Shown one piece after another: positions 1 to 64,000 of a DNA stretch of 64,000 nucleotides. Position 1 is the first letter of the stretch. Each line of letters begins with the position of its first letter. The translations under genes were made by a program, and so were the position numbers. Origin of the DNA: an uncultured Erysipelotrichaceae bacterium. Its GTDB lineage: Bacteria > Bacillota_I > Bacilli_A > Erysipelotrichales > Coprobacillaceae. The notes under the pieces are model-generated. The model was not told the origin of the DNA, did no database searches, and was given only the letters and a program-made list of their open reading frames with translations. The DNA lies in contig CAMTOK010000003.1 in the NCBI GenBank assembly GCA_947074115.1, positions 1 through 64,000 of the forward strand. The letters are read 5' to 3'.

Positions 1-52
1 CGCTGACCCTCTGCTTGTAAGGCAGATGCTCTCCCAACTGAGCTAAGCCCCC
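1..52 (-). tRNA. tRNA-Val (anticodon TAC), 3' end cut by window edge
   Basis: Read on the minus strand from position 52, the sequence shows an acceptor arm GGGGGCT, a D-arm, and an anticodon stem TCTGC/GCAGA around the loop CTTACAA, giving anticodon TAC (valine). The T-arm and the 3' acceptor strand lie outside the window. It sits downstream of the pgi terminator on the same strand. Confidence 0.9.
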
Positions 53-116
53 ATTTGTTTTCTAGTGCCTACTTATAATAACATATTGTTTTAATTGTCG
101 TCAAGAGTTATTTGAT

Positions 117-143
117 AAAAAAATAGGAAGCTTTCGCTTCCTA
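117..143 (-). terminator. intrinsic terminator of pgi, containing its stop codon
   Basis: On the minus strand the 8-bp stem TAGGAAGC / GCTTCCTA closes a GAAA tetraloop and is followed by a run of seven T. The first three bases of the stem are the TAG stop codon of pgi, so hairpin and stop overlap. Confidence 0.9.
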
Positions 144-1421
144 TGCTCCTGGTTTCCCAAGAAGTTTGAACATATTCTTTTTATAAACCTCTACACCTGG
201 TTGGTTGAAAGGATTCACTTCTAATAAGTAAACTGACATTGCACAAGCAATTTCAAAGAAGTAAACCATATAACCAAATGAAGTTGAGCTCATATCTTCT
301 AAAGTTAATAAAATGTTTGGAACACCACCAGTATTAACGTGTGCATCGATTGTTCCTTCACATGCTTTTTTATTAACGAAGTCTACAGATTTACCAGCTA
401 AATAGTTTAAGCAATCTAGATCATCTTTATCACTAGGGATTGTTAAATCAGCCATTGGTTTTTCAATTTGGAAGATTGTTTCATATAAAACTTTTGTTCC
501 TTCTTGAATAAATTGTCCTAAAGAGTGAAGGTCTGTAGAGAATACAGCACTTGTCGGTAAGATTCCTTTGTTTTCTTTTCCTTCAGATTCTCCAAATAAT
601 TGTTTCCACCATTCAGCAACCATAGCTAATTGTGATTCATAAGTGACAAACATTTCAGCAACATAACCTTGTTGATTTAAAATTTGTCTTGCAACAGCAT
701 ATTTATAAGCATCATTTTGGCTTAAATCAGCAGAACTATATGCTTCTCTTGCTTTAGCAGCACCTGCTAACATAGCGTCGATATCAATTCCAGCCATAGC
801 GATTGGGAATAAACCAACTGCTGTTAATACTGAGAAACGTCCACCAACATCATCAGGGACAACAAATGTTGTATATCCTTCGTTGTTTGCTAATGTTTTT
901 AAAGCACCTTTTTCTTTATCTGTAGTTGCAACAATTCTTCTTTGAGCAACATCTTTACCTTTTGTTTGTTCTAATAAATCTTTAAAGATACGGAAAGCGA
1001 TTGAAGTTTCAGTCGTTGTTCCTGATTTAGAAATAACATTAATAGCGAATTCTTTATCTGATACATAGTCTTTAACTTGTTGTAAGTAATTTGGAGAGAA
1101 TGTATTTCCTACATAAATAATTTCAACATCTTGTTTCGGGTATAATCCATTAACTGCTTCAATAGCAGCTCTTGCACCTAAGTAAGAACCACCAATTCCA
1201 CATACTAATAATACATCGATTTCTTTTTTTAGTTCTTCAGCTTTCACTTTCATAGCTGCAACTTCTTCTTGATCAAAGTTAACTGGAAGGTCAACCCAAC
1301 CTAAGAAATCATTCCCTAACCCTGTTTTGTTGTGAATCATATCATGAATTTCAACAACTTTGTCTTTATATGAGTCTAAATCTTGTTCTAATTTTGCTTG
1401 TGATAAGTCTAATTTAATCAT
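141..1421 (-). CDS. pgi: glucose-6-phosphate isomerase
   Basis: Interconverts glucose-6-phosphate and fructose-6-phosphate in glycolysis and gluconeogenesis, in the cytosol. The 426-residue protein has the bacterial short-form layout: an N-terminal SIS fold with [12 protein letters not shown], the SKSGTTTET phosphate-binding loop, and the [14 protein letters not shown] segment before the second SIS fold. The start ATG overlaps the stop of the upstream S1-domain gene by 4 bp (ATGA), so the two are probably co-transcribed and translationally coupled. The next gene on the strand is a tRNA-Val, separated from pgi by a strong terminator. I see no missing key segment. Confidence 0.96.
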
Positions 1422-1801
1422 TTTTCTTCCTCCTTTATATGTAGTCCTTGTGTAATCCAGTGAGTTAACTGGTCTTTTAATGGTTGAAAACCAGAAGGTG
1501 TTTCAACGATTTTTTCTCTTTGATGCTTTAGTGCTCTTTTCATTTTACGTCTTGCCGTAGGTTGAAGAGCTTTCAAAGAGAGTTTGGCTTGATGAGTTGA
1601 GTCATCAATGTCAATAACTTTAACAGTAATACTTTCCCCGATATGAACGAAATTATCTATACTTCTAACAAATTTATCAGATATCTCAGAAATATGGATA
1701 AGTCCAGAGGAATGATCAGGTAACAAAGCAAACGCCCCGTAAGCTTGAATCCCTGTTACTGTGACATCAATGATATCTCCAACTTTCACAATGTCTTCCA
1801 T
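1418..1801 (-). CDS. S1 RNA-binding domain protein (YugI/GSP13-like)
   Basis: A 127-residue protein. Residues about 5-75 form one S1 (OB-fold) domain with the typical start [21 protein letters not shown] and the GLIHISEIS loop. A basic tail with [15 protein letters not shown] follows. Single-S1 proteins of this size (YugI/general stress protein 13, YabR, CvfD) bind RNA or ribosomes in Bacillota; which of these is the closest match cannot be told here. A GGAGG site precedes the ATG and an extended -10 lies just upstream. It heads a two-gene unit with pgi. Confidence 0.85.
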
Positions 1802-1822
1802 AAACTTCCTCCATTCATTAGG

Positions 1823-1831
1823 ATTATATCA
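1823..1831 (-). promoter_or_regulatory. extended -10 promoter for S1 gene-pgi
   Basis: The minus strand reads TGATATAAT, a perfect TGn extended -10, about 25 bp upstream of the S1-domain start. No convincing -35 is seen at 17 bp. It is divergent from the nfu promoter about 65 bp away. Confidence 0.65.
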
Positions 1832-1890
1832 CATTGAAATTATACAATAAAGTTAAAAAAAGTCGTCATACTTTTAAAATTTGAAAAATG

Positions 1891-1899
1891 TGTTATAAT
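1891..1899 (+). promoter_or_regulatory. extended -10 promoter for the NifU-like gene
   Basis: TGTTATAAT gives a TGn extension plus a perfect TATAAT. It sits 21 bp upstream of the ATG at 1921. An in-frame ATG at 1888 lies just ahead of and partly inside this element, so it is unlikely to be the translation start. Confidence 0.7.
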
Positions 1900-1920
1900 A
1901 CATTAAATGGAGGTATACAT

Positions 1921-2145
1921 ATGGATCAAATTGAAAACATTAAAAAAGTTCTACAAAAGTTAAGACCTTATCTTCAAAGAGATGGTGGAGACATAGAGTT
2001 TGTTAAATTTGAAGAAGGTATTGTTTATGTGCAAATGCACGGAGCATGTGCAGGTTGTACTATGTTAGATTCAACTTTAAAAGATGGTGTTGAACAAATT
2101 TTAGTTGAAGAAGTTCCTGGAGTTTTAGAGGTTAGAGCGATCTAA
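1921..2145 (+). CDS. NifU-like C-terminal domain protein (Fe-S scaffold/carrier)
   Basis: A 74-residue stand-alone Nfu domain. The characteristic RPYLQRDGGDIEFV segment is followed by the cluster-binding CAGC (CxxC) motif within HGACAGCTM. Proteins of this type hold or transfer a [4Fe-4S] cluster. I chose ATG 1921 because it has a GGAGG 7-8 bp upstream, whereas the in-frame ATG at 1888 lies over the -10 element. It is monocistronic as far as can be seen. A cysteine desulfurase occurs 21 kb away, but that copy is paired with thiI and so more likely serves tRNA thiolation. Confidence 0.9.
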   Translation: MDQIENIKKVLQKLRPYLQRDGGDIEFVKFEEGIVYVQMHGACAGCTMLDSTLKDGVEQILVEEVPGVLEVRAI

Positions 2146-2210
2146 TTGATAAAAAAATGAGAAAAAATGATGACTTTTCATGATAAAATAGATATAAGTC
2201 AGAATATATC

Positions 2211-2239
2211 TTGATTTATTGGGAATCGTCATATATACT
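2211..2239 (+). promoter_or_regulatory. sigma-A-like promoter upstream of the 41-aa ORF
   Basis: TTGATT (2211-2216) and TATACT (2234-2239) are separated by exactly 17 bp. It is the best promoter in the nfu-metK interval and points at the small ORF at 2303. Confidence 0.55.
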
Positions 2240-2302
2240 AAAAAAGTCTTAAATGTAGAATATTGTCTAACTATGTGGTTAAACTATTAGTGGTGAGGCA
2301 AA

Positions 2303-2428
2303 ATGAATGCAAAGAAGAATGAGCAGTTAAAAATAGCTGCAATACTTTATGATTTAGGGTTAGAAGTGGATATAATTAAAGCTATGACGGCCCTTAATGA
2401 TGAAGACTTAACACGTTTTTACAATTAA
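2303..2428 (+). CDS. small hypothetical protein, 41 aa
   Basis: ATG at 2303 follows a GGTGAGG-type ribosome site by 4-5 bp and opens a 41-codon frame ending in TAA at 2426-2428. The predicted peptide is helical and acidic, with segments such as LKIAAILYDLG, DIIKAMTAL and NDEDLTRFYN, which look like real protein and not like random AT-rich translation. I recognise no family. It lies between a good promoter (2211-2239) and the S-box leader of metK, and may be transcribed into that leader. Alternatively it could be a chance ORF. Confidence 0.5.
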   Translation: MNAKKNEQLKIAAILYDLGLEVDIIKAMTALNDEDLTRFYN

Positions 2429-2447
2429 ATATATATCAATAATAAAG

Positions 2448-2580
2448 CTCTTATTAAGAACCACGAGATGAGGATCGATGACGTGGTGGCAACCCTTATA
2501 AAAGAAGGTGCCCTAACCAAGCTAGTTTACTAGAACAATAAGAGGAGAGTAAAGCTTTCCTCTTGAAAGCTTTTTTTATT
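2448..2580 (+). promoter_or_regulatory. SAM-I (S-box) riboswitch controlling metK
   Basis: The P1 helix is formed by CTCTTATT (2448-2455) and AATAAGAG (2537-2544), a perfect 8-bp match. Between them come the conserved S-box elements: AAGAACCACGAG, GATGAGGATCGATGA, GGTGGCAACC and the AAGGTGCC segment. The P1 3' strand AAGAGG can instead pair with CCTCTT (2559-2564) as an antiterminator, which excludes the terminator at 2551-2577. High SAM should therefore terminate transcription ahead of metK. A weak promoter (TTAACA ... TATATC, 2408-2437) overlaps the end of the small upstream ORF. Confidence 0.93.
2551..2577 (+). terminator. S-box intrinsic terminator
   Basis: AAAGCTTTC (2551-2559) and GAAAGCTTT (2565-2573) form a 9-bp stem with loop CTCTT, followed by a T run. 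Its 5' arm and loop overlap the antiterminator partner of the P1 strand. Confidence 0.9.
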
Positions 2581-2601
2581 GAAATCGGGAGGAAAAGAAA
2601 A

Positions 2602-3744
2602 ATGGAAAAAATCTTATTTACATCAGAATCTGTATCTGAAGGACATCCAGATAAGGTTTGTGATCAAATTAGTGACGCAATCTTAGATGCATGTTTAGCT
2701 GCAGATCCTTATTCACGCGTTGCGTGTGAATGTTTTGCCACAACAAATTTAGTTGTTATTGGTGGGGAAATTACAACAAATGCCGAAATTGATTATGAAA
2801 ACATCGCTAGAGATGTTTTAAGAAAAATTGGGTATACGAATGACGAATATGGAATTGACGCTGATACATGTGTTGTACAAGTTGTTATGGATACACAATC
2901 AAGTGATATTGCCCTTGGGACAAACACTCAAGTTGGTGGTGCAGGAGATCAAGGTATTATGTTCGGATATGCATGTCGTGATACAAAAGGTTATATGCCT
3001 TTACCAGTATCTATGGCACATCACTTAGTGAGATATGCGACAGAACTTAGACATTCAGGAGAATTCAAATGGGCAAGACCAGATATGAAATCTCAAGTGA
3101 CTGTGGATTATACTGATCCTAAAAATCCAAAGTTAGATACAATTTTAATGTCAATTCAACATGATGAAGACTTTAATGAAAGTGAATTTAAAGCTTATAT
3201 TAAAGATGTTATTATGGCTGAAGTTGTTAATAAATATAACATGAATGGTGATTATAAAGTATTTATCAATCCAACAGGACGTTTTGTTATTGGAGGTCCT
3301 CATGGTGATACTGGTTTAACTGGTAGAAAAATTATCGTTGATACATACGGTGGTAGTGCACGTCATGGTGGTGGCGCATTCTCTGGAAAAGATCCATCAA
3401 AAGTAGATAGAAGTGCAGCTTATATGGCAAGATATATTGCTAAAAATATTGTTGCAGCTGGTTTGTGTGATCGTATTGAAATTCAATTATCATACGCTAT
3501 TGGTGTTAAAGAACCAACAAGTGTTTATGTAGAAACATATGGGACAAACCATGTTTCAGTTGAAACAATCTTACATGCTATTAAATCAGAATTTGATTTA
3601 ACACCTCAAGGAATCATTGACACATTAGGTTTATTAAGACCTATTTATAGTAAAACAGCAGCTTATGGACATTTTGGAAGAGGAGATATTAACCTTCCAT
3701 GGGAAGAATTAAATGCTGTAGAAAGATTAGAAAAATATAAATAA
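2602..3744 (+). CDS. metK: S-adenosylmethionine synthetase
   Basis: Makes SAM from methionine and ATP. The 380-residue protein shows all MetK signatures: [21 protein letters not shown] at the N-terminus, [12 protein letters not shown] (the usual hexapeptide), [21 protein letters not shown], and [16 protein letters not shown] (P-loop). ATG 2602 is chosen because GGGAGG lies 10 bp upstream; the longer frame from a TTG at 2563 would start inside the riboswitch terminator. Expression is expected to be shut off by SAM through the upstream S-box. A terminator follows within 6 bp of the stop. Confidence 0.98.
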
Positions 3745-3749
3745 AAATG

Positions 3750-3775
3750 AGCTATAACGATTGTTATAGCTTTTT
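3750..3775 (+). terminator. intrinsic terminator of metK
   Basis: GCTATAAC (3751-3758), loop GATT, GTTATAGC (3763-3770), then TTTTT. The stem starts 6 bp after the metK stop. Confidence 0.9.
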
Positions 3776-3806
3776 CATTTGATATACTTAAAGTAGGAGA
3801 AAGATA

Positions 3807-4169
3807 ATGAATATAAAAACAAAAGTAAAAGAGTTAAAAACCAATATACCGGCACTTCTTATTTATTTAAAGATGAAAGGTGTTCCTATTTTGCCTAAAT
3901 TGTTTTGTGCTCTTATTGTTGGTTATGCATTATCACCAATAGATCTTATTCCGGATTTCATTCCTATCCTTGGATACCTTGATGACATAATTTTACTTCC
4001 TTTGTTAATTTCATTGGTAATTCGCATGATTCCCCATGAAATTTTTGTCAAATGTCAACAAAGTGCACAAAATATATCAATTCGTGAATTAAAAAGCTGG
4101 TTTTTTGGAATACCTATAATTATACTGTGGATATTTTGCATTTATCTAATTATGAAATTGATTCTATAA
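3807..4169 (+). CDS. YkvA-like DUF1232 membrane protein
   Basis: A 120-residue protein with the DUF1232 hallmark YALSPIDLIPDFIPILGYLDD at about residues 47-67, followed by a hydrophobic stretch LLPLLISLVIRMIP. A C-terminal transmembrane segment IPIIILWIFCIYLIMKLIL ends the protein. The family is widespread in bacteria and of unknown function; members are small integral or peripheral membrane proteins. The ATG at 3807 follows AGGAGAAAG. It lies alone between metK and hpf. Confidence 0.8.
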   Translation: MNIKTKVKELKTNIPALLIYLKMKGVPILPKLFCALIVGYALSPIDLIPDFIPILGYLDDIILLPLLISLVIRMIPHEIFVKCQQSAQNISIRELKSWFFGIPIIILWIFCIYLIMKLIL

Positions 4170-4252
4170 GAGAAAATAATTATTTTTTTACAATAGATGG
4201 TGTATAAATATCTAAATTGTAGTATAATATAAGTATCAAAGGAGGAATATTT

Positions 4253-4783
4253 ATGAAAGTCACTATTAGAGGTAAAAACGTCGATTTGACTGAAGGGATT
4301 GAAGCAAAAATCACTAAGAAATTGGATATCTTGGATAAGTATTTCATTGTTAGTGATGATGTGGAAGCGAAGGTGTTAGTCAGAACTTATCCTTTAGGTC
4401 AAAAGATCGAGGTAACTATTCCAACAGACTATGTTTTACTCAGAGCTGAGGTAGTTGAAGATGATTTATACGATGCGATTGATAGCGTTGTTGATAAATT
4501 AGAAAGTCAAATTAGAAAGTATAAAACAAAGTTAAGCCGTAAATCAAAGGATCATAAACTTGCATTAAATGTTGCAACAATTGTTCCACTTGATGATGAA
4601 GAAGATGATACAATTGTAAAAACAAAAACAATTGCTCCAAAACCAATGGATTTAGAAGAAGCAATTATGCAAATGGAGTTAATTGGACACTCATTCTTTG
4701 TTTATAAAGATACTGAAACAAATTTAATCAGTGTTGTTTACAAAAGACATGAAGGAGATTATGGTTTAATAGAAACTGAATAA
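4253..4783 (+). CDS. hpf: long-form ribosome hibernation promoting factor
   Basis: At 176 residues this is the long HPF typical of Bacillota. The N-terminal domain (about 1-95; begins MKVTIRGKNVDLTEGIEAKITKKL) binds the 30S decoding and tRNA sites. The C-terminal domain (about 120-176; PMDLEEAIMQMELIGHSFFVYKD) mediates 30S-30S contact, and so 100S dimer formation, by family knowledge. AGGAGGAAT precedes the ATG and a perfect TATAAT lies at 4223-4228. A terminator follows. Stationary-phase or stress control is expected but not visible in the sequence. Confidence 0.95.
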   Translation: MKVTIRGKNVDLTEGIEAKITKKLDILDKYFIVSDDVEAKVLVRTYPLGQKIEVTIPTDYVLLRAEVVEDDLYDAIDSVVDKLESQIRKYKTKLSRKSKDHKLALNVATIVPLDDEEDDTIVKTKTIAPKPMDLEEAIMQMELIGHSFFVYKDTETNLISVVYKRHEGDYGLIETE

Positions 4784-4806
4784 TCTTATTAAAATTGAAT
4801 AATACT

Positions 4807-4833
4807 AAGAACTCATTCATTTGAGTTCTTTTT
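4807..4833 (+). terminator. intrinsic terminator of hpf
   Basis: AAGAACTCA (4807-4815) and TGAGTTCTT (4822-4830) form a 9-bp stem with a TTCATT loop, followed by TTT. Confidence 0.85.
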
Positions 4834-4877
4834 GTTTATTCTGACATTAAGCGACAATGTTTACGAGTCAATTTGCA

Positions 4878-4883
4878 TATAAT
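4878..4883 (+). promoter_or_regulatory. -10 box for the JAB-domain gene
   Basis: A perfect TATAAT lies 22 bp upstream of ATG 4906. No good -35 is seen. Confidence 0.4.
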
Positions 4884-4905
4884 GATGAATCAAGGAGGAG
4901 ATTCA

Positions 4906-5622
4906 ATGTTAGGAGTAAAAGACCGTTTTCAATTGTTATCTAGAGAGGTTATTGATGAGTATAAGGAAGCACACTTTAAGGAAGCGTGTAAAGCTTATCA
5001 AAAATATTATGAAAATGTATTATGTCAAGATTTTGGATTTGAAAAAGAGGATGAAGAGAACTACCGTGCCAACACTTTAAAATCAGCTTACCATGCTGAA
5101 TGTGTGTACAGACATCCTTGTGCTATATTTGGAACAGATATAGATTTGTATGATACAGTCTCATGTTTACAAGGATTAGATCACCATGAATTTATGATCA
5201 TTACATTGGGTGAAGATCATAGGGTTTTGGATCGCCACGTCTTTGTAATGAATGAAGAAAAAGATATGACTCATTATCAAGATGATATGTTTGGGATCTT
5301 AAGTTACTTGGTGACACAGAAAGAGGCATATTATTTTATCACTGTACATAATCATCCACATTATATTAATGCATCACCAACAGTAAGTGATGACTATTGT
5401 ACAATGAAGTTATCATCTATAGGAAATCTTATGGGCATCAAAATGATTGATGCATGTATTATTACTGATTTTGATTTCTATTCAAAAGCACAATATCAAG
5501 ATAATCATCCAGAAACCCCTAGAGTTATTCGTGCGAAATTAAGTAAAAAGATTGAAGAAGATATCTTTCAAGAAGATTTCTTACAATATCATATCATTCA
5601 CAATATGTTAAATGGCGACTAA
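4906..5622 (+). CDS. orphan RadC-like JAB (MPN+) domain protein
   Basis: A 238-residue protein. The C-terminal half resembles the JAB metalloprotease-like domain of RadC: HHEFMIITLGEDHRVLDRHV (with the conserved Glu), then TVHNHPHYINASPTVSDD with H148-N-H150-P, and GIKMIDACIIT matching the GI-LLDHIIIG strand of RadC. The spacing after HNHP is longer than in RadC: the usual H-x7-S-x2-D is not exact, with S161 and D162/D163 as the candidates. The N-terminal half (about 1-90) is not the helix-hairpin-helix of RadC and I do not recognise it. ATG 4906 has AAGGAGGAG upstream; an in-frame TTG at 4873 lies just before the TATAAT box (4878-4883). Function unknown. Confidence 0.75.
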   Translation: MLGVKDRFQLLSREVIDEYKEAHFKEACKAYQKYYENVLCQDFGFEKEDEENYRANTLKSAYHAECVYRHPCAIFGTDIDLYDTVSCLQGLDHHEFMIITLGEDHRVLDRHVFVMNEEKDMTHYQDDMFGILSYLVTQKEAYYFITVHNHPHYINASPTVSDDYCTMKLSSIGNLMGIKMIDACIITDFDFYSKAQYQDNHPETPRVIRAKLSKKIEEDIFQEDFLQYHIIHNMLNGD

Positions 5623-5634
5623 AAGTCGCCATTT
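5610..5634. terminator. hairpin between convergent genes, overlapping a stop codon
   Basis: AAATGGCGACT (5610-5620) and AGTCGCCATTT (5624-5634) make a perfect 11-bp stem around AAA. The TAA stop of the JAB gene (5620-5622) is inside it, and the radical SAM gene ends 2 bp beyond. It probably ends transcription from both sides, although the T runs are weak. Confidence 0.75.
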
Positions 5635-5635
5635 C

Positions 5636-6571
5636 TTATTTCAGTGAAGAACCTTGTTCTATATTATTTTGTAACATATATTTATCAATATCATTGAGAA
5701 TCGTGACTTTTTTAATAGACCACTGGGGTTCAATTAATAATGATTGTGGTGCATCGCCTGTAAGCCTTTCAATAGTCACATGCGGTGGTACAAAAGACAA
5801 TTGACGTGAAACCAATTCAATATAAGCATCTCTTGATAATATGTCAAAAGGTGTTTTTTTATATAAATGATGAAGACCTGTATTCTCTAAAATAAAGAGA
5901 CTGTGTATTTTTAATGCTTGAATATCCAATTGACCAACAGCTTTCGCTGTTTCCAACATCATATCAAATGTTTCAAATGGTAAACCGTTGATGATATGGA
6001 CGCAAACATCAATATGACGCGTTCTTAATTTATGTAGACCGTCTAAAAAGGTTTGGTAATTGTGGCCTCGGTTAATAAGTTCACCAGTTTGATCATGAAT
6101 GGTTTGAAGTCCAAGTTCGATAGTCAAATCACAACGTTTTGATAAGTCAGCAAGGTAATCGCAAACATCGTCAGGTAGACAATCAGGGCGTGTTGCGATA
6201 GAAATTCCAACAACATCTTTCTTATTGACAAAAGGTTCAAACATGCGCTTGAGTTCATCAACAGTTCCATAAGTATTAGTGTTGGCTTGAAAGTAAGCGA
6301 TATAGCGACAGTTTGGCCATTTTGATGACATCATTTTAGAGATGTTATCAAATTGTAATTGTAAATCATCTTCTTTATTGCCTGCGAAATCGCCAGAACC
6401 ATGATCTGAACAGAAAATGCATCCACCGACTCCAGCAGTTCCATCACGATTCGGACATGTCATCCCTGCATTTAACGAAACCTTTGCGATTTTAGTTTTG
6501 TATTTGTTTTTTAAATAGTAGTTGTATGTATGATAACGTTTGTTATCTAAAGTATAAGGAAATGTATTCAT
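5636..6571 (-). CDS. radical SAM protein, YhcC/TIGR01212 type
   Basis: A 311-residue protein with the N-terminal cluster motif CPNRDG...GGCIFCSDHGSGDF (C-x11-C-x2-C), followed by the TIM-barrel segments of the family (YFQANTNTYG, GISIATRPDCLPDDV, ELGLQTIHD, HIINGLPFET). This family (E. coli YhcC) is a radical SAM group whose exact substrate is not settled to my knowledge. I chose ATG 6571; the longer frame beginning at 6598 would start in the TATAAT of its own promoter. It is divergent from the ABC pair, with only 38 bp between start codons. Confidence 0.85.
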   Translation of the reverse strand: MNTFPYTLDNKRYHTYNYYLKNKYKTKIAKVSLNAGMTCPNRDGTAGVGGCIFCSDHGSGDFAGNKEDDLQLQFDNISKMMSSKWPNCRYIAYFQANTNTYGTVDELKRMFEPFVNKKDVVGISIATRPDCLPDDVCDYLADLSKRCDLTIELGLQTIHDQTGELINRGHNYQTFLDGLHKLRTRHIDVCVHIINGLPFETFDMMLETAKAVGQLDIQALKIHSLFILENTGLHHLYKKTPFDILSRDAYIELVSRQLSFVPPHVTIERLTGDAPQSLLIEPQWSIKKVTILNDIDKYMLQNNIEQGSSLK

Positions 6572-6583
6572 TTTATCACCACG

Positions 6584-6594
6584 TGTATTATAAC
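6584..6594. promoter_or_regulatory. overlapping divergent -10 elements (bidirectional promoter)
   Basis: On the minus strand the site reads TGTTATAAT (extended -10); on the plus strand the same bases read TATTAT / TATAAC. The flanks GTGT and ACAC are mirror-related, so the two -10 boxes share one symmetric core. It can serve both the radical SAM gene and the ABC operon; the minus-strand box is the stronger. Confidence 0.5.
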
Positions 6595-6609
6595 ACAAAG
6601 GAGGAACTT

Positions 6610-8391
6610 ATGTTAGAATTAAAAAATATATGTAAGATGTACCAAAATGAAATCATACTCGATCATTTATCACTCACTTTAGAGAGCACTGGCTGTGTTG
6701 GTATTATAGGTGAGAGTGGGTGTGGTAAAACATCGCTTCTGTCGATTATTGGTCTTATAGACCATGATTATGAAGGACAAATTTATTTTAATGGGGAGAC
6801 AATTGAAGATAGGAATACATTCCGTAAAGATCATATTTCTTTTGTTATGCAAAATAAAGATGATATTTCATCATTGAATGTAAAAGAAAATATCATTTTA
6901 CCATCTCTTATTAAAAGTGGGGGCTATGATAAAGTTAAATATCAATCTATTGTGAGAAGACTTGGAATTAATGAATTATTAAGTCATTATCCTAGTGAAA
7001 TCTCAGGAGGACAAAGGCAGAGAATGTCAATTGCTAAAGCATTGCTTAAAGACTCTAAAATCCTCCTTTGTGATGAACCAACAGGTGCTCTCTTTTATAA
7101 ACAAGCTGTTGATGTCATGACTTTATTAAAAGATGTTTCAAAAGAACGTCTTGTTATTATCGTTTCTCATGACCAGGATTTGATCAATCAATATTGTGAT
7201 ACTATTTATCGTATAGAGAATAAAGGTGTTGTTCTTCTTAAAAATGAAACTCATCAAGAAGAAGTTAAAGAAGTAGATAGGGAAGATAAGAAAATTATTT
7301 TATGGACATATATTATGAAACAATTGTTTGTACAAAAGTATAAATTGTTGTTTCTTTTTCTTTTTCAATGTTTGTGTTTATCGTCCTTATTCTTGATGGT
7401 GAGCGGAGCGACTGGCATTTTAGAGAAACTAGATGAAATCAGATATCATTCTCCTTTATCTTATACAATGACATATCAAAATAGGGATTCAAGTTATATT
7501 GACCTTGCCCAATTTCAAGATAAACGCATTATTAATCAGAGTTACTCGTACTATTATGAAAACTGTTCTTTAGAAAATAATGGATTAAAAGTCAATGCTA
7601 ATATACATGCCTTGCCAACGAGCCGTGAACATATCTCATTGGAAAGTGGGCGTATGCCAGAAAGGTCAAATGAAATTTTGGTTAGTTCATCATTTTATAA
7701 ATCGTTAGAACAAAAGTCATCGCTTATTATTATTCATCAAGAGAGGTATTTTGAAGTCTTTATTGTAGGTGTATTAAAAGAAAAGTTAATAGAATCAAAT
7801 GAAGTCTTTTTAAATAATCATTTAGATGTATGGAGCGATCTTATAAATGTGTATGAAGTTGTATTAGAACTGCAAAAGGATAATCTAGAAGACTATTATG
7901 ATCAAAGTGAAGGGATTGTTTTTAGCGATGTATTAGAAATGGTAAGGTCGTATGATATAGTCGTAGAACTTGCTGTAGTAATTGGCTGTATTTTTGTGAT
8001 GATGAGTTTGATTATAACAGTTGGGTTAGAAAGTATTGTCATGTCCATTATCCTACAAGAAAGAATTCATGATCATGCTTATCTCTACACGCTCGGTTTA
8101 TCACTTAGAGATATGAAAAGACAATATATGATTGAAAATATAATCTTTGGTTTCCTCATCAGCATTGGGACGATTATCATATGTCTCTTTATCTACTTTA
8201 TGGCTCCAAATATAATAGGGATTCTTACAAAATTACCGATTCAATTGGCATTGCCACACCTATTTATAAGCCAATATGACCTATTTATTATATTGTCTTT
8301 ACTCTGTCCGCTCTACACAACTTTGGTGAGTCTGTGTAAAGGCAAAGAGTTAGAAACACTCATAGACTACAAAGTATTAAGGGAGGAGTAG
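6610..8391 (+). CDS. ABC transporter, fused ATPase-permease (MacB-like half), first of a pair
   Basis: A 593-residue fusion. Residues 1-215 form a LolD/MacB-type ATPase: Walker A GESGCGKTS (34-42), signature ISGGQRQR, Walker B ILLCDEPTG and the switch VSHD. The D-loop, normally ALD, reads ALF here. A first transmembrane helix (KLLFLFLFQCLCLSSLFLMV), an outside domain of about 170 residues, and three further helices follow, i.e. the four-helix MacB permease. Start ATG 6610 has AAGGAGGAAC. The next gene begins 1 bp after the stop, so the two halves probably work as a heterodimer. Families like this export peptides or lipids, or act in mechanotransmission; no substrate can be assigned. Confidence 0.85.
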   Translation: MLELKNICKMYQNEIILDHLSLTLESTGCVGIIGESGCGKTSLLSIIGLIDHDYEGQIYFNGETIEDRNTFRKDHISFVMQNKDDISSLNVKENIILPSLIKSGGYDKVKYQSIVRRLGINELLSHYPSEISGGQRQRMSIAKALLKDSKILLCDEPTGALFYKQAVDVMTLLKDVSKERLVIIVSHDQDLINQYCDTIYRIENKGVVLLKNETHQEEVKEVDREDKKIILWTYIMKQLFVQKYKLLFLFLFQCLCLSSLFLMVSGATGILEKLDEIRYHSPLSYTMTYQNRDSSYIDLAQFQDKRIINQSYSYYYENCSLENNGLKVNANIHALPTSREHISLESGRMPERSNEILVSSSFYKSLEQKSSLIIIHQERYFEVFIVGVLKEKLIESNEVFLNNHLDVWSDLINVYEVVLELQKDNLEDYYDQSEGIVFSDVLEMVRSYDIVVELAVVIGCIFVMMSLIITVGLESIVMSIILQERIHDHAYLYTLGLSLRDMKRQYMIENIIFGFLISIGTIIICLFIYFMAPNIIGILTKLPIQLALPHLFISQYDLFIILSLLCPLYTTLVSLCKGKELETLIDYKVLREE

Positions 8392-8392
8392 T

Positions 8393-10183
8393 ATGATTGA
8401 ACTAAAAAATGTAGAAAAGTATTACGGGTATCAAAAGGTATTGTCACATATCAATATGGATTTGGATAGAACGGGTATGATTGGTATTGTTGGTCCCTCG
8501 GGGTGTGGAAAATCAACACTACTATCGATTATTGGAGGTCTTGATGAACTTTACATAGGTCGTATCGAATGTAATGGAAAAAAGATGTCATCGACAAAAC
8601 TGAGAAAACACTCGAGCTTCTTATTTCAAGAACTCCATATTATCAATTGGTTATCGTTAAAAAAGAATATCCAACTCGCACAATTTTTTAAGAAAACATA
8701 CAAACCTCACCAAGAAGATCAACTTGATTTCCATAATAAAGCGTCAGTCTTGTCACGAGGACAAAAACAACGTTTAGCAGGGGTCCGCGCAAGGTTATCA
8801 GGTGGGCGGGTTTTGTTGTGTGATGAACCTACCGGTTCATTAGATCATGAGAATGCGAAAAGGATGATGGAAGCTTTATCATTAGAAGCCAAAAGACGTT
8901 TGGTCGTTGTTGTTTCTCATGATGAAAAATTACTAAGAACTTTTGCTCATAAAATCTATTCGATGAAAGATGGTGAAATCATAAAAGTCGAAGAGATAAA
9001 AGATGCCCAAGTGGTGACTCAAAAACGAAAAGAAATAAAACCAAAACCATTCTCTTGTTTAAGTTTAATTATATCATCATTGAGTTCTCATAAAAAACAA
9101 GTGATGAAAATGATTGTTTCTTTAATATTGTGTCTTATGTGTTTGCTGGTTACATTTCAAATGACAAATGAATTTGAAGGTCTTATTCAAAATTATATAC
9201 ATTCAATTATGCCGTCTTCGACAATTCGTTTTCGCCGTTTAGATCAAACGGCTTTTTTATTAGAAGACATTCATTTTAATCAGGAAGACACAAGGACTCG
9301 TCTCTCAGGATACAAATACCAGGTAGAGTGTGTGGGTTTATCAACAGATGATGAGAGTGACTCTATTGTTTATATCGGCGATGAGAGTTCTCCTTACCAA
9401 CACCTTATGATTCGTGAAGGTAGGTCACCTCAAAGTCCTTATGAGATCATGGTGTCTAAAGAGACGTATAAGCGGTTGTTTGGTAATGACTCATTTTATG
9501 AACGAAGTGTATTTGGACATTATGAAGTGAATCAAGAAAAACGTACAGTCTCTTATCAACTTGTTGGTATAGTTGAAAGTTCGTCATTACTCGATACGAT
9601 TTATCAGTACCCAAACAATTATATTGATATTCTCTCGTTAGATTCACATGTGGATTATGGGCTCATCTATTATCAAACTATTAACGACAATGTTTTGAAT
9701 CAACTCAGAATTGATAATCAACTCTATGAATTCGATATTGTTGGTGAATCAACGCAAATTCATTTTGAAAGTATTATGAAAAATATTAAAATCATTCTTT
9801 ATATTTTTAGTTCATTTTCTATTCTATCAGCGGCTCTATTAATGGGAGAATGTTCGTTCTTATCTGTCCTAACAAAAAAGAAAGATTATGCAATAATGAA
9901 CTGTTTTGGTGCTAGCCGTCTAAAAACCTGTTGTCTTCAATTATTTGAAAGTATTTTAATATATTCAACTGCCTTTATATTCTCTATTTTGTTTTATATA
10001 GGGTTTCAATTTTCATTCAACAGAATTATTAATGAGTTACTGGAATTAGAGAATTTCACTCTTTCCCTTCAGATGGAATTGGTACTTTGTCTATATGGTA
10101 TAGGAGCGTTTATAGTGATTATAACAGAGCTCCCGCCACTCATCTATGTCTTATCCCAAAACACATCATCAGCCTTAAAATAG
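8393..10183 (+). CDS. ABC transporter, fused ATPase-permease (MacB-like half), second of a pair
   Basis: A 596-residue fusion with the same layout as its neighbour: ATPase (1-205) with Walker A GPSGCGKST (34-42), Walker B RVLLCDEPTGSLD and switch VSHD; then helix LIVSL-like MKMIVSLILCLMCLLVTF, an outside domain, and three C-terminal helices. The ABC signature is LSRGQKQR, with Arg in place of the first Gly of SGGQ, and the helical segment between the Q-loop and signature is about ten residues shorter than in the first half. The start lies 1 bp after the preceding stop and its ribosome site GGGAGGAG is inside the upstream gene. The pair therefore probably has one regular and one altered ATP site. 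Confidence 0.85.
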   Translation: MIELKNVEKYYGYQKVLSHINMDLDRTGMIGIVGPSGCGKSTLLSIIGGLDELYIGRIECNGKKMSSTKLRKHSSFLFQELHIINWLSLKKNIQLAQFFKKTYKPHQEDQLDFHNKASVLSRGQKQRLAGVRARLSGGRVLLCDEPTGSLDHENAKRMMEALSLEAKRRLVVVVSHDEKLLRTFAHKIYSMKDGEIIKVEEIKDAQVVTQKRKEIKPKPFSCLSLIISSLSSHKKQVMKMIVSLILCLMCLLVTFQMTNEFEGLIQNYIHSIMPSSTIRFRRLDQTAFLLEDIHFNQEDTRTRLSGYKYQVECVGLSTDDESDSIVYIGDESSPYQHLMIREGRSPQSPYEIMVSKETYKRLFGNDSFYERSVFGHYEVNQEKRTVSYQLVGIVESSSLLDTIYQYPNNYIDILSLDSHVDYGLIYYQTINDNVLNQLRIDNQLYEFDIVGESTQIHFESIMKNIKIILYIFSSFSILSAALLMGECSFLSVLTKKKDYAIMNCFGASRLKTCCLQLFESILIYSTAFIFSILFYIGFQFSFNRIINELLELENFTLSLQMELVLCLYGIGAFIVIITELPPLIYVLSQNTSSALK

Positions 10184-10219
10184 GGACTGCCTATTATTGA
10201 CATGTTTATGAAATAAATA

Positions 10220-10247
10220 TTGAAATTTGTTGGATGTATGTTATAAT
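10220..10247 (+). promoter_or_regulatory. leuS promoter
   Basis: TTGAAA (10220-10225), 16 bp, then TATAAT (10242-10247) with a TGT extension just upstream. Confidence 0.75.
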
Positions 10248-10253
10248 AATCAA

Positions 10254-10475
10254 CATATATCATTCGATGATTAGGACTAGTAATTGAAACGTATCTTATA
10301 GAGACCTTGTGGTTGGTGGAAACAAGGAGATGGCGACAATGAACTCACCTATGAGAAGTTAAGATGAACAGAGTAGTCTTAACCGTGAAACTGCGTTAAG
10401 GTGAGAGTGCATGGAAACATGAACTAAGGTGGTACCGCGATCAAATCGTCCTTAGATAGGGCGATTTTTTTATTT
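10254..10475 (+). promoter_or_regulatory. T-box leader (leucine) with terminator
   Basis: The invariant T-box AAGGTGGTACCGCG lies at 10426-10439. A stem I region with an AGTA element and a GAACTCA specifier loop gives candidate specifier CTC (10344-10346), a leucine codon, which fits the downstream leuS. The terminator is AAATCGTCC (10443-10451) pairing with GGGCGATTT (10459-10467), then a T run. Uncharged tRNA-Leu should stabilise the antiterminator and switch leuS on. The leader accounts for most of the 310-bp gap after the ABC pair. Confidence 0.93.
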
Positions 10476-10493
10476 TTTAAGGAGGAATAAAGT

Positions 10494-12893
10494 ATGTCAT
10501 ATGATCACAAAACGATAGAAACGAAATGGCAAAATTATTGGGATGACAATAAAACATTTAAAACTGATGTTTGGGATTTCTCAAAGCCAAAATATTACGC
10601 ATTAGATATGTTCCCATATCCATCAGGGCAAGGATTGCACGTAGGGCATCCTGAAGGGTATACAGCAACAGATATCGTATCAAGAATGAAAAGAATGCAA
10701 GGATTCAATGTCTTACATCCAATGGGATTTGATGCATTTGGATTACCAGCTGAACAATATGCAATTCAAACAGGAAATCATCCTGAAGGGTTTACATTAG
10801 AAAATATAGAAACATTTACAAAACAATTGAAAATGTTAGGGTTCTCTTTTGATTGGGAAACATGTATTTCAACTTGTGATCCATCTTACTACAAATGGAC
10901 TCAATGGATCTTTAAACAATTATACTTAGATGGATTAGCAAGAAACGTAGATATTCCAGTAAACTGGTGTGAAGAATTAGGGACTGTTCTTGCGAATGAT
11001 GAAATTATTGATGGTAAAAGTGAACGTGGTGGATTCCCAGTTGTCAGAAAGAATATGAAACAATGGGTTATTGATATCCCTAAGTATGCTGACAAATTAC
11101 TAGAAGGTTTAGAAGAGGTAGATTGGCCAGAATCAACAAAAGAAATTCAACGTAATTGGATTGGAAAGTCAATTGGTGCTCATGTCACTTTTAAAGTGCA
11201 AGATTTCGATGATACTTTCACAGTCTTTACAACACGCTGTGATACATTATTTGGAGCAACATACTGTGTACTTGCTCCAGAACACGATTTGGTACAAAAA
11301 ATCACAACAGAAAATCAAAAAGAAGAAGTAAACAAATATATCCAAATCTGTTCAACAAAATCAGATATGGAACGTACTGAATTAAATAAAGACAAAACAG
11401 GAGTTTTCACAGGTGCGTACGCAATTAATCCAGTGAATAACAAACCGGTTCCTATTTGGATTTCAGATTATGTATTAGCTGGATATGGTACAGGTGCTAT
11501 TATGGCAGTTCCAGCTCATGATGAGAGAGATTATGAATTCGCAAAAAAATTCGATTTAGAAATCATTCCTGTCTTAGAAGGTGGAAATGTAGAAGAAGAA
11601 GCATGGACACAAGATGGTGTACATATTAATTCTGATTTCTTAGATGGAATGAACAAACAAGACGCTATTAATACAATGATTTCATGGTTAGAAGAACATA
11701 ATTGTGGAAGTCAAAAAGTTAACTATCGTTTACGTGAATGGATCTTTGCACGTCAAAGATATTGGGGAGAACCAATACCAGTTGTTAATTTTGAAGATGG
11801 GACTTCAGTCGCATTAAGTGATGAAGATTTACCATTAATCTTACCACCATTAGAAGATTATTCTCCATCAAAAAGTGGAGGATCACCATTAGATAAAGCA
11901 GAAGATTGGTTGAATGTTTCTATTAATGGTAAAAACGGAAAACGCGAAACAAGTACAATGCCTGGAAGTGCTGGAAGTTCTTGGTACTTTATGCGTTATA
12001 TTGATCCAACAAATGAAAATGAAATTGCAGATAGAAAACTTTTAGATCATTGGTTACCAGTTGATTTATATGTTGGTGGACCTGAACATGCAGTAGGACA
12101 TTTATTATATTCAAGAATGTGGACACGTTATTTATATGATAAAGGTGTTATTTCACAAAAAGAGCCTTTCCATAAACTTTATCATCAAGGGATGATTTTA
12201 GGAACGAATGGTGAAAAGATGTCTAAATCTAAAGGGAATGTCGTTAACCCTGATGATATCGTTCAATCATATGGAGCAGATACATTACGTGTCTATGAAA
12301 TGTTTATGGGACCATTAGAAGCAAGTAAACCATGGAATGAAAATGGTGTAGATGGTTCTAGAAAATGGTTAGACAGAGTTTATCGTTTGGTTATTGAATC
12401 AGATAAATTATCTGATGAGAACGATCATTCATTAGATTATGTTTACCATCAAACAGTTAAAAAAGTAACTGAAGATTATGAAACATTAGGTTTTAATACA
12501 GCTATTTCACAAATGATGATTTTTGTGAATGAAGCATATAAAGCAAATACTGTTTATCGTCCTTATGCTGAAAATTTAGTGAAAATGTTAAGTTGTATCG
12601 CTCCACATATTGGTGAAGAGATGTGGCATTTATTAGGACATGAAGATTCAATTGCTTATGCAGAATGGCCAACATACGATGAAGCTCAATTGGTATTAAA
12701 TACTGTTGAGATGGCTGTTCAAGTTAATGGTAAACTTCGTGCTAAGATAACAGTTAACAAAGATGAAGATGATGAAGTTGTAAAAGCTGAAGCATTGTCA
12801 CAAGAAAATGTTAAAACACATACTGATGGATTAAATATTGTCAAAGTTATTGTTGTTAAAAACAAAATTGTCAATATTGTTGTCAAACCATAA
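10494..12893 (+). CDS. leuS: leucyl-tRNA synthetase
   Basis: Charges tRNA-Leu. The 799-residue class I synthetase has the HIGH motif as HVGHPEGY (near residue 48), a CP1 editing insertion with [15 protein letters not shown] and the [12 protein letters not shown] segment, the catalytic-core [14 protein letters not shown] block, KMSKSKGN, and the C-terminal anticodon-binding region. Length matches Bacillota LeuS (about 800). GGAGGAATAAAGT precedes the ATG. Regulation is by the upstream T-box. A strong terminator follows 8 bp after the stop. Confidence 0.98.
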
Positions 12894-12901
12894 TATTAAC
12901 T

Positions 12902-12931
12902 AACAGCAACAAATTATTGTTGCTGTTTTAT
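12902..12931 (+). terminator. intrinsic terminator of leuS
   Basis: AACAGCAACAA (12902-12912) and TTGTTGCTGTT (12917-12927) form an 11-bp stem with loop ATTA and a T-rich tail. Confidence 0.9.
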
Positions 12932-12937
12932 TATGCC

Positions 12938-12981
12938 GATATATTGACCAATTTGATGATTGGTATATATCTTTTCCTCTT
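12938..12981 (+). other. second dyad: tandem terminator or operator upstream of MATE gene
   Basis: GATATAT + ACCAAT (12938-12952) pairs with ATTGGT + ATATATC (12959-12971), with a 2-base TG bulge, and is followed by CTTTTCCTCTT. It may be a backup terminator for leuS or an extra binding site next to the MATE promoter. Confidence 0.45.
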
Positions 12982-13010
12982 GACTCTACAATAACTATAG
13001 AGTTTATGCT
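12980..13010 (+). promoter_or_regulatory. MerR-type promoter/operator of the MATE-merR operon
   Basis: TTGACT (12980-12985) and TATGCT (13005-13010) are separated by 19 bp, the overlong spacer typical of MerR-activated promoters. Inside the spacer is the dyad ACTCTA (12983-12988) and TAGAGT (12998-13003), 9 bp apart. The operon it drives encodes a MerR-family protein, so autoregulated drug- or ligand-induced expression is expected. Confidence 0.85.
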
Positions 13011-13029
13011 TCTTGATAGGAGGAATAAT

Positions 13030-14403
13030 ATGAAAAGAAAATTAATGACAGGAAGTGTGTTGAAAAATATTATTTATTTTGCATTGCCTTTCTTTTTATC
13101 ATACTTTTTACAAACTTTATATGGAATGGCGGATTTGTTTATAATCGGTCAATTTAATGGAATAGAGAGTACAACAGCAGTATCAATCGGGAGTCAGGTG
13201 ATGCACATGCTCACTGTAATGATTGTTGGTATTGCGATGGGTGCCACTATAACGATAGGGCGCGCTATAGGTGGAAATAAGAAAAAAGAAGCATCTCTAA
13301 CAATAGGTAACACGGTCACTTTATTTATTGTTATATCAATTCCGTTGATGATCGTGCTATTATGTGCTGTGAATCCGATAGTAAGAATGATGTCTACGCC
13401 CATAGAAGCTATCTTTGGAACTGTATCTTATTTAACAATATGCTTTATAGGTATACCGTTCATCACAGCTTACAATATTATTAGTTCTATATTAAGAGGG
13501 ATAGGGGACTCTAAGCGTCCTATGTATTTTATAGTTATAGCGTGTATAACAAATATAGTTTTAGATTATGTATTTATAGGTGTTATGGATTTAGGGGTTA
13601 TAGGTGCCGCTTTAGGAACAACATTATCTCAAACGTTGAGTGTCATTGTTTCATTATTTATTATTTTTAAACAGGATATAGGATTAAAAGTAACACTTTT
13701 GGATTTTAAACCAAATAAAAGAATAATGAGTTCTATATTAAAAATAGGTATACCTATATCTTTACAAGATGGATTTATCCAAATTTCATTCATAATCATA
13801 ACAATTATCGCAAATCAAAGAGGTCTAAATGATGCTGCAGCAGTAGGTATTGTTGAAAAAATTATAGGAATACTTTTCCTTGTTCCTTCATCTATGTTAT
13901 CTACAGTATCAGCTCTCGCAGCACAAAATATTGGTGCTAACCAATATAAACGTGCCACATTGACTTTAAAATACGGAACAATGATCTCAGTGGCTTGGGG
14001 AATTATAGCTGTTATTACCATGTTTATAGCTGCGCAGTCGTTTATAGGTTTGTTTACAGTTGATCAACATGTTATTATTTTAGGTAATCAATACATGAGA
14101 GGCTATGTGTGGGATTGTTTGTTTGCAGGAATACACTTTTGTTTCAGTGGTTATTTTTGTGCCTATGGTTTATCCCTTATCCCTTTTGGTCACAATGTAT
14201 TGTCCATTTTATGTATACGAATACCACTTGCATTTATAGCATCACAGATATTTACCAAATCGCTTTTTCCAATGGGACTGGCGTCATCTATAGGTTCATT
14301 ATTTTCTGTGAGCATTTGTATTTTTGTTTTTATTTGGCTTCAAAAGAAAGAAAAGGAAACTCAAAAAGATAATTTAGAAGGGATAGTGGAATATGAAGGA
14401 TAA
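13030..14403 (+). CDS. MATE family multidrug efflux transporter
   Basis: A 457-residue, roughly 12-helix membrane protein with the family start GSVLKNIIYFALPFFLSYFLQTLYGMADLFIIGQFNG and the internal repeat (SILKIGIPISLQDGFIQISFIIITIIANQRG). MATE proteins expel cationic drugs or metabolites using Na+ or H+ gradients. ATG 13030 follows AGGAGGAATA; an in-frame ATG at 13006 lies inside the -10 box and is rejected. The 3' end overlaps the merR-type gene by 11 bp. The MerR operator upstream suggests induction by a substrate of the pump. Confidence 0.92.
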   Translation: MKRKLMTGSVLKNIIYFALPFFLSYFLQTLYGMADLFIIGQFNGIESTTAVSIGSQVMHMLTVMIVGIAMGATITIGRAIGGNKKKEASLTIGNTVTLFIVISIPLMIVLLCAVNPIVRMMSTPIEAIFGTVSYLTICFIGIPFITAYNIISSILRGIGDSKRPMYFIVIACITNIVLDYVFIGVMDLGVIGAALGTTLSQTLSVIVSLFIIFKQDIGLKVTLLDFKPNKRIMSSILKIGIPISLQDGFIQISFIIITIIANQRGLNDAAAVGIVEKIIGILFLVPSSMLSTVSALAAQNIGANQYKRATLTLKYGTMISVAWGIIAVITMFIAAQSFIGLFTVDQHVIILGNQYMRGYVWDCLFAGIHFCFSGYFCAYGLSLIPFGHNVLSILCIRIPLAFIASQIFTKSLFPMGLASSIGSLFSVSICIFVFIWLQKKEKETQKDNLEGIVEYEG

Positions 14404-15220
14404 AGAATTGTTTCAAATTGGAGAAGTTGCTAAAATGTTTCATATGAGTGTTGGATCACTAAGGCACTATGAAAAAATTGGTCTATTAATGCCAGAATAT
14501 ATTGATAGTGAAACAGGATATCGTTATTACAGTACACGTCAATTTGAATGTTTAAATGCAATCCGTTATTTACGTGTTCTTGATATGCCATTAGATCTCA
14601 TAGGGGAATTTATAAACAATCGAGATATTGATACAATACAAAACATGTTAGAACAACAAAAAGAACTCGTTATAAAAAAACAACATGAATTACAAATTAT
14701 CGAGAATAAAATAGATAATCGATTAAAACAAATTAAAGATGCAATATACTCAGAGTTGAATGTAATCAAAATTATAGAAGTCAAATCAAAAAGAATTGCA
14801 ATAATAAAAAATAATATAGAACTTGGATCATATTTAGATTTAGAATCTTCTATGAGGAAATTGGATGAACAAAGTGACGCCATTGTATTTCTCGGTAAAG
14901 TTGGTGTAGGTATTTCAATGGAGTGCTTACAGAATAAACAATACACAAAGTATGACATGGTGTTTATTATTCTCGATGATGAAGATGTCTATAATGGTAC
15001 AACAGAGGAATGGCCTGAGGAGTATTGTGTTTCAATTCGTTTTTGTGGTGAACACAATGACGCGCCGACTTATTATGAAAAAATTATAGACTTCATAAAA
15101 AAGAATAATCTTAGCATTTCAGGATTCTCAAGAGAAATAACCATGATTGATTATGGAATGACAAATGACAAAAGTCAGTTTGTCACTGAAATCAGTGTCC
15201 CTATTAAAATAAATAAATAA
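14393..15220 (+). CDS. MerR family transcriptional regulator with effector domain (BltR/BmrR type)
   Basis: A 275-residue protein. Residues 1-75 form the winged helix: FQIGEVAKMFHMSVGSLRHYEKIGLL, followed by ETGYRYYS. A long coiled-coil helix (about 80-118) leads to a C-terminal GyrI-like effector domain. Such regulators bend a promoter with a 19-bp spacer to activate it on ligand binding; exactly such a promoter lies upstream of the overlapping MATE gene. It is translated from within the end of that gene, so the pump and its sensor are co-expressed. Confidence 0.92.
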   Translation: MKDKELFQIGEVAKMFHMSVGSLRHYEKIGLLMPEYIDSETGYRYYSTRQFECLNAIRYLRVLDMPLDLIGEFINNRDIDTIQNMLEQQKELVIKKQHELQIIENKIDNRLKQIKDAIYSELNVIKIIEVKSKRIAIIKNNIELGSYLDLESSMRKLDEQSDAIVFLGKVGVGISMECLQNKQYTKYDMVFIILDDEDVYNGTTEEWPEEYCVSIRFCGEHNDAPTYYEKIIDFIKKNNLSISGFSREITMIDYGMTNDKSQFVTEISVPIKINK

Positions 15221-15429
15221 AAAATATAGAGGACTTCCATGTTAATGCTTCAATATCTATTGTGAAAATGAAATATGATATGAATTTGTGATAGAATAAA
15301 AAAAGAAATTATTTTCTCAAAATATTATAAAAAGAATGTAATCTTATGAAAAAAATATATAAATATATTTCTTAATGTATGATATAGAAATCAAGTATTA
15401 TATACTGATATAAGATTAAGGAGGTATTT

Positions 15430-15891
15430 ATGAAAAAACGTATTTTAAATCCAGAGTTAGCAGCTATTGTTGCGACACTACGTCATGGTGAAATGATTTT
15501 TATTGCTGATGCGGGAAGTGGAACGTGCGCACATGCTCTCTATCCATTAGATGAATCAGTTAAATATATCGATTTGGGTGCTGTCATCGGTTCACCAAGT
15601 TTTAAAGATATAATAACAACTCTTGTGGAGTGTGGTGATTTTGAATCTGCGCTCATCACTGAAGATATGGTGGAACATAATCAAGATGATTATGGTGTGG
15701 TAACGTCATTGTTCGATGAAGAACATATCGATATCCTACATTATATTCCAGAATATTATCAAATGAGAGATCGTTGTGTCGCGGTTGTTCAAACTGGAGA
15801 TTATGGGATACACGCTCAAGCAATTTTAGTGGCTGGGTACTCGACGAATAAAATTCCTATGGAATGGTTAAAGGAAGGGATAAAAAAATGA
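15430..15891 (+). CDS. RbsD/FucU family protein (D-ribose pyranase-like)
   Basis: A 153-residue protein with the RbsD start ILNPELAAIVATLRHGEMIFIADAG, in which His18 sits at the place of the catalytic His20 of RbsD, and the C-terminal VVQTGDYGIHAQAILVAGY that matches VIRTGEFTPYANCILQAG of B. subtilis RbsD. RbsD/FucU enzymes interconvert anomers of ribose or fucose. There is no ribose kinase or transporter beside it, so the sugar is uncertain. A TATACT box at 15401-15406 and AGGAGGT precede the start. The stop overlaps the start of the acetyltransferase gene (ATGA). Confidence 0.8.
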   Translation: MKKRILNPELAAIVATLRHGEMIFIADAGSGTCAHALYPLDESVKYIDLGAVIGSPSFKDIITTLVECGDFESALITEDMVEHNQDDYGVVTSLFDEEHIDILHYIPEYYQMRDRCVAVVQTGDYGIHAQAILVAGYSTNKIPMEWLKEGIKK

Positions 15892-16439
15892 CAGAACTAG
15901 AAAAAATGAAACAGGGAGATTGGTATGATGCCAATAATAATCCGGAGATTGTCCAAGAAAGATATGCATGTTTTGATTTGTGTTTTGAACTTAATCAATT
16001 GAAACCATCAGACACGAAACGTTTAGAAGTTCTTAAAAAGTTATTTGGAGAATTACCTGAAGGGTTAGAATTGCTTAGTCCTTTTACTTGTGATTATGGT
16101 AAGAATGTTCATTTAGGTAAAAATGTTTTTATTAATATAAACAATTACTTTATGGATGGAAGTACAATTACGATAGGGGATAATGTCTTTATTGGACCAT
16201 CATGTGGATTTTACACGGCAACACACCCGCTTGACTATAAAGCGCGAAACGAAGGTTTAGAAAAAGCTTTACCAATCGTAGTTGGAGATAATTGTTGGTT
16301 TGGAGCAAATGTATCTGTTATGCCGGGTGTCACAATTGGTGAAGGTTGCGTTATTGGTGCAGGAGCAGTTGTAACACGCGATATGCCAGCGAATAGTGTG
16401 ATCGGTGGTGTTCCGGCACAGGTGATAAAGAGACTTTAG
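15888..16439 (+). CDS. sugar O-acetyltransferase (maltose/galactoside acetyltransferase family)
   Basis: A 183-residue left-handed beta-helix hexapeptide-repeat protein. The N-terminal cap MTELEKMKQGDWYDANNNPEI is that of maltose/galactoside acetyltransferases, and it has NNYFMDGSTITIGDNVFIGPSCGFYTATHPLD with the catalytic His of TATHP. It transfers acetyl from acetyl-CoA to a sugar hydroxyl. ATG 15888 overlaps the RbsD-like stop by 4 bp. The pairing suggests both act on the same or related sugars, possibly detoxifying non-metabolised ones; this is inference. Confidence 0.9.
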   Translation: MTELEKMKQGDWYDANNNPEIVQERYACFDLCFELNQLKPSDTKRLEVLKKLFGELPEGLELLSPFTCDYGKNVHLGKNVFININNYFMDGSTITIGDNVFIGPSCGFYTATHPLDYKARNEGLEKALPIVVGDNCWFGANVSVMPGVTIGEGCVIGAGAVVTRDMPANSVIGGVPAQVIKRL

Positions 16440-16529
16440 ATAAAATATTATCTTTCTAACAATGCCATTGGAATAAAAGATGATTATTTATTTTCAAGTG
16501 TATAAATCTGTGTTCTCTCTCTGACCTTG

Positions 16530-16601
16530 TCGTGATACACTGAAAGTACAGAGGGACCACTTTTCATATTAACTTTTCGTAACCTCCCTCTGTTATCACG
16601 A
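16530..16601 (+). promoter_or_regulatory. two-part dyad and promoter upstream of the PHP phosphatase
   Basis: An outer dyad TCGTGATA (16530-16537) / TATCACGA (16594-16601) and an inner dyad ACAGAGGGA (16548-16556) / TCCCTCTGT (16585-16593) are both perfect and directly continuous on the 3' side, with a 10-base bulge on the 5' side. The 5' outer arm overlaps a TGATACACT extended -10 (16533-16541). If this promoter is used, RNA would begin near 16548, i.e. at the first base of the inner stem. No T run follows the hairpin. Confidence 0.55.
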
Positions 16602-16631
16602 TAAAACTCATGACGGGTAAGGAGGAACACT

Positions 16632-17459
16632 ATGTATATCGATTACCATACACATACAAATTACAGCGATGATTCAGAATATTTGCTGGAGGATTGTATA
16701 AAGGACGCTATTGAAAAAGGCATAGAGGAAATTTGTATAACTGATCACGTTGATTATGGTATAAAAAAGGATTGGGAAGAAGGCGATATTGAATATCGCG
16801 ATGGTATGCCTCTTGCGAATGTTGATTATCCTTTGTACGTTCTAGAAATAGCGAAACTTCAAAAGAAATATAAGGAAAAAATAAATATAAAGACAGGGCT
16901 AGAGTTTGGTATACAAGTAGAAACAATACCTCAATTTCAAACTTTGTTTCAGAGATATAAATTGGATTTTGTCATATTGTCAATTCATCAAGTTGAAAAT
17001 AAAGAGTTTTGGACGCAGGACTTCCAAGCAGGAAGGACACAACAAGAATACAATGAACGATATTATCAAGAAATTCTCAATGTTATTAAAACCTATAAAG
17101 ACTATTCTGTTCTTGGTCATTTAGATCTAATAACAAGATATGATGAAAATGGACTTTATCCATTTGAACAGGTAAAACCTATAATTAAAGAAATCTTGAC
17201 ACAAGTTATACAAGATCAAAAAGGTATTGAAATCAATACTTCATCTCATCGATATGGGTTAAAAGACTTAACGCCTTCAAAAGATATATTAAGGCTCTAT
17301 AAAGAGTTAGGAGGAAAAATCATAACTTTAGGGAGCGATAGTCATAAAAAAGAGCATTTAGGAGCTTATATAGAAGAGACAAAACAGTTATTAAAAGAAA
17401 TAGGTTTTGAATATTATTGTACTTTTGATAAAATGATACCATCATTTCATCAACTATAA
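16632..17459 (+). CDS. PHP-domain phosphatase, histidinol-phosphatase (HisJ/HisK)-like
   Basis: A 275-residue metal-dependent PHP protein. It opens with DYHTHTNYSDDS (first metal ligands), then ITDHVDYG, TGLEFG, LSIHQVENKEF, LGHLDLITRY, EINTSSHRYG and TLGSDSHKKEHLG, covering the usual metal-binding set. The family includes histidinol-phosphate phosphatase, but no other his genes are in the window, so another phosphoester substrate is possible. The gene is monocistronic: a structured leader precedes it and a terminator follows. AAGGAGGAAC lies upstream of the ATG. Confidence 0.85.
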   Translation: MYIDYHTHTNYSDDSEYLLEDCIKDAIEKGIEEICITDHVDYGIKKDWEEGDIEYRDGMPLANVDYPLYVLEIAKLQKKYKEKINIKTGLEFGIQVETIPQFQTLFQRYKLDFVILSIHQVENKEFWTQDFQAGRTQQEYNERYYQEILNVIKTYKDYSVLGHLDLITRYDENGLYPFEQVKPIIKEILTQVIQDQKGIEINTSSHRYGLKDLTPSKDILRLYKELGGKIITLGSDSHKKEHLGAYIEETKQLLKEIGFEYYCTFDKMIPSFHQL

Positions 17460-17474
17460 AAAAATAGTGAGATA

Positions 17475-17502
17475 AAAACTATCCTTTGGGATAGTTTTCT
17501 TT
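17475..17502 (+). terminator. intrinsic terminator of PHP gene
   Basis: AAAACTATCC (17475-17484), loop TTTG, GGATAGTTTT (17489-17498), then CTTTA. Confidence 0.85.
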
Positions 17503-17588
17503 ATTTAATGCAAAAGAATGAAAATATTTTTTCATAAAAAAATAGAATTTAAAATTTTTATGAGAACTCTTTATCAATGATGTCTTAA

Positions 17589-17652
17589 TTGAATTCTATA
17601 AAAATAGAACATGATATACTTCTAGTAGGTCAAGTGAATACATGAGATTCAC
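17589..17652 (+). promoter_or_regulatory. promoter with two dyads upstream of the PTS IIB gene
   Basis: An extended -10 TGATATACT (17612-17620) lies behind a weak TTGAAT (17589-17594). Between them is the dyad TTCTAT (17594-17599) / ATAGAA (17604-17609), a candidate operator, possibly for the RpiR-type regulator encoded next. In the expected leader a second dyad GTGAAT (17634-17639) / ATTCAC (17647-17652) could form a small hairpin. Confidence 0.55.
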
Positions 17653-17672
17653 AAAGAATAAGGGGGAAGTTT

Positions 17673-17972
17673 ATGAAATTATTATTAGTGTGTAATGCAG
17701 GTATGTCAACAAGTATGTTGGTACAAAAGATTGAAACAGTCGCAAAAGAAAGAGGACTTGAATTACAAATTATTGCTGTTCCATTAACAACAGCAACTGA
17801 TATTATGAATGAATGGGATATTGTTATGTTAGGCCCACAAGTAAGACATTGTCTTAAAAAACTTCAAGAGTCATCTACTGGTGTACCGATTGAAGTTATT
17901 GAAATGCGTGACTATGGGACAATGAATGGTGCTAATGTCTTAGATCATGCTTTAAGAGTATTAGGAAAATAA
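17673..17972 (+). CDS. PTS system EIIB component, lactose/cellobiose (Lac) family, orphan
   Basis: A 99-residue cytosolic protein with the phosphocysteine loop LLVCNAGMSTSML at residues 4-16 (Cys7), and the RHCLKKL and EVIEMRDYGTMNG segments of the chitobiose/cellobiose IIB fold. It would receive phosphate from a IIA protein and pass it to a sugar on a IIC permease. No IIA or IIC gene is present here: the gene has its own promoter and terminator and is followed only by an RpiR-type regulator. It may serve a IIC encoded elsewhere or act as a phosphorylation signal. Confidence 0.9.
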   Translation: MKLLLVCNAGMSTSMLVQKIETVAKERGLELQIIAVPLTTATDIMNEWDIVMLGPQVRHCLKKLQESSTGVPIEVIEMRDYGTMNGANVLDHALRVLGK

Positions 17973-17996
17973 AAATCTACTCCGGTAGATTTTTTT
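17971..17996 (+). terminator. intrinsic terminator of IIB gene
   Basis: AAAATCTAC / GTAGATTTT stem around TCCG with T run. Its 5' arm starts within the TAA stop codon (17970-17972). Confidence 0.88.
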
Positions 17997-18042
17997 ATCT
18001 TTAGACATCATTTATGATAATATAAACAAAGGAGGTATATTT

Positions 18043-18876
18043 ATGAATCTATATACAAAGATGGAACAATTTGCTCATTTTACAGAAAGCGAGAAAGCTT
18101 TTGTTGATTTTTTAATCAATCAACCTCACGAGGTTGTCGATTGCAATGTCCAACAATTGTCCAAAAAGAGCTATGTTTCTGTTTCAACGATATATCGTTT
18201 TATGGAGAAGATGGAGATATCAGGGTTAACAGAATTAAAACTTCAAGTTTCTACACATCAAATGAGTTATGATCAGGAAAAAAATGTTGATTATAATTAT
18301 CCCTTCTCTCCTTATAATACTCATTATGAGATTATGTCAAAAATGGATGCTCTATATAATCAAACTATTAAGTCAACGAGAAACCTCATTGATTTAGAGG
18401 TATTTGGTCAAGTTGTACAAACCTTATATAATTATAAAGAAATTACGATTTTCCCTTCGATAGGAAATTATTTCATGGCGGAAAGCTTTCAACAAAACAT
18501 GATTGAAATAGGTAAAAAAATTGATGTTGTCAATGATAAATTTTATCAACATTGGAACAGTTGTATGTTTAATGATACAAATGTTGTTATGATTATTTCC
18601 TACGCAAATAGAACACCACATATGTTAGAAATGATAAAGTCTCTCAAAGAAAGACAAGTTGTCACTATTCTTATTTCATCAACTAAAGAAACACAGTTAA
18701 GTCAATATGCTGATTATCATCTCTATTTTTCATCATATGAAGACTCTGAAGAAAAAATTGCCTCATTCTCTTCACGTGTTTCCTTACAATATCTACTAGA
18801 TGCACTGTTTGCTGCATACTTTAATAGAAGTTACGATCAACATCTTAAACATAAATTAGAACATTACATTGATTAA
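18043..18876 (+). CDS. RpiR family transcriptional regulator (HTH + SIS)
   Basis: A 277-residue regulator. The N-terminal RpiR helix-turn-helix (about 1-75) includes FTESEKAFVDFLINQPHEVV and SYVSVSTIYRFMEKM; the C-terminal half (about 105-265) is a SIS sugar-phosphate-binding fold, with VVMIISYANRTPHMLEMIKSLKERQVVTILISS corresponding to the SGxT core (here SYANRT). It probably senses a sugar phosphate and controls the upstream orphan IIB gene or a distant PTS. AAGGAGGTAT precedes the ATG. The usual catalytic-like Gly/Ser of the SIS loop is replaced by Ala/Asn. Confidence 0.88.
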   Translation: MNLYTKMEQFAHFTESEKAFVDFLINQPHEVVDCNVQQLSKKSYVSVSTIYRFMEKMEISGLTELKLQVSTHQMSYDQEKNVDYNYPFSPYNTHYEIMSKMDALYNQTIKSTRNLIDLEVFGQVVQTLYNYKEITIFPSIGNYFMAESFQQNMIEIGKKIDVVNDKFYQHWNSCMFNDTNVVMIISYANRTPHMLEMIKSLKERQVVTILISSTKETQLSQYADYHLYFSSYEDSEEKIASFSSRVSLQYLLDALFAAYFNRSYDQHLKHKLEHYID

Positions 18877-18975
18877 TCGTTCTATTTATATGGAAAAATG
18901 TGTGAAATGATGAAATTGATTTAAAGCCTTTGTGATTACTGTTTACCTATGATACTCTTATAATGAGGTGTTATT

Positions 18976-19620
18976 ATGGAAAGAATAATAGAGAAAAATC
19001 TTAAAAAAAATGACTTAGATCAATTCTTGAATATCATTTCTTCACTAGCAGATACATTTAGTGTAGAAAGGTATTATGAGCATTATTTAACAAGTGATGA
19101 ATTTGATGATATCCAACATGAATTTTTGTCAATTCTAGAAAAAGAAACTGAGAATCTTTTAGAGAGATATAAAAATGATTTGTCATTTCAATTTTTATTA
19201 AAAGATCAATTAAATATTAAATCAATAGAAGATGCAAGTGGGTATTTTGATGAATTATATGAGCAAGATCAAGATATGTTTAATTCTATTACACTTGATG
19301 AGTATCAAAGTTTTATAAAAGATGAAAGTGTCTTTAATGAGAGAGTGTTATCAAGGAATTTAACGCGTTCAACGCCTTCAACAAGAGGGCCGATAATGGA
19401 AATGTTATTTTTTGATATTGAAAATATTAAATATATAAAACATCAACTTAAGCATTTATTTGATTATCCTTATAAACTCTATAATAATAAATATGAAAAT
19501 ATTTGTTTTTATAGAGATGAAGAAGTTATTTGTGTCATTTGTTCTCATGAACATCAATGTATTATAATGTTATCACAAGATGAGATTAAGTTAATTGAGG
19601 ACGTTGTCAAAATAAAATAA
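18976..19620 (+). CDS. hypothetical protein, 214 aa
   Basis: I do not recognise this protein. It is 214 residues, acidic, with no signal peptide or membrane helix. It is helical in the N-terminal half (RIIEKNLKKNDLDQFLNIISSLADTF and HEFLSILEKETENLLERY), with a mixed C-terminal part NKYENICFYRDEEVICVICSHEHQCIIML. The coding frame is convincing by length, codon use and the GAGGTG site 5 bp before ATG. It stands between the RpiR regulator and rpsD, with TATAAT at 18959-18964 upstream, and appears monocistronic. No function is proposed. Confidence 0.75.
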   Translation: MERIIEKNLKKNDLDQFLNIISSLADTFSVERYYEHYLTSDEFDDIQHEFLSILEKETENLLERYKNDLSFQFLLKDQLNIKSIEDASGYFDELYEQDQDMFNSITLDEYQSFIKDESVFNERVLSRNLTRSTPSTRGPIMEMLFFDIENIKYIKHQLKHLFDYPYKLYNNKYENICFYRDEEVICVICSHEHQCIIMLSQDEIKLIEDVVKIK

Positions 19621-19636
19621 TAAAACAAATAAAATG

Positions 19637-19664
19637 TTGACATATTGAAGATAATTGCTATAAT
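19637..19664 (+). promoter_or_regulatory. strong promoter of rpsD
   Basis: A consensus TTGACA (19637-19642), 16 bp, then TGCTATAAT (19656-19664) with extended -10: the best promoter in the window. Confidence 0.9.
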
Positions 19665-19670
19665 ATATCA

Positions 19671-19826
19671 GTGCAACAAATGATAGCAGCACATAGTGTG
19701 TTAGCCAATGCGTTTATGACAAACGGATGTAGAGTATCTTGCTGCAAAGAGAAATACTTAACATAAACACATCCTAATGGAACTATGCAAATGTTATTGT
19801 TTTATGCCAAATAAAACAATAGGAGG
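19671..19826 (+). promoter_or_regulatory. structured leader of rpsD (probable S4 autoregulatory leader)
   Basis: About 165 nt separate the promoter from the start. GCAGCA (19685-19690) can pair with TGCTGC (19740-19745), enclosing a branched segment. A perfect 11-bp hairpin TATTGTTTTAT / ATAAAACAATA with loop GCCAA (19795-19821) directly abuts the AGGAGG site (19821-19826). In Bacillota S4 represses its own synthesis through the rpsD leader; the position and structure fit that, but I cannot verify the consensus here. Confidence 0.6.
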
Positions 19827-19834
19827 AAATATTG

Positions 19835-20440
19835 ATGGCACGTTATACAGGACCACAATGGAGATTATCAAGAAGACTTGGATTCTCAACTTTAGAAACA
19901 GGTAAAGAATTAGCAAAAAGACCATACGCTCCAGGGCAACATGGACAAAAAAGAAAGAAACAAACTGAATATGGTTCACAATTAGCTGAAAAGCAAAAAG
20001 TGAGACATATGTATGGAGTTAACGAAAAACAATTCCACAACACATTTAAAAGAGCTGGTAAAATGGAAGGAATCACTGGTTACAACTTCTTCTGTTTATT
20101 AGAATCTAGATTAGATAACGTTGTTTACAGATTAGGTTTTGCAACTACAAGAAGACAAGCAAGACAATTAGTTAACCACGGACATATCACATTAAACGGT
20201 GTTAAAACTGACATCGCTTCATGTCATGTGAAAGTTGGAGATGTTGTTGCAGTAAGAGAAAAATCTCGTAACTTAGACATCATCAAAGCTTCTTTAGCAG
20301 CTATGACTCATGTTCCAGGATTTGTTGAAGTTGATGCAGATAAAATGGAAGGTAAATTAGTTCGTTTACCAGAAAGATCTGAATTAAACCAAGAAATCAA
20401 TGAAGCATTAATCGTTGAATACTATAACCGTTTAGGATAG
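19835..20440 (+). CDS. rpsD: 30S ribosomal protein S4
   Basis: Primary 16S rRNA-binding protein that nucleates 30S assembly. The 201-residue protein carries [17 protein letters not shown] at the start and the S4 RNA-binding domain [33 protein letters not shown] near residues 90-130. The N-terminal part lacks the zinc-ribbon cysteines (a C-minus form). ATG 19835 has AGGAGG 8 bp upstream; the TTG just before it is not needed. It has its own promoter, a long leader and a terminator, as is usual for free-standing rpsD in Bacillota. Confidence 0.98.
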
Positions 20441-20456
20441 AATTATTAGTCAACTT

Positions 20457-20499
20457 AGGTATTTCACAACTATTTAATAGATGTGCGATACCTTTTTTC
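20457..20499 (+). terminator. intrinsic terminator of rpsD
   Basis: AGGTAT (20457-20462) pairs with ATACCT (20488-20493), with an inner CACA/TGTG helix, followed by TTTTTT. Confidence 0.8.
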
Positions 20500-20556
20500 T
20501 TTTTATTATAAAAATTCATCATATATTTTTTAGGAATTATGAAGAAGTTAATAAAA

Positions 20557-20580
20557 AAAGTGGCATAAAAGTGGCATAAA
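20557..20580 (+). repeat. two tandem copies of an 11-bp unit
   Basis: AAAGTGGCATA occurs twice head to tail (20557-20567, 20568-20578), followed by AA. It lies in a gene-free interval of about 320 bp (20441-20763) that otherwise holds only three terminators. It could be a relic of an integrated element or nothing more than slippage. Confidence 0.6.
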
Positions 20581-20630
20581 ATAGGTGAATTTATCTCAAA
20601 TTAAATTTCACATCATTAAAAATAATAGTG

Positions 20631-20662
20631 AAGCATTTTGTTGGTCGTAAAGTGCTTTTTTT
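20631..20662 (+). terminator. orphan intrinsic terminator
   Basis: AAGCATTTT (20631-20639) pairs with AAAGTGCTT (20649-20657; one T-G pair) and is followed by a T run. No gene is seen between it and the rpsD terminator, so it is either a backup or the end of a short unannotated RNA. Confidence 0.6.
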
Positions 20663-20725
20663 GTGTATAAAAATAAGTGTTGTATCTTTTGTAAAATAAC
20701 TGCAGATCATATTGATCTTTAAATG

Positions 20726-20752
20726 AAAAAGATAGCGATAAACGCTATCTTT
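20726..20752 (-). terminator. intrinsic terminator of the DUF898-like gene
   Basis: On the minus strand AAAGATAGCG, loop TTTAT, CGCTATCTTT and a T run, 11 bp beyond the stop codon. Confidence 0.85.
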
Positions 20753-20763
20753 ACTCTGTTTTC

Positions 20764-21066
20764 TTATAAAAAATGTGTATGTTTTGTACGCCACTTTCTC
20801 AATGCAATGACCAACCAAAAACTATAGATTCCAAATGTAATAATAGTTAAAAGGAACCATTTTATATAATGACCAAATAATCCTGTGGCAGTCCCACGAA
20901 AGACTAAACGTCGTCCATCGATAACTGTGTGTTTTGTTTCCCAGTTATAGACAAGACATAATGCCCATGGGGCGCATATGCCAAGTGTACATACAGTAAT
21001 AAATGTACCAAGTATTTTATAACATATTAATTGTAGTAAACTCCCATCAAAGTAAGATCTATTCAT
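20764..21066 (-). CDS. small DUF898-like membrane protein
   Basis: A 100-residue protein with two hydrophobic helices (ICYKILGTFITVCTLGICAPWALCLV and HYIKWFLLTIITFGIYSFWLVIAL). Between and after them come the repeats TLGICAPWALCLVYNWETKHTVIDGRRLVFRGTATGLFGHYIKW, closely resembling the TLGIYYPW...WxxxHTRIDGRRLxFTGTGxxLFGxWLK unit of DUF898 (YjgN) proteins. It is thus roughly a single-unit version of a family that usually has more helices. The function is unknown. ATG 21066 with GGAGG 6 bp upstream was preferred to a TTG 12 bp earlier. A consensus-like promoter precedes it. Confidence 0.75.
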   Translation of the reverse strand: MNRSYFDGSLLQLICYKILGTFITVCTLGICAPWALCLVYNWETKHTVIDGRRLVFRGTATGLFGHYIKWFLLTIITFGIYSFWLVIALRKWRTKHTHFL

Positions 21067-21094
21067 ATTTTCCTCCAATACTAAACGTGAATAG

Positions 21095-21123
21095 ATTATA
21101 CTAAAGAGTTATGTATTCATCAA
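21095..21123 (-). promoter_or_regulatory. promoter of the DUF898-like gene
   Basis: On the minus strand TTGATG, 17 bp, TATAAT; it lies about 29 bp upstream of ATG 21066. Confidence 0.7.
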
Positions 21124-21145
21124 GAAAAGAATGGCTCTTTTTGTG

Positions 21146-21568
21146 CTAATCAACAAGTTGGATATTGAATGTTCCAGATGTTGTACCATCTTGATCTTTT
21201 AATGCACGCACATAAATATAATCTCCATTTTTAAGGTAGAGAGTATCTGTAAATTCTCCATAACCCCCAACGCTACTGTCTGCTTCAATGAGGTCGAGTT
21301 CCTCATCGGTATAATCTTTATGATCTAATATATAAATATCATACAGTTGAGCATCGGTAGAATCATCAATATCGATCACTGATAAATAATATTCCCCAGC
21401 TTGATAAACATCACCATCAAATTCATCATCTTCTACTGTGAATATATATGATGTATCAGTCTGTGACCATGTTCCTGATTTTTTATAAGACGCAGAATCA
21501 TCACGGCGTGAACATCCTACACTCATTAAGAGTAAACAAATCAGAATACTTGTTTTAAATGTTTTCAT
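21146..21568 (-). CDS. predicted lipoprotein, 140 aa
   Basis: The N-terminus MKTFKTSILICLLLMSVGC is a signal peptide with a lipobox (SVG-C19), so the mature protein should be lipid-anchored on the outer face of the membrane. The rest is acidic (GTWSQTDTSYIFTVEDDEFDGDVYQAGEY ... GEFTDTLYLKNGDYIYVRAL) and looks all-beta. I do not recognise a family. It shares the minus strand with the DUF898-like gene 80 bp downstream. AAAGGAGAA precedes the ATG, and a 21-bp palindrome lies just upstream. Confidence 0.75.
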   Translation of the reverse strand: MKTFKTSILICLLLMSVGCSRRDDSASYKKSGTWSQTDTSYIFTVEDDEFDGDVYQAGEYYLSVIDIDDSTDAQLYDIYILDHKDYTDEELDLIEADSSVGGYGEFTDTLYLKNGDYIYVRALKDQDGTTSGTFNIQLVD

Positions 21569-21587
21569 TATATTCTCCTTTCATATT

Positions 21588-21608
21588 TTATAAATATAGT
21601 ATTTATAA
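21588..21608. promoter_or_regulatory. perfect 9-3-9 palindrome upstream of the lipoprotein gene
   Basis: Arms TTATAAATA and TATTTATAA surround TAG. It lies 20 bp upstream of the lipoprotein start, where an operator over the promoter would be expected. The AT-only arms make chance occurrence possible. Confidence 0.4.
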
Positions 21609-21745
21609 ATTGTCTCTCCTTTTATACAAGATTTCACCTCATTATTGAGATGATATGTCAGTTATGAATTATAAAAAAATAAAAGTAATGATGTAATGAA
21701 GTGAAAATTATGTTAAAATAAATATATGCGAAGGGAGTCGAACTT

Positions 21746-23488
21746 ATGGAAAATATGATAGAAAATGTCCAAGAATTTATAAAAAATATGAAACCACAAG
21801 ATATGTTCTTTATAGCAGTAGGGATAATAGCCTTTATTATTGTTTTGATCTTCATTAAAGGGATAAGATTAAAAAAATATAGAAAACAAATTATTGCTTT
21901 AGAGAATCAAATGAATGGGACTCGTTCACTACCTTTACAATACCGTCTAGGGCGTGTTAAAAGTATTGCAAAAAACATGCCAGATGTTGAACCATTATAT
22001 GAAGAGTTTAATGAAGAATTTGAAGAAATTATTAACTTTCAAAAATCAGAACTTGCTGTTTTGATGAATGAAGTAGATGAACAATTGTTTTATGGAAAAC
22101 TTCGTAAAGTCTCTAAAAAGATGAAAGCATTAAGTCAAATGATTGATTCATATCATCAACAATCATTGGATTTATTAAAGAAAATAGAAGAAGTTACTGA
22201 AATAGAAAATGTCCAACGTGTAAAAATTATTAAAGTTAAAGAAAAATATCGTTCATTAATTGATTTGTTTGAATCATTACGTTTCCAAGTTGAAGAGTTT
22301 ATACCAGGTCTTGTCCAATACTTTAATGAGATGGATGATTCATTCGTTTATCTAGAAACACTTATGAATAATCAAGAATTTGAAACGTCACAAGATATCA
22401 CAGTAAAAATTGATGCGAGAATTGAATGGATGAACTCTTATATGGCAGATCTTCCTCATTTCTGTACTATTATTAATAAGTTCTTCCCTAAGAAATTAGA
22501 TGATATCATTCAAACATTACGCATGATGGATGAAAAAGATTATCATTTAGAACATCTAGGTATAGAAAACCGTTATAAAACTATAAAAAAGAGTTATGAT
22601 ACATCAAAGAAAAGATTAGAAGAATTAGATTTTGAACCATTAGGTAAAGAATTACAAGCAATCTCTGATTCTATTGATTCTATGGTATTGGATTTACAAA
22701 CAGAAAAAGAATCATATGACTTATTTAAAGACAAGTGGGAAACATGTTACACTGAAATCACAAGAATATATGATGATTACAAACAAGCATTGTTAGATTA
22801 CAATCAGTTAAAAGGATTATATGTTTTAGATTCAGAATCAATTGAAATTAGTGATCACTACAAAGAGTTTAGAAAATTATTAGATATTTCTTATGATTTA
22901 GAAGATGAAATGATGAAAGGTCAATTCTCATACTCAGATATTAATACGAGAGTTGATGAATTATTAAAACAAGCATCTGAACATGATGTTTACATTAATG
23001 CATTTATTCATACAAGAAATGATTTATATTTAAAAGAACAAAGAGCTATTGATGAATTAGAGAATATTAATATTGTTCTTCTAGAAATTAAGTCAGAGAT
23101 TAAAAATAGACATTTACCAATGATTCATGAATCATATAAGGATTATATTCAAGATTCATATGACAAAGCTGCACAAATTCAAGCATACCGAAATACAAGA
23201 CCAGTGAAATTAGATGAATTAACTGATCGAGTTAATGAAGCAAGAGATATTATATATAAGCTATATGATAATGTTCATAATTTGATTGTTACAGCACAAA
23301 TGGTAGAAGAAGCGGTTGTCTTTGGAAATCGTTATCGTTCTATGTTCTTAGAGGTCAATACAGAGTTAACAAAAGCAGAAGTTTTATTTAGAAATGGTGA
23401 ATATACGAAAGCTTTATCAACGGCAGTTGAGATTATAGAAAAAATCAAACCTGGTTCTTATGAAGAACTCGTGGAAAAAATGGTATAA
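21746..23488 (+). CDS. ezrA: septation ring formation regulator EzrA
   Basis: A 580-residue membrane-anchored cytosolic protein. One N-terminal transmembrane helix (about residues 20-40; DMFFIAVGIIAFIIVLIFIKGI) is followed by spectrin-like coiled-coil repeats to the end. Includes the family segment PLQYRLGRVKSIAKNMPDVEPLYEEFNEEFEEI. EzrA limits FtsZ ring number and links Z-rings to peptidoglycan synthesis in Bacillota. Length is close to the usual 560-570. GAAGGGAG lies upstream of the start. As in other Bacillota it is next to the cysteine desulfurase-thiI pair. Confidence 0.95.
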   Translation: MENMIENVQEFIKNMKPQDMFFIAVGIIAFIIVLIFIKGIRLKKYRKQIIALENQMNGTRSLPLQYRLGRVKSIAKNMPDVEPLYEEFNEEFEEIINFQKSELAVLMNEVDEQLFYGKLRKVSKKMKALSQMIDSYHQQSLDLLKKIEEVTEIENVQRVKIIKVKEKYRSLIDLFESLRFQVEEFIPGLVQYFNEMDDSFVYLETLMNNQEFETSQDITVKIDARIEWMNSYMADLPHFCTIINKFFPKKLDDIIQTLRMMDEKDYHLEHLGIENRYKTIKKSYDTSKKRLEELDFEPLGKELQAISDSIDSMVLDLQTEKESYDLFKDKWETCYTEITRIYDDYKQALLDYNQLKGLYVLDSESIEISDHYKEFRKLLDISYDLEDEMMKGQFSYSDINTRVDELLKQASEHDVYINAFIHTRNDLYLKEQRAIDELENINIVLLEIKSEIKNRHLPMIHESYKDYIQDSYDKAAQIQAYRNTRPVKLDELTDRVNEARDIIYKLYDNVHNLIVTAQMVEEAVVFGNRYRSMFLEVNTELTKAEVLFRNGEYTKALSTAVEIIEKIKPGSYEELVEKMV

Positions 23489-23511
23489 AGGTCCTATAAT
23501 GGACCTTTTGT
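23487..23511 (+). terminator. intrinsic terminator of ezrA
   Basis: AAAGGTCC (23487-23494), loop TATAAT, GGACCTTT (23501-23508), then TTG. The stem begins inside the TAA stop codon. Confidence 0.85.
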
Positions 23512-23626
23512 CTTGAAAGAAAAGACTTTCTTTTCTCATAAAGTAATGTTATATTATACGCAGCAAGTGCATTCATAAGCATTATTTTGTACGATTTGTA
23601 TATGATATAAAGATGGGAGGAATAAA

Positions 23627-24766
23627 ATGATTTATTTAGATTATGTGTCTACGACACCGTTAAATACAGAAGTCAAATCTATGTATGAATCATTACTAAA
23701 AGATTATTTTGCGAATGGAGATTCTTTATATTCATTAGGTCTTCAAACAAATGCTTTAATGGAAAAATCAAGAGCGTTAGTTGCACAAATGTTGGGTGTA
23801 AAACAGAATGAAATTATTTTTACAAGTGGCGCTAGTGAATCAAATAATACTGCAATTAAAGGATGTGCATTTCAATATGCCAATAGAGGAAGACATGTTA
23901 TTACAACTGCAGTAGAACATTCTAGTGTTTACAATACATTTATCCAATTACGTGATGTGTTTGGATTCGAAGTTGATTTTCTTAAAACAAATATTTATGG
24001 AGAAATAAATTTAAACGAATTGCGTTCTTTAATTCGCCAAGATACAATCTTAATATCGGTAATGATGGTTAATAATGAAGTTGGTATGGTCTTCCCAATT
24101 CATGAAATTAGAGAGATTATTAATAACACAAATCCTAAAATTAAATTTCATGTTGATATGGTTCAAGCATTAGGAAAATTACCATTACCTATTGCTGATG
24201 TTGATTTAGCAAGTTTTTCAGCGCATAAGATCTATGGATTAAAAGGCAGTGGTGTCCTTATAAAGAAGGACACAACAACAATTGTTCCTTTAATTAGTGG
24301 AGGACAACAAGAATTCAATTTGAGAGGTGGAACCTCAAATACTGCAACGCATACAATGTTTGCAAAAACATTACGACTTGCTTTAGAAAATCAACAAGCT
24401 CATTACGAACATACAATGAAGATTAATCTCTATGTTAGACAAGAATTATTAAAGATTCCGGGTATTGTTATCAATACGCCTGAAAAAGCGTTCTCGCCAT
24501 ATATTTTGAACTTTTCATGTGTTGGATATAAGCCAGAAGTGTTACTTCACGCATTAGAAGCAAAGGAAATCTATGTGTCAACAAAGAGTACGTGTTCATC
24601 ACATAAAAATGATGTTTCTCGAACATTACATGCGATGGGAATATCTCAAGACATAGCTCAAAGTGCTATGCGTATAAGTTTTTCACACTTAACAACAATA
24701 AAAGAAATTGATCAATTCTTAATTGATCTTAAAGACGTATTAAATACAATTAAAAAACAGAGGTAA
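23627..24766 (+). CDS. cysteine desulfurase (NifS/IscS family, thiI-linked)
   Basis: PLP enzyme that moves sulfur from cysteine to a protein persulfide. The 379-residue protein has TSGASESNNTAIKG, TTAVEHSSV, MMVNNEVGMVFP, the PLP lysine in SFSAHKIYGLKGSG, RGGTSNT, and the active-site cysteine in the loop STKSTCSSH. It lies 4 bp ahead of thiI, the arrangement of B. subtilis nifZ-thiI, so its probable job is supplying sulfur for 4-thiouridine in tRNA (and possibly thiazole). An extended -10 TGATATAAA (23603-23611) and GGGAGGAATAAA precede the start. Confidence 0.93.
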   Translation: MIYLDYVSTTPLNTEVKSMYESLLKDYFANGDSLYSLGLQTNALMEKSRALVAQMLGVKQNEIIFTSGASESNNTAIKGCAFQYANRGRHVITTAVEHSSVYNTFIQLRDVFGFEVDFLKTNIYGEINLNELRSLIRQDTILISVMMVNNEVGMVFPIHEIREIINNTNPKIKFHVDMVQALGKLPLPIADVDLASFSAHKIYGLKGSGVLIKKDTTTIVPLISGGQQEFNLRGGTSNTATHTMFAKTLRLALENQQAHYEHTMKINLYVRQELLKIPGIVINTPEKAFSPYILNFSCVGYKPEVLLHALEAKEIYVSTKSTCSSHKNDVSRTLHAMGISQDIAQSAMRISFSHLTTIKEIDQFLIDLKDVLNTIKKQR

Positions 24767-24770
24767 AAGA

Positions 24771-25967
24771 ATGGAATGTAATCATATTTTGGTTCGCTTT
24801 GGTGAACTGACGACAAAGGGTAAAAACAGAAAAACATTTATAAGAAAATTATGCCAAAATACAAAGGAGATTTTATCTCCTTTTGAGGCATTAACATATG
24901 AATTAGCATATGATCGTATGTACATAGTTTTGAATGGAGAAAATAAAGACGCTGTATCAAAAGCATTATCAACAGTGTTTGGTATTCATTCATTTTCATT
25001 TTGTTATAAAGTGACAAGTGAAATAGAAGAAATGAAAAAAGCGTGTTTACATATTATTGAAACAAATGAAGGTAATACCTTCAAAATAAGTACAAAAAGA
25101 AATAATAAAGAATTTGAAATGCGTTCTGATGAAGTGAATCGTGCAATCGCAGGACATATTTTCCATAACTCAACAAAAGAATTAAAGGTTGATGTTCATC
25201 AACCACAAATCTTAATAAAAGTTGAAATCAGAAAAGATAACACTTATATAATGGATAATGTTATCTATGGTGCTGGTGGATATCCAGTTGGAATTGGTGG
25301 AAAAGCATTATTAATGTTATCAGGTGGAATTGATTCACCTGTTGCAGGATATTTAACATTAAAACGTGGTGTTGATATTGAATGTATTCATTATGCATCT
25401 CCACCTTATACAAATGAACAAGCAAAAGAAAAAGTTTTAGATTTGGTGGATGTTTTAAGACAATATACACATGGTAAAATTAAGGTTCACATTGTTCCTT
25501 TTACAGATTTACAATTAGCAATTTATGAACATACTCATGAAAGTTACGCTATGACAGTTATGAGAAGAATGATGTATAGAATTGCTGAAGGTATTGCACA
25601 AAAAAACAATTGTTTAGCCATTGTTAATGGTGAAAGTATTGGACAAGTTGCTTCACAAACATTAGAAAGCATGGGTGTCATTAATGAGGTGATTAGAATG
25701 CCTGTATTAAGACCTGTTGCTTGTATGGATAAATTAGAAATTATTGATATCGCAAATAAAATTGGTACATTTGATATATCAGTTAGACCACATGAAGATT
25801 GTTGTACAATCTTTACACCAAAACAACCAGCTACAAAGCCAAAAAGTTATAAAGCAGAAGCTTTTGAAAAGAATTTTGACTATGCTGAAATGGTAAAAAA
25901 CTGCGTTGAAAACACAACTTTTTTAGTTGTAGATAATAGCTACAAAAAAATCGACAATTTATTTTAA
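24771..25967 (+). CDS. thiI: tRNA 4-thiouridine synthetase ThiI
   Basis: Adenylates U8 of tRNA and replaces oxygen with sulfur. The 398-residue protein consists of an N-terminal ferredoxin-like + THUMP region (about 1-165; begins CNHILVRFGELTTKGKNR) and a PP-loop ATPase domain with LLSGGIDSPVAG (about residue 182). It ends without the C-terminal rhodanese domain of E. coli ThiI, as is normal in Bacillota; sulfur transfer therefore relies on the adjacent desulfurase. It contains C344-region motifs HEDCCTIFTP. Translation is probably coupled to the upstream gene. Confidence 0.96.
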   Translation: MECNHILVRFGELTTKGKNRKTFIRKLCQNTKEILSPFEALTYELAYDRMYIVLNGENKDAVSKALSTVFGIHSFSFCYKVTSEIEEMKKACLHIIETNEGNTFKISTKRNNKEFEMRSDEVNRAIAGHIFHNSTKELKVDVHQPQILIKVEIRKDNTYIMDNVIYGAGGYPVGIGGKALLMLSGGIDSPVAGYLTLKRGVDIECIHYASPPYTNEQAKEKVLDLVDVLRQYTHGKIKVHIVPFTDLQLAIYEHTHESYAMTVMRRMMYRIAEGIAQKNNCLAIVNGESIGQVASQTLESMGVINEVIRMPVLRPVACMDKLEIIDIANKIGTFDISVRPHEDCCTIFTPKQPATKPKSYKAEAFEKNFDYAEMVKNCVENTTFLVVDNSYKKIDNLF

Positions 25968-25973
25968 AAACTG

Positions 25974-26003
25974 TGTATATTCTTTCATTACTGACACAAA
26001 CTA
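25974..26003 (+). promoter_or_regulatory. possible sigma-G-type promoter of the SASP gene
   Basis: TGTATA (25974-25979) and CAAACTA (25997-26003) are 17 bp apart, close to forespore promoters (G/TGHATA and CATNNTA). It ends 22 bp before the ATG. Confidence 0.45.
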
Positions 26004-26013
26004 ATTGTGTCAG
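25991..26013 (+). promoter_or_regulatory. 9-bp hairpin abutting the SASP ribosome site
   Basis: CTGACACAA (25991-25999) and TTGTGTCAG (26005-26013) pair perfectly around ACTAA. The last base overlaps the AGGAGG site (26012-26017), so the hairpin could limit translation. No T run follows, so it is not a classical terminator of thiI. Confidence 0.55.
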
Positions 26014-26025
26014 GAGGTGAGAGTA

Positions 26026-26232
26026 ATGAATACAAACACTAGTAAATCTAAATTAGTCGTTCCTGGTGCTCAAAATGCTATCGATCAAATGAAATACGAA
26101 ATCGCTAACGAATTTGGTGTCAACTTAGGTCCAGACACAACATCTCGTGCAAACGGATCTGTTGGTGGTGAAATCACTAAGAGATTAGTTCAAATGGGAC
26201 AAAACCAAATCGCTGGTAGACAACAATCTTAA
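26026..26232 (+). CDS. alpha/beta-type small acid-soluble spore protein
   Basis: A 68-residue protein that coats spore DNA and protects it from UV and heat. It shows the family core [55 protein letters not shown]: the germination protease site is E25-I26 within YEIANE, and GGEITKRLV is the second conserved block. AGGAGGTGAGAGTA precedes ATG 26026. Its presence implies that the organism sporulates, or recently did. It is monocistronic with its own terminator. Confidence 0.95.
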
Positions 26233-26246
26233 TAAAGATTAATGTC

Positions 26247-26286
26247 AAACTCTGCTCTATGAATAATAGAGGAGAGTTTTTTCTTT
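26247..26286 (+). terminator. intrinsic terminator of the SASP gene
   Basis: AAACTCT + CTCTAT pairs with ATAGAG + AGAGTTT (one G-G mismatch) around GAATA, then TTTTTTC. Confidence 0.88.
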
Positions 26287-26374
26287 ATCTTTTCTCATTT
26301 TTACTTTCTTATATATCTTATTTTCATACATTTCGACATGACAATTTATAAAAAATAAAAATTTTATCACTATT

Positions 26375-26388
26375 TGATATCGCTTTCA
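26375..26388 (+). promoter_or_regulatory. candidate cre box (CcpA site) upstream of ackA
   Basis: TGATATCGCTTTCA matches TGWAANCGNTNWCA with one mismatch. Its centre is about 50 bp upstream of the predicted transcription start, the position where CcpA activates ackA in B. subtilis. Confidence 0.55.
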
Positions 26389-26396
26389 AGTTTTTG

Positions 26397-26425
26397 TTGA
26401 GTTATTAAGGATTTTTATGTAAAAT
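26397..26425 (+). promoter_or_regulatory. ackA promoter
   Basis: TTGAGT (26397-26402), 17 bp, TAAAAT (26420-26425). Confidence 0.65.
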
Positions 26426-26448
26426 AAATGGGTATAGGAGGTCGTACT

Positions 26449-27645
26449 ATGACTAAAGTTATCGCGGTGAACGCAGGAAGTTCATCATTAAAATTTCAAT
26501 TATTTGAAATGCCTAGTGAAGAGGTAATCACTTCTGGAATTATAGAAAGAATCGGTTTAGAAGACGGAAACTTTACTATTAAATATAATGGTATTAAGAA
26601 AAATGTTGTTTGTCCTATTCCTGATCATCAAGTTGCTGTTGATATGTTATTAAAAGCATTAATTGATGAAAATATCGTATCATCTTTAGATGATATTGAA
26701 GCAGTTGGACATCGTGTTGTCCATGGTGGAGAATATTTTGGAGACAGCGCTGTTGTTTCTGAAGATGTTATTGCTAAAGTTGAAGAATTATGTGAATTAG
26801 CTCCATTACATAACCCAGCTAACTTAGTTGGATACAGAGCATTTAATGATGCATTAAACAATGCAAAACATGTATTTACATTTGATACAGCTTTCCATCA
26901 AACATTAGATCAAGAAAGATATTTATATCCATTACCAATGAACATGTATAAAGATTTAAAAATCAGAAAATACGGTGCTCATGGAACAAGTCATAAATAT
27001 GTTTCAGAACAAGTTAATGAAATGTTAGGAAACCCAGCAGAATCAAGAGTTATTGTTTGTCACTTAGGAAACGGTGCAAGTATTTCTGCAGTATTAAATG
27101 GTGAGTGTATTGATACATCAATGGGATTCACACCATTAGCAGGTGTTATGATGGGAACACGTTGTGGAGACGTTGATCCTTCAATTATGCCTTACTTATG
27201 TAAAAAATTAGACAAAACAGCTGATGAAGTCTTAGATATCTTTAATAAAGAATCAGGAATGTTAGGTGTTTCAGAAATTTCTTCAGATTCAAGAGATGTA
27301 GAAGATGCATTATTTAAAGATGGAGATGAAAGAGCTTTATTAACAAGTTTACTTTACTCTCGTATCGTTGCTAAATATATTGGTGCTTATTATGGAGAAT
27401 TAGGTGGATGTGACGCGATTGCATTTACTGCTGGTGTTGGTGAAAATGCTGCTTATTTAAGACGTATTATTATCGATGATATCTCAAAAGCATTTGGTGC
27501 ATTCTTAGATGAAGAATTAAATTCAATCAGAGGACCTGAAAACAGAGTGATCTCTCATCCATATTCACAAATCAAAGTTATGGTTATCCCAACTAATGAA
27601 GAAGTGATGATTGCTAGAGACACAATGAGATTGTTAGGATTATAA
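26449..27645 (+). CDS. ackA: acetate kinase
   Basis: Converts acetyl phosphate + ADP to acetate + ATP, the ATP-yielding last step of overflow fermentation. The 398-residue ASKHA-fold protein has VIAVNAGSSSLKFQLF (phosphate 1), HRVVHGGEYF, FDTAFHQTL, YGAHGTSHKYV, VICHLGNGASISAV, MGFTPLAGVMMGTRCGDVDP and FTAGVGENAAYLR. ATG 26449 has AGGAGGTCGT; the in-frame ATG 21 bp earlier overlaps the ribosome site. Promoter and a probable cre box lie upstream, a terminator downstream. The phosphotransacetylase partner is not in this window. Confidence 0.98.
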   Translation: MTKVIAVNAGSSSLKFQLFEMPSEEVITSGIIERIGLEDGNFTIKYNGIKKNVVCPIPDHQVAVDMLLKALIDENIVSSLDDIEAVGHRVVHGGEYFGDSAVVSEDVIAKVEELCELAPLHNPANLVGYRAFNDALNNAKHVFTFDTAFHQTLDQERYLYPLPMNMYKDLKIRKYGAHGTSHKYVSEQVNEMLGNPAESRVIVCHLGNGASISAVLNGECIDTSMGFTPLAGVMMGTRCGDVDPSIMPYLCKKLDKTADEVLDIFNKESGMLGVSEISSDSRDVEDALFKDGDERALLTSLLYSRIVAKYIGAYYGELGGCDAIAFTAGVGENAAYLRRIIIDDISKAFGAFLDEELNSIRGPENRVISHPYSQIKVMVIPTNEEVMIARDTMRLLGL

Positions 27646-27649
27646 GAAT

Positions 27650-27682
27650 AAAAACTTACCAAACTTATGGTAAGTTTTTAAT
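27650..27682 (+). terminator. intrinsic terminator of ackA
   Basis: AAAAACTTACC (27650-27660) pairs with GGTAAGTTTTT (27669-27679) around an 8-base loop. Confidence 0.88.
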
Positions 27683-27715
27683 TTATATAAATAAAATGAA
27701 AAAAATGCCCTTGCG

Positions 27716-27744
27716 TTCACAAATAGTCTATTTTATGGTATTAT
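27716..27744 (+). promoter_or_regulatory. promoter of nrnA operon
   Basis: TTCACA (27716-27721), 17 bp, TATTAT (27739-27744), just ahead of AAGGTGAT and the ATG at 27761. Confidence 0.5.
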
Positions 27745-27760
27745 ATTTAAGGTGATAGAA

Positions 27761-28684
27761 ATGGAACAATTATGGAAAAAAATAGAGGAATATGAAAATA
27801 TTCAAATCTTTAGACATGTTAGACCTGATTTTGATGCTTTTGGTTCACAAATAGGTTTATACAATGCTCTAAAAGAAATGTACCCAAACAAAACAATTTC
27901 ATTGGGTGGCGTAATGGAACACGATTTACTAGATTATTATCCTTCTTTTGAGAATACAACTCATGATGGTGATATTTTAGGAATTGTTGTTGATACAGCA
28001 AATGTCGATCGTATAGATGGTGATATAACTCAATGTTCTTATATTATTAAGATAGATCATCACATTATTGTTGATCAATATGGTGATTTAAATATTGTAG
28101 ATGAAAAAGCTTCATCGGCGAGTGAAGTGGTCACTCTGTTATTAAAAGAAAAGAATGGAGAGAAACCACTTAATCAAAATGCTTCACTAGCGTTATTCTT
28201 AGGCGTTGTTGGTGATACAGGACGATTTATGTATAGTTGTACTGGTGAGAAAACATTTCTAGCAGCTTCATATTTAATGACATCTGGAATCAATGTAGAA
28301 GATGTTTTTTCAAAAATATATATGAAGAAAAAAGTAAGTATTAAAGTTTTACAATTTATCTATTCAAATTATAAAGAACAAGGTAAGATTGCCTACTATA
28401 TATTAACAGCGAAAGATCTTGCTGAGTTAGGGATTTCTAGAGAAGAAGGTTCAAATTATGTGAATACGTTCTCAAACTTTGAAGAATTTGTGGTTTGGAT
28501 AGCTATTACTCAAAACGAGGATGGTACGTATCGTGTGAGTATGAGAAGTCGTGGTGTCGCTATTAATGAAGTTGCGAATCAATTTCATGGCGGTGGACAC
28601 GCAAATGCAAGTGGGGCATCATTGGAAACAATTGAGGAATTGCCAAGCTTGTTAGAAAAATTAGAGGAGAAAATCAATGGATGA
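27761..28684 (+). CDS. nrnA: DHH-DHHA1 phosphoesterase, NrnA-type nanoRNase/pAp phosphatase
   Basis: A 307-residue manganese phosphoesterase. The DHH domain shows RPDFDAFGSQIGLYNAL (motif I), VDTANVDRIDG, and the DHH motif as IKIDHHIIVDQYGDLN; the C-terminal DHHA1 domain carries SMRSRGVAINEVANQFHGGGHANASGA. NrnA degrades 2-5 nt RNAs and dephosphorylates pAp. GTG 27752 is an alternative start, but it forms part of the AAGGTG ribosome site. The last 8 bp overlap the next gene, an unrecognised membrane protein, so the two are translationally coupled. Confidence 0.9.
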   Translation: MEQLWKKIEEYENIQIFRHVRPDFDAFGSQIGLYNALKEMYPNKTISLGGVMEHDLLDYYPSFENTTHDGDILGIVVDTANVDRIDGDITQCSYIIKIDHHIIVDQYGDLNIVDEKASSASEVVTLLLKEKNGEKPLNQNASLALFLGVVGDTGRFMYSCTGEKTFLAASYLMTSGINVEDVFSKIYMKKKVSIKVLQFIYSNYKEQGKIAYYILTAKDLAELGISREEGSNYVNTFSNFEEFVVWIAITQNEDGTYRVSMRSRGVAINEVANQFHGGGHANASGASLETIEELPSLLEKLEEKING

Positions 28685-30335
28685 GTTTTTAAAACAGTTA
28701 TTTGGTGCTGAAATGGGTGAAGCAGCCCAAACAGTTAAAGAGGCACGCAAACCTAATAAAAACGGGACGATTATTGCCTTAGTTTTAAGTATTATTATTT
28801 TTATTGTTTTAGAATATATGGTGTTATTACCTATTAATTTAAGATCACCACAATTTATTATGTTCTTAGTATTTAACTTATTTATTTTCTTTGGGTTAAG
28901 ATCATTATTAACATTAAAATTTGATAAAATATCTAAAGCAGTTTTAACAGTTGCTTTTGTAGGTGTTGCTTATATTGTTATAGGGAATCTTGCAAGTTCA
29001 TCAATCTTTCATGCAACAGCTTATCAAGAACAATTAGATTTAGATAGAACAGCAGATTTCTTTGCGGATAACCCTGTTGTTAATTATCAATCTATTCCAG
29101 TTGTTGATAAAGATTCAGCTGAAAGATTAGGGAATCGTAAAATGGGAGAAATCGTTGATTACGTTTCACAGTTTGAAGTTGATGATGAATATCAACAAAT
29201 TAATTTTAAAGATAAGCCATATCGTGTAACTACGATTTCATATAGTGATTTAATTAAATGGTTTACAAACCATCAAGATGGGTTACCAGCATATATTAAA
29301 GTTGACATGGTGACTCAAGAATCTGAAGTTGTTCGTTTAGAAGAAGGTATGAAATACTCTAATTCAGATTTATTCTTTAGAAATATTTCAAGACATTTAC
29401 GAGTTCTTTATCCAACATTAATGTTTGATACAGCAGCATTCGAAATTGATGATCAAGGAACACCATTCTGGGTAGCACCTGTATTCGAATATAAAATCGG
29501 ATTATTTGGTGGTAAAGATATTACTGGTGCAGTATTAGTTAATGCGTTAAATGGTGATGCTCAATATTATGATATTGAAGACGTTCCTAGCTGGGTTGAC
29601 CGTGTTTACCCTGCTGAACTTATTATTACTCAGTTAGAAAACTGGGGTAAATTTACTAATGGTTATTGGAATACATTATTATCACAAAAAGGTGTGTTAC
29701 AGCCAACTACAGGATATAACTATATTGCATTAAATGATGATGTTTATGTTTATACTGGATTAACATCAGTATCTAGTGACGCATCTAACGTTGGTTTTGC
29801 ATTAATTAATTTAAGAACAAAAGAATCTAAATATTATGCAATTAGTGGTGCTGAAGAATACTCAGCGATGTCTTCTGCAGAAGGTAAAGTACAGCATTTA
29901 CAATATACTGCAACATTCCCAATCTTGATTAATGTTGGTGGTGAACCAACATACTTCCTATCTTTAAAAGATGGTGCTGGATTGGTTAAAAAGTATGCTT
30001 TTGTTTCAGTAGAGAACTACCAAATTGTTGCGGTAGGTGACAGTGTTGCTGAAGCTGAAAGAGAATATTATTCATTATTAAGTGATAATGGAAAAACAGA
30101 TGTAGAGATCTCTGCGGATTCATTAACAGGAAAGATTACAAAATTACAACAAGCTGTCGTGAGTGGTAATACTCATTATTATTTAACGATTGAAGGAAGC
30201 TCTAAAGTCTTTATTGCTCCAATCTCATTAAATGATTATTTACCATTAGCGAAAGTTGGGGATACAGTTGAAATCGAATTCTTAGATGAAGAAGGTTCAA
30301 CAAGTGAAACAATCACATCAATTCAATTTAAATAA
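28677..30335 (+). CDS. unrecognised membrane protein with large extracellular domain
   Basis: A 552-residue protein. A basic cytosolic N-terminus (about 1-30) is followed by three hydrophobic helices: TIIALVLSIIIFIVLEYMVLLPI, FIMFLVFNLFIFFGLRSLLTL and AVLTVAFVGVAYIVIGNLA (about 30-110). About 440 residues of mixed alpha/beta sequence should then lie outside, including YRVTTISYSDLIKWF, FWVAPVFEYKIGLFGGKDITGAVLVNALNG and WVDRVYPAELIITQLENWG. I do not recognise the family and propose no function. It is an intact, AT-rich core-like gene in the same unit as nrnA. A hairpin separates it from the Sel1-repeat gene. Confidence 0.8.
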   Translation: MDEFLKQLFGAEMGEAAQTVKEARKPNKNGTIIALVLSIIIFIVLEYMVLLPINLRSPQFIMFLVFNLFIFFGLRSLLTLKFDKISKAVLTVAFVGVAYIVIGNLASSSIFHATAYQEQLDLDRTADFFADNPVVNYQSIPVVDKDSAERLGNRKMGEIVDYVSQFEVDDEYQQINFKDKPYRVTTISYSDLIKWFTNHQDGLPAYIKVDMVTQESEVVRLEEGMKYSNSDLFFRNISRHLRVLYPTLMFDTAAFEIDDQGTPFWVAPVFEYKIGLFGGKDITGAVLVNALNGDAQYYDIEDVPSWVDRVYPAELIITQLENWGKFTNGYWNTLLSQKGVLQPTTGYNYIALNDDVYVYTGLTSVSSDASNVGFALINLRTKESKYYAISGAEEYSAMSSAEGKVQHLQYTATFPILINVGGEPTYFLSLKDGAGLVKKYAFVSVENYQIVAVGDSVAEAEREYYSLLSDNGKTDVEISADSLTGKITKLQQAVVSGNTHYYLTIEGSSKVFIAPISLNDYLPLAKVGDTVEIEFLDEEGSTSETITSIQFK

Positions 30336-30340
30336 GTAAA

Positions 30341-30365
30341 TAAGAGGTACCTAGTGTACCTCTTA
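30341..30365 (+). terminator. hairpin between the membrane protein and Sel1-repeat genes
   Basis: TAAGAGGTAC (30341-30350) and GTACCTCTTA (30356-30365) form a perfect 10-bp stem with loop CTAGT. The following TCTATTC is only weakly T-rich, so partial termination or an RNA-processing site are both possible. Confidence 0.6.
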
Positions 30366-30385
30366 TCTATTCACGGGGAGACAAA

Positions 30386-33271
30386 ATGGACAAACGTTTG
30401 TATGATTATGAACCATTCTTTAATCAATGGAAAATTAAACATATCATTGAAGTGAACAACGATATCACTTGGGTTTTGTTGTACAATCTTAACTCTTTAA
30501 CAATGAAAACAGCATTAATGAAGGTGAAGAGTTTAGAAGGCAATGCACAACAACTTGATATCATGATTGATAAAACTTTAGAACTTTATGGTGCTTTTGA
30601 TTTGTATCAAGGTCCTTTTTATGAACGTGAAAGTTATTATCGAGAAGAAGATAATCAAATAACTGGGGTGGATTTGTGTTTGCTTTCTCGATGGGATGAG
30701 ATGACTGCGTTAACAGATTCAACTGACTTAGATGATATATATGAACAAGCAGTGTCATTTTTATTTGGGATAGATTGTATTCAGGATGAATATAAAGCAT
30801 TAGAATTGTTTGAATACGGCGCAAGATATAAACACGGACAATGTATAAGTTCATTAGGATATATGTACGAGACAGGTTTTGGTGTAGAAGAAGATTTATA
30901 TAAGGCGGCAGATTACTATGAACAAGCAGCATTTCTTGGGGATGAAGTTGGATTGTTCAATTATGGACTTTGTCATTTAGAAGGTATTGGTATTGAACAA
31001 GATGAAGCAGTCGCTATTCCGTATATTACGCAAGCAGCAGATGCCAAACTGCCACGAGCTATTCTTACACTTGGTGAATGTTATAAAGAAGGCCGCGGCG
31101 TATTGAAGGATGAAGATTATGCATTTGATCTTTATCATGAAGCAGCGAGTCTTGGTTCTATTCAAGCCTATTATTGTCTTGGATATTGTTATGAACATGG
31201 AATTGGTGTCGAAAATAATGATTCAGAAGCTTTCTCATGGTATGAGGTGGCTGCCAATGAAGGTGTGGCTATTGCACAAATACAACTTGGTTATTTTTAT
31301 GAAGTTGGTAAAGCAGTCACAATAGATGAACATATTGCGTTTTATTGGTATAATGAAGCCATGAAACAACACTATATTCCTGCTTATGCTTATGTAGGGT
31401 TTTGTTATGAAAAGGGCATAGGGGTATTAGAAGACAAAGAGGAAGCGAAGGCAATTTATCATAAAGGTGTTGTTCATCATCATCCAAGGTGTTTGTATGC
31501 CTATGCCCAATTGATTGAGGAAGAAGAACCTGAATTATCTTTGGTCTATTTAAAAGAAAGTGCAGATTTAGACTACACTTATGCTATAAATAAATATTCA
31601 TATTATTTACAAAATGGTATTTTAACTCATAAAGATTTTACCCTTGCTTATCAATACTGTTCAAAGGGTGCTTCTTTAGATGATCCAATAGCGTTATATA
31701 ACCTTGCTTATTTTTTTCAGGAAGGTATAGGGACGTTTAAAGATGAATACAAAGCATATGAATGTTATAAAAGATCATCACAGTTAGGCTATGCCCAAGG
31801 TATGAATAGTTTAGGTTATTGTTATGAAAAAGGGATAGGTGTTGATGTTGATCATAAAAAGGCATTACAATGTTATATTGAAGCATCACATCATGGATAT
31901 GAATTAGCAGCACTAAACGTTGCCTATGCCTATGAGCGCGGTGTTGGGTGTCATGTAGATGAAAATAAAGCAGTTGAATATTATGAAAAAGCCATTCAAA
32001 AAGGTGTTTCAAGTGCAATGATGAACTTAGGTGAACTTTTAGAAAACCCAAAACAAATCACACCAGATTACGAACGTGCAAGAGAACTTTATAAATGTGC
32101 AAGTGAACATGGAATGAGTGAAGCAATGATTTCACTTGGGGTCATGTATGAAAAAGGTGTTGGCGTTGATAAAGATGAAACACAAGCTATGTCATATTAT
32201 CAACTTGCTGCATCTCAACAAGATAAAGTTGGTGAGTGTTATCTTGCATATTGTTATGAACAAGGAATTGGTGTTGACGTAGATTTACAAAAAGCATTCT
32301 ATTATTATATGGAGTCTGCGAAACAAGGATTCCCACAAGCACTTTATAAAGTTGCTATGTATTATGAATATGGAAATATTATTGAAGAAGATTTACAAAA
32401 AGCTGTTTCTTATTATACCAAGTCATCACAAAAGAATTTTGCTCCCGCTCATTATCGACTCGGCCGATGTTATGAAAAAGGCATTGGTGTCAAACAAAGT
32501 TATGAGATGGCATATCATCAATATATGAGTGCCTCATTACAAGAGTATCGCCATTCTTATTATGCTTTAGGAAGATTATATGAAAATGGTTATTTTGTAG
32601 ATAAAGACATTAAAATTTCTAAAAACTATTATTTACTTGCTTTAGAACATGGAGTCGATCGAGCTTACTATGCATTAGGTCGTATGTTGTTAAATAATAT
32701 GCAACAACCAAATGATATCTTATTGATTTTTGAGTACTTTAAAACTGCACTTACAAAAGGAATAGATGATGCTGCAATAGAAATAGCGCGTCTGTATAAT
32801 AAAATTCCCGAATTTTACGATATCAAATGTGCAGTTTATTATTATAAAATTGCAGGTGAAAAAGGAAATCGTTATGCATACTATGAGTTAGCGCAATTGT
32901 ATAAGGAATTAGCATTCGGTGAATTTACACCAGATGTCTTACGTTATTACTTATTTGCTGCACAATTAGGACATACGCATTCGCTTGTAGAATTAGGATA
33001 TTATTATCTTTCTATACCAAGAACGATGAATAGTGAATCTCATGCATTTGAATATTTCTTAAGAGCTGCGCTCTTAGATGATATTGATGGAATCTATGAA
33101 CTTTCGCTTTGTTATTATAAAGGGATTGGAACAAGAAAAGATTACAAACTAGCAATCGAATATTGCGAAGATGCTGCATTAAAAGGTCATAATAATGCAT
33201 CGTTATTATTAGAGAAAATTCAACATAAACTAGAAACAAAAGAAAAAGAATATTTAAATCACTTTAGATAG
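30386..33271 (+). CDS. giant Sel1-like repeat protein, about 22 repeats
   Basis: A 961-residue cytosolic-looking protein without signal peptide. After an unrelated head (about 1-120) it is almost wholly Sel1-like TPR repeats of about 36 residues, of the type LGYCYEKGIGVDVDHKKALQCYIEASHHGYE. I count about 22 units, some degenerate (for example YAQLIEEEEPELSLVYLKESAD). Sel1 arrays form a superhelix that binds protein partners. The head (DKRLYDYEPFFNQWKIKHIIEVNNDITWVLLYN) is not recognised. It follows the unknown membrane protein by 50 bp; a joint role at the membrane is possible but unproven. A terminator closes the unit. Confidence 0.9.
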   Translation: MDKRLYDYEPFFNQWKIKHIIEVNNDITWVLLYNLNSLTMKTALMKVKSLEGNAQQLDIMIDKTLELYGAFDLYQGPFYERESYYREEDNQITGVDLCLLSRWDEMTALTDSTDLDDIYEQAVSFLFGIDCIQDEYKALELFEYGARYKHGQCISSLGYMYETGFGVEEDLYKAADYYEQAAFLGDEVGLFNYGLCHLEGIGIEQDEAVAIPYITQAADAKLPRAILTLGECYKEGRGVLKDEDYAFDLYHEAASLGSIQAYYCLGYCYEHGIGVENNDSEAFSWYEVAANEGVAIAQIQLGYFYEVGKAVTIDEHIAFYWYNEAMKQHYIPAYAYVGFCYEKGIGVLEDKEEAKAIYHKGVVHHHPRCLYAYAQLIEEEEPELSLVYLKESADLDYTYAINKYSYYLQNGILTHKDFTLAYQYCSKGASLDDPIALYNLAYFFQEGIGTFKDEYKAYECYKRSSQLGYAQGMNSLGYCYEKGIGVDVDHKKALQCYIEASHHGYELAALNVAYAYERGVGCHVDENKAVEYYEKAIQKGVSSAMMNLGELLENPKQITPDYERARELYKCASEHGMSEAMISLGVMYEKGVGVDKDETQAMSYYQLAASQQDKVGECYLAYCYEQGIGVDVDLQKAFYYYMESAKQGFPQALYKVAMYYEYGNIIEEDLQKAVSYYTKSSQKNFAPAHYRLGRCYEKGIGVKQSYEMAYHQYMSASLQEYRHSYYALGRLYENGYFVDKDIKISKNYYLLALEHGVDRAYYALGRMLLNNMQQPNDILLIFEYFKTALTKGIDDAAIEIARLYNKIPEFYDIKCAVYYYKIAGEKGNRYAYYELAQLYKELAFGEFTPDVLRYYLFAAQLGHTHSLVELGYYYLSIPRTMNSESHAFEYFLRAALLDDIDGIYELSLCYYKGIGTRKDYKLAIEYCEDAALKGHNNASLLLEKIQHKLETKEKEYLNHFR

Positions 33272-33295
33272 AAGACCAAACTTGGTCTTCTTTTT
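33271..33295 (+). terminator. intrinsic terminator of Sel1-repeat gene
   Basis: GAAGACCA (33271-33278), loop AACT, TGGTCTTC (33283-33290), TTTTT. The stem starts at the last base of the TAG stop codon. Confidence 0.88.
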
Positions 33296-33366
33296 CTTTT
33301 CTATAAAAAAATGTGATTGAATCGGCTCATCCTGACTTTTCTATTCTAGATAAATGATATGACTTA

Positions 33367-33375
33367 TGGTATAAT
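33367..33375 (+). promoter_or_regulatory. extended -10 promoter of the two-component operon
   Basis: TGGTATAAT gives TGn plus perfect TATAAT, 26 bp before the ATG at 33401. Confidence 0.65.
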
Positions 33376-33400
33376 ATCAAAATGAATTGAGGTGTAAGAT

Positions 33401-34075
33401 ATGAAATCAAAAATACTTGTTGTAGACGATGAAGAACACATTAGAGAATTGATTTGCTTTTATCTTAATAAGGAAGGCTTTTCAGTAATCGAAGCAGAGA
33501 ATGGAGAAGAAGCTCTAGACCTATTAGAAAAAGAATATGTTGATTTGGCAATTGTTGATATTATGATGCCAGTCATGAATGGTTTTGATATGGTTGAAGA
33601 ACTGAGATCATTTAAAGACACTCCAGTGATCATGTTGACGGCTAAAGCACAATCAACTGATAAACTTAGAGGATTTTCTCTTGGCATTGATGACTACGTC
33701 ACAAAACCATTTGATCCTGAAGAACTTATGGCACGTGTAAAAACAATATTGAAGCGTTACAGCATTAATGCTCAAAATGTTGTTCAATTGCATGATGTTA
33801 TTTTTGATGGTGATAAATATGAAATTAGATATCAAGAAGAAATTATTCATTTACCATTAAAACAATTTGAACTTGCTTTTGAACTTGCTAAAAATCCAAA
33901 TCAAATCTTTACAAGAGAACAATTAATTGAAAAAATCTGGGGTATGGATTATGACGGTTTTGACCGTACTGTTGATGTTCATATCAAGAGAGTTCGTGAA
34001 AATTTAGGACATCTTCCTGGATTTAAAGTTGTTACAGTGAGAGGCTTAGGTTATAAAATAGAGGTCGATCGATGA
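33401..34075 (+). CDS. OmpR-family response regulator
   Basis: A 224-residue regulator. The receiver domain (1-120) has DDE (9-11), phosphoacceptor D53 in VDIMMP, the T in MLTAKA and K in TKPFDP. The winged-helix Trans_reg_C domain (about 130-222) ends with RTVDVHIKRVRENLGHLPGFKVVTVRGLGYKIE. It overlaps the histidine kinase gene by 4 bp (ATGA). It resembles PhoP/WalR-type regulators, but the specific regulon cannot be told; the walHIJ genes that usually accompany walRK are absent. Confidence 0.92.
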   Translation: MKSKILVVDDEEHIRELICFYLNKEGFSVIEAENGEEALDLLEKEYVDLAIVDIMMPVMNGFDMVEELRSFKDTPVIMLTAKAQSTDKLRGFSLGIDDYVTKPFDPEELMARVKTILKRYSINAQNVVQLHDVIFDGDKYEIRYQEEIIHLPLKQFELAFELAKNPNQIFTREQLIEKIWGMDYDGFDRTVDVHIKRVRENLGHLPGFKVVTVRGLGYKIEVDR

Positions 34076-35475
34076 AATCGATATATGGTAAACTCATATT
34101 AGGTTTCTTAGTCAGTATCTTTATAAGTTTCTCAGTTGCTGGATACTTTTCATTAAAGAAAAACACCAATGATCTTGGTGTTTTAACAATAGAAGAATTA
34201 GAGTCATCATCTGACTTTGTTGCATTACTCATTGAAAAAAATCACCAAGATGATATTCAAGATATGTTAGAAGGATATTGCTTAACATCTGAAATAGATG
34301 TCAGTATTTATACAACTGCACAGGAAGCACGCTTTGGATCTCATTCCATTTCATTGAATTATGAGTTGGTTGATAAATTGATTTTAGAGACTGGTGAAAA
34401 TATATCAATGAAAGAAGCGACATATAGAAAGTATGCAAAATCATATGAAATCAATGGAGAAAACTTTGTTATTTATGTTCAAAAGGATGTATCTAAAAGA
34501 GAAATGATCTTTATTGAATCAGGTGTTATTGCTATATTTATGATGTTAGCAGCAGGAAGTATTATTTTCTTTATCATTGCTGATATTATTGTTAAACCAA
34601 TTTCAAGACTGATTAAGGCAACACAAGAATTATCAAATGGTAATTATCGCGTACGCGTTAATTACACAGGTAATGATGAAATCGCAACACTCAATAGAAA
34701 CTTTAACTTAATGGCGCAACAATTAGGAAAACAAGAAGAAGTGAGACAACAATTTATTTCAGATGTTTCTCATGAATTCCAAACACCTTTAACAGCGATA
34801 CAAGGATTCGCTACGATTATAAAAAATGAAGAATTAGCACCTGAACAAAAACTAAAATATGCTGATATCATATTATTCCATAGTAAACGTTTGTCAACGT
34901 TATCTAGAAATATGTTACAGTTAACATTATTAGAAGGTGAAGATGTTAAATTAGAATTGAGTGAGTTTTCATTAATAGGTCAATTAAGACGTGTTATTGA
35001 TACACAAAATTCACTAGCACAGGGTAAAGATATTGAAATAGAATTTACATGTCCAAAACATGATGTTTTAATAGAAGCTGATGAATCAAGGTTAGAACAA
35101 GTATGGATCAACCTGATTAACAATGCTATTAAGTATACACAAGATCACGGAGTCGTGATGATTGATATAAAAAAAGCATCATCATATGTAGAAGTGACAA
35201 TATCAGATACAGGTGTAGGTATGAGTAAAGAAGCAATGGCTCATATATTTGAGCGTTTCTATAGACAAGATAAATCTCGTTCAATTGAAGGAAATGGTTT
35301 AGGTTTGTCTATTGTTAAACGTATTGTTGATTTGCATAATGGGAATATCGATGTCGTTTCTAGGGAAGACGGGGGAAGTCGTTTTATTGTAAAAATTCCT
35401 CAAGAAAAAGTATTTAATATTTCTGACAAATTAAACATAGCCAAAATGGTAAAGACTCGAGAAGGGGCAGAATAG
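34072..35475 (+). CDS. sensor histidine kinase (HAMP-HisKA-HATPase)
   Basis: A 467-residue membrane kinase: a first helix (about 7-27), an extracytoplasmic domain of about 130 residues, a second helix (VIAIFMMLAAGSIIFFIIADIIV), HAMP (KPISRLIKATQELSNGNYRVRV), HisKA with H234 in SDVSHEFQTPLTAIQGF, and HATPase with INNAIKYTQ, DTGVGMSKE and GNGLGLSIV. The H-box reads SHEFQTPL where most read SHELRTPL. There is no PAS domain, unlike WalK. It pairs with the upstream regulator and ends 1 bp before smc. Confidence 0.92.
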   Translation: MKSIYGKLILGFLVSIFISFSVAGYFSLKKNTNDLGVLTIEELESSSDFVALLIEKNHQDDIQDMLEGYCLTSEIDVSIYTTAQEARFGSHSISLNYELVDKLILETGENISMKEATYRKYAKSYEINGENFVIYVQKDVSKREMIFIESGVIAIFMMLAAGSIIFFIIADIIVKPISRLIKATQELSNGNYRVRVNYTGNDEIATLNRNFNLMAQQLGKQEEVRQQFISDVSHEFQTPLTAIQGFATIIKNEELAPEQKLKYADIILFHSKRLSTLSRNMLQLTLLEGEDVKLELSEFSLIGQLRRVIDTQNSLAQGKDIEIEFTCPKHDVLIEADESRLEQVWINLINNAIKYTQDHGVVMIDIKKASSYVEVTISDTGVGMSKEAMAHIFERFYRQDKSRSIEGNGLGLSIVKRIVDLHNGNIDVVSREDGGSRFIVKIPQEKVFNISDKLNIAKMVKTREGAE

Positions 35476-35476
35476 A

Positions 35477-38419
35477 ATGAATTTAAAAAGAATTGAAATA
35501 CACGGATTTAAATCATTTGCTGATAAATCAGTTATAGAGTTTGAACCAGGTATTACAGGGATTGTCGGTCCAAATGGATGTGGGAAATCAAATATCAGTG
35601 ATGCCGTAAGATGGGTACTTGGAGAACAATCAGCTAAATCGTTACGTGGATCAAACATGTCGGACGTTATCTTTGCAGGAAGTGCGGATCGAAAACCACA
35701 AAATGTGGCTGAGGTTACACTTGTCTTTGATAACACGGATCGTTTTATCAATTATGATTATAATGAAGTAGAAATTACACGTCGTTTATATAGACAAAAT
35801 AATGAGGCAGAATATCTCTTAAATAGAGAACCATGCCGTTTAAAAGATATTGTTGATTTAATTATGGATACAGGACTAGGGAGGGATTCACTATCAATCA
35901 TATCCCAAGGGAATATCTCAAGTTTTGCAGACAGTAAACCAGAAGATCGCCGTGGAATGTTTGAAGAGGCAGCTGGTGTTGCCAAGTATAAAAAGAGAAA
36001 AATTGAATCTATTCGTAAATTAGAAAGAACGAAAGATAATTTGGATCGTGTTGAGGATATTTGTTTAGAACTAGAAAAACAAATATCACCATTAAAAAGA
36101 CAAAAAGAAAAAGCTGAATTATATTTAAATCTTAAAGATGAACTTCAATCTATTGAGGTAAGAGTTCTTGTTAAAGAAATTGAACAATTATCACATTCCT
36201 TAAAGGAACTTAATGAATCATTAGAAGAACAAGAAATCAAAAAAGTTGAAAAAGAAGGTGTTGTTTTATTAAATGAACAACAAAATGAAACATTAAAGAA
36301 AAGAATGTTTGAACTTGATCAACAAGTCAATGAACTACAAGGACAATTGTTAACAGCGATGAATCAAGTGTCATCACTTGAAACACAAAAAGTAGAAATT
36401 GATACAAACAGAAAACATATTTTAGAATCAACTGATAAAGATGATTTAACATCAAGAATTCAACAAATGAAATTAATATTAAAAGATTCAATTGTTGAAT
36501 ACAATCATTTACTTGAAAGATATAAACAAACGAAACAAGAAAAAAATGAATTAGAATTAGAACAACAAAAAATAAAAGACAAAACAGAATCAATCAGAAC
36601 GAGTTTAGAACACAAAAATATTGAAATACATAGACAAAGATCTAGAAAAGAACAGTTAGTCGATTTAACTGAGAATAAATCTCAATATAGTTTTGGTGTG
36701 AGATCAATCCTAAAAGCAAAATCATCATTACAAGGTATTGTTGGTGTCTTAGGTGAACTCATAGAAACGGAAGAAAAATATGAACAGGCTTTGTCTATAG
36801 CGTTAGGTCAGGCAGCAACATTTATTGTTGCAAGAAATGATCAAAATGCAAGAGATGCAATTTCATTCTTAAAGGATAATAAAGCAGGACGTGCAACATT
36901 CTTACCATTAACAACGATGAAACCTCGTTTGTTAAGAGAAGAACACTTACTCTTATGTCAAAATACAAATGGATATTTGGGTGTTATGAGTGACTTTATT
37001 GATTGTTCAAGAGATATTTTATCAATTGTACAAAATCAATTAGGAAATGTTATTGTTACTGAAAACTTAAAACAGGCATCTGCTTTATCTCGTGCCTTGT
37101 ATAACCGATATAAAATCGTTACACTTGATGGAGATGTCGTTAATGTTGGTGGATCGTTATCAGGAGGAACTTTAAAGAATCAAAACTCATCTTATGGTTA
37201 TAAACGTGAGTTAGAATCGATTAAAGTAAGTTTAAGTCAATTAGAGAACTCAATGGCTCAATCTAAAAATGAACTTAACGAACTTGAAAACGAAGCAAGA
37301 GAAAATGCTCACCATTTATTACAAAAACAAATGTCATTTGCTAAACTAGAGGTAGAGCTCACAACGAAAAATAGTGACTTACAAGTTTCTAAAAGTGAGT
37401 ATGAAAGTTTAACGAATAGACATGTTGAATTAAATGAAATGATTAGCGGAGAACAGGACAATCAATTGATTGAAGAGTTAAATGAAGCAAAACAAAGACG
37501 TGATTCATTAACTGAAGATATTCAGGCAAAAAGAGAATTAAGAATGAGTATCGTTAATGAGAATGAACGTATTGAAGAAGAGTTGAAAATTGAAAGAAAA
37601 GTCTTAAGAGATATTCAATCACAAATGACTCAACAACAAATCTTAAAGGCAAAATATGAAACAGAAGTCACAAATTATTTAACAAGATTAAATGAAGAAT
37701 ACAAAATGACTTATGAATTTGCTTTAGAAGAATATCAACAAGAGATTGAACTAGCATCATCTAAAGAGTCAGTACGTGTATTAAGACATAAAATTGATTC
37801 ATTAGGACATGTCAATTTAGAATCAATTGATATGTACAACGAAGTCTCAACACGTTATGAATCATTAAATCAACAAAGAATTGATTTGATAAGTGCTCAA
37901 GATAAAATTCTAGAAGCCATTTCTGAAATGGACGAAATAATGACTGAAAGATTTAGTGAGACATTTGAAAAGATCAATTTAGAATTTAATATTGTCTTTA
38001 GAAATCTATTTGGTGGAGGGCGAGCAGAACTTCGTTACTCAGATCCAGATAATATATTAGAGACAGGAATCGACATTGATGTTCAACCACCGGGGAAAAG
38101 TGTACAAAATATTACTCTCTTCTCAGGAGGAGAAAAAGCATTGATTGCGATTTCTGGATTATTTGCGATTTTAAGGGTAAGACCGGTTCCAATGTGTATA
38201 CTAGATGAGGTAGAAGCAGCGTTAGACGTTGCCAATGTAGAACGCTTTGCGAAGTACTTAAAAGAATTTGCAAGTGATACACAATTCATTGTCGTCACAC
38301 ATCGTGAAGGAACTATGGCTGAATGTGACCTTTTATATGGTGCAACTATGCAACAAAAAGGTGTGACTAAATTAGTAAGTGTGAAATTAAAGGATGCTGT
38401 TGAATTAGCTTCAGCATAG
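35477..38419 (+). CDS. smc: chromosome segregation ATPase SMC with short coiled-coil arms
   Basis: The 980-residue condensin core organises and segregates the chromosome with ScpAB. N-terminal head: GFKSFADKSVIEFEPGITGIVGPNGCGKSNISDAVRWVLGEQ (Walker A). The hinge begins near residue 406 (FGVRSILKAKSSLQGIVGVLGELIE) and ends near 570. C-terminal head: GHVNLESIDMY, signature TLFSGGEKALIAI and Walker B CILDEVEAALD. All functional parts are present, but the arms (about 170-405 and 575-775) are roughly 90-120 residues shorter than in the B. subtilis protein of 1186. It is followed by ftsY, as in most Bacillota; rnc is not upstream. Confidence 0.96.
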   Translation: MNLKRIEIHGFKSFADKSVIEFEPGITGIVGPNGCGKSNISDAVRWVLGEQSAKSLRGSNMSDVIFAGSADRKPQNVAEVTLVFDNTDRFINYDYNEVEITRRLYRQNNEAEYLLNREPCRLKDIVDLIMDTGLGRDSLSIISQGNISSFADSKPEDRRGMFEEAAGVAKYKKRKIESIRKLERTKDNLDRVEDICLELEKQISPLKRQKEKAELYLNLKDELQSIEVRVLVKEIEQLSHSLKELNESLEEQEIKKVEKEGVVLLNEQQNETLKKRMFELDQQVNELQGQLLTAMNQVSSLETQKVEIDTNRKHILESTDKDDLTSRIQQMKLILKDSIVEYNHLLERYKQTKQEKNELELEQQKIKDKTESIRTSLEHKNIEIHRQRSRKEQLVDLTENKSQYSFGVRSILKAKSSLQGIVGVLGELIETEEKYEQALSIALGQAATFIVARNDQNARDAISFLKDNKAGRATFLPLTTMKPRLLREEHLLLCQNTNGYLGVMSDFIDCSRDILSIVQNQLGNVIVTENLKQASALSRALYNRYKIVTLDGDVVNVGGSLSGGTLKNQNSSYGYKRELESIKVSLSQLENSMAQSKNELNELENEARENAHHLLQKQMSFAKLEVELTTKNSDLQVSKSEYESLTNRHVELNEMISGEQDNQLIEELNEAKQRRDSLTEDIQAKRELRMSIVNENERIEEELKIERKVLRDIQSQMTQQQILKAKYETEVTNYLTRLNEEYKMTYEFALEEYQQEIELASSKESVRVLRHKIDSLGHVNLESIDMYNEVSTRYESLNQQRIDLISAQDKILEAISEMDEIMTERFSETFEKINLEFNIVFRNLFGGGRAELRYSDPDNILETGIDIDVQPPGKSVQNITLFSGGEKALIAISGLFAILRVRPVPMCILDEVEAALDVANVERFAKYLKEFASDTQFIVVTHREGTMAECDLLYGATMQQKGVTKLVSVKLKDAVELASA

Positions 38420-38428
38420 GAGGAACTC

Positions 38429-39409
38429 ATGGGTATATTTAAAAGAATAAAAGACTCATTAGTTGGTCAATCAACAAAACAAAGTGAAAAGTATGTAGCG
38501 GGATTAGATAAATCACGCTCATCTTTTTCATCTAAAATTAATGAATTAGCCGCAAGATATCGTGAACTTGATGAAGATTATTTTGAAGAGTTAGAAAACA
38601 TCTTGATTATGAGTGATGTTGGTGTTTCAATGGTGATGACAATCGTTGATGAAATTAAAAAAGAAGTCAGATTACAAGGTATTGTTGATCCAAAAGAGAT
38701 TAATGATATCATCGTTGATAAAATGTTTGTTATTTATGCTAATGAGTCATATATGACAACAAAAATAAACGAAGCAAAAGAAGGCCTAACAGTGATCTTA
38801 ATGGTAGGTGTTAATGGTGCTGGAAAAACAACAACAATTGCGAAACTATCAAACAAGTTAAAACAAGAAGGAAAATCAGTTATGGTTGCTGCAGGAGATA
38901 CATTCCGCGCAGGAGCGATTGACCAACTTGCAACATGGGCATCTCGCCTAGATATTCCTTGTGTAAAAGGGAAAGAAGGAGGAGATCCTTCAGCTGTTGT
39001 TTTTGATGCTATTGAACAAGCAATGGCATCAGAGGTTGATGTTTTAATTTGTGATACCGCAGGGCGTTTACAAAATAAAGTCAATCTTATGAATGAACTT
39101 GAAAAAATGAATCGTATTATTCAAAGAACCATTCCAGAAGGACCACACGAAACATTACTTGTTATTGATGCAACAACGGGACAAAATGGTGTTTCACAAG
39201 CAAAAGAGTTTTCAAAAATAACAGATGTGACTGGTCTCGTCCTTACTAAAATGGATGGAACTGCAAAAGGTGGTATCGTTTTATCAATAAAAGATGAATT
39301 AAATATCCCTGTAAAATTCATTGGATTAGGTGAGTCATTAGATGATTTAGAAGAATTTGACTTAGAACAATATATTTATGGTCTTTGTCAGAATTTAATG
39401 GGAGAATAG
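38429..39409 (+). CDS. ftsY: signal recognition particle receptor FtsY
   Basis: Membrane-associated SRP GTPase receptor, 326 residues. The short A region ([14 protein letters not shown]) leads to the N domain and the G domain with [15 protein letters not shown] (G1), [24 protein letters not shown] (G3), [10 protein letters not shown] (G4) and [14 protein letters not shown] at the C-terminal end. The ribosome site GGAGGAACTC follows the smc stop directly. smc-ftsY-ylxM-ffh is the standard Bacillota cluster, giving both SRP GTPases in one unit. Confidence 0.97.
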
Positions 39410-39410
39410 T

Positions 39411-39740
39411 ATGGAATCTCATTTAGAAAAAACAAAACATGTGAATCTATTAATGGATTGTTATAGCGATTTATTAACAGATAAACAAAGAGAATATTTA
39501 TCATTATATTATGAAGAAGATTTATCTCTAGCAGAAATTGCTGATGAATTTGGTGTATCAAGAACTGCAGTGTATGACAATTTAAAAAGAACTGTCCGTT
39601 CACTTGAAGATTATGAAAACAAACTTCATTTGTTAGAAAAACATTTAAAAAGACTTGAACTGATCAATAAAATAGAAGATCAAACACAAGAATCTTATGA
39701 TGATATCCATTCATATTTAGAGATGTTAAGAAGAATATAG
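39411..39740 (+). CDS. ylxM: YlxM-like helix-turn-helix protein of the SRP operon
   Basis: A 109-residue protein: [63 protein letters not shown] is a sigma-70 region 4-like helix-turn-helix. YlxM binds SRP components in streptococci and has been linked to SRP GTPase regulation. It begins 1 bp after the ftsY stop and ends 11 bp before ffh. Confidence 0.93.
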
Positions 39741-39751
39741 GAGGGTGACTT

Positions 39752-41143
39752 ATGCCGTTTGAATCATTATCGGATCGCTTACAGGATAGTCTTAAGAAAA
39801 TTAAAGGTCAATCACAATTAACCGAAGCAAACATGGATGAAATGCTTCGTGAGATTAGACTTGCATTATTAGAAGCAGACGTTAACTTTAACGTTGTTAA
39901 AGAATTTATTAAAAATACAAAAGAGAAAGCTTTAGGACAAGATGTCTTAGGTTCATTAAAACCAGGACAAGTTGTTGTTAAAGTTGTTCATGATGAACTT
40001 GTTACATTACTTGGTACTGAAGCAAGTGAATTAGATTTATCACGTGACATGAACGTGATTATGATGGTAGGTCTTCAAGGGAGTGGGAAAACAACAACTT
40101 CTGGAAAGATTGCTAAGTATTTAACTGATAAAAAAGCAAAAAAACCATTATTAGTTGCTGCCGATATTTATAGACCAGCAGCCGTTGATCAATTGGTAAC
40201 ATTAGGTAAACAATTAGATATCCCTGTTTTTGAGAAGGGAACTGATATTAAGGCAGAAGACATTGTGACACAAGCTTTAGCTTATGCAAAAGAAAATCAC
40301 CATGATGTTGTTATTGTCGATACAGCAGGACGTTTACACATTGATGAGCCATTGATGCAAGAGTTAAGAAACATTAAAGAAATTGCTCAACCAAGTGATG
40401 TTTTATTAGTTGTCGACTCATTAACTGGGCAAGACATCGTTAACGTTGCTTCATCATTCCATGAATCATTAACAATTACAGGAGCAGTCCTAACAAAGTT
40501 AGATGGTGATTCACGTGGTGGGGGTGCTTTATCAATCCGTCACATCACGGGTGTTCCTATTAAATTTATTGGGACTGGTGAAAAATTAGACGCTATTGAT
40601 ATGTTCTACCCTGATCGTATGGCAGACCGTATTTTAGGAATGGGAGATGTTGTCTCATTAGTTGAAAAAGTACAAGATGTTTACGATGAAAAAGATGCAA
40701 TGAAAACAATGAATCGTATGAAACAAGGAACGTTTGGTTTAGACGATATGTTAGAACAAATGCATCAAATGAAAAAATTAGGACCATTATCAGGAGTCTT
40801 AAAAATGATTCCAGGAATGCCAAAGATTCCTGAAATCAATGATGATGATACAGATAAGAAAATGAAACAAACTGAATCAATTATCTTCTCTATGACACCG
40901 TCAGAAAGACGCGATCCTTCTTTATTAAATGCAAAAAGAAAAGAACGTATTGCTAAAGGATGCGGAAGAACTGTTGCTGATATTAATAAATTATTAAAAC
41001 AATTTGAACAATCAAAATTAATGATGAAACAATTAAGTTCATTAAACCCAGAAACAGGAATGCCAATGACTCAAGGAAAGTCTCAATTCCAAGTTAATCC
41101 TAATAGAAAGAAAGAACGTCATAAAAAGAAAAAGAAAAAATAA
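39752..41143 (+). CDS. ffh: signal recognition particle protein Ffh
   Basis: The 463-residue SRP54 GTPase binds signal peptides and 4.5S/6S SRP RNA and delivers ribosomes to FtsY. NG domain: GLQGSGKTTTSGKIAKYL (G1), DIYRPAAVDQL, DTAGRLHIDEPLM (G3), TKLDGDSRGGGALS (G4), FIGTGEKLDAIDMFYPDRMADRILGMGD. The M domain (from about 320) contains methionine-rich MTPSERRDPSLLNAKRKERIAKGCGR (SRP RNA-binding) and a lysine-rich tail. GGAGGGTGACTT precedes the start. The SRP RNA gene itself is not in this window. Confidence 0.98.
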   Translation: MPFESLSDRLQDSLKKIKGQSQLTEANMDEMLREIRLALLEADVNFNVVKEFIKNTKEKALGQDVLGSLKPGQVVVKVVHDELVTLLGTEASELDLSRDMNVIMMVGLQGSGKTTTSGKIAKYLTDKKAKKPLLVAADIYRPAAVDQLVTLGKQLDIPVFEKGTDIKAEDIVTQALAYAKENHHDVVIVDTAGRLHIDEPLMQELRNIKEIAQPSDVLLVVDSLTGQDIVNVASSFHESLTITGAVLTKLDGDSRGGGALSIRHITGVPIKFIGTGEKLDAIDMFYPDRMADRILGMGDVVSLVEKVQDVYDEKDAMKTMNRMKQGTFGLDDMLEQMHQMKKLGPLSGVLKMIPGMPKIPEINDDDTDKKMKQTESIIFSMTPSERRDPSLLNAKRKERIAKGCGRTVADINKLLKQFEQSKLMMKQLSSLNPETGMPMTQGKSQFQVNPNRKKERHKKKKKK

Positions 41144-41176
41144 AGTGTTAAGTAAAAAGACTTGACACTTCTTTTT
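41143..41176 (+). terminator. intrinsic terminator of ffh, overlapping the rpsP promoter
   Basis: AAGTGTTAAGT (41143-41153) pairs with ACTTGACACTT (41160-41170; one T-G pair), followed by CTTTTT. The stem begins at the last base of the ffh stop codon. Its 3' arm contains the TTGACA -35 of the next promoter. Confidence 0.8.
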
Positions 41177-41189
41177 AATATGTTATTAT
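41162..41189 (+). promoter_or_regulatory. rpsP promoter
   Basis: TTGACA (41162-41167), 16 bp, TGTTATTAT (41181-41189), with extended -10. The -35 lies inside the ffh terminator stem. Confidence 0.8.
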
Positions 41190-41222
41190 GTATAAGTAAA
41201 TTAAGTCAACGGAGGAAATATT

Positions 41223-41495
41223 ATGGCTGTAAAAATTAGATTAAAAAGAATGGGTGCAAAAAGAGCGCCATTTTATAGAATTGTAGCTGCAGATTCAAGA
41301 GCACCAAGAGATGGTCGTTTCATTGAACAATTAGGAACTTATGATCCTACTAAAAACCCAGCAGTTATCACTGTAAAAGAAGAAGAAGTATTAAACTGGT
41401 TATCAAAAGGTGCTCAACCTTCAGATACAGTAAGAAGCTTATTACAACAAAAAGGTGTTATGAAAAAATTTGCTGAATTAAAACAAGCAAAATAA
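41223..41495 (+). CDS. rpsP: 30S ribosomal protein S16
   Basis: A 90-residue 30S assembly protein: [41 protein letters not shown] is diagnostic. GGAGGAAATATT precedes the ATG. It heads the conserved rpsP-khpA-rimM-trmD-rplS cluster and has its own strong promoter. Confidence 0.98.
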
Positions 41496-41511
41496 TTGGA
41501 GAACAAACATT

Positions 41512-41763
41512 ATGGATTACGCTCAAGCTCTTAAAGAAATTACAAAAGAATTAGTTAGTGATCAAGATAAGTTAGAAGTTCGTCAAATGCCATCACTAGA
41601 TGAAGGTGTTGTTGTTTTACATGTGTATGCAACACACAATGATATTTCAAAATTAATTGGAAGAAAAGGTATGATGGCAAATTCTATTCGTCAACTTATG
41701 TCAGTATGTGGACGTTTAAATGATAAAAAATTAGATATTAAATTTGAATCATATGGAGAATAG
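41512..41763 (+). CDS. khpA: KH-domain RNA-binding protein KhpA (YlqC)
   Basis: An 83-residue single KH domain with the loop LIGRKGMMANSIRQLM (GxxG as GRKG). KhpA pairs with KhpB/Jag in several Bacillota and affects cell elongation and RNA stability. It lies 16 bp after rpsP. Its TAG stop is inside a terminator-like hairpin, so rimM and downstream genes may be expressed at a lower level. Confidence 0.95.
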   Translation: MDYAQALKEITKELVSDQDKLEVRQMPSLDEGVVVLHVYATHNDISKLIGRKGMMANSIRQLMSVCGRLNDKKLDIKFESYGE

Positions 41764-41786
41764 ATGTGCTTGCACGTCTATTTTTT
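41759..41786 (+). terminator. terminator inside the rpsP-rplS cluster, over the khpA stop
   Basis: AATAGATGTG (41759-41768), loop CTTG, CACGTCTATT (41773-41782; one T-G pair), then TTTT. It contains the khpA stop codon and sits 14 bp before the rimM start, so it must be partly read through. Confidence 0.8.
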
Positions 41787-41800
41787 ATAAGGAGGCTTTT

Positions 41801-42304
41801 ATGGAAAAAATGAGAATTGGAAAAATTGTGAATACACATGGTTTAAGGGGAGAATTAAAAGTTAAGACATCAACTGATTTCATTGATGAACGTTTTGAAA
41901 AAGGTGCAACTGTTTATGTTGAAGAAAATAATAAAATGGTTCCCTTAGAAGTTCTTAAAATGAGAATACATAAAGGTATGGTTTTAGCAACATTTAAAGG
42001 GTTAGAAGATATTAATTTAGTTGAAAAGTGGAAGGGGTTAGACCTCTACGCTGAAAAAGAATATGAACTTCTAGATGAAGGTGAATATTATGTCACTGAT
42101 TTAGTAGGATGTGACGTTATTGAAAATAATGATGTTATAGGTAAAGTGAGTGATGTTCAGTTATATCCGCACCATGATGTATTGGTAGTAGAGGGAAAAA
42201 CAAGATTGTTAATTCCTTATGTTGATGCATTTATTATTGATGAAGATATAGAAGAAAAGAAAATCTATGTACAGTTAATAGAGGGATTTAAAAATGAAAA
42301 TTGA
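41801..42304 (+). CDS. rimM: 16S rRNA processing protein RimM
   Basis: A 167-residue 30S maturation factor that binds S19: MRIGKIVNTHGLRGELKVKTSTD (N domain) and EGEYYVTDLVGCDVIENND...LYPHHDVLVVEGKTRLLIPYVDAFI (PRC-barrel). ATG 41801 follows AAGGAGGCTTTT; the longer frame from 41744 lies within khpA and the terminator. It overlaps trmD by 11 bp. Confidence 0.95.
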   Translation: MEKMRIGKIVNTHGLRGELKVKTSTDFIDERFEKGATVYVEENNKMVPLEVLKMRIHKGMVLATFKGLEDINLVEKWKGLDLYAEKEYELLDEGEYYVTDLVGCDVIENNDVIGKVSDVQLYPHHDVLVVEGKTRLLIPYVDAFIIDEDIEEKKIYVQLIEGFKNEN

Positions 42305-43013
42305 TATATTGAGTTTATTTCCTGATATGTTTGAAGGATTTATTAAGACATCAATTATCAAAAGAGCAATTGCTTCAGAAGTCGTCGATATTAAAATACA
42401 TGACTTTAGAGAATTTGCACAAAATAAACATTTAAAAGTAGATGATTATCCTTATGGTGGTGGTCAAGGTATGGTATTGATGTGTCAACCATTATTAGAT
42501 TGCTTAAAATCTATAGTGACACCAGAAAGTCTAGTTGTTTTGATGTCACCTCAAGGAAGAACGTTAAATCAATCGTATAGTACTGAACTGACAAAAGAAA
42601 AACATTTAATATTAATATGTGGTCATTATGAAGGTTTTGATGAACGTATCCGTGATTACGTAGATGTTGAGTTATCTATTGGTGATTATGTCTTAACAGG
42701 TGGAGAATTGGCAAGTATGGTTGTCACTGATTCAGTCGTTAGGTTATTAGATGGTGCTATAACAGAAGAGTCTCATTTAGATGATTCATTTAGTAACGGT
42801 TTATTAGAGTATCCTCAATACACAAGACCATTTGAATATGATGGAAATCAAGTTCCAGATGTTTTAATGAGTGGACACCATGAAAACATTCGTCGTTGGC
42901 GTTTAAAACAGTCATTAATAAAAACGTTAAATAAACGACCTGATCTTTTAGAAGGTCGAGTGTGGTCTGACGAAGAGTTGAAAATTATGCAAGAAATCAA
43001 AGAAAAAGATTGA
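42294..43013 (+). CDS. trmD: tRNA (guanine37-N1)-methyltransferase
   Basis: Methylates G37 next to the anticodon, preventing frameshifting. The 239-residue SPOUT knot enzyme has MKIDILSLFPDMFEGF, DDYPYGGGQGMVLMCQPL, LICGHYEGFDERI, SIGDYVLTGGE and LEYPQYTRP. The start is within rimM. The stop region overlaps the -35 of the rplS promoter. Confidence 0.98.
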   Translation: MKIDILSLFPDMFEGFIKTSIIKRAIASEVVDIKIHDFREFAQNKHLKVDDYPYGGGQGMVLMCQPLLDCLKSIVTPESLVVLMSPQGRTLNQSYSTELTKEKHLILICGHYEGFDERIRDYVDVELSIGDYVLTGGELASMVVTDSVVRLLDGAITEESHLDDSFSNGLLEYPQYTRPFEYDGNQVPDVLMSGHHENIRRWRLKQSLIKTLNKRPDLLEGRVWSDEELKIMQEIKEKD

Positions 43014-43038
43014 TTTTATAATAAATAAGTGTTAATAT
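43010..43038 (+). promoter_or_regulatory. rplS promoter
   Basis: TTGATT (43010-43015, over the trmD stop), 17 bp, TGTTAATAT (43030-43038). Confidence 0.7.
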
Positions 43039-43044
43039 ATTTCA

Positions 43045-43121
43045 GTCTACGGACGCAGAAGTTCCGCTGGTTATAAAATTATGAACTTTGAAGACAAAAT
43101 TTCAAAGGAGGAAGTCATATT
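43045..43121 (+). promoter_or_regulatory. rplS leader (probable L19 autoregulatory leader)
   Basis: The leader of about 77 nt holds CGGACGCAGAAGTTCCG, which can fold as a GC-rich hairpin, followed by repeated ATGAACTTTG / CAAAATTTCA pairing up to AAGGAGG. L19 leaders are known in Bacillota; I infer the type from position and structure only. Confidence 0.5.
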
Positions 43122-43472
43122 ATGAATATGCAAATTATTGATCAAATCACTAAAAAGCAATTACGTAAAGATGTACCACAATTCAAAGCTGGGGATACAT
43201 TAAAAGTATACGTAACAATTAAAGAGGGAGACAAAACACGTATTCAGTTATTTGAAGGTGTTTGTATCGCTAGAAGAGGTGGAGGAGTTTCTGAAACTTT
43301 CACAGTAAGAAAAATCTCAAACTCAGTAGGTGTTGAAAGAACTTTCCCAGTTCATTCTCCAATCATCGATAGAATCGAAGTTGCTAAAATTGGTAAGGTA
43401 CGTAGAGCTAAACTTAACTACTTACGTGGATTATCTGGAAAAGCTGCTAGAATTAAAGAACTTAGAAAATAA
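43122..43472 (+). CDS. rplS: 50S ribosomal protein L19
   Basis: A 116-residue protein at the 30S-50S interface: [27 protein letters not shown] and [32 protein letters not shown] are diagnostic. AAAGGAGGAAGTC precedes the ATG. It is last in the rpsP cluster but has its own promoter and leader. Confidence 0.98.
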
Positions 43473-43478
43473 TTTCTT

Positions 43479-43507
43479 AAAGGACAACTTATGTTGTCCT
43501 TTTTTTG
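43479..43507 (+). terminator. intrinsic terminator of rplS
   Basis: AAAGGACAAC (43479-43488), loop TTAT, GTTGTCCTTT (43493-43502), T run. Confidence 0.92.
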
Positions 43508-43633
43508 TTATTTTTTTGAATTTCCAATACAGATATTAACAATACATATTTCTTGATTTATTCAATGTAATTTCATACAATGGTATCTCGCAAGTGTCTA
43601 TATAAAATAGAGATTTTACGAAAGGAGTATTAT

Positions 43634-46213
43634 ATGAAAAAAGTAAAAAGAATATCAATGTTAGGTCTTATTTGTTTACTCTTATGTACGCAAATCACAC
43701 CTATTTATGCTTATAACAGTGGAGAAGAAATCACACATTCAAATTCTTCACAAAAATCAAATGGATTATCAATCAATACAAATTCTATTTCATCAACAGG
43801 ATCAATCGTTGCTGAAGGTGCTGACGAAGCCTCTTCATATGTTTGGTCAGTGTATAATGATGAAACACAGGAATATGATGTTTTGTTAGGTGAAAATAAC
43901 GCATCTCTTTATATAGCAAGAGATGGGGCACAAAAAACATACAAGGTTGAAGCGCTTGTTTCTGGGACAGTTGAAACATCGACTCAAAAAATTGAGTATT
44001 ATGATGAATTACAAAATGGTGGATTTGAAAACCCTGATATCACACCTTATGTTTCTGGATCAAATCCTTATTATCAATTTAAAAATGGAAGTGAACCACG
44101 TTTACATTGGTTAACGACTGGTTTAGGAACAGGAAATGCTAGAAATCGTGATATTGAAATTGTTAGACCAAGTTTAAACCCAAGCTTTACAAATACGCAT
44201 TATAAAACGAGTTCGGCTTATGAAGGAGAACAATTCGCTGAAATCAATGCTGAAGCATTTGGCGCTCTTTATCAAGATGTACTGACTGAACCGGGATCAA
44301 CTTTGTATTGGAGTTTGGTTCATAGAGGACGTCAAGGTGCTGATACAATGTACGTCGTGATTGCAGATGATAGTGATATCAACATATCTGAACCATCTGA
44401 AGTTAATGAGGAATATATACAATCACGTATCAAAACAGGAAATACAAGTTGGAATCGTATTTCAGGAGAATATGTTGTCCCAGAAGGTCAATATATTACG
44501 CGTTTCTACTTTGTCGCTGTTGAAACTCATAACGGCGTAAAATCTGTAGGAAATCTCGTTGATGATGTCACATTTAGTTGTCAAAAACCTCTTATTGAAG
44601 AAAAATTATATAACTATAAAATTGAGTATTTTATTGATGGTGAATTACAAAGTACTGTTGATGAAGGTAGTGGATCTTTAGGCGCAGAATTTGAACCAAC
44701 ACAAACAAAATTGTATGAACAATATGATGCTGATCCTAATAATCCAAAATCAGTTATTATTACAAATGACGAATCTCAAAATAGGATTCAATTACATTAC
44801 ACAACAAAAACATATTCGTATTCTTTTGAATACTATGTAGATGGACAATTACAAGATTATAAAGACGAAGGTCAAGTTAAAGCTGGCGAAGAAGTCTTTC
44901 CTCAATATGTCTCTCACTTTGATTCATTTATAGCTATGAGCAACAACCCATCATCATTAAAAGTGAGTGCTGAAGGGAACAATGTTGTACAACTTCATTT
45001 TTATAAAGAGTATAATTATACAATTCGTTATTTTGTTGATAACAAGGAAGTCCTAGTTAACAATGAATTAGAAAATGGTATTGGACAGTTAAATAATGAA
45101 ATTAAACCGCTCTATATTGATTCTTTTCATCAATATTATATTGCTGATAAAAATAATAAAGAGACTTTAATTATTAATGATAAAACTTCAAACGAATTAA
45201 ATCTGTATTTTTATTCACCGACTTGGACAATACAATACGTATTAGAATCAAAAGAAGGAACTCAAGTTTTAACATCAGTTTCAGGTATAGGTTTATTAGG
45301 TGAAACTATAACAGCTCTGGATGCTGAAAAATTCTCTAAAGATTATATTGCTAAAGAAAATAATCAATATGAAATGAAGTTAACAAAAGAAGAAAATAAC
45401 TTAACTGTTTATTATACGCCTTACGCGTATACAATTCATTATTATATAGATGATGTATTAGTCCAAAGTCGTGAAGGTCTATCTCAATATAATGCATCTA
45501 TTGGAGTTGACATCGTAAATGATGACAATCATTTATATAATTACGCTCTTTATGATGCGAACGATGATAATGAATATCGTTTTCATGTCACAGAAAATAA
45601 TTATGAACATAATCTTTATTTCTCAACGTATTCATATAAAATTGAATATTATGTAGATGGAGAGAAAATTGAACAATTCACTGAATTAGGTAATCAGAAA
45701 ATCATTGGTGATACAATTCAACCAAGTTTTATCCATGAATTTTCTCAATACAATGCAGATGAGGGCAATCTTTCTCAATTCGTTATATCGGATGATGAGA
45801 ATAGTTTTGAACTCCATTACTATTCATACAAGTATCAAATCAATTACTATGTTAATGGAATTTATATAGAAAATGAAATTGGTCAAGGTCTCTTTAATGA
45901 AAGAATTCATCTCTCATTACTTAATGAGTATTTGACTCAATATATTCCATTAGGAACATATGTTGAAAGTATGTTCTTCATTGAATCAGGTGATAATATC
46001 TTTAACCTTTACTTTGAAACGCGCGTTGAAGAAGATGAGGATGAAGATGAATACTTTACCCTAGGGATGGAATCAGATGATCTTGATGATTCATATCCAC
46101 ATACAGGTGATGACATAAAAAAGATCTCGTTTTATAGTGTATCAGTTATAGTTTCACTACTTGGTATAGTGTTAATTAAATTAAAATCAAAACAAGAAGA
46201 TGAACAAGTATAG
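43634..46213 (+). CDS. repeat-containing cell-wall surface protein with YPHTG sorting-like motif
   Basis: An 859-residue exported protein. The signal peptide is residues 1-26 (cleavage after PIYA). A lectin-like N-terminal region (about 120-320) opens with NGGFENPDITPYV and contains YWSLVHRGRQGADTMYVVIADD. Seven degenerate repeats of about 66 residues follow (about 325-795), each starting like YKIEYFIDGE, YTIRYFVDNK or YTIHYYIDDV; they resemble MucBP-type adhesin repeats. The end has an acidic stretch, YPHTG (821-825) in place of LPXTG, a helix FYSVSVIVSLLGIVLIKL and KSKQEDEQV. It is probably sortase-anchored. ATG 43634 has GAAAGGAG upstream. The target ligand is unknown. Confidence 0.85.
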   Translation: MKKVKRISMLGLICLLLCTQITPIYAYNSGEEITHSNSSQKSNGLSINTNSISSTGSIVAEGADEASSYVWSVYNDETQEYDVLLGENNASLYIARDGAQKTYKVEALVSGTVETSTQKIEYYDELQNGGFENPDITPYVSGSNPYYQFKNGSEPRLHWLTTGLGTGNARNRDIEIVRPSLNPSFTNTHYKTSSAYEGEQFAEINAEAFGALYQDVLTEPGSTLYWSLVHRGRQGADTMYVVIADDSDINISEPSEVNEEYIQSRIKTGNTSWNRISGEYVVPEGQYITRFYFVAVETHNGVKSVGNLVDDVTFSCQKPLIEEKLYNYKIEYFIDGELQSTVDEGSGSLGAEFEPTQTKLYEQYDADPNNPKSVIITNDESQNRIQLHYTTKTYSYSFEYYVDGQLQDYKDEGQVKAGEEVFPQYVSHFDSFIAMSNNPSSLKVSAEGNNVVQLHFYKEYNYTIRYFVDNKEVLVNNELENGIGQLNNEIKPLYIDSFHQYYIADKNNKETLIINDKTSNELNLYFYSPTWTIQYVLESKEGTQVLTSVSGIGLLGETITALDAEKFSKDYIAKENNQYEMKLTKEENNLTVYYTPYAYTIHYYIDDVLVQSREGLSQYNASIGVDIVNDDNHLYNYALYDANDDNEYRFHVTENNYEHNLYFSTYSYKIEYYVDGEKIEQFTELGNQKIIGDTIQPSFIHEFSQYNADEGNLSQFVISDDENSFELHYYSYKYQINYYVNGIYIENEIGQGLFNERIHLSLLNEYLTQYIPLGTYVESMFFIESGDNIFNLYFETRVEEDEDEDEYFTLGMESDDLDDSYPHTGDDIKKISFYSVSVIVSLLGIVLIKLKSKQEDEQV

Positions 46214-46233
46214 GGATTGACCCTATACTTTTC
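46207..46233 (+). terminator. intrinsic terminator of surface protein gene
   Basis: AGTATAGGG (46207-46215), loop ATTGA, CCCTATACT (46221-46229), TTTT. The TAG stop (46211-46213) lies inside the stem. Confidence 0.88.
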
Positions 46234-46277
46234 TTTAGCTTTTCTATATAATAAGGGAGAGAAAGAGGGGACACAAA

Positions 46278-46814
46278 ATGAATGAAAAAGTAAAGGTAGC
46301 CATCCAATACATCTTAATCATTTGTGCATCTATCTGTATATTTAGATTCTTTGTCATACCAATTAGAATACAGGGACACTCAATGGATAACAATTTTCAA
46401 AATGGAGATATCGCTATTGTTAACCATTTAGGGATAAAGTTAGATAATATAGAGAGATTTGATATTGTTGTATTAAAAAGTGAAATACTTAATGAAACAA
46501 TTATTAAAAGAGTTATAGGTTTGCCAGGAGAAACAATAGAATTTGTTAATGATCAATTGTTTGTCAATGGACGATATATTGCGCAAGACTTTTTAGATAT
46601 AGAATTTGTTAATCAGTCAAAAATAACTTATAATGAAGAAAATTTTACTCGTGATTTCAAAGTTATTGTGAAAAGTGATGAAATATTTGTCATGGGGGAC
46701 AATAGATTAAGATCAACTGATTCTCGAGATCTAGGTGGTTTTAAAAGAGAAAGTATTATAGGAACGAAAGGATTTATTCTTTATCCATTTTCAAATGTAA
46801 AATGGATTGAATAG
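46278..46814 (+). CDS. lepB: type I signal peptidase
   Basis: A 178-residue membrane serine protease that removes signal peptides outside the membrane. One N-terminal helix (VAIQYILIICASICIFRFFVI), the catalytic serine in QGHSMDNNFQNGD, the lysine in IIKRVIGLPGE, and VMGDNRLRSTDSRDLG (boxes D/E). The short single-helix form is typical of Bacillota. TATAAT lies at 46247-46252. It sits between a surface protein gene and rbgA; the latter order (lepB-rbgA-rnhB) is common in Bacillota. Confidence 0.95.
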   Translation: MNEKVKVAIQYILIICASICIFRFFVIPIRIQGHSMDNNFQNGDIAIVNHLGIKLDNIERFDIVVLKSEILNETIIKRVIGLPGETIEFVNDQLFVNGRYIAQDFLDIEFVNQSKITYNEENFTRDFKVIVKSDEIFVMGDNRLRSTDSRDLGGFKRESIIGTKGFILYPFSNVKWIE

Positions 46815-46825
46815 GAGGTATATAT

Positions 46826-47692
46826 ATGCAAATACAGTGGTTTCCTGGCCATATGGCCAAGGCACGAAGAGAAATAACAGAAAGGTTAAAAGTTATTGAT
46901 ATCGTTATTGAATTGGTTGACGCACGTGCTCCATATTCATCAAAGAATCCAATGTTAAATGACATTGTCAATAATAAACCAAGATTGATTGTTTTAACGA
47001 AGAAAGATATGGCAGATGAAAAATTAACACAGGTTTGGTTAGATTATTATAAGAGTCAAGGTTATTATGCAATCAGTGTTAACTTAAAAAACTTTAACGA
47101 GTATAAATTGATCATTGATACATGTCGTGAAATCTTAGCACCTAAAATGCAAAGAGAAAAAGAAAGAGGAATAAGACCAAGAGCAATACGTGCCATGGTT
47201 GTCGGGATCCCGAATGTAGGGAAATCAACATTTATCAATAAGTTAGCAAATAGAAAAGCAACAATAACAGGTAACAAACCAGGAGTGACTAAAGCTCAAC
47301 AGGTGATTAAGGTTGCTAAAGATTTTGAATTATTTGATACACCAGGTGTTCTTTGGCCAAAGTTTGAAGATCCTCATGTTGCAAAGAATATTGCATTAAT
47401 AGGATCGATTAAACAAGATATCTTACCATTAGATGACTTATATAAAGATGTCATGATTTATCTATCAGAAAATTATGCTTATTTATTAAAAGATAGATAT
47501 GATTTGGTTATAGATTTTGAAGATGAAGATTGGTTATTAAAAACATTTGATCATATCTCTAAAAAGAGAAAGATTAAATTATTAAAAGGTGATATTGATT
47601 ATGACCGAGTTATGATTGCTATCTTTACTGATATTTATGATGGTAGCATTGGACGAATCACTTGGGAGAACCCAACATGTGTCAACGATTAG
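46826..47692 (+). CDS. rbgA: ribosome biogenesis GTPase RbgA (YlqF)
   Basis: Late 50S assembly GTPase, 288 residues, with circularly permuted motifs: TKKDM (G4) near residue 62 comes before GIPNVGKSTFINKL (G1) near 130 and DTPGVLWPK (G3) near 172. The start QIQWFPGHMAKARREI is diagnostic, and a C-terminal ANTAR-like RNA-binding region follows. AGGAGGTATATAT precedes the ATG. The end overlaps rnhB by 16 bp. Confidence 0.97.
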   Translation: MQIQWFPGHMAKARREITERLKVIDIVIELVDARAPYSSKNPMLNDIVNNKPRLIVLTKKDMADEKLTQVWLDYYKSQGYYAISVNLKNFNEYKLIIDTCREILAPKMQREKERGIRPRAIRAMVVGIPNVGKSTFINKLANRKATITGNKPGVTKAQQVIKVAKDFELFDTPGVLWPKFEDPHVAKNIALIGSIKQDILPLDDLYKDVMIYLSENYAYLLKDRYDLVIDFEDEDWLLKTFDHISKKRKIKLLKGDIDYDRVMIAIFTDIYDGSIGRITWENPTCVND

Positions 47693-48297
47693 AGTATGAG
47701 CATGCAGCATATAGCGAAGGGTATACATGTATCGTAGGGTTGGATGAGGCAGGAAGAGGACCTATGGCAGGACCACTTGTCGTTGGTGCAGTCATTTTCC
47801 CTAAAGGATATGAGAACTCATTAATTAATGATTCAAAGACACTCTCTCATAAGAAAAGAGAAGCTCTATATGACATCATTATTCAAGATGCTCTTGCTTA
47901 TGAAATAGTTGTGTATGACGAGAAAACAGTTGACGAATTAAATGTCTATCGTGCGAGTCAACAAGCAATGATTGAAGCCATTGGTTTAATAAAAGTAAAA
48001 CCTGATTATGCTTTAACAGATGCTATGCCTTTGGGTGATGTTATTGAACATCAATCTATTATTAAAGGAGACAGCTTGTCTCTAAGCATTGCAGCAGCAA
48101 GTATTTTGGCTAAGGTCACACGTGATCGCATGATGATTGAATATGATAAACTCTATCCAGAATATGGTTTTGCTAAACATAAAGGATATCAAACTAAACA
48201 ACATAAAGAGGCCCTAAAAGAGTTTGGGGTGACACCAATACATAGGCGAACATTTAAACCTGTTCAGGAGGTTTTACAAAAGACATTATTTGATTAA
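47677..48297 (+). CDS. rnhB: ribonuclease HII
   Basis: Removes ribonucleotides and RNA primers from RNA-DNA hybrids. The 206-residue protein has the acidic active site in IVGLDEAGRGPMAGPLVVGAV, NDSKTLSHKKRE, and ALTDAMPLGD...IKGDSLSLSIAAASILAKVTRDR. ATG 47677 with GGGAG upstream was chosen over TTG 47662. Its 3' end forms the 5' arm and loop of a terminator hairpin. Confidence 0.95.
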   Translation: MCQRLEYEHAAYSEGYTCIVGLDEAGRGPMAGPLVVGAVIFPKGYENSLINDSKTLSHKKREALYDIIIQDALAYEIVVYDEKTVDELNVYRASQQAMIEAIGLIKVKPDYALTDAMPLGDVIEHQSIIKGDSLSLSIAAASILAKVTRDRMMIEYDKLYPEYGFAKHKGYQTKQHKEALKEFGVTPIHRRTFKPVQEVLQKTLFD

Positions 48298-48308
48298 TGT
48301 CTTTTTTT
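48279..48308 (+). terminator. intrinsic terminator overlapping the end of rnhB
   Basis: AAAGACATTA (48279-48288) pairs with TAATGTCTTT (48295-48304) around TTTGAT, then a T run to 48308. The rnhB TAA stop is the first three bases of the 3' arm. Confidence 0.85.
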
Positions 48309-48357
48309 TATGAGAAAAGATAAAGACAAAATTGTATTCTTTTATAGGAGGGATATT

Positions 48358-49113
48358 ATGGAAGATATAGTTTTGTACTTCTCATTAAAATATAATGGTG
48401 ATTTCAAGCGTATTTATGAAGCTTTGTCACAAAAGGAGAAGATAGACTTAGAAGAGCAACAACGATTAAAGAGTTCACTAAAGTCAAGATATACAACACT
48501 CTTTAGTGATGATTATCCAGAAAGATTGAAAAATATTCAAAATCCACCGTTTGTCTTATACTATTATGGGAATATTCATTTATGCAATGACTCATGCATC
48601 GCTGTTGTTGGAATGCGTGATGCAAGTGATTATGGAAGAAGTTGTACAAGTACATTAAGTGAATCATTAGTTAAAAAGGGATATACAATTGTGAGTGGTA
48701 TGGCAAAGGGGATTGATACTATTGCTCATCAATCGGCAATCATTCATCAAGGAAACACAATAGCTGTACTTGGTACAGGGATAGACTATTGTTATCCTTT
48801 AAGTAATGAGAGACTCTATGAATGTTTAAAAAATGAACAATTGGTCATCAGTGAATATCCATTTAAAACAACAACATCAAGGAAACAGTTTCCAATGAGA
48901 AATAGAATTGTTGTTGGTTTATCGCGTTCAGTTCTTGTGACAGAGGCAAAATTAAAGAGTGGCACGATGATTACAGTAGGGTATGCATTAGAACAAGGTA
49001 AGAATGTTTATTGCGTCCCAGGAAGGATTAGTGATCATGAAGGATGTAACGCTCTTATTCAACAAGGTGCATATTTAATAAAAAATGCGAATGAAATTAT
49101 TGAACTTGAATAA
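48358..49113 (+). CDS. dprA: DNA processing protein DprA (Smf)
   Basis: A 251-residue protein that loads RecA on incoming single strands in natural transformation. Its Rossmann-like DprA fold includes LKNIQNPPFVLYYYGN, CIAVVGMRDASDYGR, SGMAKGIDTIAHQSA, AVLGTGIDYCYP, SEYPF, FPMRNRIVVGLS and GTMITVGYALEQGKNVYCVPGRI. ATG 48358 follows AGGAGGGATATT. The C-terminal winged helix of longer DprA proteins is absent. It lies 50 bp behind a terminator, with no clear promoter in between. Confidence 0.94.
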   Translation: MEDIVLYFSLKYNGDFKRIYEALSQKEKIDLEEQQRLKSSLKSRYTTLFSDDYPERLKNIQNPPFVLYYYGNIHLCNDSCIAVVGMRDASDYGRSCTSTLSESLVKKGYTIVSGMAKGIDTIAHQSAIIHQGNTIAVLGTGIDYCYPLSNERLYECLKNEQLVISEYPFKTTTSRKQFPMRNRIVVGLSRSVLVTEAKLKSGTMITVGYALEQGKNVYCVPGRISDHEGCNALIQQGAYLIKNANEIIELE

Positions 49114-49170
49114 TATATGTTGACAAATCAAGCAAAAGAAATAATAATAGAAAAACATAGGAGGTTTACA

Positions 49171-51243
49171 ATGGGAAAGAATTTAGTTATTGTAGAGTCA
49201 CCATCAAAGTCAAAAACAATTGAAAAATACTTAGGAAAAGACTATGAAGTGACATCTTCTAAAGGACATATTCGTGATTTAGCAAAATCTGGGCCAGGAG
49301 GTCTAGGTGTCGATGTTGAAAATCACTTTGAGCCAAAATATGTCATTAGTAAAGAAAAAAAGGCAGTCGTAAAAGAATTAAAACAAAAAGTAAAAGAAGC
49401 AGATTTCGTCTATCTCGCAACCGATCCTGACCGTGAAGGAGAAGCTATTTCTTGGCATTTAGCTGATGAATTGGGGATTGATATGTCATTAACAAATCGT
49501 GTTGTTTTTAATGAGGTCACAAAAGACGCTGTTATTGATGCTTTAAATCATCCAAGATTAATAGATCAAGATCTTGTTAAATCTCAAGAAACAAGACGTG
49601 TTCTTGACCGTATCATTGGATTTAAATTATCAAAACTCTTACAAAAGAAAATCAAATCAAAATCAGCAGGTCGTGTACAATCAGTTGCCTTAAGATTGAT
49701 TTGTGAAAAAGAAAAAGAAATAGAAGCATTCATTCCAGAAGAATATTGGAAAGTAAAAGCTTTCTTTACAAAAGATAAAATGTCTTTTGAAGCAGAACTT
49801 GCTAAATATAAGACAAAGAAAATTGAATTACATTCAGAAGAAGAAACACTAAAAGTATTTGAAACATTAACAAATACATTTATTGTTGATGAAGTTAAGA
49901 AAACGCAAAAGAAAAGACAATCTAAAGCACCTTTTATTACATCAACATTACAACAGGAAGCTTCTTCTAAGTTAAACTTTAAAGCAAGACGTACAATGAG
50001 TGTTGCTCAAAAGTTATATGAAGGGATCGATATTGGGAATGAAACTGTCGGTTTGATTACCTATATGAGAACTGACTCTATTCGTTTATCAGAAGGATTT
50101 GTTCAAGAAACCAAATCATATATTGAAGATGTTTTTGGTAAAAAATATGTTGGAAGTACGAAAGTATCTAAGAAGAAAGAAAATATTCAAGATGCCCATG
50201 AAGCAGTAAGACCAACAAGTATTCAAAGAACTCCTGAAAGTTTAAAAGATTATTTAACTGCTGAACAGTTAAAACTCTACTCATTGATCTATGCAAGAAC
50301 ACTTGCATCACTTATGGCGCCAGCTTTAGTTGATGCAACAAGCATTTCATTAAATAATAATGATTACATCTTTAAGGCAAATGGTTCAGTTATTGCCTTT
50401 GATGGGTACTTAAGAGTATATCAAAAGTATGAGAAGCAGAGTGATGAAATCTTACCTGAGATAAAAGATCAAGAATTACTTGAAAGTGATAAAATTGAAA
50501 AGACACAACACTTTACAAAACCACCTGCAAGATATTCAGAAGCAAAGTTGATTAAAGAACTTGAAGAATTAGGAATTGGTCGTCCAAGTACTTATGCAAG
50601 TATCATTGATACAATTGTCTCACGTGATTACGTTAATTTAGAAGACAAAGCATTTAGACCGACTGAATCAGGAATTTTAACAAATGAGAAACTTGTGCAA
50701 TTCTTTGATCCAATTATTAATGTTGAGTATACTGCTAAAATGGAACAAGAATTAGATGATATAGCTGTAGGTCAAGATGACTATGAGCACGCGCTTGTTA
50801 AGTTTGGTGAAAGATTTGATCCACTACTTGAAAAAGCATATGAAGGTATGGAACAAATTGAAGCAGAAAAAACTGGAGAATTATGTCCAGATTGTGGTAG
50901 TGATTTGGTTATTAGAAAAGGAAGATACGGACAATTCGTTGCATGTTCTTCTTATCCAACATGTAAATATATTAAAAAAGATCCTGAAGTTGAAAAAGAA
51001 ACAGGTGAAAGTTGTCCTAAATGTGGCAGTCCTATGATCACAAAAAAAGGACGTTTTGGAGATTTCGAAGCATGTTCATCTTACCCGACATGTAAATATA
51101 TTAAAAATAATAAGGCAGCAGAGCCTAAGGAAACAGATGAGGTTTGTCCAAACTGTGGAAGTCCTGTTGTTATTAAACGCGGAAGATTTGGTGAATTTAA
51201 AGCTTGTTCTGCCTATCCAAAGTGTAAAACAATTATCAAATAG
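49171..51243 (+). CDS. topA: DNA topoisomerase I
   Basis: Relaxes negative supercoils. The 690-residue type IA enzyme has the TOPRIM domain ([34 protein letters not shown]), the active-site Tyr298 in [14 protein letters not shown], and three C-terminal zinc ribbons ([53 protein letters not shown]), each with four cysteines. ATG 49171 follows AGGAGGTTTACA; the longer frame from 49117 has no ribosome site. dprA-topA-trmFO-xer order is standard in Bacillota. Confidence 0.98.
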
Positions 51244-51262
51244 CCCTGACAAAGGGCTTTTT
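51242..51262 (+). terminator. short terminator between topA and trmFO
   Basis: AGCCCT (51242-51247), loop GACAA, AGGGCT (51253-51258), TTTTT. It starts inside the topA TAG stop. Confidence 0.75.
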
Positions 51263-51278
51263 ATTAAAAGGAGAAATT

Positions 51279-52577
51279 ATGGAAAGAGTCAAAGTTATTG
51301 GGGCAGGTTTAGCAGGGGTTGAAGCGACATATCAATTAATTAAACAAGGGATACCTGTAGATCTTTATGAAATGAGACCAAAGAAGATGACGGATGCACA
51401 TCATACAGAAAACTTCTGTGAGTTGGTATGTTCAAATTCATTGAGAGCTGATGGATTAGGAAATGCGGTTGGAGTATTGAAGAATGAAATGGAGATGTTT
51501 GATAGTCTTGTTATGAAATTTGCTAGAGAACATAGTGTTCCAGCTGGTGGATCTCTCGCGGTTGATCGTGATGGTTTCTCAGTAGCGATAACAAATTATT
51601 TAAAAGATCATCCACTTGTTAATGTGATTTGTGAAGAAGTAGAAACAATTCCAGAAGGACCAACAATTATTGCATCAGGACCTCTAACGAGTGATACATT
51701 ATCATCGAATATTGCAAAACTTTTAGGTCAGGATTATTTCTATTTCTTTGATGCAGCTGCACCTATTGTGACTAAAGAAAGCATTAACTTTGATATTGCT
51801 TACTATAAATCGAGATATGATAAAGGTGATGCAGAATATATCAATTGTCCTATGGATCATGAACAGTTTGACGCATTTTATGATGCATTAATTCATGCGG
51901 AAGTCGTTAAGCCTAAAGAATTTGAAGAGAAATTCTTTGAAGGATGTATGCCATTTGAAGAAATGGCAAGACGTGGAAAACAAACATTATTATTTGGACC
52001 AATGAAACCAGTTGGTTTAGAAAAAGATGGTGGAAAGAGATCGTGTGCTGTCGTTCAATTAAGACAAGATAATGCAGTGGGGACACTTTATAATATCGTA
52101 GGGTTCCAAACGCATTTAACTTGGCCAGAACAAGATCGCATTATTAAAATGATTCCTGGACTCGAAAATGCACAGATTGTTCGATACGGTGTCATGCATC
52201 GTAACTGTTTTATCTGTTCACCGCGTTATTTAAAACCAACATACCAATTTGTTGGAAGAGATGATTTGTTCTTTGCAGGTCAAATGACAGGAGTAGAAGG
52301 ATATGTTGAATCAGCGCAAAGTGGTTTAACTGCCGGTTTAAATATGGCAAGATTATTAAAGGGTCAAGAGTTATGTGTCTTCCCAAGAGAAACAGTAATG
52401 GGATCACTCTCGTATTATATAACTCATGGAAGTGAAACAGATTTCCAACCTATGAAGGCGAATTTTGGTATTATTAATGATTTAGAAGTGAAAGTGAAAA
52501 AGAAGGAAAAGAAAGCTGCGTACGCAACACGTGCGATAGAGAGAATGAAGGAGTATATTCAAGATAATGAACTATGA
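51279..52577 (+). CDS. trmFO: folate-dependent tRNA m5U54 methyltransferase TrmFO
   Basis: Uses methylenetetrahydrofolate and FADH2 to form T54 in tRNA, as in most Bacillota. The 432-residue flavoprotein has the FAD site [17 protein letters not shown], then [37 protein letters not shown] and [34 protein letters not shown] precedes the ATG. The end overlaps the xer gene by 11 bp. Confidence 0.97.
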
Positions 52578-53478
52578 TCAAATACAGTTGTATTTAGACT
52601 GGTTACTGTATCAAAAAAATTATTCCGAATTAACTATTGCTTCTTATCAAAGGGAAATAGATCACTTCATTCAGTTTTTGAAAAATGAACATGTTGATAG
52701 GTTAGAGGATGTTGATTACGATATGATACGTATTTATCTGACATTACTTCATTCTGATCATTTATCACCAACATCCATCAATCATAAATTAAGTTGTTTA
52801 AGAAGTTTTTATAGATATTTAGAAAAGTACGGAAAAATTGAAGACAATCCATTTGATTTGGTTGATTCAATAAAAACAGTCCAAAAAAAACCTGATTATC
52901 TTTTTATTGACGAAGTTATAGGAATCTTAGATAGTATTGATGTCTCAACGCCATTAGGGATAAGAAATAAAGCAATGTTAGAATTAATGTATGCTTCAGG
53001 TTTACGTTGTTCTGAAATTGTTTCGTTAAGATTAAAAGATATTCAATTTCAATCACAAACTCTCAATATCATTGGAAAGGGAAACAAACAAAGAATTGTT
53101 CCCTTTCATGACTATGCAAAAGAATGTTTGGAACACTATATATTAAACGATCGAAACACGTTGCTTGCTGTACAAAATCATGATCATGATTTTGTATTTG
53201 TTAATAAAAATGGTGCCAAAATGACAAATAGAGGTGTAGAAAATGTTGTAGATCGCGTTGTATTGGCCTACGATAGTTCAAAAAAAGTACATCCTCATAC
53301 TTTTAGACACTCATTTGCGACACATATGTTAGAAGAAGGTGTTGATTTAAGGTTAGTACAAGAATTGCTAGGACATGCAAATTTATCAACAACACAAGTC
53401 TATACACATTTAAGTACAAAACATTTAACTGACGTTTATAATAAGACACATCCTAGAAGTATAGATGAAAATAAATAA
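52567..53478 (+). CDS. xerC: tyrosine recombinase XerC/XerD
   Basis: Resolves chromosome dimers at dif. The 303-residue protein has an N-terminal SAM-like core-binding domain ([23 protein letters not shown]) and a catalytic domain with R in [30 protein letters not shown] (H-x-x-R), [14 protein letters not shown] with the nucleophilic Tyr. Position after trmFO favours XerC, but XerD cannot be excluded. There is no sign that it belongs to a mobile element. Confidence 0.93.
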
Positions 53479-53527
53479 GTTAAACTAAAAAAATATAAAA
53501 TGAGTATAAGTAAGACGTAAAAAAATA

Positions 53528-53556
53528 TTGACGAATAATATAATAAGTGTTAAAAT
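53528..53556 (+). promoter_or_regulatory. promoter of rplU-prp-rpmA
   Basis: TTGACG (53528-53533), 17 bp, TGTTAAAAT (53548-53556), with extended -10. Confidence 0.8.
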
Positions 53557-53650
53557 GCTAATGTTGTAGGCCTCTAGCTACAACCGCGCATAAAAGGTAT
53601 TAAAGCTTAGCTGCCTTGGTTGGCGAGTCTTAGATCAAATATATAAAGGA
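53557..53650 (+). promoter_or_regulatory. rplU leader (probable L21 leader)
   Basis: GTTGTAG (53563-53569) pairs with CTACAAC (53578-53584), then come ACCGCGCATAAAAGG and TAAAGCTTAGCTGCC...TTGGCGAGTCTTAGATC. The position, length (about 100 nt) and hairpin fit the Bacillota L21 leader, a conserved RNA upstream of rplU. Assigned by resemblance, not by a model search. Confidence 0.65.
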
Positions 53651-53658
53651 GGTACATA

Positions 53659-54009
53659 ATGTACGCAATTATTGAAACTGGTGGAAAACAGTTAAAAGTT
53701 GAAGAAGGAGATACTATCTTCGTTGAAAAATTAGATGTTGAAGCAGGTGAAACTGTAGTTTTCGATAAAGTATTATTTGTTGGAGATAAAACAGCTAAAA
53801 TCGGTAATCCTTATATTAAAGGAGCTACTGTAACAGCTAAAGTTGAAAAACAAGGTAAAGAAAAGAAAGTTACAATTTACAAATACAATCCTAAAAAACA
53901 TTATCATAAGAAGCAAGGGCATAGACAACCATATACTAAATTAGTTGTTGAAAAAATTGCTAAAACTGCTCCTAAAGCACCTAAAGCAGAAGCTGCAGCT
54001 GCTGAGTAA
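53659..54009 (+). CDS. rplU: 50S ribosomal protein L21
   Basis: A 116-residue protein: [25 protein letters not shown] and [26 protein letters not shown] are diagnostic. It carries an unusual Ala/Pro/Lys tail ([13 protein letters not shown]) of about 15 residues beyond the core. AAAGGAGGTACATA precedes the start. The stop shares one base with the prp start. Confidence 0.98.
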
Positions 54010-54329
54010 TGATTAAGGTTACAATTCACGAGACAAATCGTGGAATTGAATCAGTATGTGTCACTGGACACGCTGGTAGTAACGAAAAAGGTAAAGACTT
54101 AGTTTGTGCTGGGGTAAGTGCTATCACTATTGGGATTGCAAATGCTCTTGCAAACAAAAAGTTTTTAGAAGAGCATGGAACTATAGATATTAAAGAAGGT
54201 TTTATGCAGGTAAGAGTCACTCAAAGTTCGCATGATATTCAATTGATACTAGAGACATTTGTTATATCATTACAAACTGTTGAAGAATCTTATAAACAAT
54301 ATATTCAAATATTAAAGACGGAGGATTAA
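54009..54329 (+). CDS. prp: ribosomal processing cysteine protease Prp
   Basis: A 106-residue protease that trims the N-terminal extension of L27. Catalytic residues are visible: His in [23 protein letters not shown] and Cys in LVCAGVS. It sits between rplU and rpmA, as in organisms with an extended L27. Its predicted substrate is the next gene, 4 bp downstream. Confidence 0.95.
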
Positions 54330-54333
54330 TCTT

Positions 54334-54618
54334 ATGATGTTTAAATTAGATTTACAATTATTTGCGTCTAAGAAAGGTGTTGGGTCAACGAAAAATGGTC
54401 GTGACTCAAGATCAAAAAGATTAGGTGCTAAATTATCTGATGGGCAATTCTGCTTAGCAGGTTCTATCATTTACAGACAAAGAGGAACTAAAATTCATCC
54501 AGGTGTAAATGTTGGTAAAGGTGGAGACGATACTTTATTTGCAACAGTAGATGGTATTGTTAAATTTGAGAGAGACGGAAGAACAAGAAAAAAAGTTTCT
54601 GTTTATCCAGCTGCTTAA
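54334..54618 (+). CDS. rpmA: 50S ribosomal protein L27 with cleavable N-terminus
   Basis: A 94-residue protein. The first residues [10 protein letters not shown] match the Prp-cleaved extension and precede the mature start [15 protein letters not shown], whose tail reaches the peptidyl transferase centre. [11 protein letters not shown] is near the C-terminus. Two adjacent ATG codons (54334, 54337) can serve as start; the first is 9 bp from GGAGG. Confidence 0.97.
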
Positions 54619-54621
54619 TAG

Positions 54622-54649
54622 GGAATCCCTTTAATGGGATTCTTTTTTT
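54622..54649 (+). terminator. intrinsic terminator of rplU-prp-rpmA
   Basis: GAATCCC (54623-54629), loop TTTAAT, GGGATTC (54636-54642), T run of seven. Confidence 0.9.
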
Positions 54650-54668
54650 AAAGAAAGAAGGTGAAAGA

Positions 54669-55955
54669 ATGAAATTCATAGATAAAGTAAAATTATATGT
54701 TGAAGCCGGTAAAGGTGGAGATGGAGTTGTCGCGTTTAGACGTGAAGCATATGTAGCCAAAGGTGGTCCTTCTGGTGGAGATGGTGGAAAAGGTGGAAGT
54801 ATCATCTTTGAAGCAACAACATCATTATCAACATTATTAGATTTAAGATATAATCGTGAATACAAAGCAAGATCAGGAAGCAATGGTATGGCAAAGAAAA
54901 TGCACGGTGCTGATGCGAATGACCTAGTATTAAAAGTACCTGTAGGGACGGTTATATATGATGAAAGAACAGGTAAAATTTTAGCTGACTTAACTGAAGA
55001 TAAACAAAGAGCAGTTATCGCTAAAGGTGGACGTGGTGGACGTGGAAATACACGTTTTGCGACGAGCCGTAATCCAGCACCTACAATTTGTGAACATGGT
55101 GAACCTGGAGAAAAATATGATTTAAAAATTGAATTAAAACTTCTTGCAGATGTAGGTTTGGTAGGATTCCCGTCAGTAGGTAAATCAACATTCCTTTCAG
55201 TTGTTTCAAGAGCGAGACCTGAAATTGCAGATTATCACTTTACGACAATCGTTCCTAACTTAGGAGTGGTTCAAGTTAAGGATGGTCGTTCATTCGTTAT
55301 GGCCGATTTACCAGGTCTTATCGAAGGTGCTTCACAAGGTAAAGGTTTAGGGCACCAATTCTTAAGACATATTGAAAGATGTCGTGTTATAGTTCATATT
55401 GTTGATATGGGTGGTACTGAAGGAAGAGATCCATATGAGGATTATGAATTAATCAACAAAGAATTAGGTGAATACAAGTATCGTTTACTTGAACGTCCAC
55501 AAATTATTATCGCTAATAAAATGGATGAAGTTGGCGCTGAAGAAAACTTAGCAATCTTTAAAGAAAAACTAGGTGATGCAGTCCCTATCTTCCCTATTAT
55601 TGCCTTATTACATGAAGGTGTAGATATGCCTTTATATGCAATTGCGGATTTATTAGAAACAACGCCATCATTTGTTACTGAAGAAGAGGAAGTTGAAAAC
55701 AGTGTTCTTTATACATACGAAAGTGATGATGACGCTGGATTTGAAATCTTCAACGAAGGAAATGGTGTTTGGGAAGTTTCTGGTAAACGTATTGAACGTA
55801 TTGTACAAATGTCTTCACTTGGAAGTGATGACGGTGTTAAACGTTTCGCTCAAAAAATGCGTAATATCGGTTTAGATGATGCATTAAGAGTTGCAGGTGT
55901 TGAACACGGTGATACAGTAAGAATATTAGATTTCGAATTTGAATTCTATGATTAA
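54669..55955 (+). CDS. obg: Obg family GTPase
   Basis: Ribosome-associated GTPase in 50S assembly and stress control, also linked to sporulation in Bacillus. The 428-residue protein has three domains: a glycine-rich Obg fold ([41 protein letters not shown]), a G domain with [38 protein letters not shown] and NKMD, and a C-terminal OCT domain (about 350-428). It follows rpmA, as in most bacteria. Confidence 0.97.
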
Positions 55956-55968
55956 ATAGGGGACTTAT

Positions 55969-56652
55969 ATGATAGGAACATATATTAATGTGTTCGCTAT
56001 ACTGATTGGTGGAACAATTGGTTTGATCTTAAAGAAAGGAATTCCTGAAAAAATTGGGAATTCCTTAATGAAAGGTCTTGGGTTGTGTACACTCTTCATT
56101 GGTATACAGGGCGCATTCAAAGGGGAAAATACTCTTGTGATGATAATATCAATGGTTGTTGGTATATTCATTGGAGAATTAATTGATATTGACAAAAGAG
56201 TCACATCTGGAATCAATAAAATTGAAAAAAAGGTGGCAAAGAATGGACAATCACAAGGCACGCTCTCTCAGGGATTTATCTCTTCAAGTTTGCTGTTTTG
56301 TGTTGGTTCAATGACGATTATCGGCAGTTTAAATGCTGGTCTTCAAGGTGATTACACAATGTTAATTACAAAATCTACATTGGACTTTTGTTCTTCCTTA
56401 ATCTTTGCATCAACAATGGGAGTTGGTGTGTTATTGTCAGTTATATTTGTTTTGGTCTATCAAGGTGGCTTGACGCTCATTGCGTCAGTTGTTGCACCAA
56501 TACTGACAACATCTGTTATGAATGAAATGACATGTGTTGGTTCATTATTAATTATTGCAACTGGTCTGAACTTGTTAGGTATAACAAAACTGAAATTGAT
56601 GAATTATATTCCAGCTATGTTTATCCCATTATTGTTATCAATTTGGTTATAA
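55969..56652 (+). CDS. DUF554 family membrane protein
   Basis: A 227-residue protein with about six to seven transmembrane segments, starting MIGTYINVFAILIGGTIGLILKKGIPEKIGNSLMKGLGLCTLFIG, followed by GLQGDYTMLITKSTLDFCSSLIFASTMGVGVLLS. This is the YdfK/YqgA (DUF554) family, a putative transporter without an established substrate. It begins 13 bp after obg and ends at a terminator, so it is probably the last gene of that unit. Confidence 0.85.
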   Translation: MIGTYINVFAILIGGTIGLILKKGIPEKIGNSLMKGLGLCTLFIGIQGAFKGENTLVMIISMVVGIFIGELIDIDKRVTSGINKIEKKVAKNGQSQGTLSQGFISSSLLFCVGSMTIIGSLNAGLQGDYTMLITKSTLDFCSSLIFASTMGVGVLLSVIFVLVYQGGLTLIASVVAPILTTSVMNEMTCVGSLLIIATGLNLLGITKLKLMNYIPAMFIPLLLSIWL

Positions 56653-56678
56653 AATGAGAAATCCTTTCTCATTTTTTT
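56652..56678 (+). terminator. intrinsic terminator of DUF554 gene
   Basis: AAATGAGAAA (56652-56661), TCC, TTTCTCATTT (56665-56674), T run. It starts at the last base of the stop codon. Confidence 0.85.
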
Positions 56679-56695
56679 CTTTTTATATAAACTTA

Positions 56696-56704
56696 TGCTA
56701 TAAT
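56696..56704 (+). promoter_or_regulatory. extended -10 promoter of ruvAB
   Basis: TGCTATAAT gives TGn plus perfect TATAAT, 25 bp before the ruvA start. I see no LexA-type box. Confidence 0.65.
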
Positions 56705-56729
56705 AAATGAAGTAAAAGGTGGGGTAGAT

Positions 56730-57296
56730 ATGTATCATTATATAATTGGAATGATTGTAAAAACAGCGAAAGATTATATCGTTGTTGATCATCAGGGGAT
56801 AGGTTACTTAGTTTATGTTTGTAATCCATTCTTATTTAAAAAAGGACAAGAACAAAAAGTATTCTTATATCAACATGTAAAAGAAGATGATATAAAATTA
56901 TTTGGTTTCCATAGCGAAGAAGAAAAAGATCTTTTCTTAAAATTAATCTTAGTTAAAGGTATTGGATGTAAAACAGCAATCGGTATGTTGGCGACAGGTA
57001 CTGTCGATGATATTATTGGAGCTATAGAAACAAGTAACATTACTTATTTAAAGAAAATACCAGGTATTGGCCCAAAAGCGGCACAACAAATTATATTAGA
57101 TTTACAAGGAAAGTTAACAATGTTAAATACATCAGCGTTGTTTATTAATCCTGCATTTGATGAAGCGGCTGAAGTCTTAGAAGCATTAGGTTATAAAAAA
57201 GCTGAAGTCGATAAAGCATTAGGTAAAATAAAAGACGATAATCTTGATACAAACGGATATGTGAAAAAAGCATTAAGCGTATTAGTGCAATTATAG
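56730..57296 (+). CDS. ruvA: Holliday junction DNA helicase subunit RuvA
   Basis: Binds four-way junctions as a tetramer and loads RuvB. The 188-residue protein has an N-terminal OB fold ([28 protein letters not shown]), tandem helix-hairpin-helix motifs ([33 protein letters not shown]) and the C-terminal RuvB-binding domain ([20 protein letters not shown]). It lies 8 bp before ruvB. Confidence 0.97.
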
Positions 57297-57304
57297 GAGA
57301 ACTT

Positions 57305-58303
57305 ATGGATAGTAATAGAGATGTATTAGATACACATCAATTATTAGAAGATGAAGATAGTCAATTGAGACCTCAATTATTTGATGAGTACATAGGACAA
57401 CAAGATTTAAAAGACAATTTAAGAGTTTTCGTTGGTGCTGCAAAAATGCGTGATGAATCATTGGATCATGTTCTTTTATATGGTCCACCAGGACTAGGAA
57501 AAACAACTATGTCAATGATTATTGCTAACGAGATGGGAACTCATCTTAAAACAACAACAGGACCGAGTATTGAAAAAACAGGTGACTTGGTCGCAATATT
57601 AACAGCACTTGAACCTGGCGATGTCTTATTCATTGATGAAATTCACCGTTTAAATAAAGTCATTGAAGAAATTCTTTATCCTGCAATGGAAGATTTCTGT
57701 GTGGATGTTGTTATAGGAAAAGAAGCATCAACGCGTTCAGTGAGAATAGATTTGCCACCATTCACACTTGTTGGTGCAACAACACGTGCGGGTGATTTAT
57801 CCGCACCATTACGTGATCGTTTTGGAATTGTTTCAAAACTTGAATATTACAGTGATGAGGATTTAGGTAAAATTATTGAAAGAACGAGTCGTGTTTACCA
57901 AATGGAAATGGAACAAGAAGCTGTCCTTGAATTGGCCAAACGATCACGTGGGACACCGCGTATCGCAAACCGTTTATTTAGACGTGTAAGAGATTTTGCT
58001 CAATACAATAATGATGATATTATTACATCACATCGTACAGAGGAAGCACTGACTAAATTAAAAGTAGATCATCTCGGCTTAGATGATGTCGATCACAAAT
58101 ATCTTTTAGGAATTATTCATCGTTTCCAAGGTGGACCGGTCGGTGTTGAAGCACTGGCGGCAAGTATTGGAGAAGAACCGATGACTCTTGAAGATGTTTA
58201 TGAACCTTATTTACTACAAAAAGGTTTAATTAAAAGAACACCACGAGGAAGAATTGTTACTGATTTGGTGTATCAACACTTTGGAATAAATAGAGAATCG
58301 TAA
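57305..58303 (+). CDS. ruvB: Holliday junction DNA helicase RuvB
   Basis: The AAA+ motor of branch migration, 332 residues: [19 protein letters not shown], Walker [19 protein letters not shown], Walker [14 protein letters not shown], sensor 1 [18 protein letters not shown], and a C-terminal winged helix ([17 protein letters not shown]). Its TAA stop is the loop of a terminator hairpin, placed between ruvB and comEA. Confidence 0.98.
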
Positions 58304-58317
58304 GATTCTCTTTTTTT
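58292..58317 (+). terminator. intrinsic terminator with the ruvB stop codon in its loop
   Basis: AGAGAATC (58292-58299), loop GTAA (contains TAA), GATTCTCT (58304-58311), T run. Only 14 bp then separate it from the comEA start. Confidence 0.9.
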
Positions 58318-58331
58318 ATAGGGGGAATTAT

Positions 58332-58805
58332 ATGAAGAAAATATACTTTGGAATAAGCCTAGTTGTTTTGTTTGTCTGTTCATTTATTTACGAACAACGT
58401 TTGCCGGTTCAACGCATTGAGGAATCTGAATCTCAATCGTATGTTATTTTATCGGGTGCCTTCTTACAAGAGGGCACTTTTTATTATGAAGGAGAATTAA
58501 ATGTATCTGGTCTAGTCAATCAAGTTGGTGTTTCTAAAGATGCAAATCTCAGTTGTTTGAATATGACACAAACATTAACTGATGAACAATCAATATATTT
58601 ACCAATACTTTCAGAGAATACAATCTCTTTGAATACATCATCACTTCAACAACTGATGAGTTTAAAAGGAGTTGGTGAGAAAACTGCTCAAAAGATTATA
58701 GACTATAGAGAAGCAACACCATTTCTCTTTATTGAAGATATTATGAAAATATCAGGTATAGGGGAGAAAACCTTTATTAAATTGCGAGATCAATTATGTC
58801 TTTAA
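58332..58805 (+). CDS. comEA: competence protein ComEA
   Basis: DNA receptor of the transformation apparatus. The 157-residue protein has an N-terminal membrane anchor (KIYFGISLVVLFVCSFIY), a small SLBB-like domain (SYVILSGAFLQEGTFYYEGELNVSGLVNQVG) and a C-terminal double helix-hairpin-helix that binds DNA (SLQQLMSLKGVGEKTAQKIIDYREATPF; MKISGIGEKTFIKL). AGGGGGAATTAT precedes the ATG. It overlaps comEC by 10 bp. Because a terminator with a T run lies directly upstream, its transcription probably depends on read-through. Confidence 0.93.
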   Translation: MKKIYFGISLVVLFVCSFIYEQRLPVQRIEESESQSYVILSGAFLQEGTFYYEGELNVSGLVNQVGVSKDANLSCLNMTQTLTDEQSIYLPILSENTISLNTSSLQQLMSLKGVGEKTAQKIIDYREATPFLFIEDIMKISGIGEKTFIKLRDQLCL

Positions 58806-60781
58806 GGTATCATTTCTTTTACTATGCTATCTCCTTTATCCTTGCAACGCTAGCATATAGGCATCATATTATTTTTATCATTCCATTACTCATTTATATT
58901 TGTTTTATTTTTTATAAATTAGGATATAAACATGCTGTGTTATTGATATGTTTGAGTTTTCTTGTATTGATTCAAACAAATCAAAGGGTAGATAGTGAAT
59001 ATCTAGAAGGCAATGTTTATAAGGTTTATGAACACTCATTTTATCTCAAAACGACTCAAGGGCGTATTAAAGTTGTTGGTGAACATAATTTTAGTTATGG
59101 AGATTATATAGAAATAACTGTTGAGCCAACAGATATGACACAACAAGGTAATGACTACGCTTTTGATGAAGAAACCTATTTAAAGGGTCAAAACATACAC
59201 ACGAAAGTAAAACTAGATACGATTATAGATTGTCAATCTCATGTTGGGTTGTACACTTTTATCAAAAATAGATTTCAAGATAATGAAGAAGTGAGAAGTT
59301 ATCAAAACTTATTGATTCTAGGCGAGAAGGATGATTATATAGAGGGCGATTACGATATGTTGAAAGACATATCGTTGATTCATTTATTCGCACTCTCTGG
59401 ACTTCATATACAGGTTTTATACGGTTTGCTGATTGGAGTTCTTGCGGTGTTTATTCCTAAGGAATATGCAAAAATTATAGTGATTATTTGTATAGGTTAT
59501 TATGTTTTTTCTATACCACCATCACTATCTCTACAACGAGCATTTTATGTATTGGTATTAAAGCATATTTTTGATCAATGGTTAAACTCATTAGATATTC
59601 TATCAATTCTTGTCATCCTCATGTTATTGTATAATCCTTATTACATATATAATTTATCGTTTATATTTTCTTACTTTATCTACTTTATCGTTTTATTAAC
59701 TCAAAAGATGAAATATTCATCATTTCTTATATACCTTTCTACAGTTCCAATCCTTTTAAGTACTCAATATGAATTGTCGTTATTAACATTCGGGTTAGGT
59801 CTTTATCTCATGCCAGTTGTAAAAATGATCTACAGCCTCTTAGTTCTTGTGACATGTTTTCCTTTTTTAGGTGTTCTCTCATCACTGGCAATCTACGCCT
59901 TCAAAACAATCTTATCATTTTTATCTCATAACAATATGACATTGGTCATTGGAAAAGTTACGCTATCATTTATTGTTTTATATTATATCATCTATTTTTC
60001 TATGTTATATAGTCATGCATTAAAAAGAGGGATAGTGAAATACATACTTATTCTATGTTCTCTATTCATGATGTTTCATATTACATTATTGTATCGTCCC
60101 TATGCTGAATTCATTATGATTGATGTCGGGCAGGGGGATTGTTTCCTGTTAAAATTGCCGTTTAATCAAGGGACAATTCTCTTTGATACGGGTGGACAAA
60201 GAAACTATGATTTAGCAGTGAACACAATCATTCCCTTTCTTAAGGCAGAAGGGATATCTACACTTGATTATGTCATCATCTCACATGATGATTATGATCA
60301 TAATGGAGCTCTTGAATCTTTAATCAGTAATTATCATGTTAAAGAAATTATTGATAATTATAGAGAACCACTACGTATTGGGACAAGCGTATTAACGTTC
60401 TTAAAACCATCACTTACATACGATGATTCAAATGATAATTCGTTAGTTGTTTTGATTGAAGTTAATGATATAAATATATTGATGACGGGCGATATTTCTA
60501 CTGAAGTCGAAAAAGACCTTTTAAAGACATACTCATCATTAAATGTTGACATATTGAAGGTGGCTCACCATGGAAGTTCCACTTCCACAGGGGTAGATCT
60601 CATGTCTTTAATATCTCCAAGAATCGCTATGATCAGCGTGAAAAAGAATAATATATATAAACATCCATCATCATCTGTCATTAATAGATTAGAAAGGAAA
60701 GGGATACAAATCTTTAGGACTGATCAGGATGGAATGTGTCGTGTCAGAATTTATAGAAATAAGTATTACATTTATACATGA
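58796..60781 (+). CDS. comEC: DNA internalisation channel protein ComEC/Rec2
   Basis: The 661-residue membrane protein forms the channel for single-stranded DNA. N-terminal helices and an OB-like segment (EGNVYKVYEHSFYLKTTQGRIKVVG) come first, then the competence domain with LFALSGLHIQVLYGLL, many helices, and a C-terminal metallo-beta-lactamase-like domain (IMIDVGQGDCFLLKLP, ISHDDYDHNGAL, MTGDIS, KVAHHGSSTST). The HDDYDHNG metal site is intact, so the nuclease-like domain may be active. It begins inside comEA. A 21-bp palindrome overlaps its stop. Confidence 0.94.
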   Translation: MSLRYHFFYYAISFILATLAYRHHIIFIIPLLIYICFIFYKLGYKHAVLLICLSFLVLIQTNQRVDSEYLEGNVYKVYEHSFYLKTTQGRIKVVGEHNFSYGDYIEITVEPTDMTQQGNDYAFDEETYLKGQNIHTKVKLDTIIDCQSHVGLYTFIKNRFQDNEEVRSYQNLLILGEKDDYIEGDYDMLKDISLIHLFALSGLHIQVLYGLLIGVLAVFIPKEYAKIIVIICIGYYVFSIPPSLSLQRAFYVLVLKHIFDQWLNSLDILSILVILMLLYNPYYIYNLSFIFSYFIYFIVLLTQKMKYSSFLIYLSTVPILLSTQYELSLLTFGLGLYLMPVVKMIYSLLVLVTCFPFLGVLSSLAIYAFKTILSFLSHNNMTLVIGKVTLSFIVLYYIIYFSMLYSHALKRGIVKYILILCSLFMMFHITLLYRPYAEFIMIDVGQGDCFLLKLPFNQGTILFDTGGQRNYDLAVNTIIPFLKAEGISTLDYVIISHDDYDHNGALESLISNYHVKEIIDNYREPLRIGTSVLTFLKPSLTYDDSNDNSLVVLIEVNDINILMTGDISTEVEKDLLKTYSSLNVDILKVAHHGSSTSTGVDLMSLISPRIAMISVKKNNIYKHPSSSVINRLERKGIQIFRTDQDGMCRVRIYRNKYYIYT

Positions 60782-60792
60782 TTCATGTATAA
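60772..60792. other. perfect 9-3-9 palindrome over the comEC stop
   Basis: Arms TTATACATG (60772-60780) and CATGTATAA (60784-60792) surround ATT. The comEC TGA stop is within it and no T run follows. It could act as an operator for holA or as an RNA hairpin. Confidence 0.45.
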
Positions 60793-60815
60793 TAAGTTAT
60801 TAGGAGGTGGGCATC

Positions 60816-61781
60816 ATGAATGTTTTATTATATGGTGAAGAGAAACTGTTAATTGAACAAAAATTGAAATCACTTAAGAAAGATTATCATATAGATGATG
60901 AACTCTCTTGTATGACTTACTGGTATGGAGAAACATCATTTAGAGAAATCATTGAAGATGCAATGACTCAATCATTCTTTAGTGAAAATAAAATGATTAT
61001 CATAAAGAATTTATCATTTTTAACATCACAAAAAGCTAAGCATGATGAAGATGATATCGCCATTCTATTTGACTATTTAAAAACAGATAATCCTTCAACA
61101 ATACTTGTCTTATATCAAGATGAACATAATTTTGATGAAAGAAAGAAATATGTGAAACAACTCAGAAAACTTGTTAAGGTATTTGAAATAGACAAAGTGA
61201 ATACTGCACAGTTATATAAAACAACACATCAAGCCTTTAAGGCGAGAGGTGTAAAAATAGAAGATCAAGCCTTAGAATTATTGTTATCAAGGCTACCAGA
61301 ATCACTACTTGATATTTCACAAGAAGTAGAGAAATTGAGTTTATATTCAAAACATATCACAGTTGATGATGTTAATGAACTTGTAAAGAAAAGAATCGAT
61401 GAAAATATATTTGATTTATCAAAAGCAATCTTAAATGGTAATACAAAACAAGCAATGAGCGTCTATAAGGATTGTTTATTACATAATGAAGAACCGATTA
61501 AATTGATTGTTATGTGTGCGAACTCAATACGATTACTTTATCAAGTAAAATTGATGGATCGTAAAGGATATAACGATCAAGAAATAGGACGTTTTATCGG
61601 TGTGAATCCCTTCCGTTTAAAATATATTAGACAGGATGGAAAGAACATTGAAATTAATGATTTATTAAAAGCGTTAGAGGATCTTGCTCATTTGGATAAA
61701 TTGATTAAAACGGGTAAGATTGACAAATATAAAGGTATAGAATTATTTATTTTAAGGACTGGAGACACATGGAATCACTAA
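60816..61781 (+). CDS. holA: DNA polymerase III subunit delta
   Basis: The 321-residue clamp-loader subunit opens the beta clamp. It starts MNVLLYGEEKLLIEQKLKSLKKDY and shows the HolA pattern TYWYGETSFREIIEDAMTQSFFSENKMIIIKN, a helical middle part (RLPESLLDISQEVEKLSLY) and the C-terminal collar domain. ATG 60816 has AGGAGGTGGGCATC. comEC-holA order is widespread in Bacillota. It overlaps the serine dehydratase gene by 13 bp. Confidence 0.93.
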   Translation: MNVLLYGEEKLLIEQKLKSLKKDYHIDDELSCMTYWYGETSFREIIEDAMTQSFFSENKMIIIKNLSFLTSQKAKHDEDDIAILFDYLKTDNPSTILVLYQDEHNFDERKKYVKQLRKLVKVFEIDKVNTAQLYKTTHQAFKARGVKIEDQALELLLSRLPESLLDISQEVEKLSLYSKHITVDDVNELVKKRIDENIFDLSKAILNGNTKQAMSVYKDCLLHNEEPIKLIVMCANSIRLLYQVKLMDRKGYNDQEIGRFIGVNPFRLKYIRQDGKNIEINDLLKALEDLAHLDKLIKTGKIDKYKGIELFILRTGDTWNH

Positions 61782-62971
61782 GAGAATTATATAAAATTGG
61801 GGTTGGCCCTTCCTCTTCACATACAATGGGACCACAAAGAGCAGCAAAGAAAGTTATGGAACTTTATCCAAATGCAACATCGTTTCATGTAGATTTACAT
61901 GGATCATTAGCGTTAACGGGTAAAGGACATTTAACTGATGATATCATGATCAAAACATTTGCGCCAAAACCTGTTACTTTTTCATTTAAAATTGATGAAC
62001 TCCCAGAACATCCAAATGGTATGATTATACATGTCCTTGAGGGTGAAAAGGAAGTGAATGCGATAGAAGTGTATTCAGTTGGTGGAGGAAGCATTCGTTT
62101 TAAAGGTGAAGTAGCAAATGATATAGAATTAATATATCCTCATACGTGTATGGATGATATTTTAAAGTATGTAGAAGAAAATAGAATTTCCCTTTATGAT
62201 TATGTTATTTCAATTGAAGGAAAAGATTATGAGGTAGAACTTCATAAAATTCTTGACGCTATGTTTGAAAGTGTAGAAAACGGACTATCGAAAGATGGAG
62301 TGATCCAGGGACGATTAAAGTTAAAGAGAGTTGCAAAATCAATGTTTCAACATGCTCAAAATACAAGACGTGAAGCAGAAAGAGAAAGATTATATATAAC
62401 GAGTTATGCTTATGCAGTTGCTGAAGAAAATGCAGATGGTGGCTTAATTGTAACGGCACCTACATGTGGAGCAAGCGGAATTGTACCAGCTGTTCTTTAT
62501 TATTCATACAAACAATTAAATATTGAGAAAAAAGAATTAATTAAAGCTCTTGCGATTGGTGGATTATTTGGGAATGTTGTTAAAACGAATGCGACTATCT
62601 CTGGTGCTGATGGTGGCTGCCAAGCAGAAGTGGGAAGTGCATGTGCAATGGGTGCCGCAATAATGGCATGGAATTATGAATTGAATAATTCCCTTATTGA
62701 ATATGCAGCAGAAATGGGTCTAGAACATAATCTTGGATTAACATGTGACCCTGTAGGTGGATATGTACAAATCCCATGTATTGAACGAAATGGATATGGC
62801 GCATTACGTGCATTAGACGCAGCAATGATGGCAAAACAATTAGGGTATTTGAGAAAAAATAAAGTTTCATTTGACTCGATTGTGAGAGTTATGAAAGAGA
62901 CAGGGCAGGATTTATCTAAAGCATATAAGGAAACATCATTAGGTGGTCTTGCTAAGGAAATAGAACTGTAA
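61769..62971 (+). CDS. L-serine dehydratase (iron-sulfur type), single chain
   Basis: Deaminates L-serine to pyruvate with a [4Fe-4S] cluster. The 400-residue protein fuses the beta part (1-155; RELYKIGVGPSSSHTMGPQRAA) to the alpha part (about 195-400; IVTAPTCGASGIVPAVLYY, SGADGGCQAEVGSACAMGAA, LTCDPVGGYVQIPCIERN, which supply the cluster cysteines). Many Bacillota split these into sdaAB and sdaAA. The start lies within the end of holA, and the stop shares a base with the hemW start, so three unrelated genes are tightly coupled. Confidence 0.95.
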   Translation: MESLRELYKIGVGPSSSHTMGPQRAAKKVMELYPNATSFHVDLHGSLALTGKGHLTDDIMIKTFAPKPVTFSFKIDELPEHPNGMIIHVLEGEKEVNAIEVYSVGGGSIRFKGEVANDIELIYPHTCMDDILKYVEENRISLYDYVISIEGKDYEVELHKILDAMFESVENGLSKDGVIQGRLKLKRVAKSMFQHAQNTRREAERERLYITSYAYAVAEENADGGLIVTAPTCGASGIVPAVLYYSYKQLNIEKKELIKALAIGGLFGNVVKTNATISGADGGCQAEVGSACAMGAAIMAWNYELNNSLIEYAAEMGLEHNLGLTCDPVGGYVQIPCIERNGYGALRALDAAMMAKQLGYLRKNKVSFDSIVRVMKETGQDLSKAYKETSLGGLAKEIEL

Positions 62972-64000
62972 TGAGTGCACTGTACGTTCATATTCCTTTT
63001 TGTGATCATATTTGTACGTATTGTGATTTTTGTAAAGTGTTTTATAATGATGAATGGGCCAATAAATATCTTGAAGCTTTAAAATATGAAATTTTAAACA
63101 AATCAATTAACACGCAATTTGAAACAATATATATTGGAGGAGGAACACCAAGTTCTTTAACAGATGAACAATTAGAAACATTATTAATTATGTTAGAACC
63201 TTATAGTCGAAATGTTAAAGAATACTCGTTTGAAGCCAACCCCGAATCATTAACTTTTACTAAGTTATTATTACTTAAGCAATATGGTGTTACAAGAATA
63301 AGTATAGGTGTTCAATGTTTCCATGATCAAATACTTGAATCAATAGGAAGAAAACATACGACTAAACAAGCTTTAACATGTTTAGAAGATATAACACGTT
63401 GTGGATTTAATGATATTAATGTTGATTTAATGTATGGCTTACCTAACCAGACACTTGATCATATTATCGATGATATAGATAAAATATCTATTTATCCAAT
63501 AAGTCATATATCAATATATTCATTGATATTAGAAGAGCATACACAATTAAAAAACAAAAACTATCAACCACTAACAGAAGAAGATGATGCTCATTGGTAT
63601 GAGATCATTAATAAAAAATTAGAGGATACAGGATTTCATCATTATGAAGTGAGTAATTATTATAAAACGAAACCGTCATTTCATAATCTAAAGTATTGGC
63701 AATATAAAGATTATGAAGGAATTGGTCTAGGTTCTCATTCATTACGAAATGGAATACGATATGAAAATACAAAAAGTTTAACAAAATATTTAAAAAATGA
63801 GTATAGAGAAAGTTGTGAGGTCATCACTCTCAATGATCAAAGGTTTGAATATATTATGATGGGTTTGCGATTAATAGATGGTATTTCAATACAAGATTTT
63901 AATAATCGTTTTGAAGTAAATTTACTAGAGGAATATAAAATTCCAATTCAAAAAAATTTACAAACACATCTCTTAGAAATAAAAGATGATCAATTAAAAA
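62971..64000 (+). CDS. hemW: HemW-like radical SAM protein, 3' end beyond window
   Basis: ATG at 62971 shares its A with the upstream TAA. At least 343 residues are open to the window edge. It starts ALYVHIPFCDHICTYCDFCK, with the C-x3-C-x2-C cluster site plus following Cys, then YIGGGTPSSL, FEANPESLT, ISIGVQCF, DINVDLMYGLPNQT, and the HemW-type FHNLKYWQYKDYEGIGLGSHS. HemW is a heme-chaperone-like protein often misnamed coproporphyrinogen oxidase; the HNxxYW motif favours HemW. The remaining C-terminus is outside the window. Confidence 0.92.
   Translation, partial: MSALYVHIPFCDHICTYCDFCKVFYNDEWANKYLEALKYEILNKSINTQFETIYIGGGTPSSLTDEQLETLLIMLEPYSRNVKEYSFEANPESLTFTKLLLLKQYGVTRISIGVQCFHDQILESIGRKHTTKQALTCLEDITRCGFNDINVDLMYGLPNQTLDHIIDDIDKISIYPISHISIYSLILEEHTQLKNKNYQPLTEEDDAHWYEIINKKLEDTGFHHYEVSNYYKTKPSFHNLKYWQYKDYEGIGLGSHSLRNGIRYENTKSLTKYLKNEYRESCEVITLNDQRFEYIMMGLRLIDGISIQDFNNRFEVNLLEEYKIPIQKNLQTHLLEIKDDQLK

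Follow-up and report, generated by a model that had tools for sequence, protein, structure and literature searches.

Organization of the locus

The window analyzed here, a stretch of 64,000 nucleotides, contains three consecutive genes on the forward strand: nrnA (27761..28684), encoding a DHH/DHHA1 phosphoesterase of 307 aa, the gene of a 552-aa membrane protein from an unnamed family, below called M552 (28677..30335), and the gene of a 961-aa Sel1-repeat protein (30386..33271). The first two genes overlap by 8 bp (28677-28684), and both this overlap and the gene positions agree with an earlier note on this DNA. Two start codons could be considered for nrnA, ATG at 27761 and GTG at 27752. Since the latter falls inside an AAGGTG ribosome-binding-like stretch, the ATG is the likelier start.

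A consensus scan placed a sigma-70-like promoter on the same strand upstream of nrnA (27716..27744; TTCACA-17-TATTAT with TG before the second hexamer, 10 of 12 matches). Such sites are hardly more frequent in the region than expected by chance (63 against a mean of 53.6 and a standard deviation of 6.8 in shuffles), and thus this promoter is assigned by its position only. Terminator-like sites number 12 on both strands of the region, against a mean of 3.0 in shuffles, and one of them, a hairpin with a T-run on the forward strand, follows the Sel1 gene (33270..33291). The gene pair that comes next has its own conserved promoter-like box, and the spacing between M552 and the Sel1 gene in relatives consists of short gaps or overlaps. 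Together with the 8-bp overlap, these sequence signals suggest that nrnA, M552, and the Sel1 gene probably form one operon read as a single transcript.

The hairpin noticed earlier between M552 and the Sel1 gene does exist (30337..30369; an 84-base stretch containing it has -17.9 kcal/mol). It lacks a T-run on the coding forward strand, the scan called it on the minus strand only, and it was not seen in the seven relatives examined; hence it is probably incidental, and its role as a conserved control element, absent as it is from 7 of 7 relatives, was rejected.

The nrnA product resembles the NrnA nanoRNases in having both the DHH (E = 1.3e-15) and DHHA1 (E = 9e-16) domains above the Pfam cut-offs, but differs from them in that it scores 218.5 bits with the NCBIfam NrnA equivalog model, below the cut-off of 350.

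Domain architecture of M552

Hydropathy analysis of M552 yields three hydrophobic segments (residues 32-50, 60-78, and 88-106), predicted to be transmembrane helices (residues 30-106, positions 28764..28994, forward strand; 30-49, 58-79, and 84-106 in the structure model). The N-terminus and the segment linking helices 2 and 3 carry positive charges, a distribution which suggests that the large C-terminal part lies outside the membrane. Three helices and a large outside domain had been described before; hydropathy bears out the former, and the charges favor the latter. The outer core (residues 116-476, positions 29022..30104, forward strand) was modeled with pLDDT 90.5 and pTM 0.86. In the model it contains two units, 237-299 and 394-454, each formed by a helix and then four strands in that order. 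The PepSY topology, as described in PMC10653890, is one helix followed by four antiparallel strands, and it is the order of these elements that the model recovers. An internal duplication of the core, suggested by the order of these elements, found no support: a four-unit repeat was not significant in sequence by profile comparison (best probability 33%).

The C-terminal region (residues 477-552, positions 30105..30332, forward strand) could be assigned by VIA fold matching. It aligns with 75 residues of 4gs3 at Z 9.7 (rmsd 2.5) and with 6cqo and 3f2b at Z 9.2, all three of which are OB folds. As modeled, this region therefore fits the OB-type barrel of known OB structures.

In line with the earlier note, which could not place M552, sequence comparisons assign it to no named family. 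No Pfam or NCBIfam family exceeded its cut-off with M552, and its core or aligned members gave nothing convincing in Pfam. Matches to PHROG were weak (phrog_13440, E = 0.034), and those to PDB sequences, searched with M552, its core, or aligned members, were unconvincing (E above 0.3). DUF4181 (PF13789) was rejected, as it matches residues 3-94 only (E = 0.0071; 17.2 bits against a cut-off of 25.4). Three phage or plasmid relatives have weak family matches, the best being DUF6056 (E = 2.5e-4, below the cut-off). Among open-licence papers we recognized none on this protein, for which there is no established name to look up.

Resemblance to PepSY proteins

Among 993 chains re-aligned with the M552 core by VIA, only 4exr (119 residues at Z 6.7, rmsd 9.0) and 5boi (124 residues at Z 5.4, rmsd 14.0) reach Z 5, the third value being 4.1; both alignments have a very large rmsd, and a Z below 8 may reflect just a common arrangement of elements. 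A family missing from the list of re-aligned chains is no evidence against that family. Structure search, proposed earlier as a way to place M552, thus produced two tandem-PepSY resemblances for the core and an OB fold for the C-terminus, but both core scores stay under 8.

Both chains come from tandem-PepSY proteins. 5boi is the C-terminal domain of YpeB, described in PMC12331253 as three PepSY motifs and used as a PepSY reference in PMC10653890. 4exr is matched (E = 1.3e-4) by a tandem-PepSY protein of a related genome, which itself was found via PF03413; the same protein did not recover 5boi by sequence. PF03413 matched none of 80 M552 cores, even when E values as high as 1 were allowed. 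In 21 genomes it had no match at the M552 positions, and the M552 locus lies outside the seven PepSY stretches of genome G000. Taken with the structure model, the fold matches suggest that M552 may have a PepSY ancestry.

Three known systems are comparable. YpeB, the partner of SleB, a spore lytic enzyme, has outer tandem PepSY-type units to which we liken the M552 core, whose second-best fold match it provides; M552 departs from it by its three helices, by the OB fold at its C-terminus, and by the absence of a PF03413 match. TseB and CopD, with two PepSY domains, bind elongation PBPs, and are, according to PMC10653890, coordinators rather than enzymes, built from a membrane anchor and outer PepSY units as we propose for M552. 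M552 is approximately three times longer than these proteins, with three helices against their single one and with an extra OB fold, which excludes a plain TseB/CopD type consisting of a single helix, two PepSY domains, and nothing else. The best core match, the CD1622 lipoprotein of Clostridioides difficile (4exr), is related in sequence to a tandem-PepSY protein, but its 174-residue chain is that of a lipoprotein and lacks the helices and the OB fold.

We tentatively propose, at somewhat below an even chance, that M552 is a membrane-anchored PepSY-like envelope regulator, and that the three genes form a lineage-specific operon rather than one functional pathway. M552 would sit in the cytoplasmic membrane and hold its large outer domain, made of PepSY-like alpha-beta4 units and the C-terminal OB fold, just above it. 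Similar to YpeB, TseB, and CopD, it would use its helices and outer domain to bind and steer an enzyme of the cell wall or some other machinery of the envelope, while having no enzymatic activity of its own. Its partner may be an envelope enzyme. Counting against this reading are the missing PF03413 match, the low Z values with their large rmsd, and the mixed gene neighborhoods described below.

Conservation of the outer domain

M552 was found in 31 of 40 genomes, including its own, and its relatives occur in at least 559 genome stretches, the best 80 being 45-71% identical. It is more conserved than the adjoining NrnA in 15 of 16 linked relatives and equally conserved in the remaining one (G017). 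Alignment of 80 core sequences has 43 invariant columns. At twelve positions the same residue occurs in every one of 11 phage, plasmid, and IMG/VR sequences, which include one of possibly bacterial origin (L246), and in 96% or more of 70 cellular sequences. This unusual conservation was counted in favor of the envelope-regulator reading. Strongly conserved polar residues include R239, E256, D308, and T381; these might just as well point to an active site or a ligand site, which is a point against the regulator reading.

The outer domain might instead be an enzyme or a ligand-binding sensor, not a PepSY-type regulator. Its very high conservation and its invariant charged residues, retained in phage copies, are in line with this, as is the core Foldseek list, in which lyases, sialidases, and fructosyl enzymes are frequent. 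However, the best 50 entries of that list have TM-scores of 0.23 or less with rmsd above 10, none of these entries reached Z 5 on re-alignment, and no family model matches M552. We consider such a function unlikely.

Genomic context of M552

Among the 31 genomes with M552, nrnA adjoins it in 17 and lies apart in 14. Nine of the 17 linked genomes also have the Sel1 gene, so that the complete trio occurs in 9 of 40 genomes from seven genera, split across contigs in G012. In the M552 tree, 16 of the 17 linked sequences fall into one clade of 18, together with two unlinked ones; therefore the linkage is mainly one inherited event. In a named genome collection, nrnA is directly upstream of M552 in only 6 of 77 loci, of which at least four lie on contigs equal in length to ones included before as relatives (G004, G006, G012, and G016). 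The most common upstream neighbor there is trkH, involved in potassium uptake (22 of 77 loci). In many Clostridia M552 is located away from nrnA, often behind trkH, and the nrnA and trkH contexts do not overlap within the 77 loci. A further 40 M552 loci, seven of them linked to nrnA, have otherwise mixed neighbors. Among the identified neighbors of these 40 loci, which are a minority, none recurs that would hint at a cell-wall enzyme, and no PBP gene was recognized among identified neighbors of M552. Neighbors beyond nrnA and trkH vary and give no clue to its role.

The earlier note had suggested that the three genes could form a module connecting the envelope with nucleotides by signaling or transport. 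One conceivable form is a signaling system for c-di-AMP or pAp that is also tied to potassium transport. c-di-AMP controls potassium uptake, and the 22 loci with trkH directly upstream, along with the nine genomes with the three genes in a row, agree with such a module. Against it, trkH precedes M552 in only these 22 of 77 loci, none of which has the nrnA context as well. The separation of M552 and nrnA in 14 of 31 genomes and the placement of the Sel1 N-terminal domain beside an FtsW/RodA gene in five largely amount to the unlinked occurrence in relatives that had been named beforehand as grounds for refutation. A probable common transcription unit and the recurrence of the trio stand, the link to nucleotide turnover found no support, and we regard the module as very improbable. 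Under the envelope-regulator reading, nrnA would travel in the same transcript as M552 without a common pathway.

The Sel1-repeat protein

The third gene product matches the Pfam Sel1 family in 16 stretches (E = 3.9e-115, 372.7 bits), and a model iterated from five seeds counts 17 repeats, against none in one shuffled copy. The repeats are thus far beyond chance, though the roughly 22 estimated earlier somewhat exceed these counts, unless degenerate ones are included. No hydrophobic segment was detected by hydropathy, and hence the protein is probably cytosolic, as had been assumed. It resembles Sel1-repeat scaffolds in its 16-17 repeats, but differs from them by a distinct N-terminal domain (about residues 1-115, positions 30386..30730, forward strand), defined by an alignment of 14 sequences with the motifs R...YEP.F and E....E......G.D.C.L.

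This domain has no convincing Pfam match and no PDB sequence match. A degenerate kinase N-lobe was not supported (hhalign probability 0.4% against 12 kinases of relatives), and none of the 14 members has a Pfam kinase match; one kinase subfamily outside this profile set (L228) looks similar by eye. Sixteen of 40 genomes encode the domain, and these belong to a single family. In five of the 16 it is encoded not behind M552 but beside a divergently transcribed FtsW/RodA gene (four of these five were searched with Pfam). We counted this adjacency towards the envelope-regulator reading and the divergent orientation against it. As a lineage-specific addition, the Sel1 protein would serve as an optional cytosolic scaffold gained in a few genera.

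Phage and plasmid copies

Full-length divergent copies of M552 were identified in Lactobacillus phages 521B, SAC12B, and vB_Lcr_AB1, and a match across 75% of the protein in Enterococcus phage Efs 1-1-1. In addition, relatives are present in 29 records of Ligilactobacillus salivarius plasmids and on IMG/VR contigs of up to 507,910 bases. Four Vibrio plasmid matches, which are candidate relatives, cover about half of the core at about 22% (E = 2e-4 to 7e-4). The 'Bacteriophage sp.' records from human feces (5 of 11 phage matches) and contigs L246, L247, and L248 may be bacterial DNA and were excluded from the phage tally. Apart from the viral protein A0A6G5YLZ4, which is unnamed (E = 3.3e-34, TM 0.66/0.62), Foldseek TM-scores of the whole M552 model are low across the full protein.

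These copies could indicate that M552 serves as a gate or receptor in the envelope, tied to phage entry or exclusion, whose host version is altered by the phage copies. The occurrence of divergent copies in phages, plasmids, and IMG/VR contigs fits this scheme, as do the neighbors on contigs L252 and L253, which match PHROG families (for instance, dihydrofolate reductase), and the grouping of six Lactobacillus-type sequences, five viral and one plasmid, into one clade with support 100. Yet only four named phages among 50,697 records carry a relative, six tested neighbors on other IMG/VR contigs had no PHROG match, and host genes are widespread in varied places, as expected for a housekeeping factor. 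Such a role seems rather improbable to us. As a doubtful extension of the envelope-regulator reading, M552 could found an ancient, as yet unnamed family of envelope coordinators that Firmicutes share with phages, apparently up to jumbo size, with phage copies that take over or block the host version at the cytoplasmic membrane in infection.

Implications

M552 is encoded in at least 559 public genome stretches and some phages, yet is covered by no Pfam or NCBIfam model. The phage copies are natural variants, and their expression could reveal the role of the host protein. If M552 is indeed a PepSY-type coordinator of wall growth, the theme of TseB, CopD, and YpeB would extend to Erysipelotrichales and Lachnospiraceae, groups that are poorly served by the genetics of model organisms.

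Gene order in the window

Reading of the ORFs located all three genes described in the earlier note: nrnA (27761-28684) overlaps by 8 bp the gene (28677-30335) of M552, a 552-aa membrane protein, which is followed by the gene of a 961-aa Sel1-repeat protein (30386-33271). By Pfam search of the window, nrnA is preceded by ackA, and the genes 3' of the Sel1 gene are a response regulator and a histidine kinase, then an SMC-like ORF judged by eye. Since a terminator-like site (33270-33291) lies behind the Sel1 gene, the response-regulator gene has its own promoter-like box (conserved and nearly identical in five relatives examined), and the Sel1 start overlaps the M552 stop or lies within a few dozen bases of it in seven relatives, nrnA, M552, and the Sel1 gene very likely form a single transcript. 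The hairpin ahead of the Sel1 gene was found in the window genome alone among eight genomes examined. The response regulator and kinase (33401-35475) are kept in seven relatives at 85-89% and 64-69% identity, respectively, mostly accompanied by the SMC-like gene.

Elsewhere in the window, a T-box leader (10258-10456, 137.7 bits), a SAM riboswitch (2448-2544, 53.2 bits), and a ribosomal protein L21 leader (53572-53640, 50.7 bits) score over the Rfam gathering score. The Rfam search also gave a partial tRNA on the minus strand (1-52), cut by the window start; ARAGORN found no tRNA at 1-52.

Linkage of nrnA, M552, and Sel1 genes

Linkage was surveyed in 40 genomes, the window's own (G000) and 39 relatives, by comparing the positions of M552 and NrnA matches genome by genome. 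NrnA-like matches occur in all 40 (that of G001 is weak and lies within a 654-aa frame), and M552 in 31. The two genes adjoin in 17 of the 31 (G000, 3-7, 9, 11, 12, 16-18, 20-23, and 34) and lie apart in 14 (G002, 8, 10, 13-15, 19, 24, 25, 30-32, 35, and 36). In the phylogenetic tree, one 18-row clade contains 16 of the 17 nrnA-linked M552 rows, and the row of G034, which belongs to another family, falls outside it; therefore, the linkage is mainly a single inherited arrangement.

The Sel1 gene comes next in nine of the 17 genomes (G000, 5, 6, 7, 12, 16, 18, 21, and 22, the trio of G012 spanning two contigs). It looks like an insert, because five relatives (G003, G004, G009, G017, and G020) show the same order of nrnA, M552, response regulator, kinase, and SMC-like gene without it. 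The proposal of an envelope-to-nucleotide signalling or transport module is only partly supported. The module is mostly a lineage-specific operon: the trio moves jointly within a lineage, and M552 does not need nrnA. Two M552 paralogues were found in G017, the nrnA-linked one with 50% identity and the other, located elsewhere, with 36%.

The N-terminal domain of the Sel1 protein is present in 16 of the 40 genomes, all from one family, the match in G001 being weak and partial. Nine of these are the genomes with the full trio. In five others, G003, G011, G013, G020, and G023, the domain is encoded near, and divergently from, an FtsW/RodA-type gene, with a further ORF between the two in G023; the FtsW/RodA-type gene was assigned by Pfam in the first four and by likeness to G011 in G023. 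In G001 and G002 the domain occurs elsewhere. Tandem pairs of Sel1 genes with a shared N-terminal domain stand behind M552 at loci L243 (G007) and L244 (G022), where the second gene is short (391 and 201 aa, respectively) and more repeat-coding matches lie beyond. Another locus of G022 (L235, contig C19) contains consecutive very large Sel1-type repeat genes of 1038, 604, and 1093 aa.

The M552 family

The earlier note could not place the 552-aa protein, and no family model of Pfam, NCBIfam, or PHROG fits it. Of 392 genomes sampled from its phylum group, 58 encode a relative (the match being marginal in three, at E 7.6e-5 to 8e-4), as do at least 559 stretches of named genomes; many of the best 80 belong, going by title, to Lachnospiraceae. 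Across 80 core sequences, which share 41-81% identity with the window protein, 43 columns are invariant. Conservation of M552 exceeds that of NrnA in 15 of 16 linked relatives and equals it in the other, a striking level for an outer domain. Among the 77 best-scoring, rather than randomly sampled, loci of the named collection, the gene directly ahead of M552 is trkH in 22, prfC in eight, and nrnA in six; Pfam confirmed one representative each of TrkH, TrkA, and RF3.

M552 relatives were also detected by tblastn in 11 phage records. Six are records of named phages, four in all: Lactobacillus phages 521B and SAC12B (two records each), vB_Lcr_AB1, and Enterococcus phage Efs 1-1-1. The remaining five come from faeces, lack annotation, and are not trusted as phage. 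The 521B copy is annotated as 'membrane associated protein'. IMG/VR yielded 14 related loci on contigs of 14 to 508 kb, and four with the 521B protein as query, two of them on contigs already in the first set and one contig being as long as SAC12B. Four of ten neighbours of IMG/VR copies matched PHROG, all at L252 or L253, with families including dihydrofolate reductase and metallo-phosphoesterase; no PHROG match was obtained for the six neighbours at L249, L250, L254, and L256. By eye, an ORF beside the M552 relative on IMG/VR contigs (L250, L251; 7438-8001) resembles translation initiation factor IF-3.

Two to four hydrophobic N-terminal segments are retained in five viral copies and in one from a plasmid. 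Twelve positions (Y206, R239, E256, G261, P263, G293, P304, D308, G373, T381, A397, and P415) carry the same residue throughout the 11 viral, plasmid, and IMG/VR rows compared, of which L246 is probably bacterial and L171 and L257 are practically identical, and in no fewer than 96% of 70 cellular rows. Four Vibrio plasmid records (H63-H66) match the core weakly, at about 22% identity and with E values of 2e-4 to 7e-4; these could be a far M552 branch or chance matches.

Predicted fold and possible role of M552

The model of whole M552 has pLDDT 86.9, and that of the core pLDDT 90.5 and pTM 0.86. Structure comparison identified the C-terminus as an OB fold (Z 9.7). Among 993 chains re-aligned to the core, the CD1622 lipoprotein (4exr, Z 6.7) and the YpeB C-terminal domain (5boi, Z 5.4) rank highest, the third reaching 4.1. 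The PepSY model PF03413 was negative both against 80 core sequences and against the M552 places in the genomes searched. With these two chains as top fold matches and both sequence tests negative, a PepSY-like fold of the modelled core is moderately supported, and M552 is, as judged by sequence, not a PepSY member.

Our best guess is that M552 may act as a PepSY-type envelope coordinator. As described in PMC10653890, elongation PBPs are bound by TseB and by CopD, the latter via helices and the short cytosolic part, and YpeB is important for SleB stability. M552 would share the plan of TseB, CopD, and YpeB in enlarged form. Speculatively, the cytosolic Sel1 protein could contact the N-terminal tail of M552. 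We suggest that this unnamed family should be named and studied experimentally.
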